64,000 nucleotides of DNA. Source: Apibacter raozihei. GTDB lineage: Bacteria; Bacteroidota; Bacteroidia; Flavobacteriales; Weeksellaceae. A program made the position numbers and the translations under genes. Below, piece by piece: positions 1 to 64,000 of the stretch. A model generated the notes under the pieces. It did not search any database. It was not told where the DNA came from and saw only the letters and a list, made by a program, of their open reading frames with translations. Location: NCBI RefSeq assembly GCF_004014855.1, contig NZ_CP034930.1, positions 2,895,716 through 2,959,715 on the forward strand, given 5' to 3'. How positions within the stretch are numbered: the stretch's first letter is position 1; each line of letters opens with the position of its first letter.

Positions 1-36
1 TAGAAAGTGTTTATTATTCTAGGTAAAAAAACTTGT

Positions 37-44
37 TAAATTTG
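37..44 (+). promoter_or_regulatory. Candidate -7 element (TAnnTTTG), near-leaderless
   Basis: TAAATTTG matches the Bacteroidota -7 consensus and ends only four bases before the ATG at 49. Transcription would begin at or next to the start codon. No convincing TTG -33 box lies 19-20 bases upstream, so this rests on the -7 box alone. Confidence 0.3.
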
Positions 45-48
45 CGCT

Positions 49-600
49 ATGAATAAAACTATACTGATATTGCTATTTTTTGTCTTTAGCCTTTTTTCAT
101 TTTCACAGACTACTAAAACAATAGTTGATCTTGAAAAATTATCAGAGCAGGAACTCGGCAATATTTCCCAAAGTGTTTCACAAAAAGGTTGGGTTTTACT
201 GAAAGATAAGAATCATAATTATATATTGAATTGCTCCAATAAAGATTATCATTTATTTTTTTCCATTATTTGTGAAAAAGCAACTGATAGACCCGGATTT
301 CATATTGAATTTTCTAATAACTACAGAGACGGAAGCTACGGAGGCATAGATTTTTTGAGCTCTAACGACGACCGGGAGGTACAACTTTTGTTAGATGGTA
401 AAAGTTTCCAAAATCCATTTAAAAACTATGAAGAAACTCTATTTAAAAAATTTACTGAAGCTTTAAGAAATGCAAAAATTCTTACTATCGAGGTTTACGA
501 TCATGATGATTTCACTCAGGAACTTAAATTGAATCGCTCTATTGATTTTAAGCTTGAAAATGGAGATTTAATAGACTATCCGGTACAATGTAATGAATGA
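49..600 (+). CDS. Hypothetical secreted protein
   Basis: I do not recognise this 183-residue protein. Residues 1-19 form a clear Sec signal peptide: a Lys at position 3, a long Leu/Ile/Phe core, and a small-residue cleavage region before Gln20. The mature part is charged and polar with no membrane segment, so it is probably periplasmic or exported. The ATG at 49 is chosen because the signal peptide needs it. The neighbour downstream is a small membrane protein, with 185 bases between them. It lies at the outer part of the accessory region before the tRNA. No catalytic motif is visible and no function is proposed. Confidence 0.7.
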   Translation: MNKTILILLFFVFSLFSFSQTTKTIVDLEKLSEQELGNISQSVSQKGWVLLKDKNHNYILNCSNKDYHLFFSIICEKATDRPGFHIEFSNNYRDGSYGGIDFLSSNDDREVQLLLDGKSFQNPFKNYEETLFKKFTEALRNAKILTIEVYDHDDFTQELKLNRSIDFKLENGDLIDYPVQCNE

Positions 601-785
601 AATGGAAAGCATTTTTTGTATTAACCTACTAATTTTTATGTTTATAAGCCACTAATTACGATCTTTAATTAAGAACAAATGATTTATTATTTTTATTTAT
701 TACAAGTCATATTTATTTCTTTTTACCTACCAGATTTTCTATATCTTTATTAGTCCAAATCATATTTTTTAGCTTTGAATTAAAA

Positions 786-1133
786 ATGGGAATACTAATT
801 ATACCGTTCTATTTGATACCTATGGTGATTTTCTTTTATAGTTTTATTATTCTTGTTCCATTGGTCATAAAAAAACAAATCACTTTCAAACAAATTTTAT
901 CAGGTTTTTTTCTTTCTTTATCGCTTTATGTTGCAATATTATACTATTTGGCTAATGATGGTAAAGCCAGTGCTTTAGTTCCTCTTATTTTGATACCATT
1001 ATGCATGTTCGTCATTCCCGCAATATTGTCTGTTATATCCCAATATATTAAGAGTGAAAAAAATCCACTTTATAATGTATTTATGATTAGCATTTTTTTT
1101 CTGGCTTTTTATTCATTGCTTTTACAGAGATAA
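786..1133 (+). CDS. Small hypothetical membrane protein
   Basis: This 115-residue protein is nearly all hydrophobic, with four probable transmembrane helices at about residues 3-28, 35-55, 62-86 and 95-113 joined by short loops. The loop after helix 1 carries a Lys-Lys pair, and another charged loop precedes helix 4. No family is recognised. It stands alone on the plus strand between the secreted protein upstream and a convergent membrane-protein gene downstream. Small orphan membrane proteins are common in Bacteroidota accessory regions, and nothing here shows a role. Confidence 0.6.
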   Translation: MGILIIPFYLIPMVIFFYSFIILVPLVIKKQITFKQILSGFFLSLSLYVAILYYLANDGKASALVPLILIPLCMFVIPAILSVISQYIKSEKNPLYNVFMISIFFLAFYSLLLQR

Positions 1134-1446
1134 TTAAATATTTTAGAGAATCTGGAATAATACATTTTTATCTTTAATTTTAGGTTCTTAAACTTTTTCC
1201 ATTAAGTGTAATAATATTAAACATGGAGAATAACCTATTAAATACTCTACTTCCATATATCTCTGAATTCTTCCACTATTTGCTTTATTGCATCACCATA
1301 ATAGTTACAGTTTATTTTATTGCCTTTATTCCCAATAACAGCTTTTTCAAAAAATATCTTTAAATATTTCACATTTCCCATAATTAGTAGCTTATCTCTC
1401 AAAAACGCTCCTTCATATATATCTCAACAGTAAATTCTGGATTTTT
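1134..1446. other. Gene-poor stretch between convergent genes
   Basis: No complete gene is supported here. The minus strand from about 1247 to 1445 keeps coding-like sequence in two frames, listed separately as a possible broken C-terminus of the membrane protein at 1446-2258. No clear terminator hairpin was found. Confidence 0.4.
1247..1445 (-). pseudogene. Possible out-of-frame C-terminus of the 1446-2258 membrane protein
   Basis: Downstream of the stop at 1446-1448 the minus strand continues to look coding, but in shifted frames. One extra base in the A-run just before the stop would carry the frame on through residues KNPEFTVEIYMKERF. One extra base in the T-run near 1409 would then continue through MGNVKYLKIFFEKAV to GDAIKQIVEEFRDIW and a TAG at 1247. 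The lower part alone is a 44-codon ORF from 1381 to 1247. The amino acids are charged and amphipathic like a real soluble domain end. The reading is by eye. It could be a true pseudogene, a homopolymer sequencing error, or chance. Confidence 0.4.
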
Positions 1447-2258
1447 TATAATTTTTCCTCTAATAAAATTGATAATTCTTTATCCTGTAAATTTATATTA
1501 ATTTTTATGGGAATAGAGATATTAATTTTATAAAGTTCAACATCTTCAATAACATATTCACTTTCTGAAAGTCTTAACCTATATTGTTTACCTTTGGATA
1601 AATGAGTATTTATTTTTATATTATTAATTGGGTAATCACATAATCCTCTTCTACCTAATCCTGTATATATATAAAGAAAATCACAGTATAAAATATATTC
1701 TCCCTCATCTATAGTAAAAACTTCATTCCAGTAATTGCCTATTGCTTTGTCATATTTTTTTAGATCATAATTTTCTATTCTTAAACTTTGCCCTAAGAAA
1801 TCAAGTATCGCATAACTCTGTAATCTTTTTTTTATATATACTTTTAAATTATTTCGTTTTTTTTTTAAGGACAAAACTTTAATTAAAATCCAGACATATA
1901 CAAGTAAAACCACTACACCAAAAGCTATAAACACATGACAATCAACTATGTATAAAACTGTTTCTGGTTGGGATATATACTTAGTTGTAGGAGCGAAATA
2001 TAAAATAAGTATTAATAAAGCAGAGCCTATTATTACGAGGATACAGTAAAACAGATTTCCATTAATTAAGCTTTTTTTAACTTTTAAAGTATATAGAATT
2101 CCTGATACTGCTAAAATTCCTAAAACAGAAAGTATTTTAATTCCTATGTGTCCATCATAATTCAAAGAGGTTATTCCTATTATTAGCATCATTATTGCGT
2201 AAGCTAATGAAACCATCAAACCGAATAAAAGAAGTTGGTAAAATCCTATCTTACTCAT
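1446..2258 (-). CDS. Hypothetical four-TM membrane protein with cytoplasmic domain, possibly truncated
   Basis: The family is not recognised. From the Met at 2258 (MSKIGFYQ) the protein has 270 residues. Four hydrophobic helices occupy roughly residues 7-30, 40-58, 68-88 and 105-128, followed by a Lys/Arg-rich stretch and a soluble domain of about 140 residues, probably cytoplasmic by the positive-inside rule. An upstream Met at 2315 would add 19 residues and overlap the preceding small ORF, so 2258 is preferred. The stop directly follows an A-run, and coding-like sequence continues beyond it in other frames, so the protein may have lost about 70 C-terminal residues. It sits in the same accessory region as the Gabija genes, without evidence of a shared role. 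Confidence 0.5.
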   Translation of the reverse strand: MSKIGFYQLLLFGLMVSLAYAIMMLIIGITSLNYDGHIGIKILSVLGILAVSGILYTLKVKKSLINGNLFYCILVIIGSALLILILYFAPTTKYISQPETVLYIVDCHVFIAFGVVVLLVYVWILIKVLSLKKKRNNLKVYIKKRLQSYAILDFLGQSLRIENYDLKKYDKAIGNYWNEVFTIDEGEYILYCDFLYIYTGLGRRGLCDYPINNIKINTHLSKGKQYRLRLSESEYVIEDVELYKINISIPIKININLQDKELSILLEEKL

Positions 2259-2302
2259 TTTAATAAAAATATATGAATGTAAATTAAAGGAAAAATCCCT
2301 TA

Positions 2303-2494
2303 TCAGCAAAGCCAAATCAAGTTTCTTTCGTTATTATCACATGGTCTACAAAAACCAAATCCAATAGCTTTCGGCATTTGTGTTCCTATCAGGGCTTTGC
2401 AAGTAAGTTCATCAAAAGTTGAAGGTATATAAGCTTTCTTTGCTGTTGCATAAAATTGCTTTGTAGTTTGGCTTTTTACTATTTCTATCTCCAC
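2303..2494 (-). CDS. Small hypothetical protein, possibly a truncated fragment
   Basis: This is a 63-codon ORF beginning with GTG. The first 40 residues (MEIEIVKSQTTKQFYATAKK onward) have the look of a conserved small protein. The last 24, rich in Cys, Asn and aromatic residues, look unlike the start. That suggests a gene whose 3' part was lost or frameshifted. It ends 44 bases before the start of the next minus-strand gene. In-frame stop codons just upstream of the GTG rule out a longer form. No function is visible. Confidence 0.35.
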   Translation of the reverse strand: MEIEIVKSQTTKQFYATAKKAYIPSTFDELTCKALIGTQMPKAIGFGFCRPCDNNERNLIWLC

Positions 2495-2904
2495 CAGAGA
2501 TTTTTAATAAAAAGAAGGAAGTTCCATCTTTTTTGTTTCTTTCTTTAAAATTGATAATTGTTACACATTGGTTTATGTTTTTTGAGTTAGTGTATCACTT
2601 GCAAACAAAAAACCAGAGGAAAAAGATTAAGCTTTCATCTTGAATTTTTATACATTCTGGAATTTGTTCTGTTTCTTATGTAATTTGAGTGGGAGGTTTT
2701 CCCTTTAATACTGGTGGGGGAATTTAATTAGGGTAGTTTGCTCATAAATATATTTTTAAGATAAATTTCTATGGAAAAATTTTAGCTTAAATCAGGGGGG
2801 AGATAAAGTTTAACGTATTAATTTACTTATATTTGCATTTGCTAAGTATAAAAATATACAAAATATAATAGTACTAATTAGAATTCCAATAATATATAGC
2901 TACG
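2495..2904. other. Intergenic region upstream of gajA
   Basis: No ORF is supported in this 410-base stretch between a minus-strand fragment and the plus-strand Gabija operon. It contains the candidate gajA promoter near 2828. The rest is AT-rich with a few G-runs (for example near 2693, 2712 and 2795) and no repeat or hairpin that I could recognise. Confidence 0.5.
2828..2835 (+). promoter_or_regulatory. Candidate -7 element for gajAB
   Basis: TATATTTG matches TAnnTTTG and lies 69 bases before the gajA ATG, giving a leader of about 65 bases. A TTTA around 2809, about 17-20 bases upstream, is only a weak -33 match. Confidence 0.35.
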
Positions 2905-4677
2905 ATGAACATTAAAAATATTAAAATTCAAAACTTTAGAAATTTTAAAGACTTTTCAATTGACTTTTCAGAAGGGTTTCAAACAATTATAGGAGAAAAT
3001 AATGTTGGAAAGAGCAATCTTTATTGGGCTATTAGACTTGTACTTGACAGAGAACTATCTTATAATTCGAGAAAATTAGAACTCAAGGATTTTCACAATT
3101 ACAAGAATTCTATTACAATTAATGATTATGTACTGATTTCAATTGAGCTTTTTAGCGAAAATCTTGCATCTTTTCCCACTTTTCATGCATTTAAAACAAG
3201 TGATACTACCGCACAGATTACCTATGTATATGCTCACAGAAGCAAGTTTAATGAAGATGATGCTACTCCAGAAGAAATTGAGTTAAATGACTTTAATTGG
3301 CGTTTATTTGCAGGAAATCAGACTCTCAACCTAGAATATTTGGTAAGTAGATCAGCACAAATAACTTTTAGGGATTTAGAAGGAATAAATCTTTATTATA
3401 TAAATGCTTTCCGTAATATAAATTCAGATTTGCACGGTAATACAAAGTCGTTATTAAGTAGATATTGCCAATCAAGAGAAAATGCAGAAGAAGAGCTTGA
3501 AAGTATTCAGACAATCTTACAACAATCATCTACTGATTTGAATAAATTACTTTTTATTCCTAATTTATCTGAAACGATACAAAAAAAAGGTATTGATATA
3601 GCAGGCCAATATTTCTCTTTTCCAGTAGCAATTAGTTTTCTCTCAAATTATAATACTGATGCTTGGAATCAGTTAAATTTATTTTTTTGCCCTGAAGAAA
3701 ACAATAATATTCCTATTCAAGTTTTAGGATTAGGACAAAAAAATATTTTATATTTGAGTTTATTTATTGCTGAATTAGAAAATTCAAGTAAACAACACGA
3801 AATAAACCTTTTACTTATTGAAGAGCCAGAAGCACATCTTCATCCTCAATTACAAAAAATACTTTTTGCAAATTTGAACGGATTGAAGACAACCCAAGTT
3901 TTTATGACATCACACTCTACCCATATAGCAAGTGATTGTGATTACAAAAACTTAAATATTCTATACAGAAATAAAGAAAAAGAAGTCAAATCCTTTTCAC
4001 CATTTGGAAATGGTCTTTTAACCGACAGAGAGAGTAAATTGCTTAAACGTTATTTAGATGCTACGAGAAGTGAAATGTTTTTTGCTTCCGCGATTATTTA
4101 TGTTGAGGGTGTAGGCGAACAGTTTGTAATTCCTTCAATTGCTAAGGAAGTTTATGGTATTAATTTGACTGAACACAACATCTCAGTAATTCCTATTCAC
4201 AGCAGGTTTTTTGACCCATATTTAAAAATCGTGCAAGATTCAAATCTTGAGATTCCTGCAGTTGCTATTATTGATGGGGATAGCACAGAACTAAAAGAAG
4301 ACGATACGGAAACTACAGCTGTTGCAAATGCTAAAGAACTTGAAGTAACAGATAGGGTTGTAGTTATGTCAGGAGAAAATACATTCGAAATTGATTTATT
4401 TCCGAATGTAGAAACGAATAATATTTATTTGAAAACTTGTTTTGAAAATTTGAATCATAAAAAATCATTTGAAAATTTAATTAATGCAACTAAAGACGAA
4501 GAAGAAAATTGGTCAATAGGATTAATTAAGCGAATAGACCAAACAGTAATGAAAGGAAGATTTGCCCAAGAATTAAGCTTATTAATTGATAAAGACTTCC
4601 AAGTCCCTGAATATATTGAAAAAGCAATTTTACATATTGCTAAATGTAAAAATATTGAAGTAAACAATGCTAAATGA
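2905..4677 (+). CDS. gajA: Gabija anti-phage endonuclease GajA (OLD-family ATPase/TOPRIM)
   Basis: This 590-residue protein has the OLD-nuclease layout. An ABC-type ATPase comes first: Walker A GENNVGKS at residues 30-37 with K36, a signature-like LGLGQKN near residue 273, and Walker B with EEPEAHLHP at 306-314. A C-terminal TOPRIM nuclease follows, with its acidic Glu at E401 (YVEG) and a DGD at D457/D459. In Gabija, GajA forms a tetrameric sequence-selective DNA nuclease held in check by nucleotides. Length is close to known GajA (about 580). The last 11 bases overlap the helicase gene at 4667, the classic GajA-GajB arrangement, so translation is probably coupled. OLD proteins also occur alone or in retron and Paris-type systems; the helicase partner makes Gabija the best call. 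Confidence 0.88.
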   Translation: MNIKNIKIQNFRNFKDFSIDFSEGFQTIIGENNVGKSNLYWAIRLVLDRELSYNSRKLELKDFHNYKNSITINDYVLISIELFSENLASFPTFHAFKTSDTTAQITYVYAHRSKFNEDDATPEEIELNDFNWRLFAGNQTLNLEYLVSRSAQITFRDLEGINLYYINAFRNINSDLHGNTKSLLSRYCQSRENAEEELESIQTILQQSSTDLNKLLFIPNLSETIQKKGIDIAGQYFSFPVAISFLSNYNTDAWNQLNLFFCPEENNNIPIQVLGLGQKNILYLSLFIAELENSSKQHEINLLLIEEPEAHLHPQLQKILFANLNGLKTTQVFMTSHSTHIASDCDYKNLNILYRNKEKEVKSFSPFGNGLLTDRESKLLKRYLDATRSEMFFASAIIYVEGVGEQFVIPSIAKEVYGINLTEHNISVIPIHSRFFDPYLKIVQDSNLEIPAVAIIDGDSTELKEDDTETTAVANAKELEVTDRVVVMSGENTFEIDLFPNVETNNIYLKTCFENLNHKKSFENLINATKDEEENWSIGLIKRIDQTVMKGRFAQELSLLIDKDFQVPEYIEKAILHIAKCKNIEVNNAK

Positions 4678-6367
4678 CAAGCAGTGTAGAGTAGTTTATG
4701 ATTTAACTGGCAACACAATTGTTAGTGCATCTCCTGGTTCGGGAAAAACAAAAACACTTGTTGCAAGAGCACAGCATAAGTTGGAAACAATTCCATTTCA
4801 CAAATCATTAGCTTTAATTACATATACAAACGCAGGCGCAGATGAAATTGCCTACCGTTTAGCAGACCAAGATTACAAAGTTTTCATTGGTACAATACAC
4901 CGTTTCTGTTTAGAATTTATTTTACGTCCATTTGGGTGGATTTTTAATTGGCATAAGCCGAGAGTGGTTACTTATAATGAATTAAATGAATTTATTGAGG
5001 AAAATAAGACTTTAGATTTAGGAAGTAGCCCATTAGATGAGTTAAACAAAATAAAAAAAACACTTGATGGAAATTTAGATACAACAGTTGTTTGGAATAA
5101 TTTAACAGATATACAAACAGTAGCAAATGCTTTTTATGATTTTCTTCAAAACAGGAAAGCTATTGATTTTAATGAAATATTATATCGTTCTTATAAAATC
5201 ATAAAAGAAAAAGATTTTGTAATAAGTTCTCTTGCAAATAAATTTTATGAAATTTCAATTGACGAATTTCAAGATACAAATATTTATCAATATGAAATAC
5301 TAAAAGCAATTCAACAGAAAAAAATATGTACATTTTTTATGGTTGGAGATGAAAAACAAAGAATTTATCGATTTGCAGGCGCTATTGATAATGCGTTTAA
5401 AAGAGCTTCTCTTGACTTTGATGCTCCAATTGAAATTTTGGAAGTAAACTATCGCTCAACAAGTAATATAATTAATACATATTCTTCGTTATTCGAAAAC
5501 CACCCCGAATTGATAAACGAATCAGAATATAAATCAATTGATTATAAAGTAATTTTTCAGCAAACAAAAAAAGACGACCATAATACAATTGTTAAAAATT
5601 ATATTGAATATTTAGTAAATAAAGGGAATATTGAGCCATCTGAAATTGCAATTCTTTCATTACAATGGAGAGATGCGTTAAGTGTAAGTAAAGCACTTAG
5701 AAACAAATTTCGTATTGTTGGTTTAGGAGCATTGCCTCATAAAAGTTTAAATAACTCAACATTTAATTTGGTTCGTTGCCTTAGTAGGTTTTCTCATTCA
5801 ATTACCGTAAAGAGTTTAAGAATAATTCGCAGAGCCATTGAATTACATGTTTTAGAAAATAACCTGACTATTAGCAACACAGAGTTTAACTATATTACAA
5901 ATTCTCTTATCTCAAAATTCGGACAAATTGATAATAGTCTTTCTTTAAAAGATGGTATTTTTGAACTTCAAAAAGTTTTTGATATAATTTTTAAAGTTTC
6001 ACATTCAGCATTTGATGAATTATTGTACTTACTTGATGATGATGAAGCTGAGCAATGGACTTTTGAAAAATATATTGAAACATTATCAGGAGTAGCTGGG
6101 ATTACAATAAACACAATCCACCAAGCAAAGGGTTTGGAATACAAAGTTGTTATTCTTAACCAAATAAACGAAAACAAAATTCCATACCAAATGTATTTGG
6201 GACAGCAAAATGGTAATTATATTTATGAGGATTTAACAGAAGAAAGTATAGAGGATGGAAGAACACTTTTATATGTTGGTTTGAGCCGAGCTCAGGCAGT
6301 TTTAGTCATTTTACACAATTGGAAGCCTTCAATGTTTATTCAGACTTTAAAGTCTGTAAATACTTAA
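4667..6367 (+). CDS. gajB: Gabija helicase GajB (UvrD/Rep-like, SF1)
   Basis: The 566-residue protein carries the superfamily 1A helicase motifs in order: Walker A ASPGSGKT with K27; motif II DEFQD at 199-203; GDEKQRIYRF as motif III; NYRST as motif IV; TIHQAKGLEY as motif V; and YVGLSRA near R541 as motif VI. In Gabija, GajB binds GajA and is thought to sense or process DNA ends made during phage attack. It is somewhat longer than the best studied GajB (about 490). Its ATG lies inside the 3' end of gajA. Alone it could be mistaken for a UvrD or PcrA repair helicase, but it is shorter and lacks the usual long 1B/2B insertions. Confidence 0.87.
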   Translation: MLNDKQCRVVYDLTGNTIVSASPGSGKTKTLVARAQHKLETIPFHKSLALITYTNAGADEIAYRLADQDYKVFIGTIHRFCLEFILRPFGWIFNWHKPRVVTYNELNEFIEENKTLDLGSSPLDELNKIKKTLDGNLDTTVVWNNLTDIQTVANAFYDFLQNRKAIDFNEILYRSYKIIKEKDFVISSLANKFYEISIDEFQDTNIYQYEILKAIQQKKICTFFMVGDEKQRIYRFAGAIDNAFKRASLDFDAPIEILEVNYRSTSNIINTYSSLFENHPELINESEYKSIDYKVIFQQTKKDDHNTIVKNYIEYLVNKGNIEPSEIAILSLQWRDALSVSKALRNKFRIVGLGALPHKSLNNSTFNLVRCLSRFSHSITVKSLRIIRRAIELHVLENNLTISNTEFNYITNSLISKFGQIDNSLSLKDGIFELQKVFDIIFKVSHSAFDELLYLLDDDEAEQWTFEKYIETLSGVAGITINTIHQAKGLEYKVVILNQINENKIPYQMYLGQQNGNYIYEDLTEESIEDGRTLLYVGLSRAQAVLVILHNWKPSMFIQTLKSVNT

Positions 6368-6733
6368 CTCAAAATTAAATCTTAGCTGTATAGGTAATAT
6401 TTACAATATAAAAACCACCCCACAAAAGTAGAGTAGCTTATCAACTAACTCAAAAACCAATGATAGTTCGAATTACCACTGATAGCTTTATCAATGCTCT
6501 CGTTAAACTCAAAAGCATTTACATTCCTTTCCAGAAACGTATCAATATAACTGGATTTATTGGCTTGGATAAACAAGTTATACACTTTACATAAAAATCT
6601 TATCATTTTAATAATCGTTTACTATTCAGTTAAATGTAGTATGCCTAATTGTATGCCTTTTTTAGCATGAAATAGTAAAATCAGAAGCTATCTAAAGAAG
6701 TAAATTATATAACTCCTTGATTTTAAATAAAAA
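6368..6733. other. Decayed region between gajB and tRNA-fMet
   Basis: The stretch holds no intact gene. It includes the C-terminal remnant described at 6445-6606. The part from 6607 to 6733 is AT-rich with no ORF. I looked for a direct repeat of the tRNA 3' end that could mark an integration site in 1-6760 and saw none. Confidence 0.45.
6445..6606 (-). pseudogene. Remnant resembling the C-terminus of a DUF3871-type protein
   Basis: The minus strand encodes a 53-codon fragment whose readable part runs YNLFIQANKSSYIDTFLERN, then NAFEFNESIDKAISG, and ends NYHWFLS followed by TAG. From memory this resembles the C-terminal end of DUF3871 proteins, which are found in Bacteroidota mobile and integrative elements. 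A stop lies just upstream of its Met, and the large N-terminal part is missing. It is therefore read as debris of a mobile element. The family assignment is by recall and moderately sure; the truncation is seen directly. Confidence 0.5.
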
Positions 6734-6759
6734 AAGAGAATCAATTTCTTGATTCTCTT
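6734..6759 (-). terminator. Rho-independent terminator of tRNA-fMet
   Basis: An 11-bp perfect stem (AAGAGAATCAA / TTGATTCTCTT) with a four-base loop lies directly after the tRNA 3' end on the minus strand, followed there by a T-run. Confidence 0.8.
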
Positions 6760-6765
6760 ACTTAG

Positions 6766-6838
<73 letters not shown>

Positions 6839-6853
6839 TTGTTATTTCGATTG

Positions 6854-6884
6854 CAAATATACGACTATTTTCTAACCATGCAAA
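6854..6884 (-). promoter_or_regulatory. Promoter of tRNA-fMet
   Basis: On the minus strand TTTG (6884-6881) is followed after 19 bases by TATATTTG (6861-6854), an exact match to the Bacteroidota primary-sigma consensus TTTG-N19/20-TAnnTTTG. The tRNA starts 15 bases further on. Confidence 0.75.
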
Positions 6885-6891
6885 TAAATTA

Positions 6892-8037
6892 TCACTTTTT
6901 TTTCGGTGGATGAGCTTTTATATACTCCAAAACCTCTTCAGGATGGTCGGTAAGAAAAAGTAAATTCTTGTATTCCATACCTTTAGCTAGCTGATGCAAG
7001 GTTGAATAAAGAGAAGTATCTTCTACGTATCTTTTTTTACCAAAAAAGACCATGGGGCTATAATAGCCATAAGTTCCGTAATGATTCTGGGTGGCTTCCT
7101 GAAAAATTTCCTGAGTAGTTCCGGCACTACCCGGTGCATATACCACACCGTACAAACATACCGCCAGAAGAATATCTTCCCGTATACTATTAGAAAAATA
7201 CTTGGCAATATGTGAAGCAAATACATTGCTGGGCTCATGCCCGTAAAACCAGGTAGGAATAGCCAGGTTTCCGTTTCCTTCCGGATATAGCTCTAAAACC
7301 CTGAGTGCCTGTTCCAGATAATTTTCTGCCAGATATTCCGGCTGTTCAGGGTTTGTTTTCTTTACATCCGAAAGAATAGCCAAAGCCTTATAAAAATCGG
7401 CTTCGGTATAATTAGCCATATAAGCTCCGAAATTTGCAGCTTCCATAATTCCGGGACCTCCTCCGGTAACGATATAATAACCGCTTTCTGCAAGCAGACG
7501 GGCTGCTTTAGCAGTCTTAATATAAAATTCGGAAGTACGGTCCATACTATGCCCTCCCATGAAGCCTACGGCCTTCTTTTCGGTCATTCCCTCATCATCA
7601 AACAATAAAAGCTCTCTGAGGCTGCTGTCTATACTATAATCATGAATCCTCTGTGCCAATGCGTCATCCATTGGCGGGTTAAAACGGGTAGTATTAAAAT
7701 GGATATAAATTTTTTCATCGCAGGTCAAAGTTTCTCCATCTTCTTTAGCCATCAGTTCTTTCCATGTATATAGCGACCGACGGGCCGGTTTATATGGCAA
7801 TGACTTAAACTTCGGGTAAACAAAAACTCCCTGCATCACCAAAAACACAAAATCTTCCTGCGGCAGTTCACAATTTATAAAAATGGTATTTTTGAAAGTA
7901 TAGATTTTCCAGTCAACCGGAAAGTTGACAAAATTTATATTCTGAACAACTATATCTTTAAAATAGATACTTTTAGAAATGTAACTCTTAAATTCACTTT
8001 CTGACTTTATAAAGTTTTTAAACCTTTTGATACTCAT
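6892..8037 (-). CDS. LOG family protein (Rossmann-fold, extended form)
   Basis: This 381-residue protein holds a LOG-type domain. GG at 161-162 starts the Rossmann fold, TGGGPGIMEA is at 191-200, and PGSAGTTQE at 302-310 corresponds to the family's PGGxGTxxE. LOG proteins are nucleotide-binding; plant and some bacterial members release cytokinin bases from nucleotide phosphates, and many are annotated 'lysine decarboxylase' in error. It is longer than the usual 200 residues because of about 150 extra N-terminal residues. The motif Gly is replaced by Ser-Ala (GSAG), so catalytic equivalence is uncertain. A hairpin at 8063 separates it from the upstream gene. Confidence 0.8.
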   Translation of the reverse strand: MSIKRFKNFIKSESEFKSYISKSIYFKDIVVQNINFVNFPVDWKIYTFKNTIFINCELPQEDFVFLVMQGVFVYPKFKSLPYKPARRSLYTWKELMAKEDGETLTCDEKIYIHFNTTRFNPPMDDALAQRIHDYSIDSSLRELLLFDDEGMTEKKAVGFMGGHSMDRTSEFYIKTAKAARLLAESGYYIVTGGGPGIMEAANFGAYMANYTEADFYKALAILSDVKKTNPEQPEYLAENYLEQALRVLELYPEGNGNLAIPTWFYGHEPSNVFASHIAKYFSNSIREDILLAVCLYGVVYAPGSAGTTQEIFQEATQNHYGTYGYYSPMVFFGKKRYVEDTSLYSTLHQLAKGMEYKNLLFLTDHPEEVLEYIKAHPPKKK

Positions 8038-8062
8038 AGCAGTCTTATATATTTATGATAAA

Positions 8063-8087
8063 AAAATCAGTCGATAGGACTGATTTT
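8063..8087 (-). terminator. Terminator after the HhH membrane protein gene
   Basis: A 10-bp stem (AAAATCAGTC / GACTGATTTT) with a five-base loop is followed on the minus strand by a T-run. It lies between the stop at 8110 and the LOG start at 8037. Confidence 0.65.
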
Positions 8088-8109
8088 ATATAACTTTATA
8101 ACTATTTAT

Positions 8110-8796
8110 TTATTTTTTTCTGACTTTCTCTTTCAAAGCATTAAAATCATCCCATCGTTTCTCATAGGCAAGTAAAGCTTGTTCGGGCCAGGAAGACGGA
8201 TCATGTATTTTATATGAAGCACCTCCATATAAGGTAAGAACGTTTCGTAAATCTTCCTCCTTAGCTTCTGAGAGCTGTTTCCAGGTATATATACCGCTTT
8301 CATTAAGAAAAAATTCAATTCTCTCTCCTACTCCCTCAATAATTTTTAAATCGTCTCTGACTACCTGTTCATTTCTGATAAACTTTTCCTGAGCAACATG
8401 CTGAGACGTTTCTGATTCCTTTATTGTCCTGGGCTTTCTTTCAATTTTACCTCCGGTGTAAAGTACCTTCATGGTTTCAATTTTGTTGATATGCTGAGCC
8501 AGTTCATTTTTCAGCGTTTCATTTTCTTCTTCTACCTTCATTAAAATTTCCTCTGTTTTCTTGCCAAAAAACAAACCTATGAAATAAAACAACAATGCGG
8601 TAACCAGCAAAGGAAGAATTACCAATAACAAAGCTTTAAAAAATGCACGGGTATTAGCATCCGTACTATTAAAATTTTCATCCCACCGAATAGAGGTTAA
8701 ATCCAGATTTTCAATCCGCAGGTACCAATAGCTAACGCCGGTTATCCAGCCGATACCGATAATTAAAAAAATCCAAAATAATATTTTTTTACTCAT
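8110..8796 (-). CDS. Membrane protein with coiled coil and helix-hairpin-helix-like domain
   Basis: The 228-residue protein has two transmembrane helices at about 4-26 and 52-77, a Glu/Lys-rich coiled coil at about 80-110, and a C-terminal segment with KIIEGVGERIEFFLNESGI at 151-169. That segment resembles the helix-hairpin-helix fold of proteins that end in a 'GIGP' type motif. Such proteins are widespread in Bacteroidota without a proven role. It follows lpxK by 54 bases on the same strand and probably belongs to that operon. The domain could bind nucleic acid or act only in protein contacts. Confidence 0.6.
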   Translation of the reverse strand: MSKKILFWIFLIIGIGWITGVSYWYLRIENLDLTSIRWDENFNSTDANTRAFFKALLLVILPLLVTALLFYFIGLFFGKKTEEILMKVEEENETLKNELAQHINKIETMKVLYTGGKIERKPRTIKESETSQHVAQEKFIRNEQVVRDDLKIIEGVGERIEFFLNESGIYTWKQLSEAKEEDLRNVLTLYGGASYKIHDPSSWPEQALLAYEKRWDDFNALKEKVRKK

Positions 8797-8850
8797 AAAG
8801 AAGTAATTAATGTTTAAAGTTAAAAAAAACAGATGAAATAAGAAAATATC

Positions 8851-9888
8851 TTATCCGTTTGTCTTACGGTTCAGAAAATCAAACACCAAAGCATTAAATT
8901 CCTCCGGTCTGTCCAGCTCTATATTAATAGGCAGATAAAACAGATTATTTTTAAGCTGTTGGAAATGCTTTAATCGCATATAGTCTTTTTCTGTGGTAAG
9001 TATGATGCTATCACCTTTTATATTCTGATAGGCATTTTCAATATCTTCAATATCCGATTCGGAAAAATTATGATGATCTTTATATTGAAGATGTTTTACA
9101 TAAGCAAATTGAGAATGTGAAAATTCCAGAATTTCTTCATATTTGGCTATCCCCGTTACCAGAAGAACCTTGTAGTGAGAAATCTCATCAATATTAAGTG
9201 TAAAACTGAAAGATTTTACTTTCTGTTCATACACAATCTTAGAAAAAAATAACGCCTGATAGGGCTGAAGTTTCAGCTTTCGCTCAATCACTTTTTTATC
9301 TTCCTCGGTAACTACTTCCGGACATTTGGTTACTACCACGATATGTGCGCGCTTTGCTCCGTATTTACCTTCGCGAAGCCTGCCCACCGGTAAGATTTTA
9401 TCCTCATAATAAGGTTTAAAATAATCCGTAAGCAAGATATACAAATCAGCTTTTACATATCTATGCTGAAACGCATCGTCAAGAATAAACATCTCCGGAT
9501 TAAAATCATTAATCAGGTGGTCAATACCTTCCGCTCTTTTCTCATCAACCCCCACTACAATTTTGTTACGGAAGCGTTCGAAAAACTGCATAGGCTCATC
9601 ACCAATATCTTCAAAACCGGTTTCGTAATTTGCAAATTGATAGCCTTTGGTTTTTCTGCCGTACCCCCTGCTCATTATCCCGATAAGATACTTATCCTTG
9701 AGCAGATCGATAAGGTAAATCACAAAAGGCGATTTACCGGTTCCTCCTACACTTAGGTTGCCTACTGCAATAACAGGCTTCCTGTAGGTTTTGGAACGAT
9801 AAATACCCCAGTCAAAGAATTTGTTTCTGATATAGGTTACTAACCAGTATAAACCGGAAAAAGGATATAAAAATATTTTCATATTCAC
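8851..9888 (-). CDS. lpxK: Tetraacyldisaccharide 4'-kinase LpxK
   Basis: LpxK phosphorylates the 4' position of the lipid A disaccharide at the inner membrane. The 345-residue length fits. The P-loop reads VGNLSVGGTGKSP at about 42-54, preceded by a hydrophobic N-terminal anchor (YPFSGLYWLVTYIR). A DDAFQH motif near residue 138 matches the conserved family site after Walker B. Translation could begin at the first Met or at Met3. It follows murB by 14 bases, so the two cell-envelope enzymes are likely transcribed together with the aminotransferase upstream. Confidence 0.93.
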   Translation of the reverse strand: MNMKIFLYPFSGLYWLVTYIRNKFFDWGIYRSKTYRKPVIAVGNLSVGGTGKSPFVIYLIDLLKDKYLIGIMSRGYGRKTKGYQFANYETGFEDIGDEPMQFFERFRNKIVVGVDEKRAEGIDHLINDFNPEMFILDDAFQHRYVKADLYILLTDYFKPYYEDKILPVGRLREGKYGAKRAHIVVVTKCPEVVTEEDKKVIERKLKLQPYQALFFSKIVYEQKVKSFSFTLNIDEISHYKVLLVTGIAKYEEILEFSHSQFAYVKHLQYKDHHNFSESDIEDIENAYQNIKGDSIILTTEKDYMRLKHFQQLKNNLFYLPINIELDRPEEFNALVFDFLNRKTNG

Positions 9889-9902
9889 GGCAAAATTATA
9901 AA

Positions 9903-10931
9903 TTATATGATAATATTTACCTCTCTTTGTAAATGAATATTAAAAATTTTATTAACATCCCTGATTATGTTTTCTGAGAGATTGTATATTTCCATTCCCC
10001 CGGCATTTCCATAGTTAACCAGTACTAAAGCCTGTTTGTCATGTACCCCGGCGTTGCCTACTCTTTTACCTTTCCATCCGGCTTTTTCAATTAACCATCC
10101 GGCCGGAACTTTCACCTGATTTTCAGGTGCTTCGTAATGGGGCATCTCAGGATATATTTCTTTTAGGCTGTTAAACTGCTGAACTGGCAACAGGGGGTTT
10201 TTAAAAAAACTACCTGCATTACCGGTAACTTTAGGATTCGGAAGTTTATTATTACGGATAGCAATTACAGCCTCACTTACTTCTTTAATAGAAGGTTCGG
10301 ATATGCCTTGTTTCAGCAATTCTTCTTTTATGGAACCGTAATCTGTTACAATATGATGATTTTCACTGGTAAGACGATACGTGACTTCCAGAATTACATA
10401 ACGGTTTTTTCCTTCATTTTTAAAATAAGAATCTCTGTAACCAAACCTGCAGTCTTTGTTTGAAAAAGTTTCTATAGCACAGGTTTGAATATTTAAGGCT
10501 TTTAATGAATAAAAATGATCTTTAATTTCTACTCCGTAAGCTCCTATATTCTGCATAGGAGAAGTACCTGCATTTCCAGGAATCAGGGAAAGGTTTTCTA
10601 ACCCTCCGTAGTTTTTATTTATACAATATTGTACGAAAGAGTGCCAATTTTCACCGGCGCTGGCCGTAACTAAAACCTGATGGTTATCGTCCGGTTTTTC
10701 TTCACGTATTCCCTTTAAGGCTATATGAATGGCCAATCCCTCCCAGGATTTAGCAAAAAGAATATTGCTACCGCCCCCTACCATGAGAATAGGCAATTCT
10801 TTTTCTTGTGCAAAAGCTAAAGCTTCTTCCAACTCCTGCATCGAGGTAATTTCACAGAAAAAACGACAGTAAGCCGGAACTCCGAAAGTAGTCAGTTCTT
10901 TTATATCTTTATTTTCCTCGATATGAATCAT
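9903..10931 (-). CDS. murB: UDP-N-acetylenolpyruvoylglucosamine reductase MurB
   Basis: MurB uses FAD and NADPH to reduce the enolpyruvyl group in UDP-MurNAc synthesis for peptidoglycan. The FAD-binding part shows TFGVPA at 15-20, VGGGSNILF at 51-59 and IPGNAGTSPMQNIGAYGVE at 117-135. The catalytic Ser lies in GNAGSFFKNP (S241), and the C-terminal Glu in LQREVN. At 342 residues it matches the E. coli enzyme closely and is of the longer, type I form. Its ATG overlaps the aminotransferase stop by four bases (ATGA), which indicates translational coupling. Confidence 0.95.
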   Translation of the reverse strand: MIHIEENKDIKELTTFGVPAYCRFFCEITSMQELEEALAFAQEKELPILMVGGGSNILFAKSWEGLAIHIALKGIREEKPDDNHQVLVTASAGENWHSFVQYCINKNYGGLENLSLIPGNAGTSPMQNIGAYGVEIKDHFYSLKALNIQTCAIETFSNKDCRFGYRDSYFKNEGKNRYVILEVTYRLTSENHHIVTDYGSIKEELLKQGISEPSIKEVSEAVIAIRNNKLPNPKVTGNAGSFFKNPLLPVQQFNSLKEIYPEMPHYEAPENQVKVPAGWLIEKAGWKGKRVGNAGVHDKQALVLVNYGNAGGMEIYNLSENIIRDVNKIFNIHLQREVNIII

Positions 10932-12127
10932 CTGGCTGAATTGTAAACTTCTATCCCCTTCTTCATAATTTCAACCGCGCTTTTAATATCCTCCTTATTG
11001 ATTACGTAGGCCATTCTGATTTGTTTTTTGCCCAATTCATGATTGGAATAAAAACCCTGAGCCGGTGCCAACATCACTGTTCCATTATTATACTGATATT
11101 CTTTCAATAGCCATAGACAAAAATCTTCGGCATCTTCTACGGGAAACTCAGCGGTACAATAAAATGCGCCCTTAGGCGTTGGACAAAACACTCCCGGAAT
11201 TTCATTAAGCAGCTGGACCAGCAGGTCTCTTCGTTCAGAATATTCTTTTCTGACCTGATCAATATAATCGCGAGATTCGTAATGAGCCGCATTGGCTACA
11301 ATCTGTCCGATAAGCACAGGACTGAGACGTGCCTGAGCAAATTTAAGCGCCGTTTGTAAAAATTCACGGTTACGGGTAACCAGAAATCCACAACGTATTC
11401 CGCATAAGCTATATCTTTTTGATTCCGAATCTACTACAATTGCGTTTTCACTCAATTCCGGAAAATCCAATACTGAATGATGGGTCAGTCCGTCATAAAC
11501 ATATTCACGGTAAACCTCATCCGATATAAGAAATATATCTTTCTTTAAAACTATATCTCTTAACTTTTCAAGTTCTTCTTTAGAATATAGATATCCGGTT
11601 GGATTACTGGGATTGGTAATAAGTATCGCTTTAGTTTTAGGGCCGATAAGTTCTTCAAACTTTTCAATATCCGGAAGGGCAAAACCTGTTTCTATTGTGG
11701 ACACAATAGGTACAATTTTTACTCCTAACGCTTCAGCAAAACTATAATAGTTGGCATAAAAAGGCTCGGGAACAATAATTTCGTCACCTTCATCGCACAA
11801 ACATCCTATGGTAAATGACAGGGCTTCCGAGCCACCGTTGGTAATTATAAAATTATCAATTGATAAATCGGTAAAACCCAGCGAATGGTAATAATCGGTT
11901 AATGTTTTTCTATAATCGAAATTCCCTTCAGAAGGAGCATATTCAAAAATATCCAGGTTGATGTCTTTTAATGCCTTAACGGCCGCCTTTGGAGATTTAA
12001 TATCGGGTTGGCCGATATTTAAATGATATACTTTAAGACCTTTTTCTTTTGCTTTTCGAGCATAAGGTGCTAACTTTCGTATTGGAGACTCCGGCATATT
12101 TATCCCCCGCGAAGAGAATTTTGGCAT
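10928..12127 (-). CDS. Class I/II PLP-dependent aminotransferase (AspC-like)
   Basis: The 399-residue protein is a fold-type I aminotransferase. It has NIGQPDIKSP near residue 37, NPSNPTG at 172-178, the PLP-ring Asp/Tyr in SDEVYREYVYDG (D203, Y206) and the Schiff-base Lys in SESKRYSLCGIRCG (K237). Arg in the C-terminal half would bind the substrate carboxylate. The subfamily is the one often labelled aspartate aminotransferase in Bacteroidota; the true amino-acid substrate cannot be read from sequence. It heads the operon with murB and lpxK and has a promoter about 30 bases upstream in a divergent arrangement with the YtxH gene. Confidence 0.88.
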   Translation of the reverse strand: MPKFSSRGINMPESPIRKLAPYARKAKEKGLKVYHLNIGQPDIKSPKAAVKALKDINLDIFEYAPSEGNFDYRKTLTDYYHSLGFTDLSIDNFIITNGGSEALSFTIGCLCDEGDEIIVPEPFYANYYSFAEALGVKIVPIVSTIETGFALPDIEKFEELIGPKTKAILITNPSNPTGYLYSKEELEKLRDIVLKKDIFLISDEVYREYVYDGLTHHSVLDFPELSENAIVVDSESKRYSLCGIRCGFLVTRNREFLQTALKFAQARLSPVLIGQIVANAAHYESRDYIDQVRKEYSERRDLLVQLLNEIPGVFCPTPKGAFYCTAEFPVEDAEDFCLWLLKEYQYNNGTVMLAPAQGFYSNHELGKKQIRMAYVINKEDIKSAVEIMKKGIEVYNSAR

Positions 12128-12142
12128 AATTTTTTATATTGT

Positions 12143-12184
12143 TTTGGTATTGACAAATTTATTGAGTAAATTTGTTTGTGACAA
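12143..12184. promoter_or_regulatory. Divergent overlapping promoters (aminotransferase / ytxH-like)
   Basis: Two -7 boxes face away from each other: TAAATTTG at 12167-12174 on plus, with TTTG at 12143 and a 20-base spacer; and TAAATTTG on minus (12161-12154), with TTG at 12184-12182 and a 20-base spacer. The boxes form a perfect palindrome, CAAATTTA-TTGAG-TAAATTTG, so polymerase can occupy only one side at a time. Confidence 0.7.
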
Positions 12185-12239
12185 GAAAAAACGAAAATAA
12201 AAATCTAAAATTCTATTAATCATTTAATACTTATTTATT

Positions 12240-12521
12240 ATGGGAAGTAAAAATACTCAAAATGTTTTGGCCGGTATGATATTAGGGGCTGCCGCAGGTC
12301 TTTTAGCCGGAGTTCTTATGGCACCGGATAAAGGTAGAAATACCAGAAAAAAAATTAAAAGAAAAGCCGAAGATTTAAGCGATAACTTTAAAGATACGTA
12401 TTCCAAATATAAAGAAGATTTAAAAGATGGTTACGAGAAATACAAAAAAGATTTCCAAAAAAAGAAAGAAGAAGTTGTAGATAACCTAACCAGTGAGTAC
12501 AACGACTTAACCAAAAAATAA
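12240..12521 (+). CDS. YtxH domain-containing protein
   Basis: This 93-residue protein starts with a Gly/Ala-rich hydrophobic segment (about 8-28, containing AGMILGAAAGLLAGVLMAPD) and continues as a Lys/Asp/Tyr-rich amphipathic helix, the YtxH pattern. YtxH proteins are small membrane-anchored, stress-linked proteins of unknown mechanism, similar in layout to E. coli YqjD/ElaB. The next two genes encode a YqjE/holin-type protein and a third small protein, which resembles the yqjD-yqjE-yqjK order. A strong hairpin directly after the stop suggests that part of the transcript ends here. Confidence 0.8.
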   Translation: MGSKNTQNVLAGMILGAAAGLLAGVLMAPDKGRNTRKKIKRKAEDLSDNFKDTYSKYKEDLKDGYEKYKKDFQKKKEEVVDNLTSEYNDLTKK

Positions 12522-12534
12522 TTTTCTAAACTCG

Positions 12535-12566
12535 AAAAAAGAGTCAAATTGGTTTGACTCTTTTTT
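12535..12566 (+). terminator. Terminator after the YtxH gene
   Basis: A 14-bp perfect stem (12535-12548 with 12553-12566) with a four-base loop ends in six T. It lies 14 bases after the stop codon. Its symmetric A/T ends would also allow termination on minus. Confidence 0.8.
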
Positions 12567-12586
12567 ATTTTAAATCTGCTAGAAAT

Positions 12587-12925
12587 ATGGTTGGCATTAT
12601 AAAAAAATACGTCAATAAAAGAATTGAGCTGTTGAAGATTGAATTAACAGAGACAATTTCCAGTATGATAAGTATTCTTATCTATATTTTTATTGTACTT
12701 ACACTGGCTATGATGTTTTTAATTCTATTTAGTCTTGCCATCGGATTTCTTATAGGAGCATTACTAAACAACTGGGGATTAGGCATCCTTATTTTTTCAC
12801 TGGTATATTTGTTGGCTTTTATTATACTTATTTTTAATTATAATAAAATCAGAAAATATATAATGCACAAAATTATTGAAATACAACTAAATGCAAAAGA
12901 TGAAGAAGAAGATGACCAAGACTAA
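12587..12925 (+). CDS. Phage-holin-superfamily (YqjE-like) membrane protein
   Basis: From the Met at 12587 (MVGIIKKYV) the protein has 112 residues. An earlier Met at 12554 lies inside the terminator stem and is rejected. An amphipathic N-terminus is followed by two long transmembrane helices (about 25-55 and 60-90) with a Gly-rich turn, and a charged, acidic tail. This matches the PHH/YqjE family, which shares the holin name but is chromosomal and not part of a prophage. It forms a trio with the YtxH gene before it and the overlapping gene after it. Confidence 0.7.
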   Translation: MVGIIKKYVNKRIELLKIELTETISSMISILIYIFIVLTLAMMFLILFSLAIGFLIGALLNNWGLGILIFSLVYLLAFIILIFNYNKIRKYIMHKIIEIQLNAKDEEEDDQD

Positions 12926-13331
12926 CGAACGGTATACCTACGAAGATTTAATGTTAAGAAAACGTATTCTTAAACTTGAAATCAAAGAAATCGAAAGTAT
13001 GGCCTCTTTGGAAAATCTGCCTCAGACTTTAGGTGCTATCGGAGGAAGTATCAAAAATAAAACTCTGGATTTAATTCAGAACCCTAATGCGATGAGTATG
13101 CTTATTGATGCAGGAGTTGGATTGGGTGCTGAAAAGATTATTTCACGTTTTGTTAATAAAAAGAGCATTGCCGGAAAAGCAATTATACTGGCATCAACTT
13201 ATCTGATACCTGTGGCTGTACGCCAAACTAAAAACCTGATTGTAAATTTATCTAAAAAGAAAAATAAAGACGCTTTATATACTTCGCCAAATGTTGAGAC
13301 TATTGACATGGATGATGATGAAGAAAAATAA
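12912..13331 (+). CDS. Hypothetical protein of the YtxH/YqjE-like cluster
   Basis: From the Met at 12912 (MTKTNERY) the product has about 139 residues. It begins with a charged helical segment (EDLMLRKRILKLEIKEIESM), continues with a Gly/Ala-rich hydrophobic region around residues 60-100 that could contact or cross the membrane, and ends in an acidic tail. Two earlier Met codons (12891 and 12900) are possible starts. The start overlaps the previous gene by 14 bases, suggesting coupled translation. Function is unknown; by position it is the third partner of the YqjD/YqjE-like set. Confidence 0.65.
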   Translation: MTKTNERYTYEDLMLRKRILKLEIKEIESMASLENLPQTLGAIGGSIKNKTLDLIQNPNAMSMLIDAGVGLGAEKIISRFVNKKSIAGKAIILASTYLIPVAVRQTKNLIVNLSKKKNKDALYTSPNVETIDMDDDEEK

Positions 13332-13382
13332 CTTTATTTGACACAAAAAGGTAATAGTACTGAAAATATATTATCATCAATT

Positions 13383-13413
13383 AAAAAGGGATATCATTAT
13401 GATATCCCTTTTT
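13383..13413. terminator. Bidirectional terminator between convergent genes
   Basis: A perfect 14-bp stem with loop TTA (13383-13396 and 13400-13413) lies between the plus-strand gene ending at 13331 and the HU gene ending at 13434 on minus. A-runs and T-runs on the arms serve both strands. Confidence 0.85.
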
Positions 13414-13433
13414 ATCTTCTTTAAACTTTCTTT

Positions 13434-13706
13434 TTAGTTTACAGCAGATGACAATTCAGCTCCTGCTTTGAATTTAGCTACTTTTTTAGCAGGGATTTTG
13501 ATTTTAGCTTTAGTTTGAGGATTGATACCTTCTCTTGCACTTCTGTTAGATACAGAGAAAGTTCCAAATCCAACTAGAGTTACTTTATCACCTTTTTTTA
13601 AAGATGTTGTAACGTTAGCTAAAAAAGAGTCTAAAGCTTTTTTTGCTGCTGCTTTTGTGATTTCAGCGTCAGCTGCAATTGCATCGATTAATTCTGATTT
13701 GTTCAT
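13434..13706 (-). CDS. hup: HU family DNA-binding protein
   Basis: This 90-residue protein is a standard HU subunit that bends and compacts DNA as a dimer. It has the N-terminal helix [11 protein letters not shown], the hinge [12 protein letters not shown], the DNA-binding arm around [10 protein letters not shown] with its intercalating Pro, and the C-terminal [12 protein letters not shown]. Lys and Ala content is high. A strong promoter precedes it, as expected for an abundant protein. The closest relatives by eye are flavobacterial HU proteins of about 90 residues. Confidence 0.95.
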
Positions 13707-13745
13707 GACGATTTAATTTATTTAAGGTTATTTATCTTAATATGA

Positions 13746-13775
13746 CAAAGGTAAGATTTTGTTTCATATATACAA
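13746..13775 (-). promoter_or_regulatory. Promoter of the HU gene
   Basis: On minus, TTG (13775-13773) and TACCTTTG (13753-13746) are separated by 19 bases, a full match to the Bacteroidota primary-sigma consensus. The leader would be about 35 bases. Confidence 0.75.
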
Positions 13776-13856
13776 GTAAAATTAGTCATTTTTTCGTTCT
13801 AACAAAGAATTTGTAAAGATTTTTAATCACTTTTTTTTCAAATTCTCAATTCTTTT

Positions 13857-14912
13857 TTAAAAAAGCACTTTATCTAAAATAATATTACCGTTTTCCGTGT
13901 ATTTTACCAAATCATTTTTTATGAAACTCGAAATCAAACCTTTTTCTTTTTCGGGGTATAAAAGATGCAGATTAGCACCGGCATCTAAGGTAAAAAATAA
14001 GTGGGTTTTAGTTTCTTTTCTGAATTTCCATATTTTTTCAATAGCCGCTACAGTTCCTGTTTTCATTAAGATAAAGGCAGGTTGTGAGGTCATCATCATG
14101 GCATGCAGTGTGAGTGCTTCATGCTCAACCAGGCGACCAAATGCATCAAGATCTCCATTCTGTAATATCACAGACAACTCAGAAAGGTTTTTTACTGCTT
14201 CATTAAATCTGGCTTCTGCATACGGATGGTTGTTCATTAATCCGTGTCCGACGGTACTGCTGACTTCTTTTACCCCCTCATGTATTAGCAAAACAGTATC
14301 CTGAAAAGTAGTAAAATCGGGATGGATCTCAAATGGATAGGGAACGGCATATAAATCGGAACTTTCAGGAATTTCCGGATGCCTGCCCCAAACTGCTAAT
14401 CCTTTATATAAAGATCTGCATGCACTTCCGGAACCTAATCTTGCCAGAAATGAAGCCTTCTGAATCTTATACTCCTCCGTCATTGTTTCTCCAAGCTTTT
14501 TACTTATTTCCATCATGCATTGGGCTATAGCACCGAATCCTGAGGCTGAAGATGCAATTCCACTGCTATGGGGAAAGGAATTATGCGTATGAATGGTATA
14601 TTCATAATTTTCAACAAAAGGTATATATTTCTGAATAGAGGAAAGATATTTCTTAATTTTTTTTGAAAATTCTTCTTGTTCAACACTTTCTAAAAAAACA
14701 TGTACCGCAAATTCATGCGTTTTTTTAAAATGAACTGTGGTTTGCGTGTAGCTGTCGGTAAGCGTGTAGCTTATCGAAGGATTAGCCGGAAGCTGGGGTT
14801 CATATTTTCCCCAGTATTTTATAAGGGCTATATTAGAGCTGCATTGAGCTTTTACTTCTCCTTCTTCCAAAAGAGTATAAGGTTGAGTTGAAATAAAATC
14901 AGATTCAGTCAT
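13857..14912 (-). CDS. mvaD: Diphosphomevalonate decarboxylase MvaD
   Basis: MvaD converts mevalonate 5-diphosphate to isopentenyl diphosphate with ATP, the last step of the mevalonate route to isoprenoids. The 351 residues show NIALIKYWGK at 27-36, the family hallmark. The GHMP ATP loop (HSSGIASSASGFGA) is near residue 115. SGSACRSLYKG follows, and the catalytic Asp lies in LDAGANLHLL near residue 309. The ATG overlaps the preceding SDR gene by eight bases. Mevalonate enzymes are usual in Flavobacteriia, whereas most other bacteria use the MEP route. Confidence 0.94.
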   Translation of the reverse strand: MTESDFISTQPYTLLEEGEVKAQCSSNIALIKYWGKYEPQLPANPSISYTLTDSYTQTTVHFKKTHEFAVHVFLESVEQEEFSKKIKKYLSSIQKYIPFVENYEYTIHTHNSFPHSSGIASSASGFGAIAQCMMEISKKLGETMTEEYKIQKASFLARLGSGSACRSLYKGLAVWGRHPEIPESSDLYAVPYPFEIHPDFTTFQDTVLLIHEGVKEVSSTVGHGLMNNHPYAEARFNEAVKNLSELSVILQNGDLDAFGRLVEHEALTLHAMMMTSQPAFILMKTGTVAAIEKIWKFRKETKTHLFFTLDAGANLHLLYPEKEKGLISSFIKNDLVKYTENGNIILDKVLF

Positions 14913-15918
14913 TCTTATTATTTTTATATTTTACAAAATTTTGAGCATGTATTTTAAGCGATTCCTCAACCGGAATAAATGAATATGCCAGTTCATTTAC
15001 AATTTTTTTGTTTGAATATTCGGTTTTCGACGTTAATGCATCTACTACAGATTTACTCATTACCCTATTCAAGGTGATCATCCTGATAATAAGTGCTATG
15101 GTTCCCAGCCAAAAATCAGAAATTTTGAATGGTTTACTTTTATTAAAATAATTTCGTAAAAGAGTAAACACTTTTTTATAAGATACATTTTCCGATATCA
15201 GAATATATCTTTGATTATATATCGGACTATTCATAAGTCTTATACAAATTGCAGCAACATCCCAGGCATCTACATAGGCAGTTTTACCACTGGTATATAA
15301 TAGTTGTTTTTTAGAAACCATTTCATATAAAACACCACTACTTCTCTTCCAGTTTCGGGAGCCTAATATCACTCCGGGATGTACAATTACAACTTTTAAC
15401 CCTTCCTGTGACCCTCTCCAAACCTCCATTTCAGCTCCATATTTTGAACAGGCATAGGAAGAATGATGAACTTTGAAATTCCACTCAGACTCTTCATCAA
15501 TCTGAGTTTTTCCTAACATTGGGTCTAAAGTGGCAATGGAACTGATAAAACAAAATTTATCAATGTTATTTTCAATGGATAAATTAACCATATTTTTAGT
15601 TCCTTCTACATTAACTTTGTATAATTCAGCACGATCATGTTCATTAAAAGAAACTTTACCCGCTATATGATAAACCTGAGATACCCCCTGCAGTGCTTTT
15701 TCTACAGAAGAAAGGTTTAATACATCCCCTTCCGTCCATTGTATTTTATTGAACAAGCAGTTATAGCTTTCAGGTTCATAAAGCTTAAATAATTCCAAAA
15801 TTTCGTTTTTGGAAGCTTCGGCACGAACCAAAACCCTGATTCGTGAATTATTTATTTTTGCTAACTGCAATAAAATATAACTGCCTAAAAGCCCTGTTCC
15901 TCCTGTTACTAATATCAT
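14905..15918 (-). CDS. NAD-dependent epimerase/dehydratase (extended SDR)
   Basis: This 337-residue extended short-chain dehydrogenase begins with the NAD(P) motif TGGTGLLG at about 5-12. It keeps an Asp in EGDVLN, AGKVSF, and the catalytic Tyr-Lys in SYACSKYG with SSIAT as the Ser region. The C-terminal part, with a basic hydrophobic stretch, is typical of sterol-dehydrogenase-like or dihydroflavonol-reductase-like members. The substrate is not visible. Overlap with mvaD by eight bases puts both in one transcript, though SDRs in this position are not known to be part of isoprenoid synthesis. Confidence 0.8.
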   Translation of the reverse strand: MILVTGGTGLLGSYILLQLAKINNSRIRVLVRAEASKNEILELFKLYEPESYNCLFNKIQWTEGDVLNLSSVEKALQGVSQVYHIAGKVSFNEHDRAELYKVNVEGTKNMVNLSIENNIDKFCFISSIATLDPMLGKTQIDEESEWNFKVHHSSYACSKYGAEMEVWRGSQEGLKVVIVHPGVILGSRNWKRSSGVLYEMVSKKQLLYTSGKTAYVDAWDVAAICIRLMNSPIYNQRYILISENVSYKKVFTLLRNYFNKSKPFKISDFWLGTIALIIRMITLNRVMSKSVVDALTSKTEYSNKKIVNELAYSFIPVEESLKIHAQNFVKYKNNKND

Positions 15919-16110
15919 ATAAGATGCTAAATTACATTTTTTGTGTTTATAAAAAAAACATTACTCATATTCTGTTAAGTAGCCATAGAAAAAGATCTGA
16001 TAATTCGGTTTCTACTAAAATCAGACCTGTGTTAATCGGCTATAAACGGCTTTTCATATAGAGAAAAAAGCTTTACATCGATTTACAAAAATTTTTATCT
16101 TTTTTGGAAT

Positions 16111-16118
16111 TAATTTTG
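16111..16118 (+). promoter_or_regulatory. Candidate -7 element of the efflux operon
   Basis: TAATTTTG matches TAnnTTTG and ends 39 bases before the first ATG of the TolC-macAB operon. No clear -33 TTG was found at the right distance. Confidence 0.35.
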
Positions 16119-16157
16119 TTCCTGTTAAAACAATATGAATCATTATTTTAAATATCA

Positions 16158-17495
16158 ATGAAAAGAAGATTAATACTAATTATGAGCTTATATTTTGCTT
16201 CTTTAAGCATATTTTATGCTCAAAATAAATCCTTGCCTTCCGTTTGGAACCTGGAACAGTGTCTTCAATATGCAGTCAGTAATAATATAACTGTAAAAAA
16301 AGCAGAACTATCCAAAAATACATCGGAACTGAATTACAAGCAATCTAAAAATAACCGATTGCCAAGTCTGAGTGCCAATCTAAGCGGCTCTATGACCAAT
16401 GGAACTAGTATAGACCCTATTACCGGATCGTTTCAGGATGAGTTTTATACTTCTTCCAATGCCAGTATAAACTCCAACATTACATTATATAATGGAAGCA
16501 AGGTGAACAATACCATTATTCAGAACAAATTATTGGTTTCACAAAATGATCTGTATGTTCAACAGGCTGCCAACAATATAATATTAAGCATTACTGAAGC
16601 TTATGTACAGGCATTATACTACCAGGAAGGTATTGAAATAGCTAAAAATTCGGCAAAATCCACTGAAGAGCTATTAAAACAGGGAGAAGTTAAATTTAAA
16701 AACGGGGCTTTATCAAGAAGCGAGCTTGCAGATCTGGAATCTCAGAATGCAACAAACCAATATAACATTGTCACAGCCCAAACGCAATACAGTCAGCAGA
16801 TACTGGTATTAAAACAACTTCTGGAGTTGGAACCTGAGGATGACTTTCAAATTGAAATACCCCACTCTTCTGATGTAGGTAATTATCTGATACCTGATAA
16901 ACAATCCATTTACAGTAAGGCAATTGATAAACTTCCGGATACTAAAATATATGATGTGGCTAAAGAAATCAATGAAAAAGATTTGGACATAGCTAAAGCA
17001 GGTTTTCTTCCTACAGTAAGCCTATCCGCAGGATTAAGCACCGGTTTTTCAAGTACCCGTGAAAATATAAATTTTGGAAGACAACTAGATGGAAATAAAA
17101 GTGAACAGCTATCTTTGTCCGTAAGCATTCCTATATTTTCCAAATTCCAGAATAAAACAAATATAGCGTTGGCTAAAATCAAAATTCAGGAAAGTGAACT
17201 TGATAAATTACAGGCCAATAAAGACTTGTATAAAAAAGTGGAAACTGCATGGCTTAATGCGGTAACTAACCAAAACGAAAATGTTGCCTCAAAAACTTTA
17301 CGGGACACATCAAGGCTTTCGTACGACCTTGCCATAAAAAAATATGAATTTGGTGGTTCTACAACTACTGATCTTCTCGTAAGCCAAACCAATTATTTAA
17401 ATGCAGAACAAAAATATTTACAAACCAAATATATGGGTATTTTATACCAACAATTATTACAGTACTATCAAGGAAATCCAATAAAAATTCAATAA
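16158..17495 (+). CDS. TolC family outer-membrane efflux protein
   Basis: The 445-residue protein opens with a signal peptide (about 1-21, ending FYAQ) and has two long repeated coiled-coil stretches rich in Gln/Asn/Ala, with NITLYNGSKVN and SLSVSIPIFSKFQNK marking the two outer-membrane beta segments. These are the OEP/TolC repeats. It forms the outer-membrane channel for the MacA/MacB pump encoded next: the adaptor gene starts two bases after its stop. The tripartite set fits export of a peptide, lipid or drug. Confidence 0.9.
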   Translation: MKRRLILIMSLYFASLSIFYAQNKSLPSVWNLEQCLQYAVSNNITVKKAELSKNTSELNYKQSKNNRLPSLSANLSGSMTNGTSIDPITGSFQDEFYTSSNASINSNITLYNGSKVNNTIIQNKLLVSQNDLYVQQAANNIILSITEAYVQALYYQEGIEIAKNSAKSTEELLKQGEVKFKNGALSRSELADLESQNATNQYNIVTAQTQYSQQILVLKQLLELEPEDDFQIEIPHSSDVGNYLIPDKQSIYSKAIDKLPDTKIYDVAKEINEKDLDIAKAGFLPTVSLSAGLSTGFSSTRENINFGRQLDGNKSEQLSLSVSIPIFSKFQNKTNIALAKIKIQESELDKLQANKDLYKKVETAWLNAVTNQNENVASKTLRDTSRLSYDLAIKKYEFGGSTTTDLLVSQTNYLNAEQKYLQTKYMGILYQQLLQYYQGNPIKIQ

Positions 17496-17497
17496 CC

Positions 17498-18751
17498 ATG
17501 AAAACAAATAAAACAAAAATAATTATCTTCACTCTCATACTTCTTGCTGGTATCTTTATTATATATAAATTTTTCTTTGCTAAAGATTCTTCTCCGGTAG
17601 TCGTTGAAACGGTCAAAATAAATAAAGGAGACGTAATTACGTCCGTTACTGCAACGGGAACCATAAACCCGGTAAATGAAGTTACTGTAGGTACTCAGGT
17701 ATCCGGGATTATTGAAAAAATTTACGTGGATTATAATAGTCAGGTGACCAAAGGACAATTGTTGGCAGAGTTAGATAAAACTAATCTTATGGCTACTTTA
17801 ACAGATGCTCAATCTTCCTATTCATCGGCAATCAATCAATTAAACTACCAACAGCAAAATTATAACCGTCAAAAAAATATGTATAATGCTCAGGTAATCA
17901 GTAAATCTGATTATGAAACAGCACAATACTCATTAACTAATGCCCGGGAGGCCGTTACACAAGCCCGTTCTGTATTACAAAAAGCACAAACCAATCTGGG
18001 ATATGCTAATATTTATTCTCCTATAGACGGTGTAATTATCTCTAAAGAAGTTGAGGAAGGACAAACAGTTGCAGCTTCCATGAGTACTCCTACCCTTTTC
18101 ACTATTGCTCAGGATTTAACCAAAATGCAGGTGGAAGCTAACGTTGACGAAGCTGATATTGGTGAAGTAAAAAACGGACAAAGAGTTACTTTTACTGTAG
18201 ATGCCTACCCGGGAATAATTTTTAACGGTACGGTAAATCAGGTAAGGTTAGGAGCTACAACATCTTCCAACGTGGTTACCTATACTGTAGTTATTGTAAC
18301 AGATAATACGGATTTAAAATTGAAACCCGGGCTTACAGCAACCGTTACTATTTTTACCAAAGAATTAAAAGATATTCTTACCATACAGGCTAAAGCTCTC
18401 AATTTTGAAATGGATGAAGCTACCTTGCAGAAATATTATAAAGAAAATAGCCTTTCATCAGGGAAAACACAAATTAAAACAAGTAACGAGAAAACTAAAT
18501 ATGTATGGATTAAAAATAAAGATGGTCGTCTTGAACAAAAACCAGTAACCGTAGGTGAAAACGATGGTGTAAATATCCAGGTTCTAAGCGGGCTGAAAGA
18601 AGGAGAAGAAGTAGTATACAGCATGAAATCTGCTTTAGTAGCTAACACTTCAGATTCAAGCAATAATCAAAGCCCATTTATGCCTAAACGTCCAGGCAGT
18701 AATAAAAGTTCACAAAACAAAACCAAGGTAAAAATGGGCGGACCAAATTAA
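17498..18751 (+). CDS. macA: MacA-like periplasmic adaptor (membrane fusion protein)
   Basis: The 417-residue adaptor has one N-terminal transmembrane helix (about 8-28). It then shows the split lipoyl domain (VGTQVSGIIEKIYVDYNSQV), a coiled-coil hairpin (about 95-165), a second lipoyl half (YANIYSPIDGVIISKEVEEG), and beta-barrel and membrane-proximal domains. It links the inner-membrane MacB complex to the TolC-like channel. The C-terminal tail is Ser/Asn/Lys rich and low in complexity. Gene order TolC, MacA, ATPase, permease is the usual Bacteroidota form, with MacB split into two genes. Confidence 0.88.
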   Translation: MKTNKTKIIIFTLILLAGIFIIYKFFFAKDSSPVVVETVKINKGDVITSVTATGTINPVNEVTVGTQVSGIIEKIYVDYNSQVTKGQLLAELDKTNLMATLTDAQSSYSSAINQLNYQQQNYNRQKNMYNAQVISKSDYETAQYSLTNAREAVTQARSVLQKAQTNLGYANIYSPIDGVIISKEVEEGQTVAASMSTPTLFTIAQDLTKMQVEANVDEADIGEVKNGQRVTFTVDAYPGIIFNGTVNQVRLGATTSSNVVTYTVVIVTDNTDLKLKPGLTATVTIFTKELKDILTIQAKALNFEMDEATLQKYYKENSLSSGKTQIKTSNEKTKYVWIKNKDGRLEQKPVTVGENDGVNIQVLSGLKEGEEVVYSMKSALVANTSDSSNNQSPFMPKRPGSNKSSQNKTKVKMGGPN

Positions 18752-18762
18752 TAGTATAAATC

Positions 18763-19503
18763 ATGAGTAAACCTATTATACATATAGAGAATTTGAAACG
18801 GGAATTTAAAATGGGAACTGAAACGGTTAAAGCCCTAAAAGGAATAGACCTGACCGTAAATGAAGGTGAATTTATAACCATAATGGGTTCCAGCGGTTCA
18901 GGAAAATCGACACTTTTAAATATATTGGGATGTTTGGATCAACCCTCAGATGGTATTTATGAGCTAGACGGAGTACGAGTGAAAAATCTGAGTAAAGATG
19001 AGTTAGCGAAAATAAGAAATGAAAAAATTGGTTTTGTTTTCCAGGCTTATAACTTATTGGCAAGAACTACCTGTGTAGATAATGCTGAATTACCACTTAT
19101 GTACAATCCGAATGTTTCGTCGGAAGAAAGAAAAAACAGAGCTATATCTGCATTGAAAAAAGTAGGTTTGGGAGAACGTTTACAACATGTTCCCAGTCAA
19201 TTATCTGGAGGTCAACAGCAAAGGGTAGCCATAGCCAGAGCTTTGGTAAATGAACCGGTAATTTTATTAGCAGATGAGGCGACTGGAAATCTGGACACCC
19301 GGACTTCCTATGAGGTAATGGCATTATTTCAGGAACTGAACCGAAACGGAATAACTATAGCTTTTGTTACCCATGAACCGGATATTGCTCAATTCAGTCA
19401 TAGAACTATTACTTTAAAAGACGGACACATAGTTAAAGATGAAAAGGTAACAAATCCACTTAGTGCCGCTGAAGAATTAGCTAATTTACCTGTAGAAAAT
19501 TAA
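18763..19503 (+). CDS. ABC transporter ATP-binding protein (MacB/LolD-type)
   Basis: This 246-residue ATPase shows Walker A GSSGSGKSTLL near 43-53, a Q-loop in FVFQAYNLL, the signature LSGGQQQRVAIARAL, Walker B VILLADEATGNLD and the switch His in THEPD. It belongs to the MacB/LolD/FtsE family, which drives mechanotransmission instead of direct transport across the membrane. It is a separate half of MacB: the permease domain follows after three bases. The N-terminal KREFKMG segment fits the family's A-loop region. Confidence 0.92.
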   Translation: MSKPIIHIENLKREFKMGTETVKALKGIDLTVNEGEFITIMGSSGSGKSTLLNILGCLDQPSDGIYELDGVRVKNLSKDELAKIRNEKIGFVFQAYNLLARTTCVDNAELPLMYNPNVSSEERKNRAISALKKVGLGERLQHVPSQLSGGQQQRVAIARALVNEPVILLADEATGNLDTRTSYEVMALFQELNRNGITIAFVTHEPDIAQFSHRTITLKDGHIVKDEKVTNPLSAAEELANLPVEN

Positions 19504-19506
19504 ATC

Positions 19507-20727
19507 ATGAATTTAAACAATTTATTTAAAATATCATTTAGAGCTATCCTCTTAAATAAAATGAGGACTTTGCTAACCATGCTGGGAATTATCATCGGAG
19601 TAGCATCTGTTATTGCAATGTTAGCCATTGGAGAAGGATCTAAAAGAAGTATTCAAGATAACTTATCCAGCATGGGGTCAAATATTATTACTATCCGTCC
19701 AGGAGCTGGAAGACAAGGTGGTGTACGGATGGATATGAGTTCATCTCAGACGCTGACTTTAAAAGACATGAATTATCTAAAAAATAAGGCTACCCTTATT
19801 ACAGATATATCCCCGGTCGTTAATGGTAATGGACAGTCTATTAATGGTTCTAACAACTGGCCTACTTCTATTTACGGAGTATCTCCAGATTATCTTGATA
19901 TTCGAAATCTTGATATTAAGGATGGAAGTATGTTTACCCAAGATGAAGTAAATACATATGCTAAAGTTTGTGTTATAGGTAAAACCATTGTAGATAATCT
20001 TTTTCCCAACGGTGAAGATCCGATTGGTAAAATTATACGTTTTAATAAAATTCCTTTTAAAATCATTGGTGTATTAAGCGAAAAAGGAGAAAATACATTC
20101 GGGCAGGATCAGGATGATATCATTCTGGCTCCCTATACCGCAGTTCAAAAAAGAGTTCTTGCCATTACCTATCTTAATTCTATAGTTGCTTCCGCAGTAA
20201 GTGAAGATAAAGCAGAAGATGCTGTAACCGAATTAACTGAATTGATGAGACAATCTCATAGTCTACGCGAGAATGATGAAGATAATTTTAATACTTTTTC
20301 ACAACAGGAAATTATATCCACTATGAGTTCCACTAGTGAAATGCTAACGATTTTACTTGTGGCTATAGCCAGTATTTCACTGGTAGTTGGAGGAATTGGA
20401 ATCATGAATATCATGTACGTTTCTGTAAAGGAAAGAACCCGGGAAATAGGTTTGCGTATGGCTGTGGGGGCCCGTGGTAAAGATATTCTTATGCAGTTTT
20501 TGATTGAGGCTATCCTGATTAGTTTTACTGGCGGAGCTTTCGGTGTATTGATAGGTCTGACTTCTACTTATTTTATAAGTACCTTTGTCGGATGGCCGGT
20601 AAGTGTAACTTTTTATTCCATTCTTATTTCATTTGTAGTATGTACAATTACCGGAGTATTTTTTGGCTGGTATCCTGCCAAAAAAGCATCCGATCTGGAT
20701 CCAATAGATGCTTTACGTTATGAATAG
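19507..20727 (+). CDS. MacB-like ABC transporter permease
   Basis: The 406-residue permease has the MacB layout: one N-terminal transmembrane helix (about 20-42), a large periplasmic domain (MacB_PCD, about 45-270), then three C-terminal helices (about 280-305, 335-360, 370-392) forming the FtsX domain with the motif REIGLRMAVGARGKDIL. It pairs with the preceding ATPase and the MacA/TolC proteins. Its stop codon overlaps the start of the sensor kinase gene, so pump and regulator are translated together. Confidence 0.9.
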   Translation: MNLNNLFKISFRAILLNKMRTLLTMLGIIIGVASVIAMLAIGEGSKRSIQDNLSSMGSNIITIRPGAGRQGGVRMDMSSSQTLTLKDMNYLKNKATLITDISPVVNGNGQSINGSNNWPTSIYGVSPDYLDIRNLDIKDGSMFTQDEVNTYAKVCVIGKTIVDNLFPNGEDPIGKIIRFNKIPFKIIGVLSEKGENTFGQDQDDIILAPYTAVQKRVLAITYLNSIVASAVSEDKAEDAVTELTELMRQSHSLRENDEDNFNTFSQQEIISTMSSTSEMLTILLVAIASISLVVGGIGIMNIMYVSVKERTREIGLRMAVGARGKDILMQFLIEAILISFTGGAFGVLIGLTSTYFISTFVGWPVSVTFYSILISFVVCTITGVFFGWYPAKKASDLDPIDALRYE

Positions 20728-21760
20728 TACCAAATATTTTTATAATAAATACTTAATTATACTTTTACATATAGGTGTATGGGGATTGTTATTCATTTCC
20801 CCGTATCTATTTATTTCCGGGCAAACCAGTCTATCCAATATTACGGAACATTCCTGGATTCCTTTATTATTTTACATCATCATATTTTATCTGAATTATT
20901 TGTTATTGATAAAGAAATTTATATTCACAAAGAAAATTTTCCTTTTTATTTTAATAAATATTATTGTTATTGGACTGTTTGTGTGGATAAAACATGAATA
21001 TATTCTTAAAATGTTTGTGGATAACCGTCCGAAATTTTCTCATCCTATAAGACCTTCCCGATCTTTTTTCATATATATTGACAGCCTTTCCATGATTATT
21101 CCTATTGCTTTTGTTGTCGCTTTAAAAATTGGTGAAAGATGGCTGAAAACCGAAGCTGAAAAAAAGGAAATTGAAAATATAAAGTTACATTCTGAACTGG
21201 AACATTTAAAATATCAAATACAGCCACATTTCTTCTTTAATTCGTTAAACAATATATATTCTCTGGTGGACATAGCTCCGGAAAAAGCAAAAGAAACCTT
21301 ACACAGTCTTAGTAAACTAATGAGGTATCTTTTATATGAATCAAATTCAGATAAAGTTCAGTTAAACAAAGAAATTGACTTTATGAATAAGTATATTGAA
21401 TTAATGAAGCTCAGACTAACCGATAAAACACATGTACATTCTTTTCTACCTAAAGTAGATAATTCAATTACAGTGCCTCCTTTACTATTTATTTCTATCA
21501 TTGAAAATGCTTTTAAGCATGGCGTTTCAGCTACACAGGAATCTGAAATTGATTTTCAGATGGAAGTAAATAAAAATGTAATCCGTTTTGTATCAAAAAA
21601 TAAAAATTTCCCTAAAACTAATTCTGATAAAAGTGGTTCGGGAATTGGAATGGAAAATCTTAATAAAAGACTTGATTTATTGTATCCAAATGAATACATT
21701 TATACATCAAAAATTATCCAGGATCAATATATTGTAATTCTGGAATTTAAATTAAATTAA
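20720..21760 (+). CDS. LytS-type sensor histidine kinase
   Basis: From the Met at 20720 (MNSTKYFYN) the kinase has 346 residues. Four transmembrane helices span about residues 8-140. The His_kinase domain follows, with the phosphoacceptor in QIQPHFFFNSLNN, then a HATPase_c-like domain with ENAFKHG (N box) and GSGIGMENL (G box). This is the LytS/YehU family paired with LytTR regulators. The start overlaps the permease stop. An in-frame Met at 20708 is rejected because it sits further inside the permease gene. The signal it senses is unknown, but its operon position points to the pump's substrate or to envelope stress. Confidence 0.9.
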   Translation: MNSTKYFYNKYLIILLHIGVWGLLFISPYLFISGQTSLSNITEHSWIPLLFYIIIFYLNYLLLIKKFIFTKKIFLFILINIIVIGLFVWIKHEYILKMFVDNRPKFSHPIRPSRSFFIYIDSLSMIIPIAFVVALKIGERWLKTEAEKKEIENIKLHSELEHLKYQIQPHFFFNSLNNIYSLVDIAPEKAKETLHSLSKLMRYLLYESNSDKVQLNKEIDFMNKYIELMKLRLTDKTHVHSFLPKVDNSITVPPLLFISIIENAFKHGVSATQESEIDFQMEVNKNVIRFVSKNKNFPKTNSDKSGSGIGMENLNKRLDLLYPNEYIYTSKIIQDQYIVILEFKLN

Positions 21761-21776
21761 TCGTTTATATTTATTG

Positions 21777-22517
21777 ATGGCTGAAAACAAAATTACCTGT
21801 ATTATCGTTGATGACGAACCTATGGCTTTAAATCTTATTGAAAGTTATGTTATCAAAACCCCGTTTTTTGAATTAAAAGGCAAATTTTCAAATGCTATTG
21901 ATGCATTAGCTTTTCTTAATAAGGAAAAAATTAATTTATTATTTCTGGATATACAAATGCCGGAACTTACAGGCATGGAACTTGCCGAAACTCTTACGGA
22001 TGATAGCCGGGTTGTATTTACTACTGCTTTCGATCAGTATGCTTTGGACGGTTATAAAGTTAAGGCCCTTGACTATTTGCTTAAACCTTTTGATTATAAA
22101 GAATTTTTATTAGCTGCCAATAAAGCAAAGGAATGGTTTTCTTTGTTAAATCAACATTCCCTTATGCCACAGATTACTCCAGTTTCTACTACTTCTTACT
22201 TTTTTATTCGTTCAGAATATAAACAAATAAAAATAATTTTTGATACCATTTTATATATTGAAGGTTTGAAAGATTACGTTAAAATATGGTTGGTTAATGA
22301 GCCTAAGCCCATTCTTACCTTAATGAGCTTAAAAAAACTTGAAGAAGAGCTTCCTAAAAATAACTTCATGCGAATTCATAGATCATTTATTATTGCTTTA
22401 GATAAAATACAATCGGTAGAAAAAAATCAAGTAGTCATAAATCAACAGCATATAACCATATCTGATCAATATAAAGATAACTTTCAACAGTTTTTACAAA
22501 CCAATTCCGCTAACTAA
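21777..22517 (+). CDS. LytTR family response regulator
   Basis: This 246-residue regulator has a receiver domain with acidic pair DDEP near residue 12, phospho-Asp in LFLDIQMPEL and Lys in LLKPF. It is followed by a LytTR DNA-binding domain with the RIHRSFIIALDKI signature. ATG at 21777 is preferred over the TTG one codon earlier. It pairs with the LytS-type kinase 16 bases upstream and probably controls the efflux operon it closes. No LytTR direct-repeat binding site could be picked out by eye near 16050-16157. Confidence 0.92.
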   Translation: MAENKITCIIVDDEPMALNLIESYVIKTPFFELKGKFSNAIDALAFLNKEKINLLFLDIQMPELTGMELAETLTDDSRVVFTTAFDQYALDGYKVKALDYLLKPFDYKEFLLAANKAKEWFSLLNQHSLMPQITPVSTTSYFFIRSEYKQIKIIFDTILYIEGLKDYVKIWLVNEPKPILTLMSLKKLEEELPKNNFMRIHRSFIIALDKIQSVEKNQVVINQQHITISDQYKDNFQQFLQTNSAN

Positions 22518-22615
22518 TTTTAAGGTTTTGATAAATGAATCGGTCTATACTATTTACCTATTCTCTGATTAGTTTTCTTTTTCAAAACTATTTTCGTATA
22601 TCCCTTAAGATTTAG

Positions 22616-22623
22616 TAAATTTG
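22616..22623 (+). promoter_or_regulatory. Candidate -7 element for mrp-nfu
   Basis: TAAATTTG lies 38 bases before the mrp ATG. The -33 region holds only a weak TTTC. Confidence 0.35.
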
Positions 22624-22660
22624 TAAAAATTTAAGTGTATCACACTTTTTAAATTAAAAG

Positions 22661-23740
22661 ATGATTAGTAAAGAAGAAATTAAAAGCTTTTTAAAAGAGA
22701 TAGAGGTTGATGACCTGGTAAGAAATATACAAATTATGGGAAGTACTGTTATGATTGACATGCTTTCCCACTCTCCGGCTATGCATGAAAAGAAAAGAAT
22801 GGAGGTTGCCATGCATACTGCTTTTGAAGAGAAATTCGGAAAAGAAATACAGTTAAAATTAAATATACTGGTTGAAGTACCTGAAAAAGAGACGTCTAAA
22901 GGAAAATCGATTCCCGGTGTAAAAAATATTATTGCCATAGCTTCCGGTAAAGGAGGTGTTGGAAAGTCTACTATAGCTTCTAATCTGGCAGTTTCTTTAC
23001 AAAAAATGGGATTCAAAGTAGGTTTGCTGGATGCTGATATCTACGGTCCTTCAGTACCTGTAATGTTCGATGTGGTTGATGAAAAACCTTTATCTGAAAA
23101 TAATAAAATTATTCCTGTTGAAAGTTACGGTGTGAAGTTACTTTCATTAGGTTTTTTTGCGGGATCCAATCAGGCAGTAGTTTGGCGTGGTGCCATGGCT
23201 TCCAAAGCTATTCATCAGCTATTACACGATGCTGATTGGGGTGAACTTGATTTCCTTCTCATTGATTTACCTCCGGGTACGGGTGACATACATTTATCTA
23301 TTGTACAGGAAGTTCCTGTTACAGGTTCTGTCATTGTAAGTACTCCTCAACATGTTGCACTTGCTGATGTTAAAAAAGGGGTTGCTATGTTCCAAATGCC
23401 TGAAATCAATGTTCCCGTATTGGGATTAGTTGAAAATATGGCATATTTTACTCCTAAAGAACTTCCGGAAAATAAATATTATATATTCGGTAAAAAAGGA
23501 GTTCAGAAACTGGCTGAAACTTTAGACGTTCCATTGTTAGGGGAAGTACCTATTGTACAATCTATCAGAGAAGCTTCTGATTACGGGCGTCCTGCTGCTT
23601 TGCAGGAAGATGAGTTTATTTCCGATATTTACCGAAACATTTCTAAAAATATGATCCAAAGTCTGGTTAACAGAAACGAGTCACTTCCACCTACTGAAGC
23701 TGTACGAATTACTACCATGGCAGGATGTTCAACCAAATAA
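22661..23740 (+). CDS. mrp: Mrp/NBP35 family iron-sulfur carrier ATPase (ApbC)
   Basis: The 359-residue protein has an N-terminal MIP18/DUF59 domain (about 1-85) and a deviant Walker A P-loop, SGKGGVGKSTIASNL, near 100-114, followed by DADIYGPSVP and LPPGTGD. Mrp/ApbC proteins carry and transfer [4Fe-4S] clusters. Family members usually have a CxxC pair after the ENM motif; here the segment reads ENMAYFTPKELPENKYY with no Cys, so cluster binding there would differ. A Cys is present near the C-terminus (AGCSTK). The nfu gene follows after eight bases, supporting an Fe-S role. Confidence 0.9.
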   Translation: MISKEEIKSFLKEIEVDDLVRNIQIMGSTVMIDMLSHSPAMHEKKRMEVAMHTAFEEKFGKEIQLKLNILVEVPEKETSKGKSIPGVKNIIAIASGKGGVGKSTIASNLAVSLQKMGFKVGLLDADIYGPSVPVMFDVVDEKPLSENNKIIPVESYGVKLLSLGFFAGSNQAVVWRGAMASKAIHQLLHDADWGELDFLLIDLPPGTGDIHLSIVQEVPVTGSVIVSTPQHVALADVKKGVAMFQMPEINVPVLGLVENMAYFTPKELPENKYYIFGKKGVQKLAETLDVPLLGEVPIVQSIREASDYGRPAALQEDEFISDIYRNISKNMIQSLVNRNESLPPTEAVRITTMAGCSTK

Positions 23741-23748
23741 TTTTTTTT

Positions 23749-23988
23749 ATGAGTAATACCACATTAGCAGACAAAATTCACGAAGCTTTAGATGAAATTC
23801 GCCCATTTCTTATTTCAGATGGAGGAGATATTGAACTTATCGAAATTAAAGATAACAAAGTCAAAATTAAATTTATAGGAGCCTGTTCAGATTGTTCTAT
23901 CAATCAAAGTACGTTAAAACTTGGTGTTGAAACAACTATCAAAAAACATGTTCCCGAAATTGAAGAAGTAATCAGCGTTACTGAATAA
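23749..23988 (+). CDS. NifU C-terminal domain (Nfu-type) Fe-S scaffold
   Basis: From the Met at 23749 (MSNTTLADK) this is a 79-residue Nfu domain with the hallmark GACSDCSINQSTLKLGVE holding the CxxC that coordinates a cluster in a dimer. Nfu proteins pass [4Fe-4S] clusters to target enzymes. An earlier in-frame Met at 23725 lies inside mrp and is rejected because the conserved domain starts later. Co-transcription with mrp forms a small Fe-S delivery unit. No N-terminal A-type domain is fused, unlike E. coli NfuA. Confidence 0.93.
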   Translation: MSNTTLADKIHEALDEIRPFLISDGGDIELIEIKDNKVKIKFIGACSDCSINQSTLKLGVETTIKKHVPEIEEVISVTE

Positions 23989-24112
23989 TTATACCTGATT
24001 TTTCTTATGGCTTAATAATTTTGGCAATAAGTTTGATTAGTTTTTTATAATTTTAACAAATTAATTTTATTTGTTTTAAACTAAAATAATTTGTTCATAA
24101 AAACTAAGATCC

Positions 24113-24898
24113 ATGAAAAAAAAGTTATCTGTTTTTTTAGTTATTATAGTTTCTTTCTTTTATATTTCTGCCGATTCGGTATCTGATTCATCTCAGTTTA
24201 AGGATGGAGAATATTTACGATACAGACTTCATTACGGACTTTTGAATGCTGGTTATGCTACTTTGACTACCAGTGAAACTACTTTTAATGGTAAACCTCA
24301 CTACCACGTAATTGGTGAAGGGTATTCTACCGGAGCTGTTAAAGTTTTTTTTAAAGTGGAAGACAGATATGAAACCTATATGGATAAATCAAATCTTCTT
24401 TCTTCTAAATTTATTCGAAAAATTAAAGAAGGTAGTTATGTAAGAGATCAAACTATGGTAATTGATCATAAGAATAAAAAACTGACTTATACAGATAATA
24501 GAAATAATACTTCAAAAAATTATAATTTCACTGGACAAATTCATGATATGCTTTCCGCATTTTATTATTTGAGAAATATGGATACGGATAATTATAAAAC
24601 CGGTGATTTTATTACTTTAGATATTTTTTTGGACAATGAAGTTTTAAATTTTAAACTAAAAATTCTGGGCAGGGAAAACATGAAAACCAGTTTTGGCACA
24701 GTTAAATGTTTAAAAATAAGACCTTATGTTTTATCTGGAAGAGTTTTTAAAGAAAAAGAAAGTGTTACCATGTGGGTAACTGACGATTCTAATCATGTTC
24801 CTGTACAAATTAAGGCAGAATTAGCTGTAGGTTCTCTTAAAGCAGATTTGAGCAGCTATAAAAACCTGCAAAATCCAATAAATTTTACAAAAAAATAA
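24113..24898 (+). CDS. DUF3108 domain secreted protein
   Basis: This 261-residue protein starts with a signal peptide (about 1-20) and then beta-rich sequence with GEYLRYRLHYGLLNAGYATL, the typical DUF3108 opening, and TSFGTVKCLKIRPYV towards the end. DUF3108 proteins are periplasmic or outer-membrane associated, of unknown function, and share a fold with lipoprotein carriers. A -7-like TAATTTTG lies about 90 bases upstream. Its stop is three bases from the convergent end of the anti-sigma gene, so transcripts meet tail to tail without a visible terminator. Confidence 0.8.
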   Translation: MKKKLSVFLVIIVSFFYISADSVSDSSQFKDGEYLRYRLHYGLLNAGYATLTTSETTFNGKPHYHVIGEGYSTGAVKVFFKVEDRYETYMDKSNLLSSKFIRKIKEGSYVRDQTMVIDHKNKKLTYTDNRNNTSKNYNFTGQIHDMLSAFYYLRNMDTDNYKTGDFITLDIFLDNEVLNFKLKILGRENMKTSFGTVKCLKIRPYVLSGRVFKEKESVTMWVTDDSNHVPVQIKAELAVGSLKADLSSYKNLQNPINFTKK

Positions 24899-24901
24899 AT
24901 A

Positions 24902-25975
24902 TTATCTTTCAAATATAATTTCACCTTTCTTTCCGGCAGTCCAAAGTGAACCTTTTTTAATAGCTTTAATTAGATTATTATCTAATGATTTACACAAAGA
25001 TTTAACAATTTTAAAATCATTGGGAACTCCTTTTTCTGAAACGGAAAAATGTAAAATTAATACACCTTTCGCAGAATAGCATTTATCTTCTTTTGACAAA
25101 ACTACTTGTTCCTTTAAATACTCGTTATAAAGTTCATTGCCTATTACCGGAACTGCTTCATACTGAACATTATCTATAATTATCGCACTTTTTGAAAGTG
25201 ATAATAACTCTCTATCGGGATACTGTTCTTTATTATCTTTATTTAATGCTAAGTCATTATTTGATAAACTTCCTTTTTGCTGTAAAGCAGAATCTGTAGT
25301 TATTACTCCCAGGTTACCATCCAGACTTTTGTTATCTCTCCTCTCATTAATTCTACTTAATTTTTTAATCGGACTAGCTCTTAAAAATTTCTCAGATACA
25401 TCTGGAACATTTTCTGTACTTATATCATCTTTATTAATACTGCTATACGAAGGTTCTAAATATGCCAAAGGCTCATTTAATGCTAAACTTTCATCTACCT
25501 TATTGGGCTTTGACTGATTTTTGTTTTTATTACTATAAGTACTGGTTTTTTCTTTTTTCTCATTATAAATTTTAGCTGTTCTTTCAGATTTTAATATAGA
25601 TGACGGTTCATGTTCATACATGATTGATGGACTTGGCTTATTATCTTGTGGAAGTTGATAAGCTATGGTAGATTCTTGATTATTTGAATCATATAGTAAA
25701 AAAAGGGCTCCGATAGAAAATAATACTACGATACTGGCGGCTATATATAAATAGCTGGTATACGATTTTTTTGTTTTTGTTTTTTGATTTATCTGGGACT
25801 GTAAGCGTTTGATTGTATCCAAATGATCACCATTTATGGAATCATATCCATCTAAAGCATCTTGCAAAAAAGGATCAGTCATTGCATTACGCTCTATTTC
25901 ATGTGCGTCCTTACCTCTTCGGTCTCCTTGTATGTAATCTAATAATTTTTTCACTTTAGATTTTTTTCTATACAA
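24902..25975 (-). CDS. Anti-sigma-like membrane protein with TonB-like C-terminal domain
   Basis: The 357-residue protein has a cytoplasmic N-terminus with LLDYIQGDRRGKDAHEIER and DPFLQDALDGYD, a pattern seen in Bacteroidota anti-sigma/zinc-finger-like proteins. One transmembrane helix follows (about 75-95), then a long Ser/Asn/Lys-rich periplasmic linker. A C-terminal domain of about 80 residues resembles the TonB C-terminal fold (GVLILHFSVSEKGVPNDFKI). It starts inside the 3' end of the sigma factor gene (25-base overlap), so the two are coupled. It probably anchors and inhibits that sigma factor. Sigma-binding residues cannot be shown from sequence. Confidence 0.7.
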   Translation of the reverse strand: MYRKKSKVKKLLDYIQGDRRGKDAHEIERNAMTDPFLQDALDGYDSINGDHLDTIKRLQSQINQKTKTKKSYTSYLYIAASIVVLFSIGALFLLYDSNNQESTIAYQLPQDNKPSPSIMYEHEPSSILKSERTAKIYNEKKEKTSTYSNKNKNQSKPNKVDESLALNEPLAYLEPSYSSINKDDISTENVPDVSEKFLRASPIKKLSRINERRDNKSLDGNLGVITTDSALQQKGSLSNNDLALNKDNKEQYPDRELLSLSKSAIIIDNVQYEAVPVIGNELYNEYLKEQVVLSKEDKCYSAKGVLILHFSVSEKGVPNDFKIVKSLCKSLDNNLIKAIKKGSLWTAGKKGEIIFER

Positions 25976-26616
25976 ATTTTCAAATTTCTCTTTCCGTTCT
26001 GAATAAAACTTTTAACACTTTTTAACTGATTATTGGTTATATCAGCTATTTCTATGTAAGATTTTTCTTTAAAAAAAAATAAATTTACCGCCACTCTTTG
26101 AGGTGGAGGCAGTAATTCCATGCATTTTTCCAGGATTTTAAATCTATCTTCCTGCTCATCCTTCTCTTCTAATAGATGCACAATATCCTCAGATTCCATA
26201 ATTTCACTATTAAAATCAACTACAATTTCTTTTTTAGAAGATCTGATTTCCTGAAGACAGTGATTTTTAGCAACTGAATATATCCAGGTTTTGAAGTTTA
26301 ATACTGGGTAATTTAAAATTTTTGAAACTACATTTTCAAAAATCTGCATTACTGCGTCCTGAGCTTTGTCCTGATCTTTCAAATATTTAAGACATAAACC
26401 ATAGATTAAAGGTATGTAACGATTATATAAACTACCAAAATATTCGGAATCCGAAGTTTCTTTATATTTTTTCAAAAGTTCTTCATCGGTAAAGCCTGCT
26501 ATTTGTATCTTTTCTTTCAAAAATTTTTTCTTACAGTAATATACAAAAGTAACAAATATATCAGTCTTTAACACTGATTTTATCAGAGTATTATTTTGTG
26601 AATCTGTTTTAAACAC
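25951..26616 (-). CDS. ECF-type RNA polymerase sigma factor
   Basis: This 221-residue sigma-70 family protein has region 2 (FGSLYNRYIPLIYGLCLKYL, then DAVMQIFENV and NFKTWIYSVAKNHCLQE) and region 4 (PPPQRVAVNLFFFKEKSYIEIA with SVKSFIQNGKRNLK). The N-terminus has about 35 extra residues before the usual start. No other Met lies between, and a non-ATG start near IQIAGFTDEEL would give a more typical length. Partner is the overlapping membrane anti-sigma protein. No -33/-7 promoter was found in front, and ECF factors often use their own consensus. Confidence 0.88.
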   Translation of the reverse strand: MFKTDSQNNTLIKSVLKTDIFVTFVYYCKKKFLKEKIQIAGFTDEELLKKYKETSDSEYFGSLYNRYIPLIYGLCLKYLKDQDKAQDAVMQIFENVVSKILNYPVLNFKTWIYSVAKNHCLQEIRSSKKEIVVDFNSEIMESEDIVHLLEEKDEQEDRFKILEKCMELLPPPQRVAVNLFFFKEKSYIEIADITNNQLKSVKSFIQNGKRNLKICIEKNLK

Positions 26617-26722
26617 TTAGTATTTTATTCAAAATGTAAATAAGCTGTTAAAAATGACAGGTTTTTTATTCTTTTATTTACAAATAAAAATTATCTTAGT
26701 AACTTGCGAAAAATTTTACCTA

Positions 26723-27793
26723 ATGAAAAAACCACTTATAGCGTTTTCAATTTTATTTGCTTTAGTGTCATCCTCTATATTTAATTCATGTAAAAATGAA
26801 GAAAAATCTAAATTGCTGGATTCAGCCTCTGTAATCCCTGCAAAAGATACTCAAAATCTCTCCCTTGTCAATAAGCCGGGCTTTGTTCCCTCAATTATAG
26901 ATACAACTTCAAAGACTCCTATTGCAGAAACAGGAATTTATAAATCAGAAGATAATACATACCATTTACGATATATCCTTGAAAAAGGAAAAGTATACCC
27001 TTTTAATACCCGGGAAACTAATACTCAAACTTTAACCATACGGGGAGAAAGCCAAACTATAAGTATGGAATCGAAAGAACCGCTTAGCTTTACCGTATTG
27101 GATATCAAAGATGGAAAATATGTTCTTCAAGTGCATATGGGTGGTAAAAAAGTTATTACTAAAGCTGATGGCCAGCAATCGGTTTTTGATACTAACGGAC
27201 AAAAACCTTCAAATCCTGATCAGGCCAAAATGTGGAAAATATATAAAGCCATAAGTAATATAACTTTTACCATGAATATGGATATTTATGGTAATGTTTC
27301 TAACATTAACGGACTTGATGCTGTTTATTCCAAAGCAAAATCCGCATTAACAGGAGATCTTAAAGGGAAAGAACTTGATGATTTTGTTCAGGCATTTAAA
27401 AAAGGATTCAATGCAGAGATTTTTAAAGCTCAATTTGAAAGTTCAATCATGAAGTTTCCTTCTCAGGGATTGAAAATAGGAGAAAAATGGAATAATAATC
27501 CTTCAATGAAAGGAAAAGGATATAATGAACTGGTTAAAGTAGATGAAAATTATGCAGAAGTAAAATTACAGGGTAATATACCCAGCCAATCAGAATCTAA
27601 GGTCTTAGAAGGTGTAACCTATAAAATTTCTGTTAAGGGATTTCAGAATGGTAAAGTTACTATTGATACTAAATCCGGATGGATTACTAAGGGAGTATTT
27701 ACTGTTTCGGTAACTGAAACCCGTTCTGCTAAAAAAGGAGAAGAATCAGAACAAGCCGTACAAAAAACAGTTAACAATACTTATATTAATTAA
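26723..27793 (+). CDS. DUF6263 family lipoprotein
   Basis: From the Met at 26723 (MKKPLIAFS) this 356-residue protein has a lipoprotein signal peptide with a lipobox-like SIFNSC and Cys near 24. The mature part is Lys/Thr-rich and beta-like, with EKGKVYPFNTRETNTQTLTI and KFPSQGLKIGEKW; these suggest DUF6263, a Bacteroidota envelope family without a known role. A longer frame from 26654 is rejected because it puts a hydrophobic stretch before the signal peptide. A small DUF4834 gene follows after 22 bases and probably shares the transcript. Confidence 0.7.
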   Translation: MKKPLIAFSILFALVSSSIFNSCKNEEKSKLLDSASVIPAKDTQNLSLVNKPGFVPSIIDTTSKTPIAETGIYKSEDNTYHLRYILEKGKVYPFNTRETNTQTLTIRGESQTISMESKEPLSFTVLDIKDGKYVLQVHMGGKKVITKADGQQSVFDTNGQKPSNPDQAKMWKIYKAISNITFTMNMDIYGNVSNINGLDAVYSKAKSALTGDLKGKELDDFVQAFKKGFNAEIFKAQFESSIMKFPSQGLKIGEKWNNNPSMKGKGYNELVKVDENYAEVKLQGNIPSQSESKVLEGVTYKISVKGFQNGKVTIDTKSGWITKGVFTVSVTETRSAKKGEESEQAVQKTVNNTYIN

Positions 27794-27815
27794 TTAATCA
27801 ATAATTACATAGGAA

Positions 27816-28046
27816 ATGGGAAGATTAATTGAATTTATCTTATTTGCAGTAGTTGCTTATTTTGTGTTTAAATTTCTAAACAGACTTTTCAGCCCAACCC
27901 CATCCAATAATAAAAAAACATCCCAGTCTTTTCAATCTACAGAGCGAAAATCACCAGATAACTATTCTAAAAAAGATATAAAATGGGATGCTGAAACTGT
28001 TGATTATGAAGAAGTAGACACTAATAATAATAATGAAAAAAAATAG
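27816..28046 (+). CDS. DUF4834 family small membrane protein
   Basis: This 76-residue protein has one N-terminal transmembrane helix (about 4-24, RLIEFILFAVVAYFVFKFL) and a long hydrophilic, acidic tail with Lys/Asp/Glu and Asn runs at the end. The layout fits DUF4834, a family restricted to Bacteroidota. Its last 14 bases overlap the start of the large YfhO-like gene, so it probably is co-translated with that membrane protein. Function is unknown. Confidence 0.7.
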   Translation: MGRLIEFILFAVVAYFVFKFLNRLFSPTPSNNKKTSQSFQSTERKSPDNYSKKDIKWDAETVDYEEVDTNNNNEKK

Positions 28047-30537
28047 TTATATACTCCCTATTATAGGGTGTCTGGTAATTTTTACCATAATTTCTTTTGC
28101 ATATTTCACCCCGCTTTTATCCGGTAAGTATATTTCTCAACCCGATATTATTCATTATAAGGGAGGAGCTCACGAACTTGAGGAATATAGAAAAGCACAT
28201 GGTGAAGATACTTATTGGAGTAATTCAATGTTTGGTGGTATGCCTACTTATCAAATGGGTGCAAATTATCCTGCAGACATTATTAAAAGCCTGGATCGTT
28301 TATTGCGATATTTTCCAACTCCTGCTAACTACTTATTTTTACTTTTAAGCGGTTTTTTTCTACTTGGAATGGTATGGTTAAAAAACTGGAAATATGCACT
28401 TTTAGGAAGTATAATGTTTGCTTTTTCAACCTACTTTTTTATTATTATCGGAGCCGGGCATAATGCCAAAGTTCATACTGTTGCCTATTTTGCTCCATTT
28501 GTAGCAGGAGTATATTTACTATATGAAAAAAAATATGTTTGGGGTTTTATATTAACAACTCTGTTTTTATCTCTACAAATAGCAGCCAATCACCCCCAGA
28601 TGACCTATTACCTTTTCATGGCACTGGCTATTTTTGGAATTATACAACTAATACAAACCATACAAACTAAAACATTTAAATCTTTTGGTATCTCAACCGG
28701 ATTATTGTTATCTGCATTTATTTTTTCATTAGGCATGAATTCATCACGTCTGCTTTCCACTTACGAATATTCGAAAGAAACGACCCGGGGTAAATCAGAG
28801 CTTACCATAAATAAAGATAATACATCAAATACTAATCATGGATTAGATACTGATTATATAACCCACTGGAGTTATGGAATTTTAGAAACTGTAAATCTTT
28901 TTATTCCTAACTTTATGGGAGGTGGAAACAATGAGAAAAGTTTTAAACCTGAGCATCTTCAGCCCGCCTTACAGGAAAATATCAGATCGGAACAGGAGTA
29001 TGCTAATTTTCAAAAATCTTTCAATGGTTCCTATTGGGGAGAACAGCCAGGTACTGTGGGTCCTGCTTATCAGGGTGCTGTAGTTATTTTTTTATCTGTT
29101 CTTGCATTATTTTTCTATAGGAGCAAATACAAATGGTGGTTATTAACAGCCACTCTATTAAGCTTTCTTCTTGCATGGGGTAAAAACTTCTCGGTCTTTA
29201 CTGATTTTATGATTCAATATTTTCCGATGTATACTAAATTCAGAGCTGTTTCATCAGCCTTGGTTGTTGCTGAATTTACAATTCCATTACTTGCTTTGCT
29301 GGGTGTTTATTCTTATTTTAAAGATGAACAATTTTCAGCTGAATATAAAAAGAAATATCTTCTGATAATTTCAGGAATTGTTTTAGGAATTTTATTAATT
29401 TTTTACTTTTTCGGATTCTCTTTATTTAAATTTCATACCAATTTGGAAGGAGAAACCATAAGTTCAGCTATTCTTGAAGCCATTAGAAAAGACAGATATG
29501 AATTATTTGAAGCAGACGTTTTGCGAACCTTTATATTTGTATTACTAACTTCTGCATTTTTATATTTATCTCAGATTCGTCAGTTTAAATCTGAATATGT
29601 TGTTTTTGCCTTAGCAGCCCTTTCGCTTATTGATTTATGGGGAGTTAACAAACGTTATTTAAATGATGAGAATTTTGTAGATAAACAACTTTATAAAAAT
29701 CCTTTTCCTACTGAAATAACGGAAAATCAGATGCAAAAAGCAGAATCAGATCCTGCACTCGCCCGTATTGTAAATGCTGTTCCTGTTAATCAGGTGCTGG
29801 AAGCCATCAAAGAAAAAGATCAGGCTCATTACAGAGTATATAATTTACTCTTAAGCCCTTTTAATGAAACCAATACTTCGTATTTTCACCAATCTATAGG
29901 AGGATACCATGGAGCTAAGCTTCAGCGTTACCAGGATATAATTGATTTTTATTTATCGGATAGCATTAATTTGCCTATTCTGGATATGCTAAACACTAAA
30001 TACATTATTACAGCTGATTCTGTGATTAGACCAATTCCTAATCCTAATAATAATGGAAATGCTTGGTTTGTCAAAGATGTTATATTTGCAAAAAATGCTG
30101 ATGAGGAAATTAGCATGCTTGGTAAAATAGATAATAAAAAACAGGCTGTTATTAACTCTAAGTTCCAAAAAGATTTATCTATCAGTCCTCTTAAAGATAC
30201 TCTCTCTAGTATTGAATTGATTGAATATGAACCTAACCATCTTACATATTCTTCCAATAGTAAATCGGAACAACTGGCTGTATTTTCTGAAATTTACTAT
30301 CCACATGGTTGGAACGCTTACATAGATGATAAACCGACCACTATTTATCAGGCGGATTATATTTTGAGAGCACTAAAAATACCAGCAGGAAAGCATACAA
30401 TTAATTTTAAATTTGAACCATCTGTAATTCAAAAAGGTAAAATTATCACTTTACTATCTTTTGTGTTATTCATTATTTTAAGCGGAGGATTATTATTTTG
30501 GAAATATAAAAAAAATGAAATTGTAAAAACACCGTAA
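28033..30537 (+). CDS. YfhO family large membrane protein
   Basis: The 834-residue protein has about a dozen hydrophobic helices, mostly in residues 9-520, a periplasmic-looking C-terminal domain (about 540-800) and a last helix near 808-825. The sequence YFTPLLSGKYISQPDI near the start, AFSTYFFIIIGAGHNAK and YPHGWNAYIDDK near the end match the YfhO family. Distant relatives are lipid-linked sugar transferases of the GT-C type, and some family members take part in glycosylation of lipoteichoic acid. It leads into a glycosyltransferase gene 10 bases later, fitting a surface-sugar role. Start overlaps the DUF4834 gene. Confidence 0.8.
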   Translation: MKKNSYILPIIGCLVIFTIISFAYFTPLLSGKYISQPDIIHYKGGAHELEEYRKAHGEDTYWSNSMFGGMPTYQMGANYPADIIKSLDRLLRYFPTPANYLFLLLSGFFLLGMVWLKNWKYALLGSIMFAFSTYFFIIIGAGHNAKVHTVAYFAPFVAGVYLLYEKKYVWGFILTTLFLSLQIAANHPQMTYYLFMALAIFGIIQLIQTIQTKTFKSFGISTGLLLSAFIFSLGMNSSRLLSTYEYSKETTRGKSELTINKDNTSNTNHGLDTDYITHWSYGILETVNLFIPNFMGGGNNEKSFKPEHLQPALQENIRSEQEYANFQKSFNGSYWGEQPGTVGPAYQGAVVIFLSVLALFFYRSKYKWWLLTATLLSFLLAWGKNFSVFTDFMIQYFPMYTKFRAVSSALVVAEFTIPLLALLGVYSYFKDEQFSAEYKKKYLLIISGIVLGILLIFYFFGFSLFKFHTNLEGETISSAILEAIRKDRYELFEADVLRTFIFVLLTSAFLYLSQIRQFKSEYVVFALAALSLIDLWGVNKRYLNDENFVDKQLYKNPFPTEITENQMQKAESDPALARIVNAVPVNQVLEAIKEKDQAHYRVYNLLLSPFNETNTSYFHQSIGGYHGAKLQRYQDIIDFYLSDSINLPILDMLNTKYIITADSVIRPIPNPNNNGNAWFVKDVIFAKNADEEISMLGKIDNKKQAVINSKFQKDLSISPLKDTLSSIELIEYEPNHLTYSSNSKSEQLAVFSEIYYPHGWNAYIDDKPTTIYQADYILRALKIPAGKHTINFKFEPSVIQKGKIITLLSFVLFIILSGGLLFWKYKKNEIVKTP

Positions 30538-30546
30538 AATTTTAAT

Positions 30547-31836
30547 ATGGATAGGAAAATTTTAATAATTTCATACTACTGGCCACCAGCAGGAGGTCCG
30601 GGAGTTCAAAGATGGTTAAAATTTTCTAAATATCTTCCCGAATTCGGATATGAGCCTCATGTTTATATACCAAAAAACCCATCATATCCGATTGTTGATA
30701 CTAGTTTACTTTCAGAAATTAGTCCGGAAGTAAAGATTATTAAAAAAAGTATTTGGGAACCTTATGGTATTGCTGAAAAATTATCTAAAAAAAATAAAGA
30801 TTTTAAAGCAGGACAATTCGAGTCAAAAAAAAAGCAAGGAATATTATCGAGATTATCTGTTTTTATTCGGGGTAATTTTTTTATTCCAGATGCCCGAAAA
30901 TTCTGGATTAAACCTTCCATTAAATATTTAGAAAAATATATCAAAAATAACCAGATTGATTTGATTATTACCAGCGGACCACCTCATAGTATGCATCTGA
31001 TAGGTCTTGGTTTAAAAGAAAAAATGCCTAATATAAAGTGGATTGCTGATTTCAGGGATCCATGGACACAAATTTCTTATTATTCACAATTAAGTTTAAC
31101 ACAATATTCAGATAAAAAACATAAAAAGCTTGAAAGAAAGGTTATGAGCAATGCGGATATTGTTCTTTCAACAAGTTATTCTGATAAAGAAAATTTTGAA
31201 AAGCTTGGAGCTAAAGAAGTTTTTTGTATTACCAATGGATTTGATTCTGAAATTTTAGACGCAAATAGAAGTCAAAAAACTGATAAATTTACACTTGCAT
31301 ATATTGGAATGCTTGAAACTTTAAGAAATCCTGATAATTTATGGAAAGCTCTTGAAGTTTTATTAAAGCAACATCCGGATTTCAAAGCTGATTTTCAATT
31401 AAAGTTTGTTGGTAAAATTGCTGAATCTATACTTGATGATTTAGGAGATACAATTATAATTAATAATATGGTTAATAAAGGTTATTTAACCCATTTCGAA
31501 TCTATTCAGGAAATGAATAATTCTAATATACTTTTAATAACCAACTTCCCTGAGGATAAATCTAAAGGAATTATACCAGGAAAGCTGTTTGAATATCTGG
31601 CTACTGGAAAAACTATTTTATCTATAGGACCTAAAGATTCCGATGTATCCAAAATAATAAATTACACACAGACAGGAGAACACTTTACTTATGATGAAAT
31701 AGATAGTTTAAAATTTTTCTTACTAAGTGAGTATGAAAAATGGAAAAATCAGATTTATCCTATAACTTCAGAAAAAATAAACGATTTTCATAGAAAAAAT
31801 TTAACTAAAAAATTAGTTCAGATTATTAAAAAATAA
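30547..31836 (+). CDS. Glycosyltransferase, GT4-like fold (GT-B)
   Basis: This 429-residue protein opens with ILIISYYWPPAGGPGVQRW, the usual start of Bacteroidota group 1 transferases that contain a Gly-rich loop. The donor-binding half contains AYIGMLETLRNPDNLW, FVGKIAES and a GKLFEYLATGKTILSIG stretch, which carries the EX7E-like end. It probably transfers a sugar to a surface polysaccharide or lipid-linked glycan in the cytoplasm. Donor and acceptor cannot be read. It ends nine bases from the convergent end of the next gene. Confidence 0.85.
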   Translation: MDRKILIISYYWPPAGGPGVQRWLKFSKYLPEFGYEPHVYIPKNPSYPIVDTSLLSEISPEVKIIKKSIWEPYGIAEKLSKKNKDFKAGQFESKKKQGILSRLSVFIRGNFFIPDARKFWIKPSIKYLEKYIKNNQIDLIITSGPPHSMHLIGLGLKEKMPNIKWIADFRDPWTQISYYSQLSLTQYSDKKHKKLERKVMSNADIVLSTSYSDKENFEKLGAKEVFCITNGFDSEILDANRSQKTDKFTLAYIGMLETLRNPDNLWKALEVLLKQHPDFKADFQLKFVGKIAESILDDLGDTIIINNMVNKGYLTHFESIQEMNNSNILLITNFPEDKSKGIIPGKLFEYLATGKTILSIGPKDSDVSKIINYTQTGEHFTYDEIDSLKFFLLSEYEKWKNQIYPITSEKINDFHRKNLTKKLVQIIKK

Positions 31837-31844
31837 CAAATCCT

Positions 31845-33086
31845 TTATTTTGAACTTACTTCATTGATCGCTTTTATAAATTTATCTATAATTATCTCCC
31901 ATTGGTAATTTTCATTAACATACTTTTTTCCATTTTCACCCAACGTTATTTTTTCATTTTGTGACAAGGATAATATTTTTTTAATATATAATTTAAAATC
32001 TTCAAAGTTTGTATACGCAAAACCTGCTTTACTATTAATGATATGATCTTTTAACACTTCGCATTTAGCATTAGCTAAAACCGGAATGCCTATAGACATA
32101 GCTTCTAACGTTACCATAGAAAGACTTTCATATAATGATGGTATAATTAGAGCTTCAGAATTTTTTAAATAATTCCATTTTTCTTCTTCACTAATGAATC
32201 CTGTAAAAATTACATTATTGTGAGATTTTTCTTTCATAAAATTTTCACCAATCATAACTAACTTAAAATCTCTTCCTTTAAGATTTTTAAAGTTTTCAAT
32301 TAACACATCACAACCTTTTCCCGAATCAATACGACCTATGTAAACAAAATACCTAAATTCTGGTATTGCCCATGTAGAATTAGGATTGAAAATTATATTT
32401 TTAAAACCAACTCCTGCAATATCTGATTTTATTTTCTTTGATTGAGGGTATGTTTTCTCAACCATATTTTTCTCTGATAACGTATTATACATTATAAATT
32501 TAGGTCGACTAAATAATTTTTTAAAACCCGTATAATAAAAAGGTAATTCATCATGTGCCGTTGGAATTAAAATACTTTTTTCTGATACTTCCCTAATTCC
32601 AAAATTTGTTGGATAATATAAATAAGTAAAAAAAATAACTGCTTTATATTTTTCTTTGTTATTTTTAAGATAATCAACAAGCCCACTGGTACATGGACCC
32701 TGTTCCTCTAACCATTGATCAAATATTTTATTATTATATCTGTATTGAAATCTTTTAATAGCAACATATAAAAAATTCAACAAATTCACTTTATATTTCA
32801 AATATTTTAGATTTTTGTATAAATATCTGGCATGTTTTTCTATTTTTCCTTTATTTTTATTATTAGTTTTAAATCTTAAAACATCTATATCGTCAATTGA
32901 TTCTTTACCTTCATTATAATAATTTTTCCAATTAAAATATTCATAAGCACAGCTCGTTAATACTTCAACTTCATACTTTTCTTTTAAATGATTAACTAGT
33001 AATGAAGCATGCTGTTCGGCACCTCCATTAATTTCTTTGCCAAACCTTTGAACTACAATGGCTATTTTTTCTTTACCATCTTTCAT
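31845..33086 (-). CDS. Glycosyltransferase family 4
   Basis: From the Met at 33086 (MKDGKEKIA) the protein has 413 residues; a Met four codons earlier is also possible. The acceptor half starts IAIVVQRFGKEINGGAEQHA, a frequent GT4 opening. The donor half has YIGRIDSGKGCDVLIENF, VIFTGFISEEEKWNYL and the ending PSLYESLSMVTLEAMSIG, the EX7E motif of GT4 retaining transferases. It is the last gene of a minus-strand run of four, and likely adds a sugar to a surface polysaccharide. Confidence 0.9.
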   Translation of the reverse strand: MKDGKEKIAIVVQRFGKEINGGAEQHASLLVNHLKEKYEVEVLTSCAYEYFNWKNYYNEGKESIDDIDVLRFKTNNKNKGKIEKHARYLYKNLKYLKYKVNLLNFLYVAIKRFQYRYNNKIFDQWLEEQGPCTSGLVDYLKNNKEKYKAVIFFTYLYYPTNFGIREVSEKSILIPTAHDELPFYYTGFKKLFSRPKFIMYNTLSEKNMVEKTYPQSKKIKSDIAGVGFKNIIFNPNSTWAIPEFRYFVYIGRIDSGKGCDVLIENFKNLKGRDFKLVMIGENFMKEKSHNNVIFTGFISEEEKWNYLKNSEALIIPSLYESLSMVTLEAMSIGIPVLANAKCEVLKDHIINSKAGFAYTNFEDFKLYIKKILSLSQNEKITLGENGKKYVNENYQWEIIIDKFIKAINEVSSK

Positions 33087-33240
33087 AATAAAACTCAAAA
33101 TTTTTCCTTTTAGATTACAGAATAATTTATTAAATTCTTTTCTTAATTTATTTTAAATTGTTTTTAAACAAAATGCACTTAGTTTCAATTCTATATTTTA
33201 TTTTTTAAATCATAATAAGATTTGTTTAATATTAATCAAT

Positions 33241-35292
33241 TTACCTTAAAATATTTACTAATTCTTTTTCCATTTTTTCAGTTGAAAAAGGATAAAGTGC
33301 TTTTTCTGAATTATTGCTTAATAGATTCCAAAGAGTTTCATTAGAGTACAGGTTAATTATTGAATCTGAAAACTCTTCTTTAGTATTGGCTATCAATGCT
33401 GTTTTCTCATTTTCTAAAAACATTCCTTCCGCACCAATATCAGTGGTTACTACAGGTAAAGAATATTCTAAACTTTGCCCTATTTTTCCTTTTACTCCGG
33501 CACCATATCTTAAAGGAGCAATAGATAGTTTTACTTTCGAAAACCATTTAGACACATCTTCTACATATCCTAAAAGAAAAAATCTTGGGTCTTCAAACTT
33601 TATTTTCTGCTCTTCTGTGCATTGTCCTATTATATATACGTTTAAATTTGGTAATCTCTTCCAGACTATTGGCATAATATCATTGTATAAATAATTGACG
33701 GCATCTAAATTAGGAGTATGTTTAAATCCTCCTATAAACAAAATTCCTTCACGATCGTTAAATGTTATTGCCTTATCAAGAGGTTTAATTTCATGAATAT
33801 TACTTATGATATTAATTTTATTAGCACTATAACCTAAATTAACTACTTCTTGTTTTTCTTTTTCACTAATGGCAATTATTCGATCAGATAAATTTAAGGC
33901 ATTCAATTCCTGAGCTTTTACCTTTTCGATATTTTTTAATCTTTTTTCAGTAGGCTCAAGGAATTCAAGTTCTCTTTGCAATCGCAAATAATGCAAATCT
34001 AACATGTCATATATAACCTCAGATTTAAAATTATATTTATCTAATTTTTTATACCAATGGTCAAAACATTCTGGTCTAAAAATCCATATAAAATCAGTAA
34101 TTGGTGCTATTTCCTTTAGTTGAACCTTCTCTTTATTTAATCTGTTTTTCTTGTCTAAAAAAGTTCTAATAATCTCTACACCTAAATTTTCAAAATATTT
34201 TACATATTTTTCATCAAATTCTAAACTAATATCCGTAAAAGCTAAGTATATTTTATAATTATGCTTTACTAAAATTTTGATCATTTCCGTAAACCTTCTT
34301 GATCCAGAATCTAAATCGTACTTCGGTAGTATTTGTTCAAAAATCAATATAGTTTTTATATAATTCTTATCAAGTTTTGTGTAGTTCTTATTATTACTTA
34401 CATAGTATCTTGGGGTTTTATATTTATCACCCCATCTGTTTTTAAATGTTTCTCTGTTCTTATCGATCAATTTATCTTTTGTAGTATTTCCATTTGAATA
34501 TGACATATTTTCAAAATGCACGATTTTAGATAGTGGTTGGTAATATATTTCTAATCCTTGTTCAAATTTTAATCTTGAACACAAATCTGTTTCTTCGTAA
34601 TAAGCAGGAGCATAAGATACATCAAGCAGGTTTAAATCTCCATTTGAGTTAACTCTTTTAAAAAGCAAACTACAACCTGAACAATAGTCTACTTTTCTTA
34701 AAAAGTTATAGTGAGGGTTTTCAACCACATCCAAATATCCTAAATTTACTATTTCACAGTTATCAAATATCAAGCATCCTGCCTCTTGTAATCTACCATT
34801 TGGATATATAAGCATTGAACCTACCGCTCCTACATCTTTTTTATTGGAAAATACATTTAACAAACTTGATAAGAAATCCTTTTGAACTTCCGTATCATTA
34901 TTCAACAGATATACATATTCACCTTTGGCTATACTTATTCCATTATTGATACTCAGTAGAAAACCTTCATTTTTTTCATTATTTACGAGTCGTATACCTT
35001 TGATTTTTTCTAAATATCTTAAAGAATCATCTATGCTGTTATCATTTATAACAATAATTTCAACTTTAAAGTTTTTATCCAAATTTGAATAAATAGAATA
35101 TAAACAATTTAAGGTGAACTTAATCTGGTTATATACAGGAATAATAATACTTACAAGAGGTTTTGATTCATCTGTGAACTCAAAAATATTGGTATCAAAG
35201 AAATTTAAATCAAAACTGTTAATCTTAATTTTAAGTCTGTTATTTTTTAGTCTTTTTATTTTTTTTCTGTTTTCAAAAAAGTTTTTAATCAT
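33241..35292 (-). CDS. Two-domain glycosyltransferase (GT2 fused to GT4-like)
   Basis: The 683-residue protein joins two catalytic units. Residues about 45-280 form a GT-A GT2 domain: VSIIIPVYNQIKF, then LLNNDTEVQKDF as the metal-site region and APAYYEETDLCSRLK as the catalytic acidic pair. Residues about 310-683 form a GT-B domain with GILFIGGFKHTPNLDAV and APLRYGAGVKGKIGQSLEY. Fusions of this kind occur in polysaccharide assembly where two sugars are added in sequence. Neither half shows a missing key residue. It lies between two other transferase genes in the same operon. Confidence 0.88.
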   Translation of the reverse strand: MIKNFFENRKKIKRLKNNRLKIKINSFDLNFFDTNIFEFTDESKPLVSIIIPVYNQIKFTLNCLYSIYSNLDKNFKVEIIVINDNSIDDSLRYLEKIKGIRLVNNEKNEGFLLSINNGISIAKGEYVYLLNNDTEVQKDFLSSLLNVFSNKKDVGAVGSMLIYPNGRLQEAGCLIFDNCEIVNLGYLDVVENPHYNFLRKVDYCSGCSLLFKRVNSNGDLNLLDVSYAPAYYEETDLCSRLKFEQGLEIYYQPLSKIVHFENMSYSNGNTTKDKLIDKNRETFKNRWGDKYKTPRYYVSNNKNYTKLDKNYIKTILIFEQILPKYDLDSGSRRFTEMIKILVKHNYKIYLAFTDISLEFDEKYVKYFENLGVEIIRTFLDKKNRLNKEKVQLKEIAPITDFIWIFRPECFDHWYKKLDKYNFKSEVIYDMLDLHYLRLQRELEFLEPTEKRLKNIEKVKAQELNALNLSDRIIAISEKEKQEVVNLGYSANKINIISNIHEIKPLDKAITFNDREGILFIGGFKHTPNLDAVNYLYNDIMPIVWKRLPNLNVYIIGQCTEEQKIKFEDPRFFLLGYVEDVSKWFSKVKLSIAPLRYGAGVKGKIGQSLEYSLPVVTTDIGAEGMFLENEKTALIANTKEEFSDSIINLYSNETLWNLLSNNSEKALYPFSTEKMEKELVNILR

Positions 35293-35322
35293 CCCCTAGT
35301 AATTAAATTTTTTATTTTTAAC

Positions 35323-36282
35323 TTATCGTAATTTAAAAATTTCATCAACCCATTCATCAATTGTATATTTTGATAAGATACATTTATCAATAGGAACATA
35401 TGATTTGTTAAAAAAATCAGAATTAATATTAATATTATCTTTTTCGATTATCATAATGTTATTTTCATTATAAAAATCATAATCTTTTATCGAACGATTC
35501 GTTGTTATAATTTTTTTGGATTGTGACAATGCTTCAAAAAAACGGAAGGACAATCCTTCTTGCCCTGGAACATTTACATCTAAAATAGCCATAGATTCTG
35601 ATGCCAATTTTTTAACTTCTTCCAAAGAAATATATTTTTTTGTATAAATAATATTTTCAATTTTCTTATGATTTTTACTTATTGTACCTACAATTCTAAT
35701 GTAAAATTTGTAATTATTTTCATTCAATTTTTTAGCTATTCTTTCAATTAAAGGAGCTCTATTATCATTTGAACTCACATTAAAAAGATAATATTGAAAA
35801 TTATTTGAAGGCTTTTCTATTTTACCATAAATATAATTTGTAATAAAAATATAGCCATATTTTAAACAATCTTTTTTCTCAAATGAATAAACACGATCAA
35901 ATTTATCTGAAACTTGAAGAATTCTAGGGAATTTTGATACACTATCATAATGATAAGCTATAAATTGATTAGTATGATTTCTTAATACACGAAGAGACTC
36001 ATTTGTCAAAAGATCTGCTCTTATTACCAATATGGAATCTTGTTTGCCTATTTTAACGAGTGCTTTTTCAATTGCATTTTTTTGATATTTTATTTTATTG
36101 TTTTGAGAAAATAAAAGTTTTGAGAAAAAATTTAAAATTCTATAAAAAATATTAGGGTATTTTACTTTTAATGATTTCAAATTAATATGATGTACATCAA
36201 ATCCTTTTTTAATTAATGACTTAACAATGTAGGAATCATAGCCATTAAAATCCATACTTACAAGTGTAATCTTCATTTTCAA
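35323..36282 (-). CDS. Putative glycosyltransferase (CgeB/GT-B-like)
   Basis: The 319-residue protein starts KMKITLVSMDFNGYDSYIVKSLIKKGF and has a C-terminal ANVPGQEGLSFRFFEAL-like segment (DVNVPGQEGLSFRFFEALSQ). This resembles the nucleotide-sugar end of GT-B transferases near the CgeB group, found as lipopolysaccharide biosynthesis proteins in Bacteroidota. No clear metal motif is present, as expected for GT-B. The next gene upstream ends two bases before its start. Substrate unknown. Confidence 0.65.
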   Translation of the reverse strand: MKMKITLVSMDFNGYDSYIVKSLIKKGFDVHHINLKSLKVKYPNIFYRILNFFSKLLFSQNNKIKYQKNAIEKALVKIGKQDSILVIRADLLTNESLRVLRNHTNQFIAYHYDSVSKFPRILQVSDKFDRVYSFEKKDCLKYGYIFITNYIYGKIEKPSNNFQYYLFNVSSNDNRAPLIERIAKKLNENNYKFYIRIVGTISKNHKKIENIIYTKKYISLEEVKKLASESMAILDVNVPGQEGLSFRFFEALSQSKKIITTNRSIKDYDFYNENNIMIIEKDNININSDFFNKSYVPIDKCILSKYTIDEWVDEIFKLR

Positions 36283-36284
36283 TG

Positions 36285-37283
36285 CTAAAAAATGCTTTTC
36301 AATTGTTTTTCAAAATTAGATTCCTCGTTTAGTATTTGTTCTTTATAATCAATAAAATCTTTAATACTTGAGCTATAATTATTCATTACAAACTCTATAC
36401 TTTCATTAATTTGAGGTATCAAACTTTCTGAGTACTCGAATTTATATTTTTCAGGAATATTTAAATCTTCTTGATATTTAGAAGAACCTCCTTTACCTGA
36501 TATTATAGCGCAATCCATAAGTGCTGATTCTCTTAGCATTCTATCACGTCCCGGATTATAACCAAAATCAATATATAATTTTGATTTTTTCATAATTTCA
36601 GAAACTTCTTCAGGCGTCATCTTCTCTATAGGAATCCATTGGTATGACAAATTGTAATTTTTTATTTTATCAATTTGCTTTTTACCTTTTTTAGGATTAT
36701 AAATGATAATATCTTCTTTAATTTTGGAAATATCTCCCTGAAGTATTGCCTTTTTTGTAAATACAGGATTCATATAATCGCATACTCTGTCTATCTTAGA
36801 TTCTAATACCCCTTTATCTAAAAGATATAAATAAGAACGATAAGATTGTGCCCAGTGAAATACATCAGATCTGTTTTCTAGGCCGTATTCAATTTCCTCT
36901 TTTTTTCCTACTATATACTTAGAAAAATAAAATTTTAATCCCCGATGTCTATTTTTCTTACAAATCTCATAAAAATCAACACTTAACCACCAGATAATTT
37001 TCTGTATATTGGGATAATGTGAAACATAATGAGTTAATGATTCTGGTATTATTAAAATATTATTTTTATCATCTATAACCTCTAAAGCTTCTTTTGTATC
37101 GTAGATTGTATAAGATGAAGGCTTAGGAGATTTATTTGATTTTTTATTTATATAAACCATTTGAGCATTATACTTCAACACTGTCCTTAGTTTATGACTC
37201 AGTTGATGAAGAGCTTCTGGTCCTCCAGTAGAGCTATTTGCAGGACAAATAATATATATTGTTGTTTTTGAATCTATATTCAT
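36285..37283 (-). CDS. Putative glycosyltransferase, first gene of the cluster
   Basis: This 332-residue protein begins with TIYIICPANSSTGGPEALHQ, a Gly-rich loop like that of GT-B transferases, and has a donor-side segment KKSKLYIDFGYNPGRDRMLRES followed by GGSSKYQEDLNIP. These features are common in capsule or lipopolysaccharide transferases that share little overall sequence. It heads the minus-strand run of four transferase genes and has a full promoter upstream. Activity is inferred from fold and neighbours. Confidence 0.6.
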   Translation of the reverse strand: MNIDSKTTIYIICPANSSTGGPEALHQLSHKLRTVLKYNAQMVYINKKSNKSPKPSSYTIYDTKEALEVIDDKNNILIIPESLTHYVSHYPNIQKIIWWLSVDFYEICKKNRHRGLKFYFSKYIVGKKEEIEYGLENRSDVFHWAQSYRSYLYLLDKGVLESKIDRVCDYMNPVFTKKAILQGDISKIKEDIIIYNPKKGKKQIDKIKNYNLSYQWIPIEKMTPEEVSEIMKKSKLYIDFGYNPGRDRMLRESALMDCAIISGKGGSSKYQEDLNIPEKYKFEYSESLIPQINESIEFVMNNYSSSIKDFIDYKEQILNEESNFEKQLKSIF

Positions 37284-37312
37284 TGATATTTTAAACTTCG
37301 GTAAAATTAAAT

Positions 37313-37343
37313 CAAAAATAACATATAAGCTAATATTTACAAA
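37313..37343 (-). promoter_or_regulatory. Promoter of the minus-strand glycosyltransferase operon
   Basis: TTTG (37343-37340) and TATTTTTG (37320-37313) on minus are separated by 19 bases, matching the Bacteroidota consensus. The leader to the ATG at 37283 would be about 25 bases. Confidence 0.65.
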
Positions 37344-37386
37344 TATTGTAATAAATTTACAATTGAATCAGTAATTTATAAAAAAA

Positions 37387-38004
37387 ATGCTTGGATTTGA
37401 AAATTTAAAAAACTTAATATTTACTTCTTATGCACAAAAGATAACTAAAGATAAAACAATTTATCCTTATAAAATATCATTAGAATATATTCTATCGGAT
37501 TACACTTTGATAAATAATACAAATTTATTAGAAGAACTAACTAAATTTATTAGCAATTTTAATGAGGTTGTTATTAAGTCCAACCAAGTTTTTTCATTTT
37601 GCAAAATTTTTGATACTTCTAAACCTACAAATCCTATTCTTGTACATTTAGTATCCAGTATTATTTATCAGCTGGCATTAACCTGTAATGTTGAGATAAA
37701 AGAAAGACATCATTTTAAATATGATTTATATTCCGATAAAAATCGCTTATTTCCGTTAGGTGCTGATGCTGATATAGATTATGGAACAAAAGATTTAAGA
37801 TTTAAAAATAGATATCCTTTCCCTGTAAAATTAAGACTTGAATTATCTGAAAATAAATTAAGAGGAGAAATAGTATCAAAAGAAAAAATTAATTATTCAG
37901 AAATTAACTTTAAAAAGATTAATCATAAAAATTGTATTGAAATTTTCACCCGGGTTAACAAAAGAACTGTTGCTGTCTCAATATATAAATTAAATTCAAT
38001 ATAA
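37387..38004 (+). CDS. VanW-like protein lacking the GGGxC motif
   Basis: The 205-residue protein matches the VanW family in its second half: VEIKERHHFKYDLYSDKNRLFPLG and DIDYGTKDLRFKNRYPFPVK correspond to the conserved family stretch. The family's Gly-rich GGGxCQL segment is absent: the region reads DTSKPTNPILVHLVSSIIYQL and is shorter by about 20 residues. VanW was named from glycopeptide-resistance clusters and has no proven function. It sits next to transferase genes and may have been drawn into the surface-sugar locus. It could also be a decaying copy. A bidirectional terminator follows. Confidence 0.75.
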   Translation: MLGFENLKNLIFTSYAQKITKDKTIYPYKISLEYILSDYTLINNTNLLEELTKFISNFNEVVIKSNQVFSFCKIFDTSKPTNPILVHLVSSIIYQLALTCNVEIKERHHFKYDLYSDKNRLFPLGADADIDYGTKDLRFKNRYPFPVKLRLELSENKLRGEIVSKEKINYSEINFKKINHKNCIEIFTRVNKRTVAVSIYKLNSI

Positions 38005-38008
38005 AAGT

Positions 38009-38045
38009 AAAAAGGATCTCAATCAATTGATTAAGATCCTTTTTT
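38009..38045. terminator. Bidirectional terminator
   Basis: An inverted repeat with outer stem AAAAGGATCT/AGATCCTTTT and an inner AATCAATTGATT palindrome lies between VanW (plus) and the META lipoprotein (minus), with T-runs on both sides. Confidence 0.8.
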
Positions 38046-38063
38046 ACTTTGTTAAATTATATC

Positions 38064-38585
38064 TTATAATTTTTCAAATACTAAAACCGTTTTACCGTTT
38101 GCTAAAATTGAGAGACTATTACCTTCCTCGTTAACTTCAGTAGCTGTTGATAAAGTATTTATAAATAAAGATTCATTTGAATTGTCACAAGATAGTTCTG
38201 TAAGAGATACTCTTGATATTCCTATTATATTATTATCTCTTAGGTAATAAGCTGTAAATTTATTGCAACCAGTAGTTCCATAAATTTGTTTCCAGAAATC
38301 ATCAAATCTCATCATAGGCGAATCTGTGAATAATTCAGTAGCTTTCTGATTGTTAATTGATATCAATTTCCATTTAATAACACTTTCATCTCCCAGATAA
38401 ACCATTATTTTATCTAATTTGGTTTTATTCTGCGGATGAACTGATGCTTTGGCTTTTTGAGAAGTCTTTGCTTGCTTTTTTACATTCTTTTTGGATATTT
38501 TTTTAGTTCCTGAACAATTTACAAAGAAAAGTAAGGTTAAAAGAGCTAAACAAATAAAATTAAAATTGAATAAACGTTGTTTCAT
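38064..38585 (-). CDS. META domain (HslJ-like) lipoprotein
   Basis: This 173-residue protein has a lipoprotein signal peptide with lipobox LFFVNC (Cys near 24), a Lys/Ser-rich linker, and a META domain. Residues KWKLISINNQKATELF begin that domain, and GTTGCNKFTAYYLRDNN is the hallmark CN motif. META proteins such as HslJ are linked to novobiocin resistance and motility in other bacteria, without a known mechanism. It faces the VanW gene across a shared terminator. No promoter was found upstream. Confidence 0.85.
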   Translation of the reverse strand: MKQRLFNFNFICLALLTLLFFVNCSGTKKISKKNVKKQAKTSQKAKASVHPQNKTKLDKIMVYLGDESVIKWKLISINNQKATELFTDSPMMRFDDFWKQIYGTTGCNKFTAYYLRDNNIIGISRVSLTELSCDNSNESLFINTLSTATEVNEEGNSLSILANGKTVLVFEKL

Positions 38586-38830
38586 AATTGATAGCTAATA
38601 ATTATAATGTTAAAAAATTCATTGACACAATATGAGAAGGTAAAGTTATAAAAAAACATAACAGATCCTAATTAATTTTATTAAATTTTATCTGATTATT
38701 TAGGTTGTTAAATGTGCAAAATTTATTAAATATTAATTTTATATTTAAAATTATCTATTTTAGGGAGCTTATATATTATTTTCATCACAATTTCAGTCTT
38801 TAATCTGAAAAACTTAAACTAATTAATTTA

Positions 38831-38861
38831 TTGAAATTTGAGCTCATATCCATTATCTTTG
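38831..38861 (+). promoter_or_regulatory. Promoter of the DUF2797 gene
   Basis: TTG (38831-38833) and TATCTTTG (38854-38861) are 20 bases apart, a full consensus match. The leader to the ATG at 38918 is about 50 bases. Confidence 0.7.
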
Positions 38862-38888
38862 CATTCAGCAATATGAATTTAACCTTAC

Positions 38889-38906
38889 GGTAGGATTATA
38901 CCTACC
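38889..38906 (+). promoter_or_regulatory. 5' leader hairpin near the DUF2797 start
   Basis: GGTAGG and CCTACC form a 6-bp stem with loop ATTATA, ending 11 bases before the start codon. Its position could affect ribosome access, but no known RNA family is recognised. Confidence 0.35.
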
Positions 38907-38917
38907 AATATTATTAT

Positions 38918-39712
38918 ATGACTATACCAGGTTTACTAACTAAGATGATTACTGAATATGCAAATCCTATTCAGTATTACCTGAATTTTGATGATGAAAT
39001 AATTTCAGTTAATCAACTTTTAGAAATAAAAATAAAAATTGAATTTAGTCATTATCAGTGTCTCGGATGTGGACAAGATTTAGAAATATTTGCTATGGGT
39101 TACTGTAAAAATTGTTATTTTAATTTAGCTCAGGCTGGAGACTGGATAGTAAGACCTGAATTATCAAAAGCTCATCTGGACATAGAAGACAGAAATATTG
39201 AGATTGAAAAACAAGCACAATTACAGCCTCATATAGTTTATCTAGCTAATTCAGGCGGAATAAAAGTTGGTGTTACAAGAAAATCACAGGTTCCAACCCG
39301 TTGGATAGATCAAGGGGCTGAATTTGCTCTTAAAATCGCTGAAACAGAAAACAGATATGAAGCAGGAATGATTGAAGTAGCCTTAAAAAGTCAAATATCT
39401 GATAAAACAAACTATAGAAAAATGTTGATCAATAATGTAGAGCTTTTGGATTTATCAAAAGTAAAAAACAGTTTATTTGATTTTATTCCTAAGGAATATC
39501 AGCATTTTGTTACCGAAGATAATCAAATGTTTCAGATTCATTATCCTGTTTTAAAGTATCCTTCTAAAATCAAATCCATTAATTTAAAAAAAATACCTGA
39601 ATTTGAAGGGGTACTTATCGGTATTAAAGGTCAATATTTACTGTTTGAGAATAACTTGGTATTTAATGTCAGAAGCCATGAAGGATTTGTTATAAATCTC
39701 AACATATCCTGA
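38918..39712 (+). CDS. DUF2797 domain-containing protein with Cys-rich region
   Basis: The 264-residue protein contains a Cys pair array, QCLGCGQDLEIFAMGYCKNCY, that resembles a zinc ribbon near residue 47. The DUF2797 body follows with PHIVYLANSGGIKVGVTRKSQVP and RWIDQGAEFALKIAETENRYEAG, an arrangement related in look to GIY-YIG-like segments (VYLA...GxKVGVT). No function is known for the family, although the fold hints at nucleic acid binding. It is transcribed alone from a good promoter, with a hairpin in its short leader. Confidence 0.85.
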   Translation: MTIPGLLTKMITEYANPIQYYLNFDDEIISVNQLLEIKIKIEFSHYQCLGCGQDLEIFAMGYCKNCYFNLAQAGDWIVRPELSKAHLDIEDRNIEIEKQAQLQPHIVYLANSGGIKVGVTRKSQVPTRWIDQGAEFALKIAETENRYEAGMIEVALKSQISDKTNYRKMLINNVELLDLSKVKNSLFDFIPKEYQHFVTEDNQMFQIHYPVLKYPSKIKSINLKKIPEFEGVLIGIKGQYLLFENNLVFNVRSHEGFVINLNIS

Positions 39713-39881
39713 TTGCCTAAATTTAAATTTTCATATATATTTCAATTAATTTTATTAAGATTAAATTTTACTAATATCTCAATGAATAATTAATATAAAA
39801 AATCAATTTTATACTTATAATATAAAGTTGTCTGTTTTTTCTAATTATTTATTATTAGATTTGTATTAATAATTACAAGCT

Positions 39882-41222
39882 ATGGCTGAATATAAAATGG
39901 TATTACCTCCTATGGGGGAAGGAGTAATGGAAGCTACCATTACCGGTTGGGTTAAAAATGAAGGAGATTATATTAATGAGGATGAAACTATTATTGAAAT
40001 AGCCACGGATAAGGTTGATTCGGACGTTCCTTCGCCTGTATCGGGTAAATTGATAAAAAAACTTAAAGACGTGAATGATACCTGTAATATAGGTGAAGCA
40101 TTTGCAATTCTGGAAGTGGAAGGTGTTTCTTCTGAAGATTCATTGGAAGATAAAAGTATTACTACATCCATTTCAGAATCTGAAACTATAAATAGTGAAA
40201 AAATAATCAAGGAAACTGTTAACGAACTCGAAAAGCCCTTAACTAAAGTACTTCAGGATCAGGATGATATACATGCAAAGGATAAATTCTATTCTCCTTT
40301 GGTTAAAGCTATATGTAAAGAAGAAAATATAACTCCGGAGGAGCTTGGCAACATTCAAGGAAGTGGTTTAAACGGAAGAATTACAAAAGAAGATATTCTT
40401 ACTTATGTAAAAAACAGGGCAAAATCTTCTCAAAATTCCATATCAAATGAAAATAATTCATTCATTACAACCGAATCCGTAAACAATAAATCCTACCCGG
40501 TACATGCCTGTGCAGAAGATGAAGTAATAGAGATGGATCGTATGCGTAAACTCATTGCTGAGAATATGCTAAACAGTAAGAGGATATCTCCTCATGTCAC
40601 TTCATTTGTTGAAGCTGATGTGACCAACATTGTACTATGGAGAAATAAATATAAAGATATATTTTATAAAAAAGAAGGAGAGAAATTAACCTTTACTCCT
40701 ATATTTATACAAGCCATTGTCAAGGCTATTAAAGATTTCCCAATGATCAACATTTCCGTAGAAGGAAACACAATCATTAAAAAGAAAAATATTAATATAG
40801 GAATGGCTACTGCCTTAAGCGACGGTAATTTAATCGTACCCGTTATTAAAAATGCTAATCAATTGAGCTTGTCAGGCTTAGCTAAAACAATAAATGATTT
40901 AGCTAACAGAGCCCGAAAAAACAGCCTTAAACCTGAAGATGTAAAAGGAGGTACTTATACTCTTTCAAATATTGGCAGTTTTGGAAATATTGCAGGTACA
41001 CCCATTATTAATCAGCCGGAAGTTGCTATTATGGTTGTGGGCAGCATTGTTAAAAAACCTGCTGTTATAGAAACTCCTCAGGGAGATTTAATTGGTATCA
41101 GACATAAAATGATTTTGTCTCATACCTATGACCATCGTGTAATTGATGGGGCACTTGGAGGAATGTTTGTGAAAAGAGTTTCTGATTATCTTGAAAATTT
41201 TGATATAAATACGGAAGTTTAA
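39882..41222 (+). CDS. 2-oxoacid dehydrogenase E2 (dihydrolipoamide acyltransferase)
   Basis: This 446-residue acyltransferase has a lipoyl domain (about 1-78) with the lipoylated Lys in EIATDKVDSD near residue 43, a flexible Glu/Ser-rich linker, an E1/E3 binding domain (about 138-175, FYSPLVKAICKEENI), and the catalytic domain with the active-site HxxxDG in DHRVIDG near the C-terminus. Whether it serves branched-chain 2-oxoacids, pyruvate or oxoglutarate is open; the single lipoyl domain and PPMGEGVMEATI start favour the branched-chain or oxoglutarate types. No E1 or E3 gene is adjacent. A TAGATTTG box lies 19 bases before the start. Confidence 0.9.
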   Translation: MAEYKMVLPPMGEGVMEATITGWVKNEGDYINEDETIIEIATDKVDSDVPSPVSGKLIKKLKDVNDTCNIGEAFAILEVEGVSSEDSLEDKSITTSISESETINSEKIIKETVNELEKPLTKVLQDQDDIHAKDKFYSPLVKAICKEENITPEELGNIQGSGLNGRITKEDILTYVKNRAKSSQNSISNENNSFITTESVNNKSYPVHACAEDEVIEMDRMRKLIAENMLNSKRISPHVTSFVEADVTNIVLWRNKYKDIFYKKEGEKLTFTPIFIQAIVKAIKDFPMINISVEGNTIIKKKNINIGMATALSDGNLIVPVIKNANQLSLSGLAKTINDLANRARKNSLKPEDVKGGTYTLSNIGSFGNIAGTPIINQPEVAIMVVGSIVKKPAVIETPQGDLIGIRHKMILSHTYDHRVIDGALGGMFVKRVSDYLENFDINTEV

Positions 41223-41260
41223 ATATTTTAAAACTATTGTTCTTATAAAATATAATAATC

Positions 41261-41659
41261 ATGAATAAATTTTCATTAGTATTTTTTACATTACTTTTTA
41301 TATCCAGTTGTTCAGATAATAAAAAAACAATTAATCCTTTAATCTCAAATCAAGATTCTGTTACTTCAGCTCAATCTATTTATGGGACATATTCAGGAGA
41401 AATTTCTTGTGACGACTGTGAAAGTGTTGTTTTAACTATTATGGATAATCATCATTATTCTTTGACTATACATCTGATTGGGGAAGAAAAATCTTCCCAA
41501 AGTACTATTAAAGAGGAAGGAATATATACATGGAATGCTGATAAAACCATATTATCTTTAGACAAATTTAATTTTAAGTTTAAAGTTGATCATGGTAAGC
41601 TTTATTATCTCGATCACAATATAACAATCAATGAAGATGAAGTTCTTATAAAAAAATAA
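41261..41659 (+). CDS. NlpE-like lipoprotein
   Basis: The 132-residue protein has a lipoprotein signal peptide (lipobox LFISSC, Cys near 17) and a short NlpE N-terminal domain: YGTYSGEISCDDCESVVLTI with the CxxC pair, followed by Trp/Lys-rich beta strands. In E. coli NlpE is a sensor of surface contact and lipoprotein traffic for the Cpx system, and is linked with copper. Here only the N-terminal domain is present. It lies 38 bases after the E2 gene, with a strong terminator after it. Confidence 0.8.
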   Translation: MNKFSLVFFTLLFISSCSDNKKTINPLISNQDSVTSAQSIYGTYSGEISCDDCESVVLTIMDNHHYSLTIHLIGEEKSSQSTIKEEGIYTWNADKTILSLDKFNFKFKVDHGKLYYLDHNITINEDEVLIKK

Positions 41660-41664
41660 TAACT

Positions 41665-41702
41665 AAAAAAAACAAATATCCGGACAGATATTTGTTTTTT
41701 TT
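41665..41702. terminator. Bidirectional terminator
   Basis: A 16-bp perfect stem (41665-41680 with 41687-41702) with loop CGGACA separates the convergent NlpE-like and GH3 genes, with A and T runs serving both strands. Confidence 0.85.
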
Positions 41703-41709
41703 AGTTTGA

Positions 41710-43377
41710 TTATTTACCAATAGTTATTGGTATTTTTCCTTGAGCTTTTAAACTTCCATCCAGAATATTGATAATTGATGTTTGAGTATAGTTGTTATTC
41801 TGATAAGTCAAAAAAATATTTTTTATGTGATCCAGGTTAATTCCGTTTAAACTGTAAGGACTAATGAAATTACATAATGTAGTTGAATATTTTTTAGATA
41901 AGCTGTTTATGGCATTTTTTGATACATTTGATAATTTGTGTGAATAATAAACTGTGGTTTCGGTATCTTTAAAAATACCTATGATCAATTCAAATTCTTT
42001 AGAATCATATTTTCCACTCGATAGCTGCTCTAAAGTTACCTGCTGAAGTATAGGGTATTTTTCTTTTAAATTTCTATAAAATAAATGGTAATCTCCATCT
42101 TCGAGTGGTAAAAACAGGTATTTTTTCTTTTTATTTAAAGGATAATGATTCTTATCGGTTTTTAATTCTGTTAATGCAGCTGTAAAAACCTTCTCTTTTA
42201 AAACCTCAGATTCTTTATCGTTTAAATCTTTTATAAGGTTGGTTTCAGAAATTGGTTGATAATTACACAATCCTGCATGGTATTTAGCAAATAATATTTT
42301 TTTAACACTTTCCTCCAGTCGGCTCATAGGTATTTCTCCTTTTACAAGTGCATCTTTAATTTTTTCTTTCCCTGTTTTAACTCCTTGGGAAAATAGTAAT
42401 ATATCATTTCCTGCTTTAAATGCAAGATAATCCATTTCTCCAAAAGGAAAATTTTTAGCTACTCCCTGCATATTCAGTGCATCTGTAATGATCATACCTT
42501 TGTAACCGAGACGCTCCTTTAATAATTTAGTAATAATTTCATAGGATAAAGAAGCTGGTATTTTTTTATTTTTCTCATAAGCAGGTACATTTAAATGGGC
42601 TACCATAATACCCTCTATATTTTTCTTAATAAGTTCTCTAAAAGGATATAACTCCAATGAATCGAATCTTGCACGTGAATGATTTAATACGGGCATTCCT
42701 AAATGACTGTCTACATCAGTATCGCCATGACCTGGGAAATGCTTGGCAGATGAAAGAATTTTTTGACTCTGTAAACCTTCTATGTAGGCATTAGCTTTTC
42801 TTACAACGTTATATTTATCAGAACCGAACGAGCGGTTTCCTATGATAGGATTGTTGGGATTGATATTGATATCTACTACAGGAGCAAAATCCCAATTTAT
42901 ACCTGCACGTTTACAATGCTTGGCAATCTTAGTAGCTACTTGATATACTAATGTATCATTGGTAAGAGCTCCTAATGTCATAGCCCAGGGGAATTTTATT
43001 GTTTCAGAAAAACGCTGAGCCAGCCCCCACTCTCCATCTACACCTATCAGTAAGGGTACTTTTACATTATTTTGCAATTTATTTACCCAGCGAACCTGTT
43101 TAAGAATATCATCCTGCATTAATATCAATCCTCCGATATGCTCTTTCTCAACCAAATGTGTAACTTCTTCTATATGTTTTGAATCTTTGTTTACATAGGC
43201 TGCAACTATAAATAGCTGAGCTATCTTATCATCCAAAGTAAGTGAATTATAAGTTGAGTCTACCCATGCAGAAGCTTTTTTTTGTTCATTTATAGTGATA
43301 ACTTTATCTGCATGCTTTTGAGAATAAGAGCTCCCTGATAATAAAAATATGCAAAATAAACTGATTACGTTTTTCAT
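41710..43377 (-). CDS. Glycoside hydrolase family 3 (NagZ-like)
   Basis: This 555-residue protein has a signal peptide (about 1-19) and a GH3 N-terminal barrel with KHFPGHGDTDVDSHLG, holding the His-Asp dyad used by N-acetylglucosaminidases of the NagZ group, and the nucleophile Asp in IITDALNMQGVA. The shorter second part resembles the GH3 C-terminal domain without the serine hydrolase extension found in many Bacteroidota homologs. It probably cleaves beta-N-acetylglucosamine from cell-wall fragments in the periplasm. It follows a secreted orphan on minus after 22 bases. Confidence 0.88.
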   Translation of the reverse strand: MKNVISLFCIFLLSGSSYSQKHADKVITINEQKKASAWVDSTYNSLTLDDKIAQLFIVAAYVNKDSKHIEEVTHLVEKEHIGGLILMQDDILKQVRWVNKLQNNVKVPLLIGVDGEWGLAQRFSETIKFPWAMTLGALTNDTLVYQVATKIAKHCKRAGINWDFAPVVDININPNNPIIGNRSFGSDKYNVVRKANAYIEGLQSQKILSSAKHFPGHGDTDVDSHLGMPVLNHSRARFDSLELYPFRELIKKNIEGIMVAHLNVPAYEKNKKIPASLSYEIITKLLKERLGYKGMIITDALNMQGVAKNFPFGEMDYLAFKAGNDILLFSQGVKTGKEKIKDALVKGEIPMSRLEESVKKILFAKYHAGLCNYQPISETNLIKDLNDKESEVLKEKVFTAALTELKTDKNHYPLNKKKKYLFLPLEDGDYHLFYRNLKEKYPILQQVTLEQLSSGKYDSKEFELIIGIFKDTETTVYYSHKLSNVSKNAINSLSKKYSTTLCNFISPYSLNGINLDHIKNIFLTYQNNNYTQTSIINILDGSLKAQGKIPITIGK

Positions 43378-43399
43378 TGATAGATATTTTAAATATAAA

Positions 43400-43972
43400 T
43401 TATATTTCTAAATCATAGTTGGATATAGAGAGACTGGTTAATATATTCTTTGTGTTAAAATAAAACGATACATAAATATTACCATCATTCATTTTATAAG
43501 CAGCTGAATTTTTGTATTTAACAAGCTTATTGGCATATATTTTTTGAATACCGAATAATGTACTTTTATGTAAAATTATACCATTGCCTAACTCTAAAGA
43601 ATTTAATCCTCCAAAATTAAAACTAACCAGAGATATTAAGTCAGAGCTACCCGGCTTCCCTCCTGTTTCAGATATTACACTAATTTGAAAGCCATTGGTA
43701 AAATCCCATGTATATATATTGCCTGCACCTTCTATAGGTTCAAAACTTGTATAACCTGCAATAGAATTTATTGAGCCTACAGTCTGCGGTAATTTAAAAC
43801 CTGTTTTAGTGAAAAATAAATCTTTTACTTTGGCTGATGATTTGGGTCCATAGATTAACCATGATTTTTTATATTTTACAGATTCCGATTTAGTATTTTT
43901 TGTTTGAGAATTTAAATGAGCTCCAGACAAAATTAATCCTAATGTCGCTAGTATTAAAAAATTCTTTTTCAT
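43400..43972 (-). CDS. Hypothetical secreted protein
   Basis: I do not recognise the family. The 190-residue protein has a signal peptide (about 1-22, LILATLGLILSGAHLNSQ) and then a polar body with a Lys/Ser linker, YKKSWLIYGPKSS, and several aromatic beta-strand stretches (SFEPIEGAGNIYTWDF). No Cys or catalytic motif is visible. It lies 22 bases ahead of the GH3 gene and may share its transcript, so an envelope role is possible but not shown. Confidence 0.65.
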   Translation of the reverse strand: MKKNFLILATLGLILSGAHLNSQTKNTKSESVKYKKSWLIYGPKSSAKVKDLFFTKTGFKLPQTVGSINSIAGYTSFEPIEGAGNIYTWDFTNGFQISVISETGGKPGSSDLISLVSFNFGGLNSLELGNGIILHKSTLFGIQKIYANKLVKYKNSAAYKMNDGNIYVSFYFNTKNILTSLSISNYDLEI

Positions 43973-44176
43973 AATTTCCGGTTCAACTTAATTAAGTAAA
44001 TATAGTGATAATTTTCAGGAGTTTTTTTATTAAACTTTTTCATGATTTTAACTAACGGCAAGCTATTAAATAAAAATACAGAATAAAACTATTATAAATA
44101 ATTGTAAAGTTATCTCATAATTATTACCTTTAAGACTGAAATATTTATTTTTTATTTATAATTTGATAGTGTTAAA

Positions 44177-44986
44177 ATGAAAACGTCCACATCGCTTGTT
44201 ATTAGTACTTATAATAATTCCGATATACTGAATCTGGTTTTAAAAAGTATAAACATACAATCTTTATTGCCAGATGAAATTATAATAGCTGATTGTAGTT
44301 CAAACTACGAGTCAGAAATTTTAATCTCTGCTTTTACACAAAAAACTAAAATACCGGTAATTCATATTAAACAAAGTGGTAATAAGTTACTAAAAGCTGA
44401 AATTTTAAATAAAGCAATTGCTAAATGTAAATCTGAATACATAATACAAATCCATGATGATTGTATACTGCATAAACATTTTATTAAAGACCATATTCAT
44501 AGTCGTAAATATAATACATTCCTTTTTGGAACAATCATTCCTATTAATCAAAAAAAAACAGATTATATTATTAAAAATGAAATATATACATTTAGTTTTT
44601 TTTCAGGAAAAATTAAGAAAAGGATAAAAAATATTTATTTACCTTTTTTTAATCGGTTTCATAAACCTACAGAGTATTTATCCAATGACATGACCGGGAA
44701 TAACCTTTCATACTGGAAAAAAGATTTTATTGATATAAACGGTTTTAATGAACAATTTAATGGATATGCAGGTGAAGATTCAGATTTTTGCCAACGATTA
44801 CTTTTTAGCAGTGTTTGGGGAAAAAAATTACAAAATTGCGGAATTATTTATCATTTTAATTCTAATACTCCTACAATTGATAAAAACAATTTTTCACTTA
44901 TTAAACAAACCCGAAGAAATAAAATCATATATTGTCCACAGGGCGTTGATAAATATTTAGGAATTAAAAAAAGCAATATACATTAA
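44177..44986 (+). CDS. Glycosyltransferase family 2
   Basis: The 269-residue protein starts with a GT2 N-terminus, TSLVISTYNNSDILNLVLKSI, followed by IIADCSSN and QIHDDCIL, the likely metal-site DD. A C-terminal NGYAGEDSDFCQRL carries the ED acid pair, often called a galactosyltransferase-like domain. It probably adds a sugar to a lipid or polysaccharide outside the main cluster. It stands alone. Its last four bases overlap the convergent J-domain gene stop, so no terminator separates them. Confidence 0.88.
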   Translation: MKTSTSLVISTYNNSDILNLVLKSINIQSLLPDEIIIADCSSNYESEILISAFTQKTKIPVIHIKQSGNKLLKAEILNKAIAKCKSEYIIQIHDDCILHKHFIKDHIHSRKYNTFLFGTIIPINQKKTDYIIKNEIYTFSFFSGKIKKRIKNIYLPFFNRFHKPTEYLSNDMTGNNLSYWKKDFIDINGFNEQFNGYAGEDSDFCQRLLFSSVWGKKLQNCGIIYHFNSNTPTIDKNNFSLIKQTRRNKIIYCPQGVDKYLGIKKSNIH

Positions 44987-45597
44987 CGGAATATAGTGCT
45001 TACTTTATGAGAAAAATTAACTAATATTTCCATTAAATAATTAGACTTCATCATCTTATGAGCATCTTTATATTCTTGTATACGGCTGATTTCAATCTCA
45101 TTTTTACCCGCTAGTATTTCTAACCTTGAAGTTATAGATAGCATATGTTCACCTGATATAAAATCACAACATTTTAATGATTCATTAATGATTTGTTTGT
45201 TTATATCTGAGTTATTTTGATTAATAAGATATAGGATATTATTATCAGAAAGTATTGTATTTAATCCTCTGAATAAAGCCGTTTCACTGATTTTATTTTT
45301 TCCTTTTTTATAAATAAATGTTCTTATAGATTCCATTTTTTCTAAAAAAAGCTGAGGAGTTACCGGTTTTAATTCTCTTGCCATCCGTACTCTGTAACTC
45401 ATATCGTATCGTTTACGAGTAGTCTCGTGCGATAAAGTTTTATATGCCTGATTTATTTCTATGAATAACTGATTAAACTCCAGATTACCACCATTGCGAT
45501 CCGGGTGAAATTTAAAAGCTAAACGTCTGTACGCTTTTTTTATATCTTCAAAAGTTGCTGAAGGAGTAATTTCTAATATTTTATAATAATCTTTCAT
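44983..45597 (-). CDS. J-domain protein (DnaJ-like co-chaperone)
   Basis: Residues 1-65 are a J domain with the essential HPD in FKFHPDRNGG and the helix IDKAYRRLAFKF-like stretch (IKKAYRRLAFKFHPD). The remaining 140 residues show no Gly/Phe or zinc-finger region, so it belongs to the minimal type with an unknown C-terminal domain rather than a true DnaJ. It would stimulate a DnaK ATPase on particular clients. A CAAATTTA at 45648-45655 gives a minus-strand -7 box about 50 bases upstream. Confidence 0.88.
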   Translation of the reverse strand: MKDYYKILEITPSATFEDIKKAYRRLAFKFHPDRNGGNLEFNQLFIEINQAYKTLSHETTRKRYDMSYRVRMARELKPVTPQLFLEKMESIRTFIYKKGKNKISETALFRGLNTILSDNNILYLINQNNSDINKQIINESLKCCDFISGEHMLSITSRLEILAGKNEIEISRIQEYKDAHKMMKSNYLMEILVNFSHKVSTIFR

Positions 45598-45689
45598 ATC
45601 TTAATGAGCCTATAATCTAAAAGATACAATGGTTATAGAAACTAATACAAATTTACGACATTTTTTTATTTTAATAAATAACTTCATAT

Positions 45690-45730
45690 AAACTAAAAAA
45701 GATTGCTTTACAGCAATCTTTTCTTAGTTT
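45690..45730 (-). terminator. Terminator of the nrd operon
   Basis: A long inverted repeat, with core AAAAGATTGC/GCAATCTTTT around loop TTTACA and outer arms AAACTAA/TTAGTTT, lies 13 bases after the nrdA stop on minus. Confidence 0.8.
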
Positions 45731-45742
45731 ATAGAAAAAATT

Positions 45743-47392
45743 TTATGATTCGCAACTACTGCAACTCACCAAATTCACTACCATTTCCTTAGCTACACTC
45801 TGACTGCGCTGATAATATAATGTTTTAATACCTAACTTCCAGGCTTCTATAATTAATCGGTTAACATCTTTCACAGGTAGTTCTGCCGGAATGTTCAAAT
45901 TTAAAGACTGGGACTGGTCTACATATTTTTGTCTGATGGCTGCCTGTTGAATAATTTCCAGCTGACTAATCTCTTTAAACGTTTTGAATACCTGCTTTTC
46001 TTCAAAAGAAAGTTCATTAATATGCTGTACACTTCCTCCATTAAGCATGATGCTTCTCCAAGTATCCTCGTTGTTTATTTCCTTTTCAGTCAATAACTTA
46101 TCCAAATACTTATTTTTACGCATAAAATTTCCTTTGGATAATCCTGCCTTATAATAATTGGAACTAAATGGCTCTATACCTGGTGATGTCTGTCCTAAAA
46201 TTGCAGAAGATGAGGTTGTTGGCGCAATAGCTAACAATGTTGTATTTCTTCTTCCATATCCTTTAAGTAAATCAGGCTCACCATATATTCTGGCTAAATC
46301 TTCAGTTGCTTTGTTGGATTTATCTTGTAAATATTTAAATATTTCTACTGTTTTTTGTTTGGCTTCCATTCCTTCAAAAGGAATCATATTTTTTTGTAAA
46401 TAAGAGTGCCATCCTAAAACCCCTAACCCTAAAGCTCTATGTCTTTTAGCAAATTTATTTGCCGGTTCCAGATAATAATTTCCTTCCGTTTTTACAATAA
46501 ATTCCTGCAATACGGCATCTAAAAAGAATATTGCCAGTTTCACGGCTTCTGTATCTTTCCATTCATCATATAGTTCCAGATTCATGGAAGATAAACAACA
46601 AATAAAGGATTCATCGAATGATGAAGGAAGCATAATTTCTGAACATAAGTTTGATGATCTGATAATTAAGCCTTCGTCTTTATAAACCTGCGGTTTATTT
46701 TTATTTACATTGTCTGAAAAGAAAATATAAGGCAGGCCTTTTTGCTGACGACTTTCAAGTACTTTCGCCCATATTTTTCTTTTATCCATGTCTCCATCAA
46801 TCATCTCCTGCATCCAGTAATCAGGAACACAAACTCCGAAAAACAGGTTTTGGATAGGATTTCCAATATCTTTGATTGTTAAAAACTCTTCTATATCCGG
46901 ATGGTCAATGTCCAGATAGGAAGCAAAAGCTCCTCTCCGTACACCTCCTTGAGAAATTGTATCCATAGCGGTATCAAATAATTTCATAAAACTTACCGCA
47001 CCGCTACTTTTTCCATTATCTGAAACCGCTGATCCTCTTTCTCTCAAAGCCCCGAAATAACCGGAAGTTCCGCCTCCAATTTTCGTCTGCATAATTACTT
47101 CTCCCAATTTATGGGTAATGCCCTCAATACTATCAGGTATATGAACGTTAAAACAGGAAATAGGTAAACCTCTCTGTGTTCCCATATTTGCCCAAATAGG
47201 AGAACTAAGGCTCATCCATCCTCTTTCTATCATTTCCTGAAATGCTTCTTTTAATTCAGGTTTATATAATCTCTGGGCTGCGGCGGATGTAATTCTGTCT
47301 ATAGCTCCTTCAACAGTTTCACCTTTTAAGAGATATCCTCTGTTTAAAATTTGCTCACTTTCCGAGTTCCTCCACCAAAGTTTTTCATTCAT
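45743..47392 (-). CDS. nrdA: Ribonucleoside-diphosphate reductase large subunit, class I (no ATP cone)
   Basis: This 549-residue subunit reduces ribonucleoside diphosphates to deoxy forms. All core catalytic residues are present: redox Cys C80 (PISCF), the radical site N248-C250-E252 (NLCSEI), the second redox Cys near C265 (FICCLSSMN), the tyrosine relay Y526-Y527 and the C-terminal shuttle C544/C547. It lacks the roughly 90-residue N-terminal ATP-cone found in longer NrdA, so dATP inhibition through that site is not possible. Short forms like this are known in Bacteroidota. nrdB and a small ORF lie just upstream in the same operon. Confidence 0.93.
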   Translation of the reverse strand: MNEKLWWRNSESEQILNRGYLLKGETVEGAIDRITSAAAQRLYKPELKEAFQEMIERGWMSLSSPIWANMGTQRGLPISCFNVHIPDSIEGITHKLGEVIMQTKIGGGTSGYFGALRERGSAVSDNGKSSGAVSFMKLFDTAMDTISQGGVRRGAFASYLDIDHPDIEEFLTIKDIGNPIQNLFFGVCVPDYWMQEMIDGDMDKRKIWAKVLESRQQKGLPYIFFSDNVNKNKPQVYKDEGLIIRSSNLCSEIMLPSSFDESFICCLSSMNLELYDEWKDTEAVKLAIFFLDAVLQEFIVKTEGNYYLEPANKFAKRHRALGLGVLGWHSYLQKNMIPFEGMEAKQKTVEIFKYLQDKSNKATEDLARIYGEPDLLKGYGRRNTTLLAIAPTTSSSAILGQTSPGIEPFSSNYYKAGLSKGNFMRKNKYLDKLLTEKEINNEDTWRSIMLNGGSVQHINELSFEEKQVFKTFKEISQLEIIQQAAIRQKYVDQSQSLNLNIPAELPVKDVNRLIIEAWKLGIKTLYYQRSQSVAKEMVVNLVSCSSCES

Positions 47393-47396
47393 ATCT

Positions 47397-47690
47397 TTAA
47401 TCTAATCTTTTAACCATTAATTCTAGTTTTCCTTTTAATCCTGACTCTTTATGAGAAGCCAGCTTTCTGATAAAATACCCGTTATCTTTTCCTTCCGTAT
47501 CAAGAAATGGCATTTCGTAAAATTCACTGAATTTAAAATTCTGTAAATAAACCGATAGAATTTCTTCCAATTCACTTAAAATCTGAAGATGTCTTTCTCT
47601 GTCTTGTAATTTTACCGGAATTTCTCTTTCTATACTTGCCTGAAATTCCAGATAAATAAAACTGGCTTTTACTAAATAAAAATCACCCAT
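47397..47690 (-). CDS. Small hypothetical protein between nrdB and nrdA
   Basis: The 97-residue protein starts MGDFYLVKASFIYLEFQASI and is acidic/basic mixed with helical stretches (HLQILSELEEILSVYL). Its ATG begins directly after the nrdB stop and its own stop is four bases before nrdA, so it is co-translated with both. I recognise no domain. It does not look like an ATP-cone, NrdI or thioredoxin-like partner. Position hints at a role with the reductase, possibly regulation or assembly, but this is inference. Confidence 0.65.
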   Translation of the reverse strand: MGDFYLVKASFIYLEFQASIEREIPVKLQDRERHLQILSELEEILSVYLQNFKFSEFYEMPFLDTEGKDNGYFIRKLASHKESGLKGKLELMVKRLD

Positions 47691-48671
47691 TTAAAATAAA
47701 TCATTCTCAGTTATACTCTTATCATGTTTGGTATACTCGGTAGGTCTTTTTGCAAAGAAATCGTCCAGACTATTAGCAAAAACCTCTTCTTCAAACCAAG
47801 CCATCGGTTTGTATTGTTCGGCTGAAATATAATAAAGCTGTTCTATTCCTATTTGTTTTAAACTCTCATCCACTCTGAACTTCATAAAGTTTAACAAATT
47901 TTCTTTTTCAATGGTAGATATATTACCACTTTCAAAAATCCAGTCAAGAATCCTTCCTTCAATATCTATGGAGTTAACAACTGTTTCTCTTACGTGGCGA
48001 ATCATATCTTCATCGAAGAAATCAGGAAACTCTTCTTTAATTTTATTCACAATATAAATACCAGCATTAGCGTGAACCTGTTCATCTACAGAAGTCCAAC
48101 CAATAATATTGCTTACATTTTTCATTAGCCCTCTAAAACGCGTAAAGGACAAAATAATAGCAAACTGACTGAAAAGAGATACATTTTCAATAAGGATGGT
48201 AAATAATATTAGAGAGATAATGTATTTTTTACGGTCGTCTGATTTTGCATATTTCAGGGCATTATCAAGATATTCTACTCTTTCCCTAATTACCGGGATG
48301 GTAAGTAGCTTCTCAAACTCATTATTATAACCCAATACTTCAAGCAAACGGGAATATGCTTCAGAGTGTCTGAATTCACACTCTGCAAATGTACTTCCCA
48401 ATCCATTAAACTCCGGTTTGGGAAAATGTTGGTAAATATTCCCCCAAAAAGTCTTGACAGCTACCTCTATCTGGGCAATTGCCAGTAAACTGTTTTTAAT
48501 AGCATTTCTTTCACTATCATCCAGATGTGAATGAAAATCCTGAATATCTGCTGTAAAATCTACTTCTGAGTGTACCCAGAAAGCACGGTTTATAGCTTCG
48601 GTAAATTGTAATACCTCCGGATACTCAAATGGTTTATAATTAATTCTTCTATCAAATATTGACATAATCAA
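47691..48671 (-). CDS. nrdB: Ribonucleoside-diphosphate reductase small subunit, class I
   Basis: The 326-residue subunit holds the di-metal/tyrosyl radical site. Ligands can be matched: E69, E99 and H102 (EFRHSEAY), E162 (IENVSLF), and E197 and H200 (DEQVHAN). The radical Tyr corresponds to Y106 in the same EFRHSEAY block. There is no N-terminal ATP-cone fusion, as is seen in some Bacteroidota NrdB. It leads the operon with the small ORF and nrdA. Upstream (48672-48958) I found neither a full promoter nor an NrdR-box pair. Confidence 0.94.
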   Translation of the reverse strand: MIMSIFDRRINYKPFEYPEVLQFTEAINRAFWVHSEVDFTADIQDFHSHLDDSERNAIKNSLLAIAQIEVAVKTFWGNIYQHFPKPEFNGLGSTFAECEFRHSEAYSRLLEVLGYNNEFEKLLTIPVIRERVEYLDNALKYAKSDDRKKYIISLILFTILIENVSLFSQFAIILSFTRFRGLMKNVSNIIGWTSVDEQVHANAGIYIVNKIKEEFPDFFDEDMIRHVRETVVNSIDIEGRILDWIFESGNISTIEKENLLNFMKFRVDESLKQIGIEQLYYISAEQYKPMAWFEEEVFANSLDDFFAKRPTEYTKHDKSITENDLF

Positions 48672-48958
48672 ACTATATATTATTATTTCTAAATTTTACT
48701 TCATATAAGGCGACAACACTCCTGAAGAATTATATTTTAGTTAAATTTTTCATATTCTTCTGGTTTTTTACTTTAAAAATCGTAAAGGATTTTATTTAGT
48801 GTGCTTAACCTTAAACAATTGAGCGTTATTTATAAGGCGTTATTTACAGAAATAAAATTATAGATATTTCTCTTCTGTATCGGGATAAAGCCTAAAAGAT
48901 ATTAAGAACTTATAAACAAAAGACGCATAACAAATTGATATACATATACATACGAATG

Positions 48959-49846
48959 TTAATTTCTTGAATCCGTACCCCAGTTCAATTTTGCTCTAAG
49001 ATTTTCATAATAGGAGTAATTGTTGTATTTAACAATCTTTATTTTAAAGTCTGCTCTCTTAATAACTATTTCGTCTTCTTCATTCATAGTGTGATATCTG
49101 GAATCAAGAGATAAAGAATACTGATGAGAACGGCTGTGAACTTTAAGCCTGATACTTACATCATCTTTAAGTATAAAGGGTCTGACATTTAAATTATGGG
49201 GAGCTATCGGAGTAATAACAAAGATATCTGCCATCGGATAAATAATAGGTCCTCCGCAACTTAAAGAGTAACCTGTGGAGCCCGTAGGTGTAGAAATTAT
49301 TAGTCCATCAGCCCAAAATGTATTCAGAAATACATCATTTACATAAGTATCTACGGTTACCATAGATGTAGTTTCCTTTCTCATTACAGCTGCTTCATTG
49401 ATTGCATAAGGTGGAAAGTCCTGAAAGTTATTTCGCACTTCTAACAAAGATCTTTCACTCAGGCTGTAATTTCCTTCTAAAATATCCGGAAGTTCCCTCA
49501 AGATTTCTGTTTTTTGCAAAGTAGCCAAAAATCCTAATCTACCTGTATTAATTCCAATAATGGGTATATTGGAATCTTTTATAAATGTTATGGCCGATAA
49601 AATGGTACCATCTCCTCCAAAAGTAAACAATAGTTCTGTATCCAGTGGTAAGCCATCTTCTTTAGTAAAAGGAATAAAATTGGAATTTTTATATCCTAAA
49701 ACCTGATATAGTTCTACGATATAGGTATCACAGACCAAAATTGTTATTTTCTTTTCTTCTAACTTTTGAAAAAAAGACACAAGAATTTCCTGATCTTCTT
49801 CTTTGACAACCTGCCCGTATATTCCGACTTTCATTTTTTTCGTCAT
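48959..49846 (-). CDS. nadK: NAD kinase
   Basis: NadK phosphorylates NAD to NADP. From the Met at 49846 (MTKKMKVGIYGQ) the product has 295 residues; Met 49834 is also possible, and the longer frame to 49888 would overlap the CBS gene. The motif GGDGTILSAITF with the catalytic Asp, GINTGRLGFLA, and NEAAVMRKETTSM and DGLIISTPTGSTGYSLSCGGP are all present. The GGDGT and the second domain fit the general bacterial family. The gene before it encodes a CBS-domain protein, which may be co-transcribed. Confidence 0.93.
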   Translation of the reverse strand: MTKKMKVGIYGQVVKEEDQEILVSFFQKLEEKKITILVCDTYIVELYQVLGYKNSNFIPFTKEDGLPLDTELLFTFGGDGTILSAITFIKDSNIPIIGINTGRLGFLATLQKTEILRELPDILEGNYSLSERSLLEVRNNFQDFPPYAINEAAVMRKETTSMVTVDTYVNDVFLNTFWADGLIISTPTGSTGYSLSCGGPIIYPMADIFVITPIAPHNLNVRPFILKDDVSIRLKVHSRSHQYSLSLDSRYHTMNEEDEIVIKRADFKIKIVKYNNYSYYENLRAKLNWGTDSRN

Positions 49847-49856
49847 TAAAACTTTA

Positions 49857-50513
49857 CTAAACCTCCATAAATTTTTGTAACTGATCAAATCGATCTTTCA
49901 ATAATTCGTTCTTTGAATCTTCAAAATATTTATTGGAAATCTGATATCCGAATCTTTCAAAGGTGTCTCCTATTGAACTTATATTTTCAGCAGCAATTTT
50001 TAACGTAATATATGTACGATCTTCTTCTGTATTGGTTACCAGCAATCCTAGTATACGTCCGTTGTTACTTTCTACGATATTAGCCACCTCACTTATTGAA
50101 TATTTCTGGATAGGTGTAGCTATTGTCATAAAAACCCCAAATTCTGCAATAAAGGGATAAGATGCTAGTTCTTCAACCACATCTTCTTCGGATATTATCC
50201 CTAATAATTTATCTTTTGCATCTATTACGGGAATACTATTAGTTTCGTTATCACTGAATATTCTTAGTGAGTCGAAAATGGTTGCATATTCATATAAATA
50301 GAAATTATCCAGTTCAATCAAATGATCTTTCATAAAATCATCATCCTCCAGATTACTTACAATGTCAAAGCTAATGCTTCCCAGTAATTTACCCTGGCTA
50401 AGTACACTTAAATGCGTAAGTTTTAGATCCAGCATAATTTGTTTAGCTTTCTTAACGGTATCATTCTCACTTAAAAGAGGAATATTTTTAGATAAATAAT
50501 TAGTGATAATCAT
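49857..50513 (-). CDS. CBS domain-containing protein
   Basis: From the Met at 50513 (MIITNYLSK) the protein has 218 residues. Two CBS motifs occupy about residues 1-60 and 70-125 (DNETNSIPVIDAKDKLLGIISEEDV is the second), followed by an ACT-like C-terminal portion with SEVANIVESNNGRILGLLV. CBS pairs bind adenosyl nucleotides and often sense energy state. It lies directly before nadK (10-base gap) and after an MmcQ/YjbR gene, suggesting an operon. Its own target is not known. Confidence 0.82.
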   Translation of the reverse strand: MIITNYLSKNIPLLSENDTVKKAKQIMLDLKLTHLSVLSQGKLLGSISFDIVSNLEDDDFMKDHLIELDNFYLYEYATIFDSLRIFSDNETNSIPVIDAKDKLLGIISEEDVVEELASYPFIAEFGVFMTIATPIQKYSISEVANIVESNNGRILGLLVTNTEEDRTYITLKIAAENISSIGDTFERFGYQISNKYFEDSKNELLKDRFDQLQKFMEV

Positions 50514-50540
50514 AATGCTAATGTATAACAAGATTTGTAA

Positions 50541-50900
50541 CTAACCAAAATTTTGAAGGTCACTTCTTTGTTTCTTCGTTAATTTTTTTTCAACTTCTTT
50601 GTAAGAGTGTTCTATTAAGGTTTTCAATACTTTATCTGGAATCCCTCCTGCGAAGCTAACCGTATTCCAATGTTTTTTATTCATATGATAGCCTGGCTGA
50701 ATATCTGAATATAAATCTCTTAATTCTAAAGCATAAGAAGGTTCACACTTCAGATTAACCCTAAAATCTTCCGTGTTTAATTTTGTTAAAGCATAAACCT
50801 TATCCATAACTTTAAATACAAGCGTATGCTCATCAAATGGGAAACATTCACTTGTACCAGGCAATTGCAGGCAAAAATCTCTGAACTCTTCAATATTCAT
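50541..50900 (-). CDS. MmcQ/YjbR family protein
   Basis: This 119-residue protein matches the MmcQ/YjbR fold, a small DNA-binding-like domain related to CyaY. It shows FPFDEHTLVFKVMDKVYAL, FRVNLKCEPSYALELRD and YHMNKKHWNTV, which are the family's signature stretches. Function is unproven. A CAAAATTA at 50951-50958 serves as a minus-strand -7 box about 50 bases upstream. It is followed by the CBS and nadK genes on the same strand. Confidence 0.88.
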   Translation of the reverse strand: MNIEEFRDFCLQLPGTSECFPFDEHTLVFKVMDKVYALTKLNTEDFRVNLKCEPSYALELRDLYSDIQPGYHMNKKHWNTVSFAGGIPDKVLKTLIEHSYKEVEKKLTKKQRSDLQNFG

Positions 50901-50985
50901 TCTTTTAATTTATCTTAGTCTTATAAAAATACTATTATTCATATAGGTAACAAAATTAATTTTTTTACTAAATAATAAATTTATA

Positions 50986-51026
50986 AATAAAAATAAGATG
51001 CATTTTAAACACATCTTATTTTTATT
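50986..51026 (-). terminator. Terminator after the AraC-family gene
   Basis: A 15-bp stem (50986-51000 with 51012-51026) around an 11-base loop lies 38 bases after the AraC gene stop on minus, with a T-run on that side. Confidence 0.75.
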
Positions 51027-51063
51027 GGTAATCATTGAAATTGATATTGTAATATCAACACAT

Positions 51064-51918
51064 TTATTCAATTGGAATGTATAGTTCAGTCAGCAATTCT
51101 TCTTCTTTTACTTTTTCCGGGTCGTTAAGATACTTTTCAAAACTATATGAATTTCTTAGACTCAAATGGTTATCAGGTATATATTTAAATATAGTATCAT
51201 ATACATTTCCTAATTTTTTATATGATCCCTGATACCGGACTTTTAAATACTTTCCGCCTTTCATTTCTTTTACTCCTATTTCACCCTTAGGCAAAACATG
51301 AGCTGAAATAGTAAGACAACAATCAGTTCGTAATTTATCGGGTTCCGTTACTTTAGGATCGTCATAGTTTATACATATGTGCTCTATATCAGAAGAAAAT
51401 AAAACGTTTTCTTTTACATATTCCCAAAGTTTTTTCCATGTTCCGCAATAGTCTAAAGAGTTATAATCTCCAAACAACTGAATATAAATAATTTGCTGGG
51501 GTTTGATAGATACCACCTGTGGTTCAAGATGTAGATTTTCCATAATTCTAACGGGTTTGATAATTGTAAATTTTTTATTTTTTCGATAATCGATTGGAGA
51601 AATACCGTAATATTGTTTAAAAATTTTCGATAAAGAAGAAGGTGTATTATATCCGATTCTGTAGGCAATATCTTTAAGTGGTAAATTTGTATATCTGATT
51701 AATTGAGCTGCAGTCTCAACTCTCGTTCGGATAATAAAAGATCCCAGAGGTTCACCTAAAAAGGCCTTCATAATTCTTTGAAAATGAAAGGGTGAAAAAT
51801 GGGAAATACTTGCCAGTTTTTTTAAATCAATATCTTCATCTAAATGATTATTTATATAATCGATAACTATATTAATCCGTTTTAAATATTCTTCTTTAGT
51901 AGAAAATTTAGAATGCAT
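51064..51918 (-). CDS. AraC family regulator with GyrI-like effector domain
   Basis: The 284-residue protein has an N-terminal AraC/XylS DNA-binding domain: two helix-turn-helix units with LKKLASISHFSPFHFQRIMKAF and LKDIAYRIGYNTPSSLSKIFKQYY, at about residues 20-110. A C-terminal GyrI-like/effector-binding domain follows (IKPQQIIYIQLFGDY, then KYLKVRYQGSYKKL). This layout is shared with Rob and SoxS-type and BmrR-like sensors that respond to drugs or small ligands. A -7-like CAAAATTA lies about 25 bases upstream on minus. No target was identified. Confidence 0.9.
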   Translation of the reverse strand: MHSKFSTKEEYLKRINIVIDYINNHLDEDIDLKKLASISHFSPFHFQRIMKAFLGEPLGSFIIRTRVETAAQLIRYTNLPLKDIAYRIGYNTPSSLSKIFKQYYGISPIDYRKNKKFTIIKPVRIMENLHLEPQVVSIKPQQIIYIQLFGDYNSLDYCGTWKKLWEYVKENVLFSSDIEHICINYDDPKVTEPDKLRTDCCLTISAHVLPKGEIGVKEMKGGKYLKVRYQGSYKKLGNVYDTIFKYIPDNHLSLRNSYSFEKYLNDPEKVKEEELLTELYIPIE

Positions 51919-52134
51919 TTTTACGATTTATTTCTATAAACAAAATTACTATCCTGCAACTAAACGTTCTTTTCCATTGTTGCTATTTTTAACTTTACAC
52001 TCATTGGTTTTATATATTCTGGTACACTTAATTTATACCTAATTTCATAAGTTTTAAAGAAGAAACCTAAATTAAATATAAAAGCAGCTTTAATCAAATT
52101 TAGATTTACATATTAGTTAAACTGAATTAAAGAT

Positions 52135-52142
52135 TATTTTTG
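52135..52142 (+). promoter_or_regulatory. Candidate -7 element of dacB
   Basis: TATTTTTG matches TAnnTTTG and lies 39 bases before the start codon. No good -33 TTG is seen 19-20 bases upstream. Confidence 0.35.
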
Positions 52143-52181
52143 TATTAATTAAAATATAATAGTCAATAAAAAAATTATAAC

Positions 52182-53426
52182 ATGCTTAGGTACGTAATAA
52201 TAGTAATAATAGTTTTTGTTAATTATCCGGTATTCTGCCAAACTCAGTTTCTTGATTCTCATTTTACTTCCGATTTTTATAAAAATCAATGGGTAGGTTT
52301 TAATTTATATGATCCAGTTGAAAATGAAGAACTTTATAATTATCAGGGAGATAAGTATTTTATACCTGCATCAAATACAAAAATAATGACCTTATATACC
52401 GGATTAAAAATTTTGCCGGACTCTATCCCTTCTCTAAAATACCAAATCTTACATGATACTCTATATATAGCAGGTACAGGAGATCCTACAACTCTTGAAC
52501 CTTTTTTCAAACAAAGAAAAGTCATTGATTTTTTAAGCAACCAGAAGTTGCCGATTGCTGTATATCTGGATAATTTTAATGATTCCAAATGGGCTCCCGG
52601 ATGGTCCTGGGAAGATTATTCAGAATATTTTTCTGCAGAACGTTCACCTTTTCCTCTCTATGGTAATATTGTGACTATTTCGTCCACTTTAAACGTTTCC
52701 CCTATTTATTTTCAATCATTAGTTAAAAAAGAAAAGCATCAATATTTCAGAGATTTTACTAATAATCTGTTTTATGTTTCTACTCCAAAAACGTATGAAA
52801 TCCCTTATATTACTTCACAGGATTTAACTCTGAAACTTATTGAAAGTGAAATTAATAAAAAGGTTTATAAAACCAATACATTTCCTACAGGAAACTCTAA
52901 TATTTTATATAGCATTCCTTCGGATAGTTTATACCGAAGAATGATGCTGGTAAGTGATAATTTTTTGGCCGAACAGATTTTACTTATGAGCAGTCTGTAT
53001 GTAAATGAAAGAATGAATAGTGAAGTAGTCATTAATCATATTTTAAAAAAACATTTATCAAAAATCCCTCAGGAACCTAGATGGGTAGACGGTTCCGGTC
53101 TATCCAGATATAATAATTTCAGTCCTAAGGATTTTGTGTATGTGCTAAATGAAATGTATCACGATATTGCTATAGAGCGTTTATTATCATTTTTTCCGGT
53201 TGGTGGTGTAAATGGAACATTGAAAAATAGTTACAAAGCAAAATCTCCTTATATTTTTGCCAAAACCGGATCAATGGGACAAGTATTTAACTTAAGCGGA
53301 TTCATCAAAACCAAAACAGGAAGAATACTTATATTCAGTTATATGAATAACAATTTCAAGCATTCTAACTCTAGTTTAAAATTACAAATGAAAAAAATAT
53401 TTGAATATATAAGAGACAACTATTAA
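52182..53426 (+). CDS. dacB: D-alanyl-D-alanine carboxypeptidase/endopeptidase (PBP4, S13)
   Basis: This 414-residue secreted enzyme trims peptidoglycan side chains. The signal peptide covers about 1-20 (ending FCQ). The SxxK motif is S64-N-T-K67 (PASNTK), the SxN motif is SDN in MLVSDNFLAEQ, and the KTG is in AKTGSMGQV near residue 367. These are the three S13 active-site motifs, and the overall length is typical. A hairpin terminator directly follows. Confidence 0.93.
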   Translation: MLRYVIIVIIVFVNYPVFCQTQFLDSHFTSDFYKNQWVGFNLYDPVENEELYNYQGDKYFIPASNTKIMTLYTGLKILPDSIPSLKYQILHDTLYIAGTGDPTTLEPFFKQRKVIDFLSNQKLPIAVYLDNFNDSKWAPGWSWEDYSEYFSAERSPFPLYGNIVTISSTLNVSPIYFQSLVKKEKHQYFRDFTNNLFYVSTPKTYEIPYITSQDLTLKLIESEINKKVYKTNTFPTGNSNILYSIPSDSLYRRMMLVSDNFLAEQILLMSSLYVNERMNSEVVINHILKKHLSKIPQEPRWVDGSGLSRYNNFSPKDFVYVLNEMYHDIAIERLLSFFPVGGVNGTLKNSYKAKSPYIFAKTGSMGQVFNLSGFIKTKTGRILIFSYMNNNFKHSNSSLKLQMKKIFEYIRDNY

Positions 53427-53446
53427 AAAATTTCAATTTAAAAATT

Positions 53447-53481
53447 AAAAAAACTCTTCACAAGATGTGAAGAGTTTTTTT
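53447..53481. terminator. Bidirectional terminator
   Basis: A perfect 16-bp stem (53447-53462 with 53466-53481) around loop AGA lies between dacB and the convergent lipoprotein gene, with A and T runs at the ends. Confidence 0.85.
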
Positions 53482-53524
53482 ATGACTCGCAACAAGTTAT
53501 TATTAGATATTAAGTAAAAATTTT

Positions 53525-54130
53525 TTATTGTAAATTTATTTTATAATGGGCTTCCAGATCAATTTCTCCTCCTAATTCATCCGTTGATACTGCATCCTGT
53601 TTTTTCTCAGCTGGTTGATGCATTAAGTATAAATAAACCTGCCCGGTAGCTCCTGCTTGTATGGTCCACACAGTTTTAAATCCTAATTTTCTACCTAAAG
53701 TATCAATTCTATCATCATCGGCATAAACGATACTCACATTAGATGTGTTTAGTTTTTGATAAAATACGAAATGATCATCTGCATCCTGAATAAAGATTTC
53801 ATCTGTTACATCATGAAAATGATCATCATGAGGCGAGTAAAAATGGGTTTCCACAAGGTATTCTCCAGCAGGTAAATTTACATCGGCAACAGGCAGCACA
53901 GTAGTGCCTTCCGGTACTTCATAGGTAACTTCGTATATCGTTGCCGGTGAATTTTTTTCTCTGAATTGTAATACTACTTTAGATATTTCATCATGCTCGT
54001 GTTCAGGGATACTGTCTGTAATATCATTTCTGTCACTCGAAGAACATGAAGTTATTGCTAAACTTAATAAGATTGTAAATACTGAAAATAGAGCTACTTT
54101 CAGTGAAATTGATTTTATAATATTTTTCAT
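53525..54130 (-). CDS. His-rich lipoprotein of the TonB receptor operon
   Basis: The 201-residue protein has a lipoprotein signal peptide with lipobox ITSC (Cys near 29) and a His/Asp/Glu-rich mature part, with PEHEHDEISK and HFYSPHDDHFHDVTDEIF, ending in beta-rich sequence. Similar His-rich lipoproteins sit next to TonB receptors for zinc or other metals in Flavobacteriia. It follows the receptor gene by ten bases and probably helps to gather metal at the outer membrane. The metal is not shown by sequence alone. Confidence 0.7.
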   Translation of the reverse strand: MKNIIKSISLKVALFSVFTILLSLAITSCSSSDRNDITDSIPEHEHDEISKVVLQFREKNSPATIYEVTYEVPEGTTVLPVADVNLPAGEYLVETHFYSPHDDHFHDVTDEIFIQDADDHFVFYQKLNTSNVSIVYADDDRIDTLGRKLGFKTVWTIQAGATGQVYLYLMHQPAEKKQDAVSTDELGGEIDLEAHYKINLQ

Positions 54131-54140
54131 TTTTTGTTTA

Positions 54141-56561
54141 TTAAAAATTATACTGTAATTTTAAGATAAAATTTCTCCCCGTTTCATCAGCGTAATACCT
54201 CAAACGGTTCATATAGTCCCTGTATGAAGTATCAAATATATTTCTAAGAGTCAAAGAAATATCTAAATTGTTATGAGAAGTTACTTCCCAAGTAAAACCT
54301 GTTGCTAAATCAAAAAGCTGATATGCAGCCGGCGGAGAACTTATATCTAATAAAGTAGGTACCAAAATTCCATTTTTAGCTATATCTATACTAAAATTAT
54401 AATCCGGATAATGGGATTGTTTAAATACGGATGTAGAAGTAATTTTGGCAAAGAAATTATTCCATTTATTATTTTTATATTCTAAAGAGTTGACCCATTT
54501 AACAGGTGGCATGCTAATAAGTGCAATGTTATTTTTTTTGTCATTGCCCCGCAGATATGAAAAATTAGATCCTAAAGTGAAATTTCGGATAAAATTATAA
54601 TTAGCGGTTACATCAATTCCATAAATTTCGGCATTGGTCTGCAAATACTGCCAAACGGGAAATGCTCCTCTTATTGTGTATTCAGCACCTGTTGGAACCT
54701 GATTTATAAAATCTTTAATATAATTATAATGAATTGTGAAATCAATGTTCAACCTGTAATCCAGCAAATGAGTGTTTAAAGAAGCAATAAACTTATTGGA
54801 TTTTTCATTTTTTAACTCCAAATCCCCCAGTTCTATAGCTGCAGCAGAATGATGCAATCCGTCACTAAACAACTCAGAAGGATTGGGGTTTCTACTGCTT
54901 AATGAATAATTCACTGTTAAATCGCTAACGGCTCCCAGCTTGTAAACGGCTCCTAAAGTTGCTGCATATCCATTAAATTCTAGCACCGGATTGGTTAAAT
55001 AATTTAATCCCGTATCTTTTATAATTAAATTAGAATATTTTTTATCATATCCCAAAGCCCTCCAACGGGTCTTTTTATAAAATTTTAAGGCATCAATTTT
55101 TTGATAATCATATCTAAAACCTCCTTCCAAAGTTAATGCCTGATTAACTTTGTAGCTTTCCATCAAGTAAATACCAAAATTATTTTTTTCGTAATATGGA
55201 ATAAGTGGACTTACACCTGTTCCTGCATTAGGAAAGTTCTTTTGATAAACATACGATACTCCAATTTTCCCTTTAAATCCATTAAACTCAGCATGATCAA
55301 AATTCAAATTAAAATCATGAGTGGTTAAATCCAGATTTAACGAAGGTTTATTTTTATATTCGGTTCTACGGATATCGTACTCTTTTCTGTTATTAAACTG
55401 ATACCCATAGACAAACGTAAGTTTACCAAAATCAAAATTGTAATATGTATCAAATTTGGCTAAATTATGCTGTATTTTTTGCTTAGGAGCATCTATACGC
55501 ATAGTAAAATCATTGATTATAGTCGGCTGTCGGCTATTAATGGCGTTAACCAGGTTTTCAAGGTTTCCGATATGTGCCGACTTTAATATTCCTGATTCTG
55601 TACCGTAAAAGCTAAAAAAACCTTCAACTCCCCAATTATGCTTATGGTAGCCTAATTGTGCTGAAAAATCGTTTTCTTTAATCCCTGTGTTCGATAAAAT
55701 ATAATCGGGAGCAGATAAATCTCCCAACCTTTTATAGGTTCCCTGCAAACGTAAGGCAAAACCATTTTTCCAACCTTTCTCAATATTAGCAGAAATATTG
55801 CCTCCTCTACCATTAGAAATATATGAAGTCAAAAGGTTTCCCATAAGAGTATCTTTGGTCGTAAGTTTCTTAGGTTCAATCAAAATAACTCCTCCCGTGG
55901 CATCTCCCGCATATTGAAGAGCTCCTGCACCTTTTATTACAGATATGGAATTGGCTATATTTATATCAATATCAGGTGCATGTTCTACCCCCCATTGCTG
56001 ATCTTCCTGTCTTATTCCGTTATTTAATACAGGAACTCTGCTGCTGTGTAAACCATGAATTACTGGTTTTACAATATTGTTTCCTGTACTTAATGCATTT
56101 ACTCCTGCAATGGATGTTAACGCTGTACCTAAGTTAGTATCAGAATACTGATTAATTTGACTTTTAGTAAGCTTGTTTTCTATTGAAGTAGTAGTTTGCT
56201 TTTTCGCTTTTCCAACGGTTATAATATTTTGAAGTTCTTTTTCGTGATGTTCTAATGAAAAATTACGAATCGTTGCCCGATTTATACTTACCTGAAAAAC
56301 TTTGGTTTTACACTCTGAATGTTTTAGTTCTGCCTGATAAGTACCTTCGCATAAATTCTCTAGACGGTAAGTTCCCTGAGCATCTGTATAGGTGTTATAC
56401 AAAGACTGGTTCTTTGTATTTTTCAAGCTTATTTCTGCATTTTCTAAACCTTCACCGGTATGTATATCGGTAACCGAACCTGATAATGATAAAGTACAGG
56501 TTGTTTGCGACTGTACTATTGTTGTAAGCAACAATAACAATGCACTGATTAATTTAGCCAT
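54141..56561 (-). CDS. TonB-dependent outer-membrane receptor
   Basis: This 806-residue receptor has a signal peptide (about 1-18), an N-terminal carboxypeptidase-like domain (LSGSVTDIHTGEGLENAEISL at about 25-45), a plug with TSIAGVNALSTGNNIVKPVI and QQWGVEHAPDIDINIANSIS, then a long barrel ending in YYADETGRNFILKLQYNF with the terminal Phe. It would import a metal complex or other small ligand using TonB energy. The neighbouring His-rich lipoprotein and the small HxxxH/CxxC protein point to zinc or another transition metal. Confidence 0.92.
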   Translation of the reverse strand: MAKLISALLLLLTTIVQSQTTCTLSLSGSVTDIHTGEGLENAEISLKNTKNQSLYNTYTDAQGTYRLENLCEGTYQAELKHSECKTKVFQVSINRATIRNFSLEHHEKELQNIITVGKAKKQTTTSIENKLTKSQINQYSDTNLGTALTSIAGVNALSTGNNIVKPVIHGLHSSRVPVLNNGIRQEDQQWGVEHAPDIDINIANSISVIKGAGALQYAGDATGGVILIEPKKLTTKDTLMGNLLTSYISNGRGGNISANIEKGWKNGFALRLQGTYKRLGDLSAPDYILSNTGIKENDFSAQLGYHKHNWGVEGFFSFYGTESGILKSAHIGNLENLVNAINSRQPTIINDFTMRIDAPKQKIQHNLAKFDTYYNFDFGKLTFVYGYQFNNRKEYDIRRTEYKNKPSLNLDLTTHDFNLNFDHAEFNGFKGKIGVSYVYQKNFPNAGTGVSPLIPYYEKNNFGIYLMESYKVNQALTLEGGFRYDYQKIDALKFYKKTRWRALGYDKKYSNLIIKDTGLNYLTNPVLEFNGYAATLGAVYKLGAVSDLTVNYSLSSRNPNPSELFSDGLHHSAAAIELGDLELKNEKSNKFIASLNTHLLDYRLNIDFTIHYNYIKDFINQVPTGAEYTIRGAFPVWQYLQTNAEIYGIDVTANYNFIRNFTLGSNFSYLRGNDKKNNIALISMPPVKWVNSLEYKNNKWNNFFAKITSTSVFKQSHYPDYNFSIDIAKNGILVPTLLDISSPPAAYQLFDLATGFTWEVTSHNNLDISLTLRNIFDTSYRDYMNRLRYYADETGRNFILKLQYNF

Positions 56562-56653
56562 AAATCTTTTTGTATAAAAATAATAACGAATAATTATATT
56601 TTTGATTTCCTGATCTTTCAGGCATCAAAAATTAATTGACACTAATAATAAAA

Positions 56654-56977
56654 TTATATGCAAAAAGGTGGCGGACGATTGTGTAGCTTATTAAAAAGCT
56701 TTTCGTTTATAAAAATTGATTTATACTGAATCTGATAAAGCTCATTATGATTGGAGGTATGTACAAATGAGAAATGAGAAATTTCAACCGGTTCGGCATT
56801 CTGAAATTTACCAATCTGAAAAATTGTTTGACATACAGAACAGTGATCCTGATGTACTTGTTCTTGTTTATGTTGCTCAATATGAATAAATTCCTGAACT
56901 GCAATAAGCTTAAAAGCAAGCATTATTGCAAAAAAGAAATAAATAATTTTCAATTTATATAATTGAATTAACTTCAT
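56654..56977 (-). CDS. Small metal-linked membrane protein
   Basis: This 107-residue protein has one N-terminal transmembrane or signal segment (about 10-30) followed by EFIHIEQHKQEQVHQDHCSVC, rich in His with a CxxC-like Cys pair, and ends RPPPFCI, a Pro-rich tail often seen in small proteins beside TonB receptors of Bacteroidota. It is the first gene of the operon with the TonB receptor and the His-rich lipoprotein. A CAAATTTA at 56998-57005 is its likely -7 element on minus. The His/Cys cluster suggests metal binding, which is inferred. Confidence 0.65.
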   Translation of the reverse strand: MKLIQLYKLKIIYFFFAIMLAFKLIAVQEFIHIEQHKQEQVHQDHCSVCQTIFQIGKFQNAEPVEISHFSFVHTSNHNELYQIQYKSIFINEKLFNKLHNRPPPFCI

Positions 56978-57013
56978 AAACAGCTAAAATTCAAGTGCAA
57001 ATTTAATAAAAAA

Positions 57014-57038
57014 AACCTTCCGTAAAGTTCGGAAGGTT
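57014..57038 (-). terminator. Terminator of galU
   Basis: A 9-bp stem (AACCTTCCG/CGGAAGGTT) around loop TAAAGTT lies 22 bases after the galU stop on minus and is followed there by a run of T. Confidence 0.8.
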
Positions 57039-57059
57039 GTAAATTTTCAGTTTCTTATA

Positions 57060-57983
57060 TTATTTACTTTCTTTTACAAGCTGTTTTTTAGATTTTTTTT
57101 CTTCAGATTTTTCAAGCTCTTTAGCTAGTTCTAGGATATAATCGTGAAGATTATCTTTGACTTCCGGATGTTTTAATCCATATTGTATACTGGTCTTTAA
57201 AAAACCGAATTTATCTCCTACATCATAGCGGGTTCCTTTGAAAACACGAGCGAATACTCTTTGTGTTTTGTTTAAAGTATCTATGGCATCAGTAAGTTGA
57301 ATTTCTCCACCTGCACCGGGCTTCTGACTTTCAAGAATTTCAAATATTTGAGGAGTCAGCAGATAGCGTCCAATAATAGCCAAATTACTGGGAGCATCTT
57401 CTGGTTTAGGTTTTTCAACAAATTTTTGTACATTATACAAACCTTCTTCTACTGAATGTTCAGGAGCTATAATTCCATATTTAGATGTTTCTTCTTTAGG
57501 AACTTCCATAACCGCTATAGTTGGAGCATGAATTTTTTCATAATCATCGATCAACTGTTTCGTTAAAGGTACCTCATCCTGCATTAAATCATCTCCCAGC
57601 ATTACTACAAAAGGTTCGTTACCTACAAATGCTTTAGCCATTAAAACCGCGTGTCCTAAACCTTTGGGATGAGATTGTCTAATGAAATGTAAATTTAAAC
57701 CTGTAGTTTCTTCTACCAATTCTAGTAATTCGGTTTTATTTTTTTCTCTTAGGTTATTTTCTAACTCAGGGTTTGAATCAAAATGATCTTCTATAGGACG
57801 TTTGCCTTTTCCGGTAACTATTAATATATCTTCTATACCCGAATTGATAGCCTCTTCCACAATAAACTGAATGGTAGGCTTATCTACAATCGGAAGCATT
57901 TCTTTTGCTAATGCCTTTGTTGCAGGTAAAAATCTTGTACCTAAACCGGCAGCAGGTATAATTGCCTTTTTTACTTTTTTCAT
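57060..57983 (-). CDS. galU: UTP--glucose-1-phosphate uridylyltransferase GalU
   Basis: GalU makes UDP-glucose from UTP and glucose 1-phosphate, a precursor for surface polysaccharides. At 307 residues it fits. The nucleotide-binding start is [20 protein letters not shown] (near 12-31). [19 protein letters not shown] and [19 protein letters not shown] follow, matching the bacterial GalU/HasC set. The C-terminus is Lys/Glu/Ser-rich. A TATATTTG-type box at 58046-58053 on minus lies about 63 bases upstream. The glycosyltransferases at 30547-37283 may use its product. Confidence 0.95.
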
Positions 57984-58127
57984 ATATACACTAATTAAAA
58001 ATACTTAATATAATTATTTTTTTATCTTAATTTTTGAATTTTATACAAATATACTAAAAAATTAGTTTTTTATCCGTAAATAAGTGTTACTTTAAATATT
58101 CTAAATAGCTGATATAATAATCTTTTA

Positions 58128-59312
58128 TTATTTAAAAGTTAACTTCCTGGATGATAAAAATGAGACCAGTAAACCAATAAATAAAACCGTTGAAATCACA
58201 ATCAAGTAATTATAAGAATCAAACTTAACGGGAAAAGGCATAAATGAATTAGCCATGACTAAAGAATAATCTGCCTGAAGCCAGGTTAGTACAGTACCTA
58301 AAATAATTCCTAAAAGAACACCAGATACAGTTATGATAATTCCTATTGTAAAGAAAAGTTTTTTCAATCCTTTTCGACTGTATCCGAGAGATATTAATGA
58401 TTTTGACTGATGTTTCTTATCTAAAATAATAATAATTATAGCTCCTGCCATATTAAAGGATGCAATGATAATGACCAGTATAAAAATAAGATAAATAAAT
58501 AATTGCTCAACTTTCATCATTTTCAGAAAAGAAGCATCTTGCTCCTGACGTGTTAAAACCTGATACTGATTGCCTAATTCTGATTTCAATCTTGACTGAA
58601 TAGACTTAACATCTCTGGTTTTTGTTTTGATCTCAATGGAAAAAGCACTTTCAGGAGGTAAATTCAGTAATTTTTGAGATACTTGAATAGGAACAAAAAT
58701 ATAGTTTTCGTATTGATCATTGAGTGCGAAAATTCCGGTCATATGTACCTGTGTCTTCTCAAATGCATTATCTATAGTCAACACACCCCTACCCGGTTTG
58801 GGCATATACAATGAAGAATAAGCTTCATTATCAATCGGCATTCCCAGTCTGTATGCCAAAGCAGTTCCAAAAGCAGCCTCGTCTTCACGCAAAGGATCAG
58901 GAAATTTACCTGCCTGAAAACAGGTATCTATTTTAACAACATTTAAAAAATTAGAATCTACACCTTTTAAATAGGCTATTTCATCTTTATCGTTATATAA
59001 AACGTAAACTTTTTCTTGAATTACTTTTGTAAAAGTTTGAATGTCTTTTTCTGATTTTAAAACAGCCTCTATTTTCTGTATATTATTTAATAGCTTACCG
59101 GAAGCCGGTAGTATTTTCAAATCGGGATTAACATCACTGAATAATCTGATATTAAAGCTTTCTAAACCACTAAAAACCGACAAAATTACAAACATAGCAC
59201 AGGTAGCTATAGAAATAGCTATCAACGAAGTGTACATAATTATGCTTACGGCTTGTGTACTTTTTTTAGAAATAAAGTATCGAAAAGCTATATACCATGA
59301 TAAATTTTTCAC
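58128..59312 (-). CDS. FtsX-like ABC transporter permease (LolE/LolC-like)
   Basis: This 394-residue permease starts with a cytoplasmic and first membrane segment, NLSWYIAFRYFISKKSTQAVS, followed by a long periplasmic domain and three C-terminal helices (about 265-290, 315-345, 360-385) with QSKSLISLGYSRKGLKKLFF in the loop, the LolE/FtsX-type pattern. Lol permeases move lipoproteins from the inner membrane to LolA. The partner ATPase is not adjacent. It overlaps nothing and sits three bases after rbfA, so the two are probably co-transcribed. Confidence 0.85.
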   Translation of the reverse strand: MKNLSWYIAFRYFISKKSTQAVSIIMYTSLIAISIATCAMFVILSVFSGLESFNIRLFSDVNPDLKILPASGKLLNNIQKIEAVLKSEKDIQTFTKVIQEKVYVLYNDKDEIAYLKGVDSNFLNVVKIDTCFQAGKFPDPLREDEAAFGTALAYRLGMPIDNEAYSSLYMPKPGRGVLTIDNAFEKTQVHMTGIFALNDQYENYIFVPIQVSQKLLNLPPESAFSIEIKTKTRDVKSIQSRLKSELGNQYQVLTRQEQDASFLKMMKVEQLFIYLIFILVIIIASFNMAGAIIIIILDKKHQSKSLISLGYSRKGLKKLFFTIGIIITVSGVLLGIILGTVLTWLQADYSLVMANSFMPFPVKFDSYNYLIVISTVLFIGLLVSFLSSRKLTFK

Positions 59313-59315
59313 AAA

Positions 59316-59675
59316 CTATAAAATAGGGTTTTCATCTTCTCCCTTTAAAGCTCTTTCTATTTTTTCCACATCATCTAAAGTGGTATCTAAATAAAAAGAC
59401 AACTCAGGAATTTGTCGCAACTGTTTAGCAAGTTTTTTGCCTAAAATTTTTCGTATTTGTGATTGCAATGCAGTAATTTCTTTCATAAGAGGATCCCTAT
59501 ATTTTTGAGGAAAAATACTAAGATAAACCTTAGCTGTTCCTAAATCCGGTGAAACTTTAACTCCAGTGGTCGAAATAAGAATTCCCTGACCTATATCGGC
59601 TGACTGCTTACGGAAAATTTCTGCTAATTCTTCCTGCAATAACTGATTAATTTTTTTTTGTCTATTACTTTCCAT
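59316..59675 (-). CDS. rbfA: Ribosome-binding factor A RbfA
   Basis: RbfA binds the 30S subunit during 16S rRNA maturation and cold adaptation. The 119-residue product has the KH-like fold: NQLLQEELAEIFRKQS at the start, GVKVSPDLGTAKVYLSIF, and the end ELSFYLDTTLDDVEKIERAL, the family's signature. The -7-like CAAATTTA on minus at 59685-59692 sits only ten bases upstream of the ATG, so the transcript would have a very short leader. The LolE-like permease follows after three bases. Confidence 0.93.
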   Translation of the reverse strand: MESNRQKKINQLLQEELAEIFRKQSADIGQGILISTTGVKVSPDLGTAKVYLSIFPQKYRDPLMKEITALQSQIRKILGKKLAKQLRQIPELSFYLDTTLDDVEKIERALKGEDENPIL

Positions 59676-59917
59676 AATATTTCACAAATTTATAGAAATT
59701 AAATAACTTATAAAATTTAAATTTACTTTCAATTTTGAAATTATAAAGTCATTGCTTATAAATATTTTCGCCTAACCTAAAATGTTTAATAAATATTTTA
59801 GAATTTAATTTAGTTTTTAATAAATGTAAGGTATAAAATACTTGTTTACATACATCTAAAAACTACAAATGGCATATTAGTTGAGCTTTGTCCGTAAATA
59901 CATAAATTATTTAAAAT

Positions 59918-60799
59918 ATGAATATACTTCAAGTAGCACAAGAAACTACCCCAAAAGAAATTGTAAGTTCTGCCACACTGGAAAAATTAATGGATAAATT
60001 AATCGATTTGGGTTATGAATTAGGGTTAAAAATTATTACCTGCCTAATTGTTTATTACATTGGTAAATTCATAATTAAATGGGTTGAAAAACTTGTACAC
60101 AGAATTCTTGAAAGAAAAAAAATAGATCAATCCGTTAAGTCATTTTTAGGAAGTCTGGTAAACATCACATTAACAATTATGTTGATAATGTCTATTATTG
60201 GCATTCTTGGAATACAAACCACTTCATTTGCCGCTTTAATAGCATCTGCTGGCTTAGCTATAGGTATGGCTATGAAAGATAATCTGGGAAATTTTGCCGG
60301 AGGGGTGATGATATTATTTAACAAACCCATAAAAATCGGTGACTATATTTCAGCACAGGGCCAAGAAGGCACAGTTAAATCCATCGGTATATTATATACT
60401 TTGTTAACTACAGCAGACAATAAAACAGTATTTATTCCTAACGGTCCTCTTTCTACTGGTAATATTTTAAATTTTTCTACTCAGGAACAACGAAGAATTG
60501 ATATTATTGTTGGTGTTGATTATGGAACTTCTCTCTCCCAGGTAAAAGAAATTTTAAACAGTATAATAAGCTCTAACCCTTCAATTTTACAATCACCAGT
60601 ACCATTTGTAGGTTTACAAAAACTAAATGACAGCTCTATAGATTTTGTTATAAGAGTATGGGCTGAGTCATCTGAATACTGGAATGTTTATTACTATCTT
60701 AATGAAAATATTTATGAACGGTTCACCAAAGAAAATATTAATATTCCATTCCCTCAATTGACGGTGCATATGGCTGGCAATACAACAGAAAATAAATAA
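59918..60799 (+). CDS. Mechanosensitive ion channel, MscS family
   Basis: The 293-residue channel has three transmembrane helices (about 30-50, 85-105 and 108-128). The pore helix is rich in Ala/Gly (AALIASAGLAIGMAMKDNLGN), followed by the MscS beta domain with GDYISAQGQEGTVKSIG and FIPNGPLSTG. It releases solutes under hypo-osmotic shock as a heptamer in the inner membrane. Length matches E. coli MscS (286). It is transcribed alone; no clear -7 box was seen. Confidence 0.94.
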   Translation: MNILQVAQETTPKEIVSSATLEKLMDKLIDLGYELGLKIITCLIVYYIGKFIIKWVEKLVHRILERKKIDQSVKSFLGSLVNITLTIMLIMSIIGILGIQTTSFAALIASAGLAIGMAMKDNLGNFAGGVMILFNKPIKIGDYISAQGQEGTVKSIGILYTLLTTADNKTVFIPNGPLSTGNILNFSTQEQRRIDIIVGVDYGTSLSQVKEILNSIISSNPSILQSPVPFVGLQKLNDSSIDFVIRVWAESSEYWNVYYYLNENIYERFTKENINIPFPQLTVHMAGNTTENK

Positions 60800-60995
60800 A
60801 GACTAAAACTATCAAATTTATCATTTATAATTATTGAACATAATAAATATTTACTTATTAAATTTTAAATCAAACCAATCATTAACATATCTTACTGAAA
60901 AGTAATAAAATGAATATTATACATCATTTTTTTGTTACCATAAATGTCTTTTTGGTCTGTTATTTGATATTCATATTTTTCAGTAAGTTCTTATA

Positions 60996-61065
60996 TAATA
61001 TGTATACTTATAGTTTAATTTTCAGAAAATAAAATTTTTTTTTATAAGTATACATATTATCTTTG
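60996..61065 (+). promoter_or_regulatory. Candidate MarR operator pair and promoter
   Basis: A perfect 17-base inverted repeat, 60996-61012 and 61043-61059 (core ATGTATACTTATA / TATAAGTATACAT), has 30 bases between arms. The right arm overlaps TATCTTTG (61058-61065), a -7 match. Each arm contains the GTATAC palindrome. Location just before the marR gene and the overlap with the promoter fit an autoregulatory MarR site. Confidence 0.55.
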
Positions 61066-61092
61066 CACTTCCAATTTTTAATTATGTGAGGT

Positions 61093-61623
61093 ATGCAAAC
61101 AGATTATAAAGAATTTTTTTCCAATATAACCGACAATGACAAAACAGGTTTTCTGCTTTGGAAAGTCAATAATTATTGGCAAAGAGCCTTTAAAAAAAAT
61201 TTTCGAGAACTGGATATAACCCATAGCCAGCTTTTGCTTTTATTCGGAATTTTATGGGGAGAAACCCATCACTTGGAAGTTACCCAAAAAGATCTCTCCG
61301 ATAAAGCAGGAATAGATCCAATGACTACTTCAACCGTTTTGAGAACACTTCAGAAAAAAGGGTGGATTAAAAGAAAATTTAATAAAAAGGATTCCAGAAC
61401 CCGTCTGATATATATTACAGATGAGGGTAAAAAAATAGTTGACCATGCCGGAATAATAATTAAAGAATTTAATAACTCATTTTTTGAAGCATTAAAAGAA
61501 CATCAAAAACAATTTCAGGAAAATTTGATAACCTTGCTTATGTCTGATGAAGACACAAAAAAAGAGTTTATTAACAATCATCCGGAAGAATTTAAAAAAT
61601 ATAATATTAATATCGAAAAATAA
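61093..61623 (+). CDS. MarR family transcriptional regulator
   Basis: This 176-residue regulator has the winged helix-turn-helix of MarR: DITHSQLLLLFGILW, LEVTQKDLSDKAGIDPMTTS as recognition region, then TVLRTLQKKGWIKRKFNKKD-type wing with the DSR-TR pattern (KDSRTRLIYITDEGK). MarR proteins bind as dimers and release DNA on binding a drug or phenolic ligand. The gene precedes an RND pump operon by five bases, so it probably controls that pump. The operator pair just upstream supports self-control. Confidence 0.92.
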   Translation: MQTDYKEFFSNITDNDKTGFLLWKVNNYWQRAFKKNFRELDITHSQLLLLFGILWGETHHLEVTQKDLSDKAGIDPMTTSTVLRTLQKKGWIKRKFNKKDSRTRLIYITDEGKKIVDHAGIIIKEFNNSFFEALKEHQKQFQENLITLLMSDEDTKKEFINNHPEEFKKYNINIEK

Positions 61624-61628
61624 TAAGT

Positions 61629-62765
61629 ATGAAACTCAGAAGAATACAAATTATAGCCTTGCTATTTACAGCCGGTTCTGTAATTTTCACATCCTGCGGA
61701 GGAGATAAAAAGTCGGGAGCCGCTGCTGCAGGTATGGCAAACCAGGTAATGCCTTACCCGGTTAAAGTCGTAACTACTCAAACTGCCGTACTAACCAGCG
61801 ATTATCCTGCTACAATAAAAGGAGAACAAGATATTGAAATTCGTCCAATGGTTGAAGGCTTTATAAAAACCATTCACGTTGACGAAGGTGCTTCAGTTAG
61901 AAAAGGACAACGTTTATTTACATTAGATGCACCTCAATATGCTCAAAATGTACTAAGCGCAGAAGCAGCTATAAAAACGGCTACAGCCGATTTAAACAAT
62001 GCCCAAATGGACGTTGAAAAAATTACTCCATTGGTTGAAAAAGGAATTGTAAGTAAATACCAGCTTGAAGCTGCAAAATTTGCATTACAAGCTAAAAGAG
62101 CTGCTTTAAATCAAGCACAAACTGCTTTGGCTAATGCAAGAACTAATTTATCTTATACAAATATTACTAGTCCGGTAGATGGGATTGTAGGAGCTATTCC
62201 TTTTCGTTTAGGTAGTTTGGTTGGAAGTACAAGCACATTAACTACCGTTGCCAACACTTCTAACGTATATGTATATTTTTCATTGAACGAAAAACAATTA
62301 CTTGACTTTTTAAAAGATACTCCGGGAGCTAATCAGGCTGAAAAAATACGCCGTGCAGAACCCATTCAACTTATATTGGCTGATGGTTCAGAATACAGTG
62401 AAAAAGGAAGACTTGAAACCATAAACGGTATCGTAAATACTTCTACTGGTTCTGCTAATTTCAGAGCTAACTTCCCTAATCCTCAAGGATTATTGCGAAG
62501 TGGGTCTACCGGATCAATTAGAATAAACCGCACCGTAAAAAATGCTATCGTAATTCCTCAGAAAGTTACTTTCGAATTACAAGGACAAACTTTTGTATTT
62601 GTAGTACAAAAAGACAATAAAGTTAAACAGGTAACTATTAATGTAACTCCTGCCTCTGACGGACAATCATTTATAGTTAACTCTGGACTTAATGTAAATG
62701 ATAAAATTGTTGTTAACGGAATTCAAAACCTTAAAGAAGGTATGGAAATCAAACCTCAACTTTAA
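61629..62765 (+). CDS. RND efflux periplasmic adaptor (AcrA/MexA-like lipoprotein)
   Basis: The 378-residue adaptor has a lipoprotein signal peptide with lipobox IFTSC (Cys near 23) and the RND adaptor set: YPATIKGEQDIEIRPMVEGF with GASVRKGQRLF for the lipoyl start, a coiled-coil hairpin at about 100-165, NARTNLSYTNITSPVDGIVG, and beta-barrel and proximal domains. It would bridge the AcrB-like pump and an outer-membrane channel. The gene is 42 bases before the pump gene and follows marR. Confidence 0.92.
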   Translation: MKLRRIQIIALLFTAGSVIFTSCGGDKKSGAAAAGMANQVMPYPVKVVTTQTAVLTSDYPATIKGEQDIEIRPMVEGFIKTIHVDEGASVRKGQRLFTLDAPQYAQNVLSAEAAIKTATADLNNAQMDVEKITPLVEKGIVSKYQLEAAKFALQAKRAALNQAQTALANARTNLSYTNITSPVDGIVGAIPFRLGSLVGSTSTLTTVANTSNVYVYFSLNEKQLLDFLKDTPGANQAEKIRRAEPIQLILADGSEYSEKGRLETINGIVNTSTGSANFRANFPNPQGLLRSGSTGSIRINRTVKNAIVIPQKVTFELQGQTFVFVVQKDNKVKQVTINVTPASDGQSFIVNSGLNVNDKIVVNGIQNLKEGMEIKPQL

Positions 62766-62806
62766 TTTAAATTCAGTTACTTTAATTTAATAAAAAAGAA
62801 TAAAAA

Positions 62807-64000
62807 ATGCTTAAAATATTTATTGAAAGGCCCGTTCTTTCCACAGTTATATCCATTATAATTGTGATTTTGGGAATTTTGGGAATTATATCCCTACCGG
62901 TAGCTCAGTATCCGGAAATTGCCCCGCCTACTGTACAGGTAACCGCTAACTATCCAGGAGCTAATGCTGATGTAGTTATGAAAAGTGTAATTATCCCTTT
63001 GGAAGAACAAATCAATGGGGTTGAGAATATGACTTACATGACTTCCAGTGCTGGAAACGATGGGAGTGCTTCCATAACCGTTTATTTTAAACAGGATGCT
63101 AACCCTGATATTGCAGCGGTAAACGTTCAGAATCTTGCTGCCAGAGCCAATAGCTTACTTCCTGCTGAGGTTACCAGAAACGGGGTAATTGTACAAAAAA
63201 CACAAAGTAGTAACATTGTGTTTATGGCATTAATCAGTAAAAGCAAAAATTACGACCAGAAGTTTCTTCAGAATTATGCCAACATCAATATACTTCCACA
63301 GATAAAACGTATTACCGGTGTAGGAGATGCTCAGGCGAGAGGTTCAAACACCTACTCAATGAGAATATGGCTAAAACCAGATGTAATGGCTACCTATGGA
63401 GTTACTCCTTCTGATATTTCCGGAATATTAGCTGAACAAAATATTGAAGCAGCTCCGGGTACCCTGGGTCAGAACAGTAACCAGACCTTTGAGTATACTT
63501 TGAAATATACCGGGCGATTGGTAAGTGCTGAGCAATTTCAGAATATGGTTCTTAAATCCCTTCCTAATGGAGATGTATTACGTTTAAAAGACGTTGCTAA
63601 AGTAGAAGTAGGATCAGAAAGTTATTTGGTAACTTCTACTGTTAACGGATATCCTTCTGTAGTAATATCTATTGCACAGACTGCAGGTTCTAACGCTCAG
63701 CAAATTATCAAAGAGGTTGAAAAAACAATGGATGAAGCGAAAAGCTCATTTCCTCCGGGTATTGAGACTGTGTTTATGATGAATGCCAATGACTTCCTGG
63801 ATGCCTCTATTGACAAAGTACTACATACGTTAGTGGAAGCATTTATCTTAGTGTTTATTGTGGTGCTGGTATTCCTTCAGGATTTACGTTCTACTTTAAT
63901 ACCTGCGATATCAGTAATTGTTGCAATTGTAGGAACTTTCTTTTTCTTATTAATATTTGGATTTACCATAAACATCCTTACTCTTTTCGCTTTGATTCTT
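62807..64000 (+). CDS. RND multidrug efflux pump permease (AcrB/HAE1), partial at window end
   Basis: The 398 codons that fall within the window encode the N-terminal part of an AcrB-like pump, in frame to the last base. It starts FIERPVLSTVISIIIV, then GIISLPVAQYPEIAPPTVQV. The AcrB signature QNLAARANSLLPAEV and YGVTPSDISGIL follow, then the second transmembrane group begins (LHTLVEAFILVFIVVLVFLQ). No stop is present because the window ends. It is the inner-membrane component of the marR-controlled system. A TolC-like partner, if in the operon, lies beyond the window. Confidence 0.92.
   Translation, partial: MLKIFIERPVLSTVISIIIVILGILGIISLPVAQYPEIAPPTVQVTANYPGANADVVMKSVIIPLEEQINGVENMTYMTSSAGNDGSASITVYFKQDANPDIAAVNVQNLAARANSLLPAEVTRNGVIVQKTQSSNIVFMALISKSKNYDQKFLQNYANINILPQIKRITGVGDAQARGSNTYSMRIWLKPDVMATYGVTPSDISGILAEQNIEAAPGTLGQNSNQTFEYTLKYTGRLVSAEQFQNMVLKSLPNGDVLRLKDVAKVEVGSESYLVTSTVNGYPSVVISIAQTAGSNAQQIIKEVEKTMDEAKSSFPPGIETVFMMNANDFLDASIDKVLHTLVEAFILVFIVVLVFLQDLRSTLIPAISVIVAIVGTFFFLLIFGFTINILTLFALIL

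Follow-up and report, generated by a model that had tools for sequence, protein, structure and literature searches.

The locus analysed here raises the question of what a pair of overlapping ATPase and helicase genes beside a tRNA gene of Apibacter raozihei encodes and how the pair came to lie there. In the 64,000-nucleotide stretch of DNA examined (the window), the initial annotation had proposed a complete, active Gabija anti-phage system, gained horizontally and placed in a tRNA-adjacent accessory region next to decayed mobile-element sequence. Both open reading frames (ORFs) lie where they were annotated, with an overlap of 11 bases (4667–4677), and the tRNA adjacency was likewise confirmed (Table 1).

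Table 1. Coordinates of gajAB and neighbouring features in the window
Feature	Position	Strand	Description
RadC/JAB remnant	2296–2385	-	DNA of the C-terminal 29 residues; 11 RadC-query matches
63-aa ORF	2303–2494	-	Runs from the orf135 fragment into RadC-derived DNA
orf135 remnant	2342–2564	-	N-terminal part of a ~135-aa gene in two frames (2490–2564, 2342–2488)
gajA	2905–4677	+	590 aa; OLD-family ABC ATPase with TOPRIM nuclease domain
gajB	4667–6367	+	566 aa; UvrD-like superfamily 1 helicase
DUF3871 remnant (PF12987)	6445–6591	-	Last ~48 codons and stop
tRNA-Met(cat)	6765–6838	-	Likely integration site
SLOG/LOG-like host gene	6892–8037	-	381 aa; adjoins the tRNA; conserved edge of the accessory region

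Profile searches bore out the Gabija assignment. The top PADLOC model was GajA for the first ORF (348 bits, 2.6e-104; runner-up model 130 bits) and GajB for the second (252 bits, 2.5e-75; runner-up model 169 bits), and the Pfam families AAA_15, OLD-like_TOPRIM, UvrD-helicase and UvrD_C each scored above their own cut-off. The defining gene pair, an OLD ATPase–TOPRIM protein of GajA type with an adjoining GajB-type helicase gene, is present, and the pairing is retained in five homologous loci (L022, L023, L024, L093 and L098). The closest profile for the ATPase is not that of a class 1 OLD protein, a retron (class 3) OLD or the PARIS protein AriA; AriA and Old reached 130 and 121 bits in PADLOC, and in NCBIfam PtuA (48 bits) and the retron Eco8 effector (52 bits against a cut-off of 250) both remained far below their cut-offs. 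For the helicase, the distinction from UvrD/PcrA held in profiles (252 bits for PADLOC GajB versus 129–131 for the NCBIfam models) but not among solved structures, where UvrD (124 bits) and its relatives Rep and PcrA are nearer than Bacillus cereus GajB (83 bits). The GajA profile also matched the B. cereus GajA structure (51 bits). At the sequence level, these results support an intact Gabija pair, an already known system.

The likeness of GajB to UvrD/Rep/PcrA among solved structures, the resemblance of OLD proteins to RecF/Rad50 and the reported existence of an archaeal class of OLD proteins that act in the cell cycle (PMC12796447) would also suit a class 2 OLD nuclease–helicase pair engaged in DNA repair or plasmid exclusion instead of phage defence. 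We consider such a role very unlikely, given that the top profiles are GajA and GajB, that the pair occupies a slot of a mobile element (described below) whose other cargo matches defence models, and that its spread is patchy. A search with gajA recovered no GajA at E 1e-20 in any of eight same-genus genomes, contrary to a pair present in every relative; short, weak ATPase matches occurred in six of the eight (best 1.2e-5).

Every motif residue named in the initial annotation is intact in the translations (GajA K36, E401, D457 and D459; GajB K27, D199 and R541) and identical in four aligned homologues (L022, L023, L093 and L098). Within GajA, K36, E401, E405, D457, D459, T493, E495 and K550 are invariant across all five aligned sequences, the window included. 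The published GajA active site is described as comprising seven positions (E379, E383, D432, D434, D511, D513 and K541; PMC10822852), and counterparts of all seven were located by eye in a TOPRIM alignment to class 2 OLD structures. By this visual correspondence to published residues, the ATPase, TOPRIM and helicase catalytic residues are complete.

Values of omega, with dS above 1 in all comparisons, were 0.07 (L022), 0.08 (L023) and 0.09 (L093) for GajA, L098 being saturated, and 0.10, 0.16, 0.23 and 0.23 for GajB against the four homologues. Judged by these ratios, which average over the whole divergence and are blind to recent silencing, both gajA and gajB are under purifying selection, and omega values of 0.07–0.23 together with intact catalytic residues are compatible with an active pair. 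A Gabija system silent or non-functional in this host is a doubtful alternative: the carrier has decayed and no promoter could be assigned, one match to the Bacteroidetes-type promoter motif TANNTTTG, at 2828–2835, being of a kind no commoner than chance (115 matches versus 110 expected), but both frames are open, the catalytic residues are retained and omega, as a whole-divergence average, is far below 1. Predicted single-chain models from shallow alignments (A1 and A2) were poor (mean pLDDT 30.3 for GajA and 61.5 for GajB), and a fold search from them was dropped because matches at such confidence are meaningless.

If the pair works as other members of its family do, GajA and GajB would assemble into a large complex, of 4:4 stoichiometry in B. 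cereus. Within it, GajB would act on the ends of DNA or on single strands, and the nucleotide-binding ATPase domain of GajA would restrain its TOPRIM domain. Infection could then shift nucleotide levels, or bare DNA ends without RecBCD-type protection, upon which the TOPRIM domain would cut phage DNA.

The surroundings of gajAB point to how the pair arrived. DNA homology with two same-genus genomes ends at the 3' end of tRNA-Met (window 6761–6762), and the decayed mobile-element sequence noted initially can be specified. Beside the tRNA lies the end of a DUF3871 gene (59.7 bits, above the Pfam cut-off; profile 272–318 of 318), 89% identical over 46 aa to that of L097, and beyond gajA lie pieces of orf135 and RadC, the best RadC match showing 70% identity (E 5e-9). 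The 63-aa ORF enters the RadC-derived DNA in a frame different from that of RadC. Together, the remnants flank gajAB in the order and strand of complete DUF3871 elements.

The hallmarks of a working element (tyrosine integrase, AAA_24 and tRNA-end repeat) were not found in the window. There was no trace of an integrase or AAA_24 remnant, and a search of the window and of L021 (20 kb) for a far-side att repeat matching the end of the tRNA in the window returned only the tRNA itself and matches of 10–17 bases, none with E <0.1. ORFs on the far side (window 49–600, 786–1133 and 1449–2315; L021 9951–12688) had no homologue in 70 element loci except for one short XRE match. On its sequence, the window carries a decayed remnant and no working element. 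Since no integrase is left, the gajAB pair is stranded, and since both the att repeat and an integrase remnant are missing, integration at this tRNA is argued from the remnants and from relatives.

Among those relatives, the order integrase, AAA_24, DUF3871, variable slot, orf135, RadC was constant in all 36 loci holding all five genes; a bounded slot was absent in 14 of the 70 loci. Sixty of the loci, added later, represent the top of the DUF3871 match list, two rows near contig ends (G300 and G165) having been skipped, and several share one genome (five from G158). In 43/66 elements, the integrase is no more than 800 bases from the 3' end of a tRNA, and in 26 of these a tRNA-end repeat (≥17 bases) occurs at a distance of 9.8–16.3 kb. 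A tRNA closely matching the tRNA-Met of the window (67/74) is used by L074 only.

Full-length close homologues of GajA other than that of the window numbered two among the candidates scored in 320 genomes of the family, in a search that used gajA alone as query and scored at most four candidates per genome. Both (L093 and L098) sit with gajB in a DUF3871 slot, in the same orientation, within elements that hold integrase, AAA_24, DUF3871 and orf135 and lie at a tRNA-Met(cat); no tRNA-end repeat was found for either in the DNA stretch fetched. No relatives occurred in viral contigs, and phage and plasmid records gave only matches below 60% identity. Five truncated gajAB copies of the same clade sit in islands of a different type. 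ORFs of 143 aa that match the C-terminus of GajA were considered as a free-standing small protein, a reading rejected because they are truncated gajAB copies in near-identical islands.

The DNA similarity between the window and L022 covers the two genes exactly and nothing else, and no element backbone gene was found around L022, L023 or L024 in the DNA fetched. Together with the five truncated copies, this indicates that the pair travels by other routes too. The observations on L022–L024 would also fit insertion of gajAB alone beside the tRNA, the DUF3871, orf135 and RadC fragments being unrelated debris of an older element. Yet these fragments are placed about gajAB as the corresponding genes are about the cargo of complete elements, with the same order, strand and side, and a close gajAB occurs at that place and orientation in two elements from another genus; a lone insertion is accordingly very improbable. 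Very probably, the Gabija system was brought in by a mobile element that had integrated at a tRNA and carried it as cargo, and the pair was left stranded when that element decayed; loss of the integrase would have fixed gajAB as a host defence locus. The claim of horizontal gain is thereby supported from sequence comparison, with a DUF3871 element as the carrier that can be named and that explains the route of gajAB to the tRNA.

Gabija is an ordinary, widespread defence system, reported in more than 15% of sequenced genomes (PMC10781630), so one further copy teaches little. The useful outcome is a recurring type of mobile element whose cargo occupies a single fixed place, one rich in defence genes. 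The longest slot ORF matched a PADLOC model in 13/20 sampled slots, two of the matches being to candidate systems, which PADLOC also lists (PDC-M60A and PDC-M71B), versus none of 10 control ORFs, a contrast somewhat overstated because the controls (10 of 36 available; 106–444 aa) are shorter than the slot ORFs (290–2228 aa). The 20 slots were a random sample of 37 whose longest ORFs were dissimilar to one another, L065–L074 being excluded; in seven, the longest ORF had no PADLOC match at 1e-15. An earlier scan of hand-picked loci gave a defence match at 1e-5 in five of eight. We lean towards regarding DUF3871 elements as a hitherto undescribed family of small satellite-like elements that integrate at tRNAs in Bacteroidota, with the slot between DUF3871 and orf135/RadC as a dedicated exchange site for anti-phage genes. 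If so, the PADLOC-negative slot ORFs would supply ready candidates for new defence systems, and the window would represent an end state in which the carrier is lost and the defence kept. Through the slot, new defence systems of Bacteroidota can be sought on the principle of guilt by position, and the window exemplifies a defence pair that has outlasted its carrier.

Compared with known systems, the DUF3871 slot resembles that described in PMC9122126 in holding small, high-turnover loci between two conserved element genes. The backbone differs, the portions of that paper drawn on here mention no Bacteroidetes element, and, unlike the elements they describe, DUF3871 elements have no known helper phage or packaging. 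Close counterparts of the window are the elements L093 and L098 of another genus (GajA 66% and GajB 53% identical), which share gajAB in the same slot, antisense to DUF3871, and a tRNA-Met near the integrase; they differ in retaining integrase, AAA_24 and DUF3871, in carrying further slot ORFs of 405, 192, 576 and 506 aa and in using a 75-nt rather than a 74-nt tRNA-Met. As in Gabija of the B. cereus VD045 type, an OLD ATPase–TOPRIM gene precedes a UvrD-like helicase gene, the seven-position nuclease site is matched by eye and the Walker motifs are intact. The window proteins are nonetheless distant from the solved ones (51 and 83 bits by profile), and GajB is longer (566 aa versus 493–499 in the solved chains). 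Class 2 OLD nucleases, described as defined by an adjoining UvrD/PcrA/Rep-like helicase and, for those of Xanthomonas and Burkholderia, as solved only as isolated domains (PMC10568477), provide the nearest solved TOPRIM domains (6njv and 6nk8; 58–71 bits), and T493/E495 of the window GajA, in place of B. cereus D511/D513, are as in the OLD protein of B. pseudomallei.

Profile searches assigned the two overlapping genes beside tRNA-Met(cat) to Gabija, a system already known, as the initial annotation had proposed. Among the best 25 of 111 PADLOC models matching the first protein, 23 were GajA, one AriA and one Old, with top scores of 348, 130 and 121 bits, respectively; among the best 25 of 48 matching the second, 24 were GajB (best 252 bits) and one RTasHel (169 bits). 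NCBIfam matches all fell below cut-off (retron Eco8 effector, 52 bits; PtuA, 48; UvrD and PcrA, 129–131). The claim that the helicase is nearer to GajB than to UvrD/PcrA held for these profiles and not for solved structures, where UvrD, Rep and PcrA headed the matches of the GajB profile (up to 124 bits), ahead of B. cereus GajB (82–83 bits). The best structure matches of the GajA profile were TOPRIM domains of class 2 OLD proteins (71 and 68 bits); B. cereus GajA (51 bits) and a class 1 OLD protein, that of T. scotoductus (49 bits), came next. The GajB structure ranking speaks against a near relationship to the B. cereus type, but not against Gabija, whose definition requires a GajA-type OLD protein next to a UvrD-like helicase (PMC10568477).

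Features of the Gabija locus in window coordinates
Feature	Position	Strand	Remarks
gajA	2905–4677	plus	590 aa
gajB	4667–6367	plus	566 aa; 11 bases common with gajA
tRNA-Met(cat)	6765–6838	minus	

The pair occurs as a single copy in this genome (3.29 Mb, one contig) and, as the annotation's view of a variable locus required, is not present in every relative: GajA was absent at E 1e-20 from all eight same-genus genomes (up to four candidates scored per genome), six of which gave short, weak ATPase matches (best 1.2e-5). With the same scoring, 59 of 320 family genomes contained a GajA match at 1e-20, and full-length close GajA (at least 865 bits) was confined to the present genome, G136 and G258, the remaining matches listed reaching at most 130.3 bits. 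Beyond these genomes, close GajA proteins were found in a Bacteroidetes MAG (locus L022, 83%), a Lutibacter MAG (L023, 76%) and Desulfosediminicola (L024, 57%), each with gajB adjoining. DNA similarity between the window and L022 (79%) spans 2904–6368 and nothing beyond. In Desulfosediminicola flagellatus, gajA is split into two ORFs ~280 bases apart (L024:8001–9980), with gajB in an intact frame. L022 also carries, ~5 kb from gajAB, a CRISPR-like array (976–3038; 30 repeat copies, start-to-start 68–71 bases) adjoined by two small ORFs that by eye resemble Cas1/Cas2 ends.

Both reading frames and their overlap were found where the annotation had placed them, and the motif residues it named (GajA K36, E401, D457 and D459; GajB K27, D199 and R541) are all correct and, by alignment, identical in the homologues of L022, L023 and two loci of another genus, L093 and L098. 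Scripted Nei–Gojobori omega against these four, rough because dS exceeded 1 throughout, was 0.07, 0.08, 0.09 and saturated for GajA, and 0.10, 0.16, 0.23 and 0.23 for GajB.

In genomes G002 and G003, DNA homology to the window begins at the tRNA-Met 3' end (6761–6762) and extends outward over host genes; on the gajB side, G002 has no DNA homology to the window and the G003 contig stops ~30 bases past the tRNA 3' end. The decayed mobile-element sequence reported beside the pair could be identified. At E 0.1, a 44-residue peptide (6448–6579) and a 63-residue ORF (2306–2494) each match part of a longer gene, the former in 11 and the latter in 8 of 59 relatives, with two weak matches in each set (E 0.007–0.05), and in several of these relatives the matched genes lie a few kb apart on the same strand. 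The peptide is a DUF3871 C-terminus (PF12987, 59.7 bits, above the curated cut-off; 471 bits on the L071 gene that it matches). The ORF overlies part of orf135, a ~135-aa gene with no Pfam match, and then directly DNA of the RadC C-terminus, read in a frame other than RadC's. With the window turned round, the order is tRNA, DUF3871 remnant, the two Gabija genes on the minus strand (gajB before gajA), orf135 remnant and RadC remnant. Upstream of the window, a 42-nt direct repeat (L021:9746–9787 and 10729–10770, 88% identical) flanks a 221-aa ORF (9951–10616) matching one phage family, phrog_21993.

PF12987 was detected in 67 of the 320 family genomes (E 1e-10), in 15 of 395 sampled from the phylum (E 1e-20) and in none of 14 control genomes in either scan. 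Across 70 loci oriented with DUF3871 plus, the fetched stretch held a same-strand integrase match in 67 and a same-strand AAA_24 match in 67, orf135 in 53 and RadC in 41 (at least 45 bits); all 36 loci holding the five genes had the order integrase, AAA_24, DUF3871, orf135, RadC. Of the 66 loci whose integrase lies upstream of DUF3871, 43 had a tRNA end <800 bases before the integrase (Asn 13, Val(tac) 12, Met(cat) 11, Ser 4, Val(gac) 2, Asp 1), and 26 of the 43 showed a repeat of that end (at least 17 bases) 9.8–16.3 kb further on, inside the stretch examined. The integrase-adjacent tRNA ends and their repeats indicate that DUF3871 elements are integrative and insert at tRNA 3' ends. Ten backbone proteins, a small sample, included no relaxase or capsid gene, and a limited literature search, which does not establish absence from print, showed no description of the family among the titles and abstract openings listed.

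Between DUF3871 and orf135/RadC lies a variable slot, bounded in 56 of the 70 loci (median 6.7 kb, range 1.6–11.2 kb). Among hand-picked loci, slots carried Qat genes with MkoC (L066), a methyltransferase with a UvrD-like helicase (L067), a type II methyltransferase (L068) and CARF6 with a retron III-A phosphoribosyltransferase (L071); L074, whose slot is not bounded, carried type I restriction, and L065, L069 and L070 gave no defence match. In 20 randomly drawn slots, the longest ORF matched a PADLOC model (1e-15 or better) in 13: LmuB, AbiD, Tmn, PDC-M60A, PDC-M71B, type IIG (twice), PD-Lambda-2_B, type I restriction, LmuA (157 of 1457 residues), ThsA and type II restriction (two ORFs, one weak at 57 bits). 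The controls, ten ORFs lying before the integrase and shorter than the slot ORFs, gave no match. The seven unmatched longest ORFs are, by position, candidates for unknown defence genes: L107:8622–15305 (2228 aa), L126:7050–10283 (1078 aa), L134:8807–11041 (745 aa), L091:13918–16050 (711 aa), L120:6950–8941 (664 aa), L114:7342–9306 (655 aa) and L092:7800–8756 (319 aa).

L093 (G258) and L098 (G136) carry gajAB inside the slot, with gajB and then gajA on the minus strand between DUF3871 and orf135 on the plus strand, an arrangement shared by the reversed window; therefore each of the three close pairs of full length detected among the 320 genomes (up to four GajA candidates scored per genome) lies in the slot or its remains. 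A distant pair at L077 (GajA 108 bits, GajB 47 bits) is also antisense. An exclusive link to the slot is, however, opposed by five truncated gajAB copies belonging to this clade, >99% alike where aligned, in a tyrosine-recombinase island with no other backbone gene of the DUF3871 element, and by L022, L023 and L024, whose fetched DNA contains no such backbone gene. The truncated copies (L135–L139; G166 twice, G115, G309 and G114) retain only the gajA C-terminus and a shortened gajB; a thioredoxin-like gene, recognized by eye, is located nearby in L137 and L139. The L093 and L098 slots also hold ORFs of 405, 192, 576 and 506 aa, and their longest ORFs are 99% identical.

The gajAB pair probably arrived on an element that used the tRNA-Met 3' end as its insertion site and later decayed by deletion. 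A DUF3871 element carrying the pair in its slot would have inserted there; deletions would have removed, on one side, the integrase through most of DUF3871, leaving ~170 bases between the tRNA and the DUF3871 remnant, and would have joined orf135 to RadC on the other. The gajAB frames remained open. Inactivated phage-like elements are described as losing genes until host-useful functions remain (PMC9122126, citing others).

The GajA–GajB complex is reported as 4:4 (PMC10781630), with a nuclease held inhibited by nucleotides and released on their depletion (PMC8136825); an alternative trigger is restriction of linear DNA with ends lacking RecBCD (PMC12407980). By analogy, the window pair would act through either nucleotide-depletion release or such ends. 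The published GajA nuclease site comprises E379, E383, D432, D434, D511, D513 and K541, with B. pseudomallei equivalents E400, E404, D455, D457, T506, E508 and K562 (PMC10822852). Counterparts assigned by eye from alignment and motif positions are E401, E405, D457, D459, T493, E495 and K550, so that T493/E495 resemble B. pseudomallei T506/E508 and differ from D511/D513 of the published GajA.
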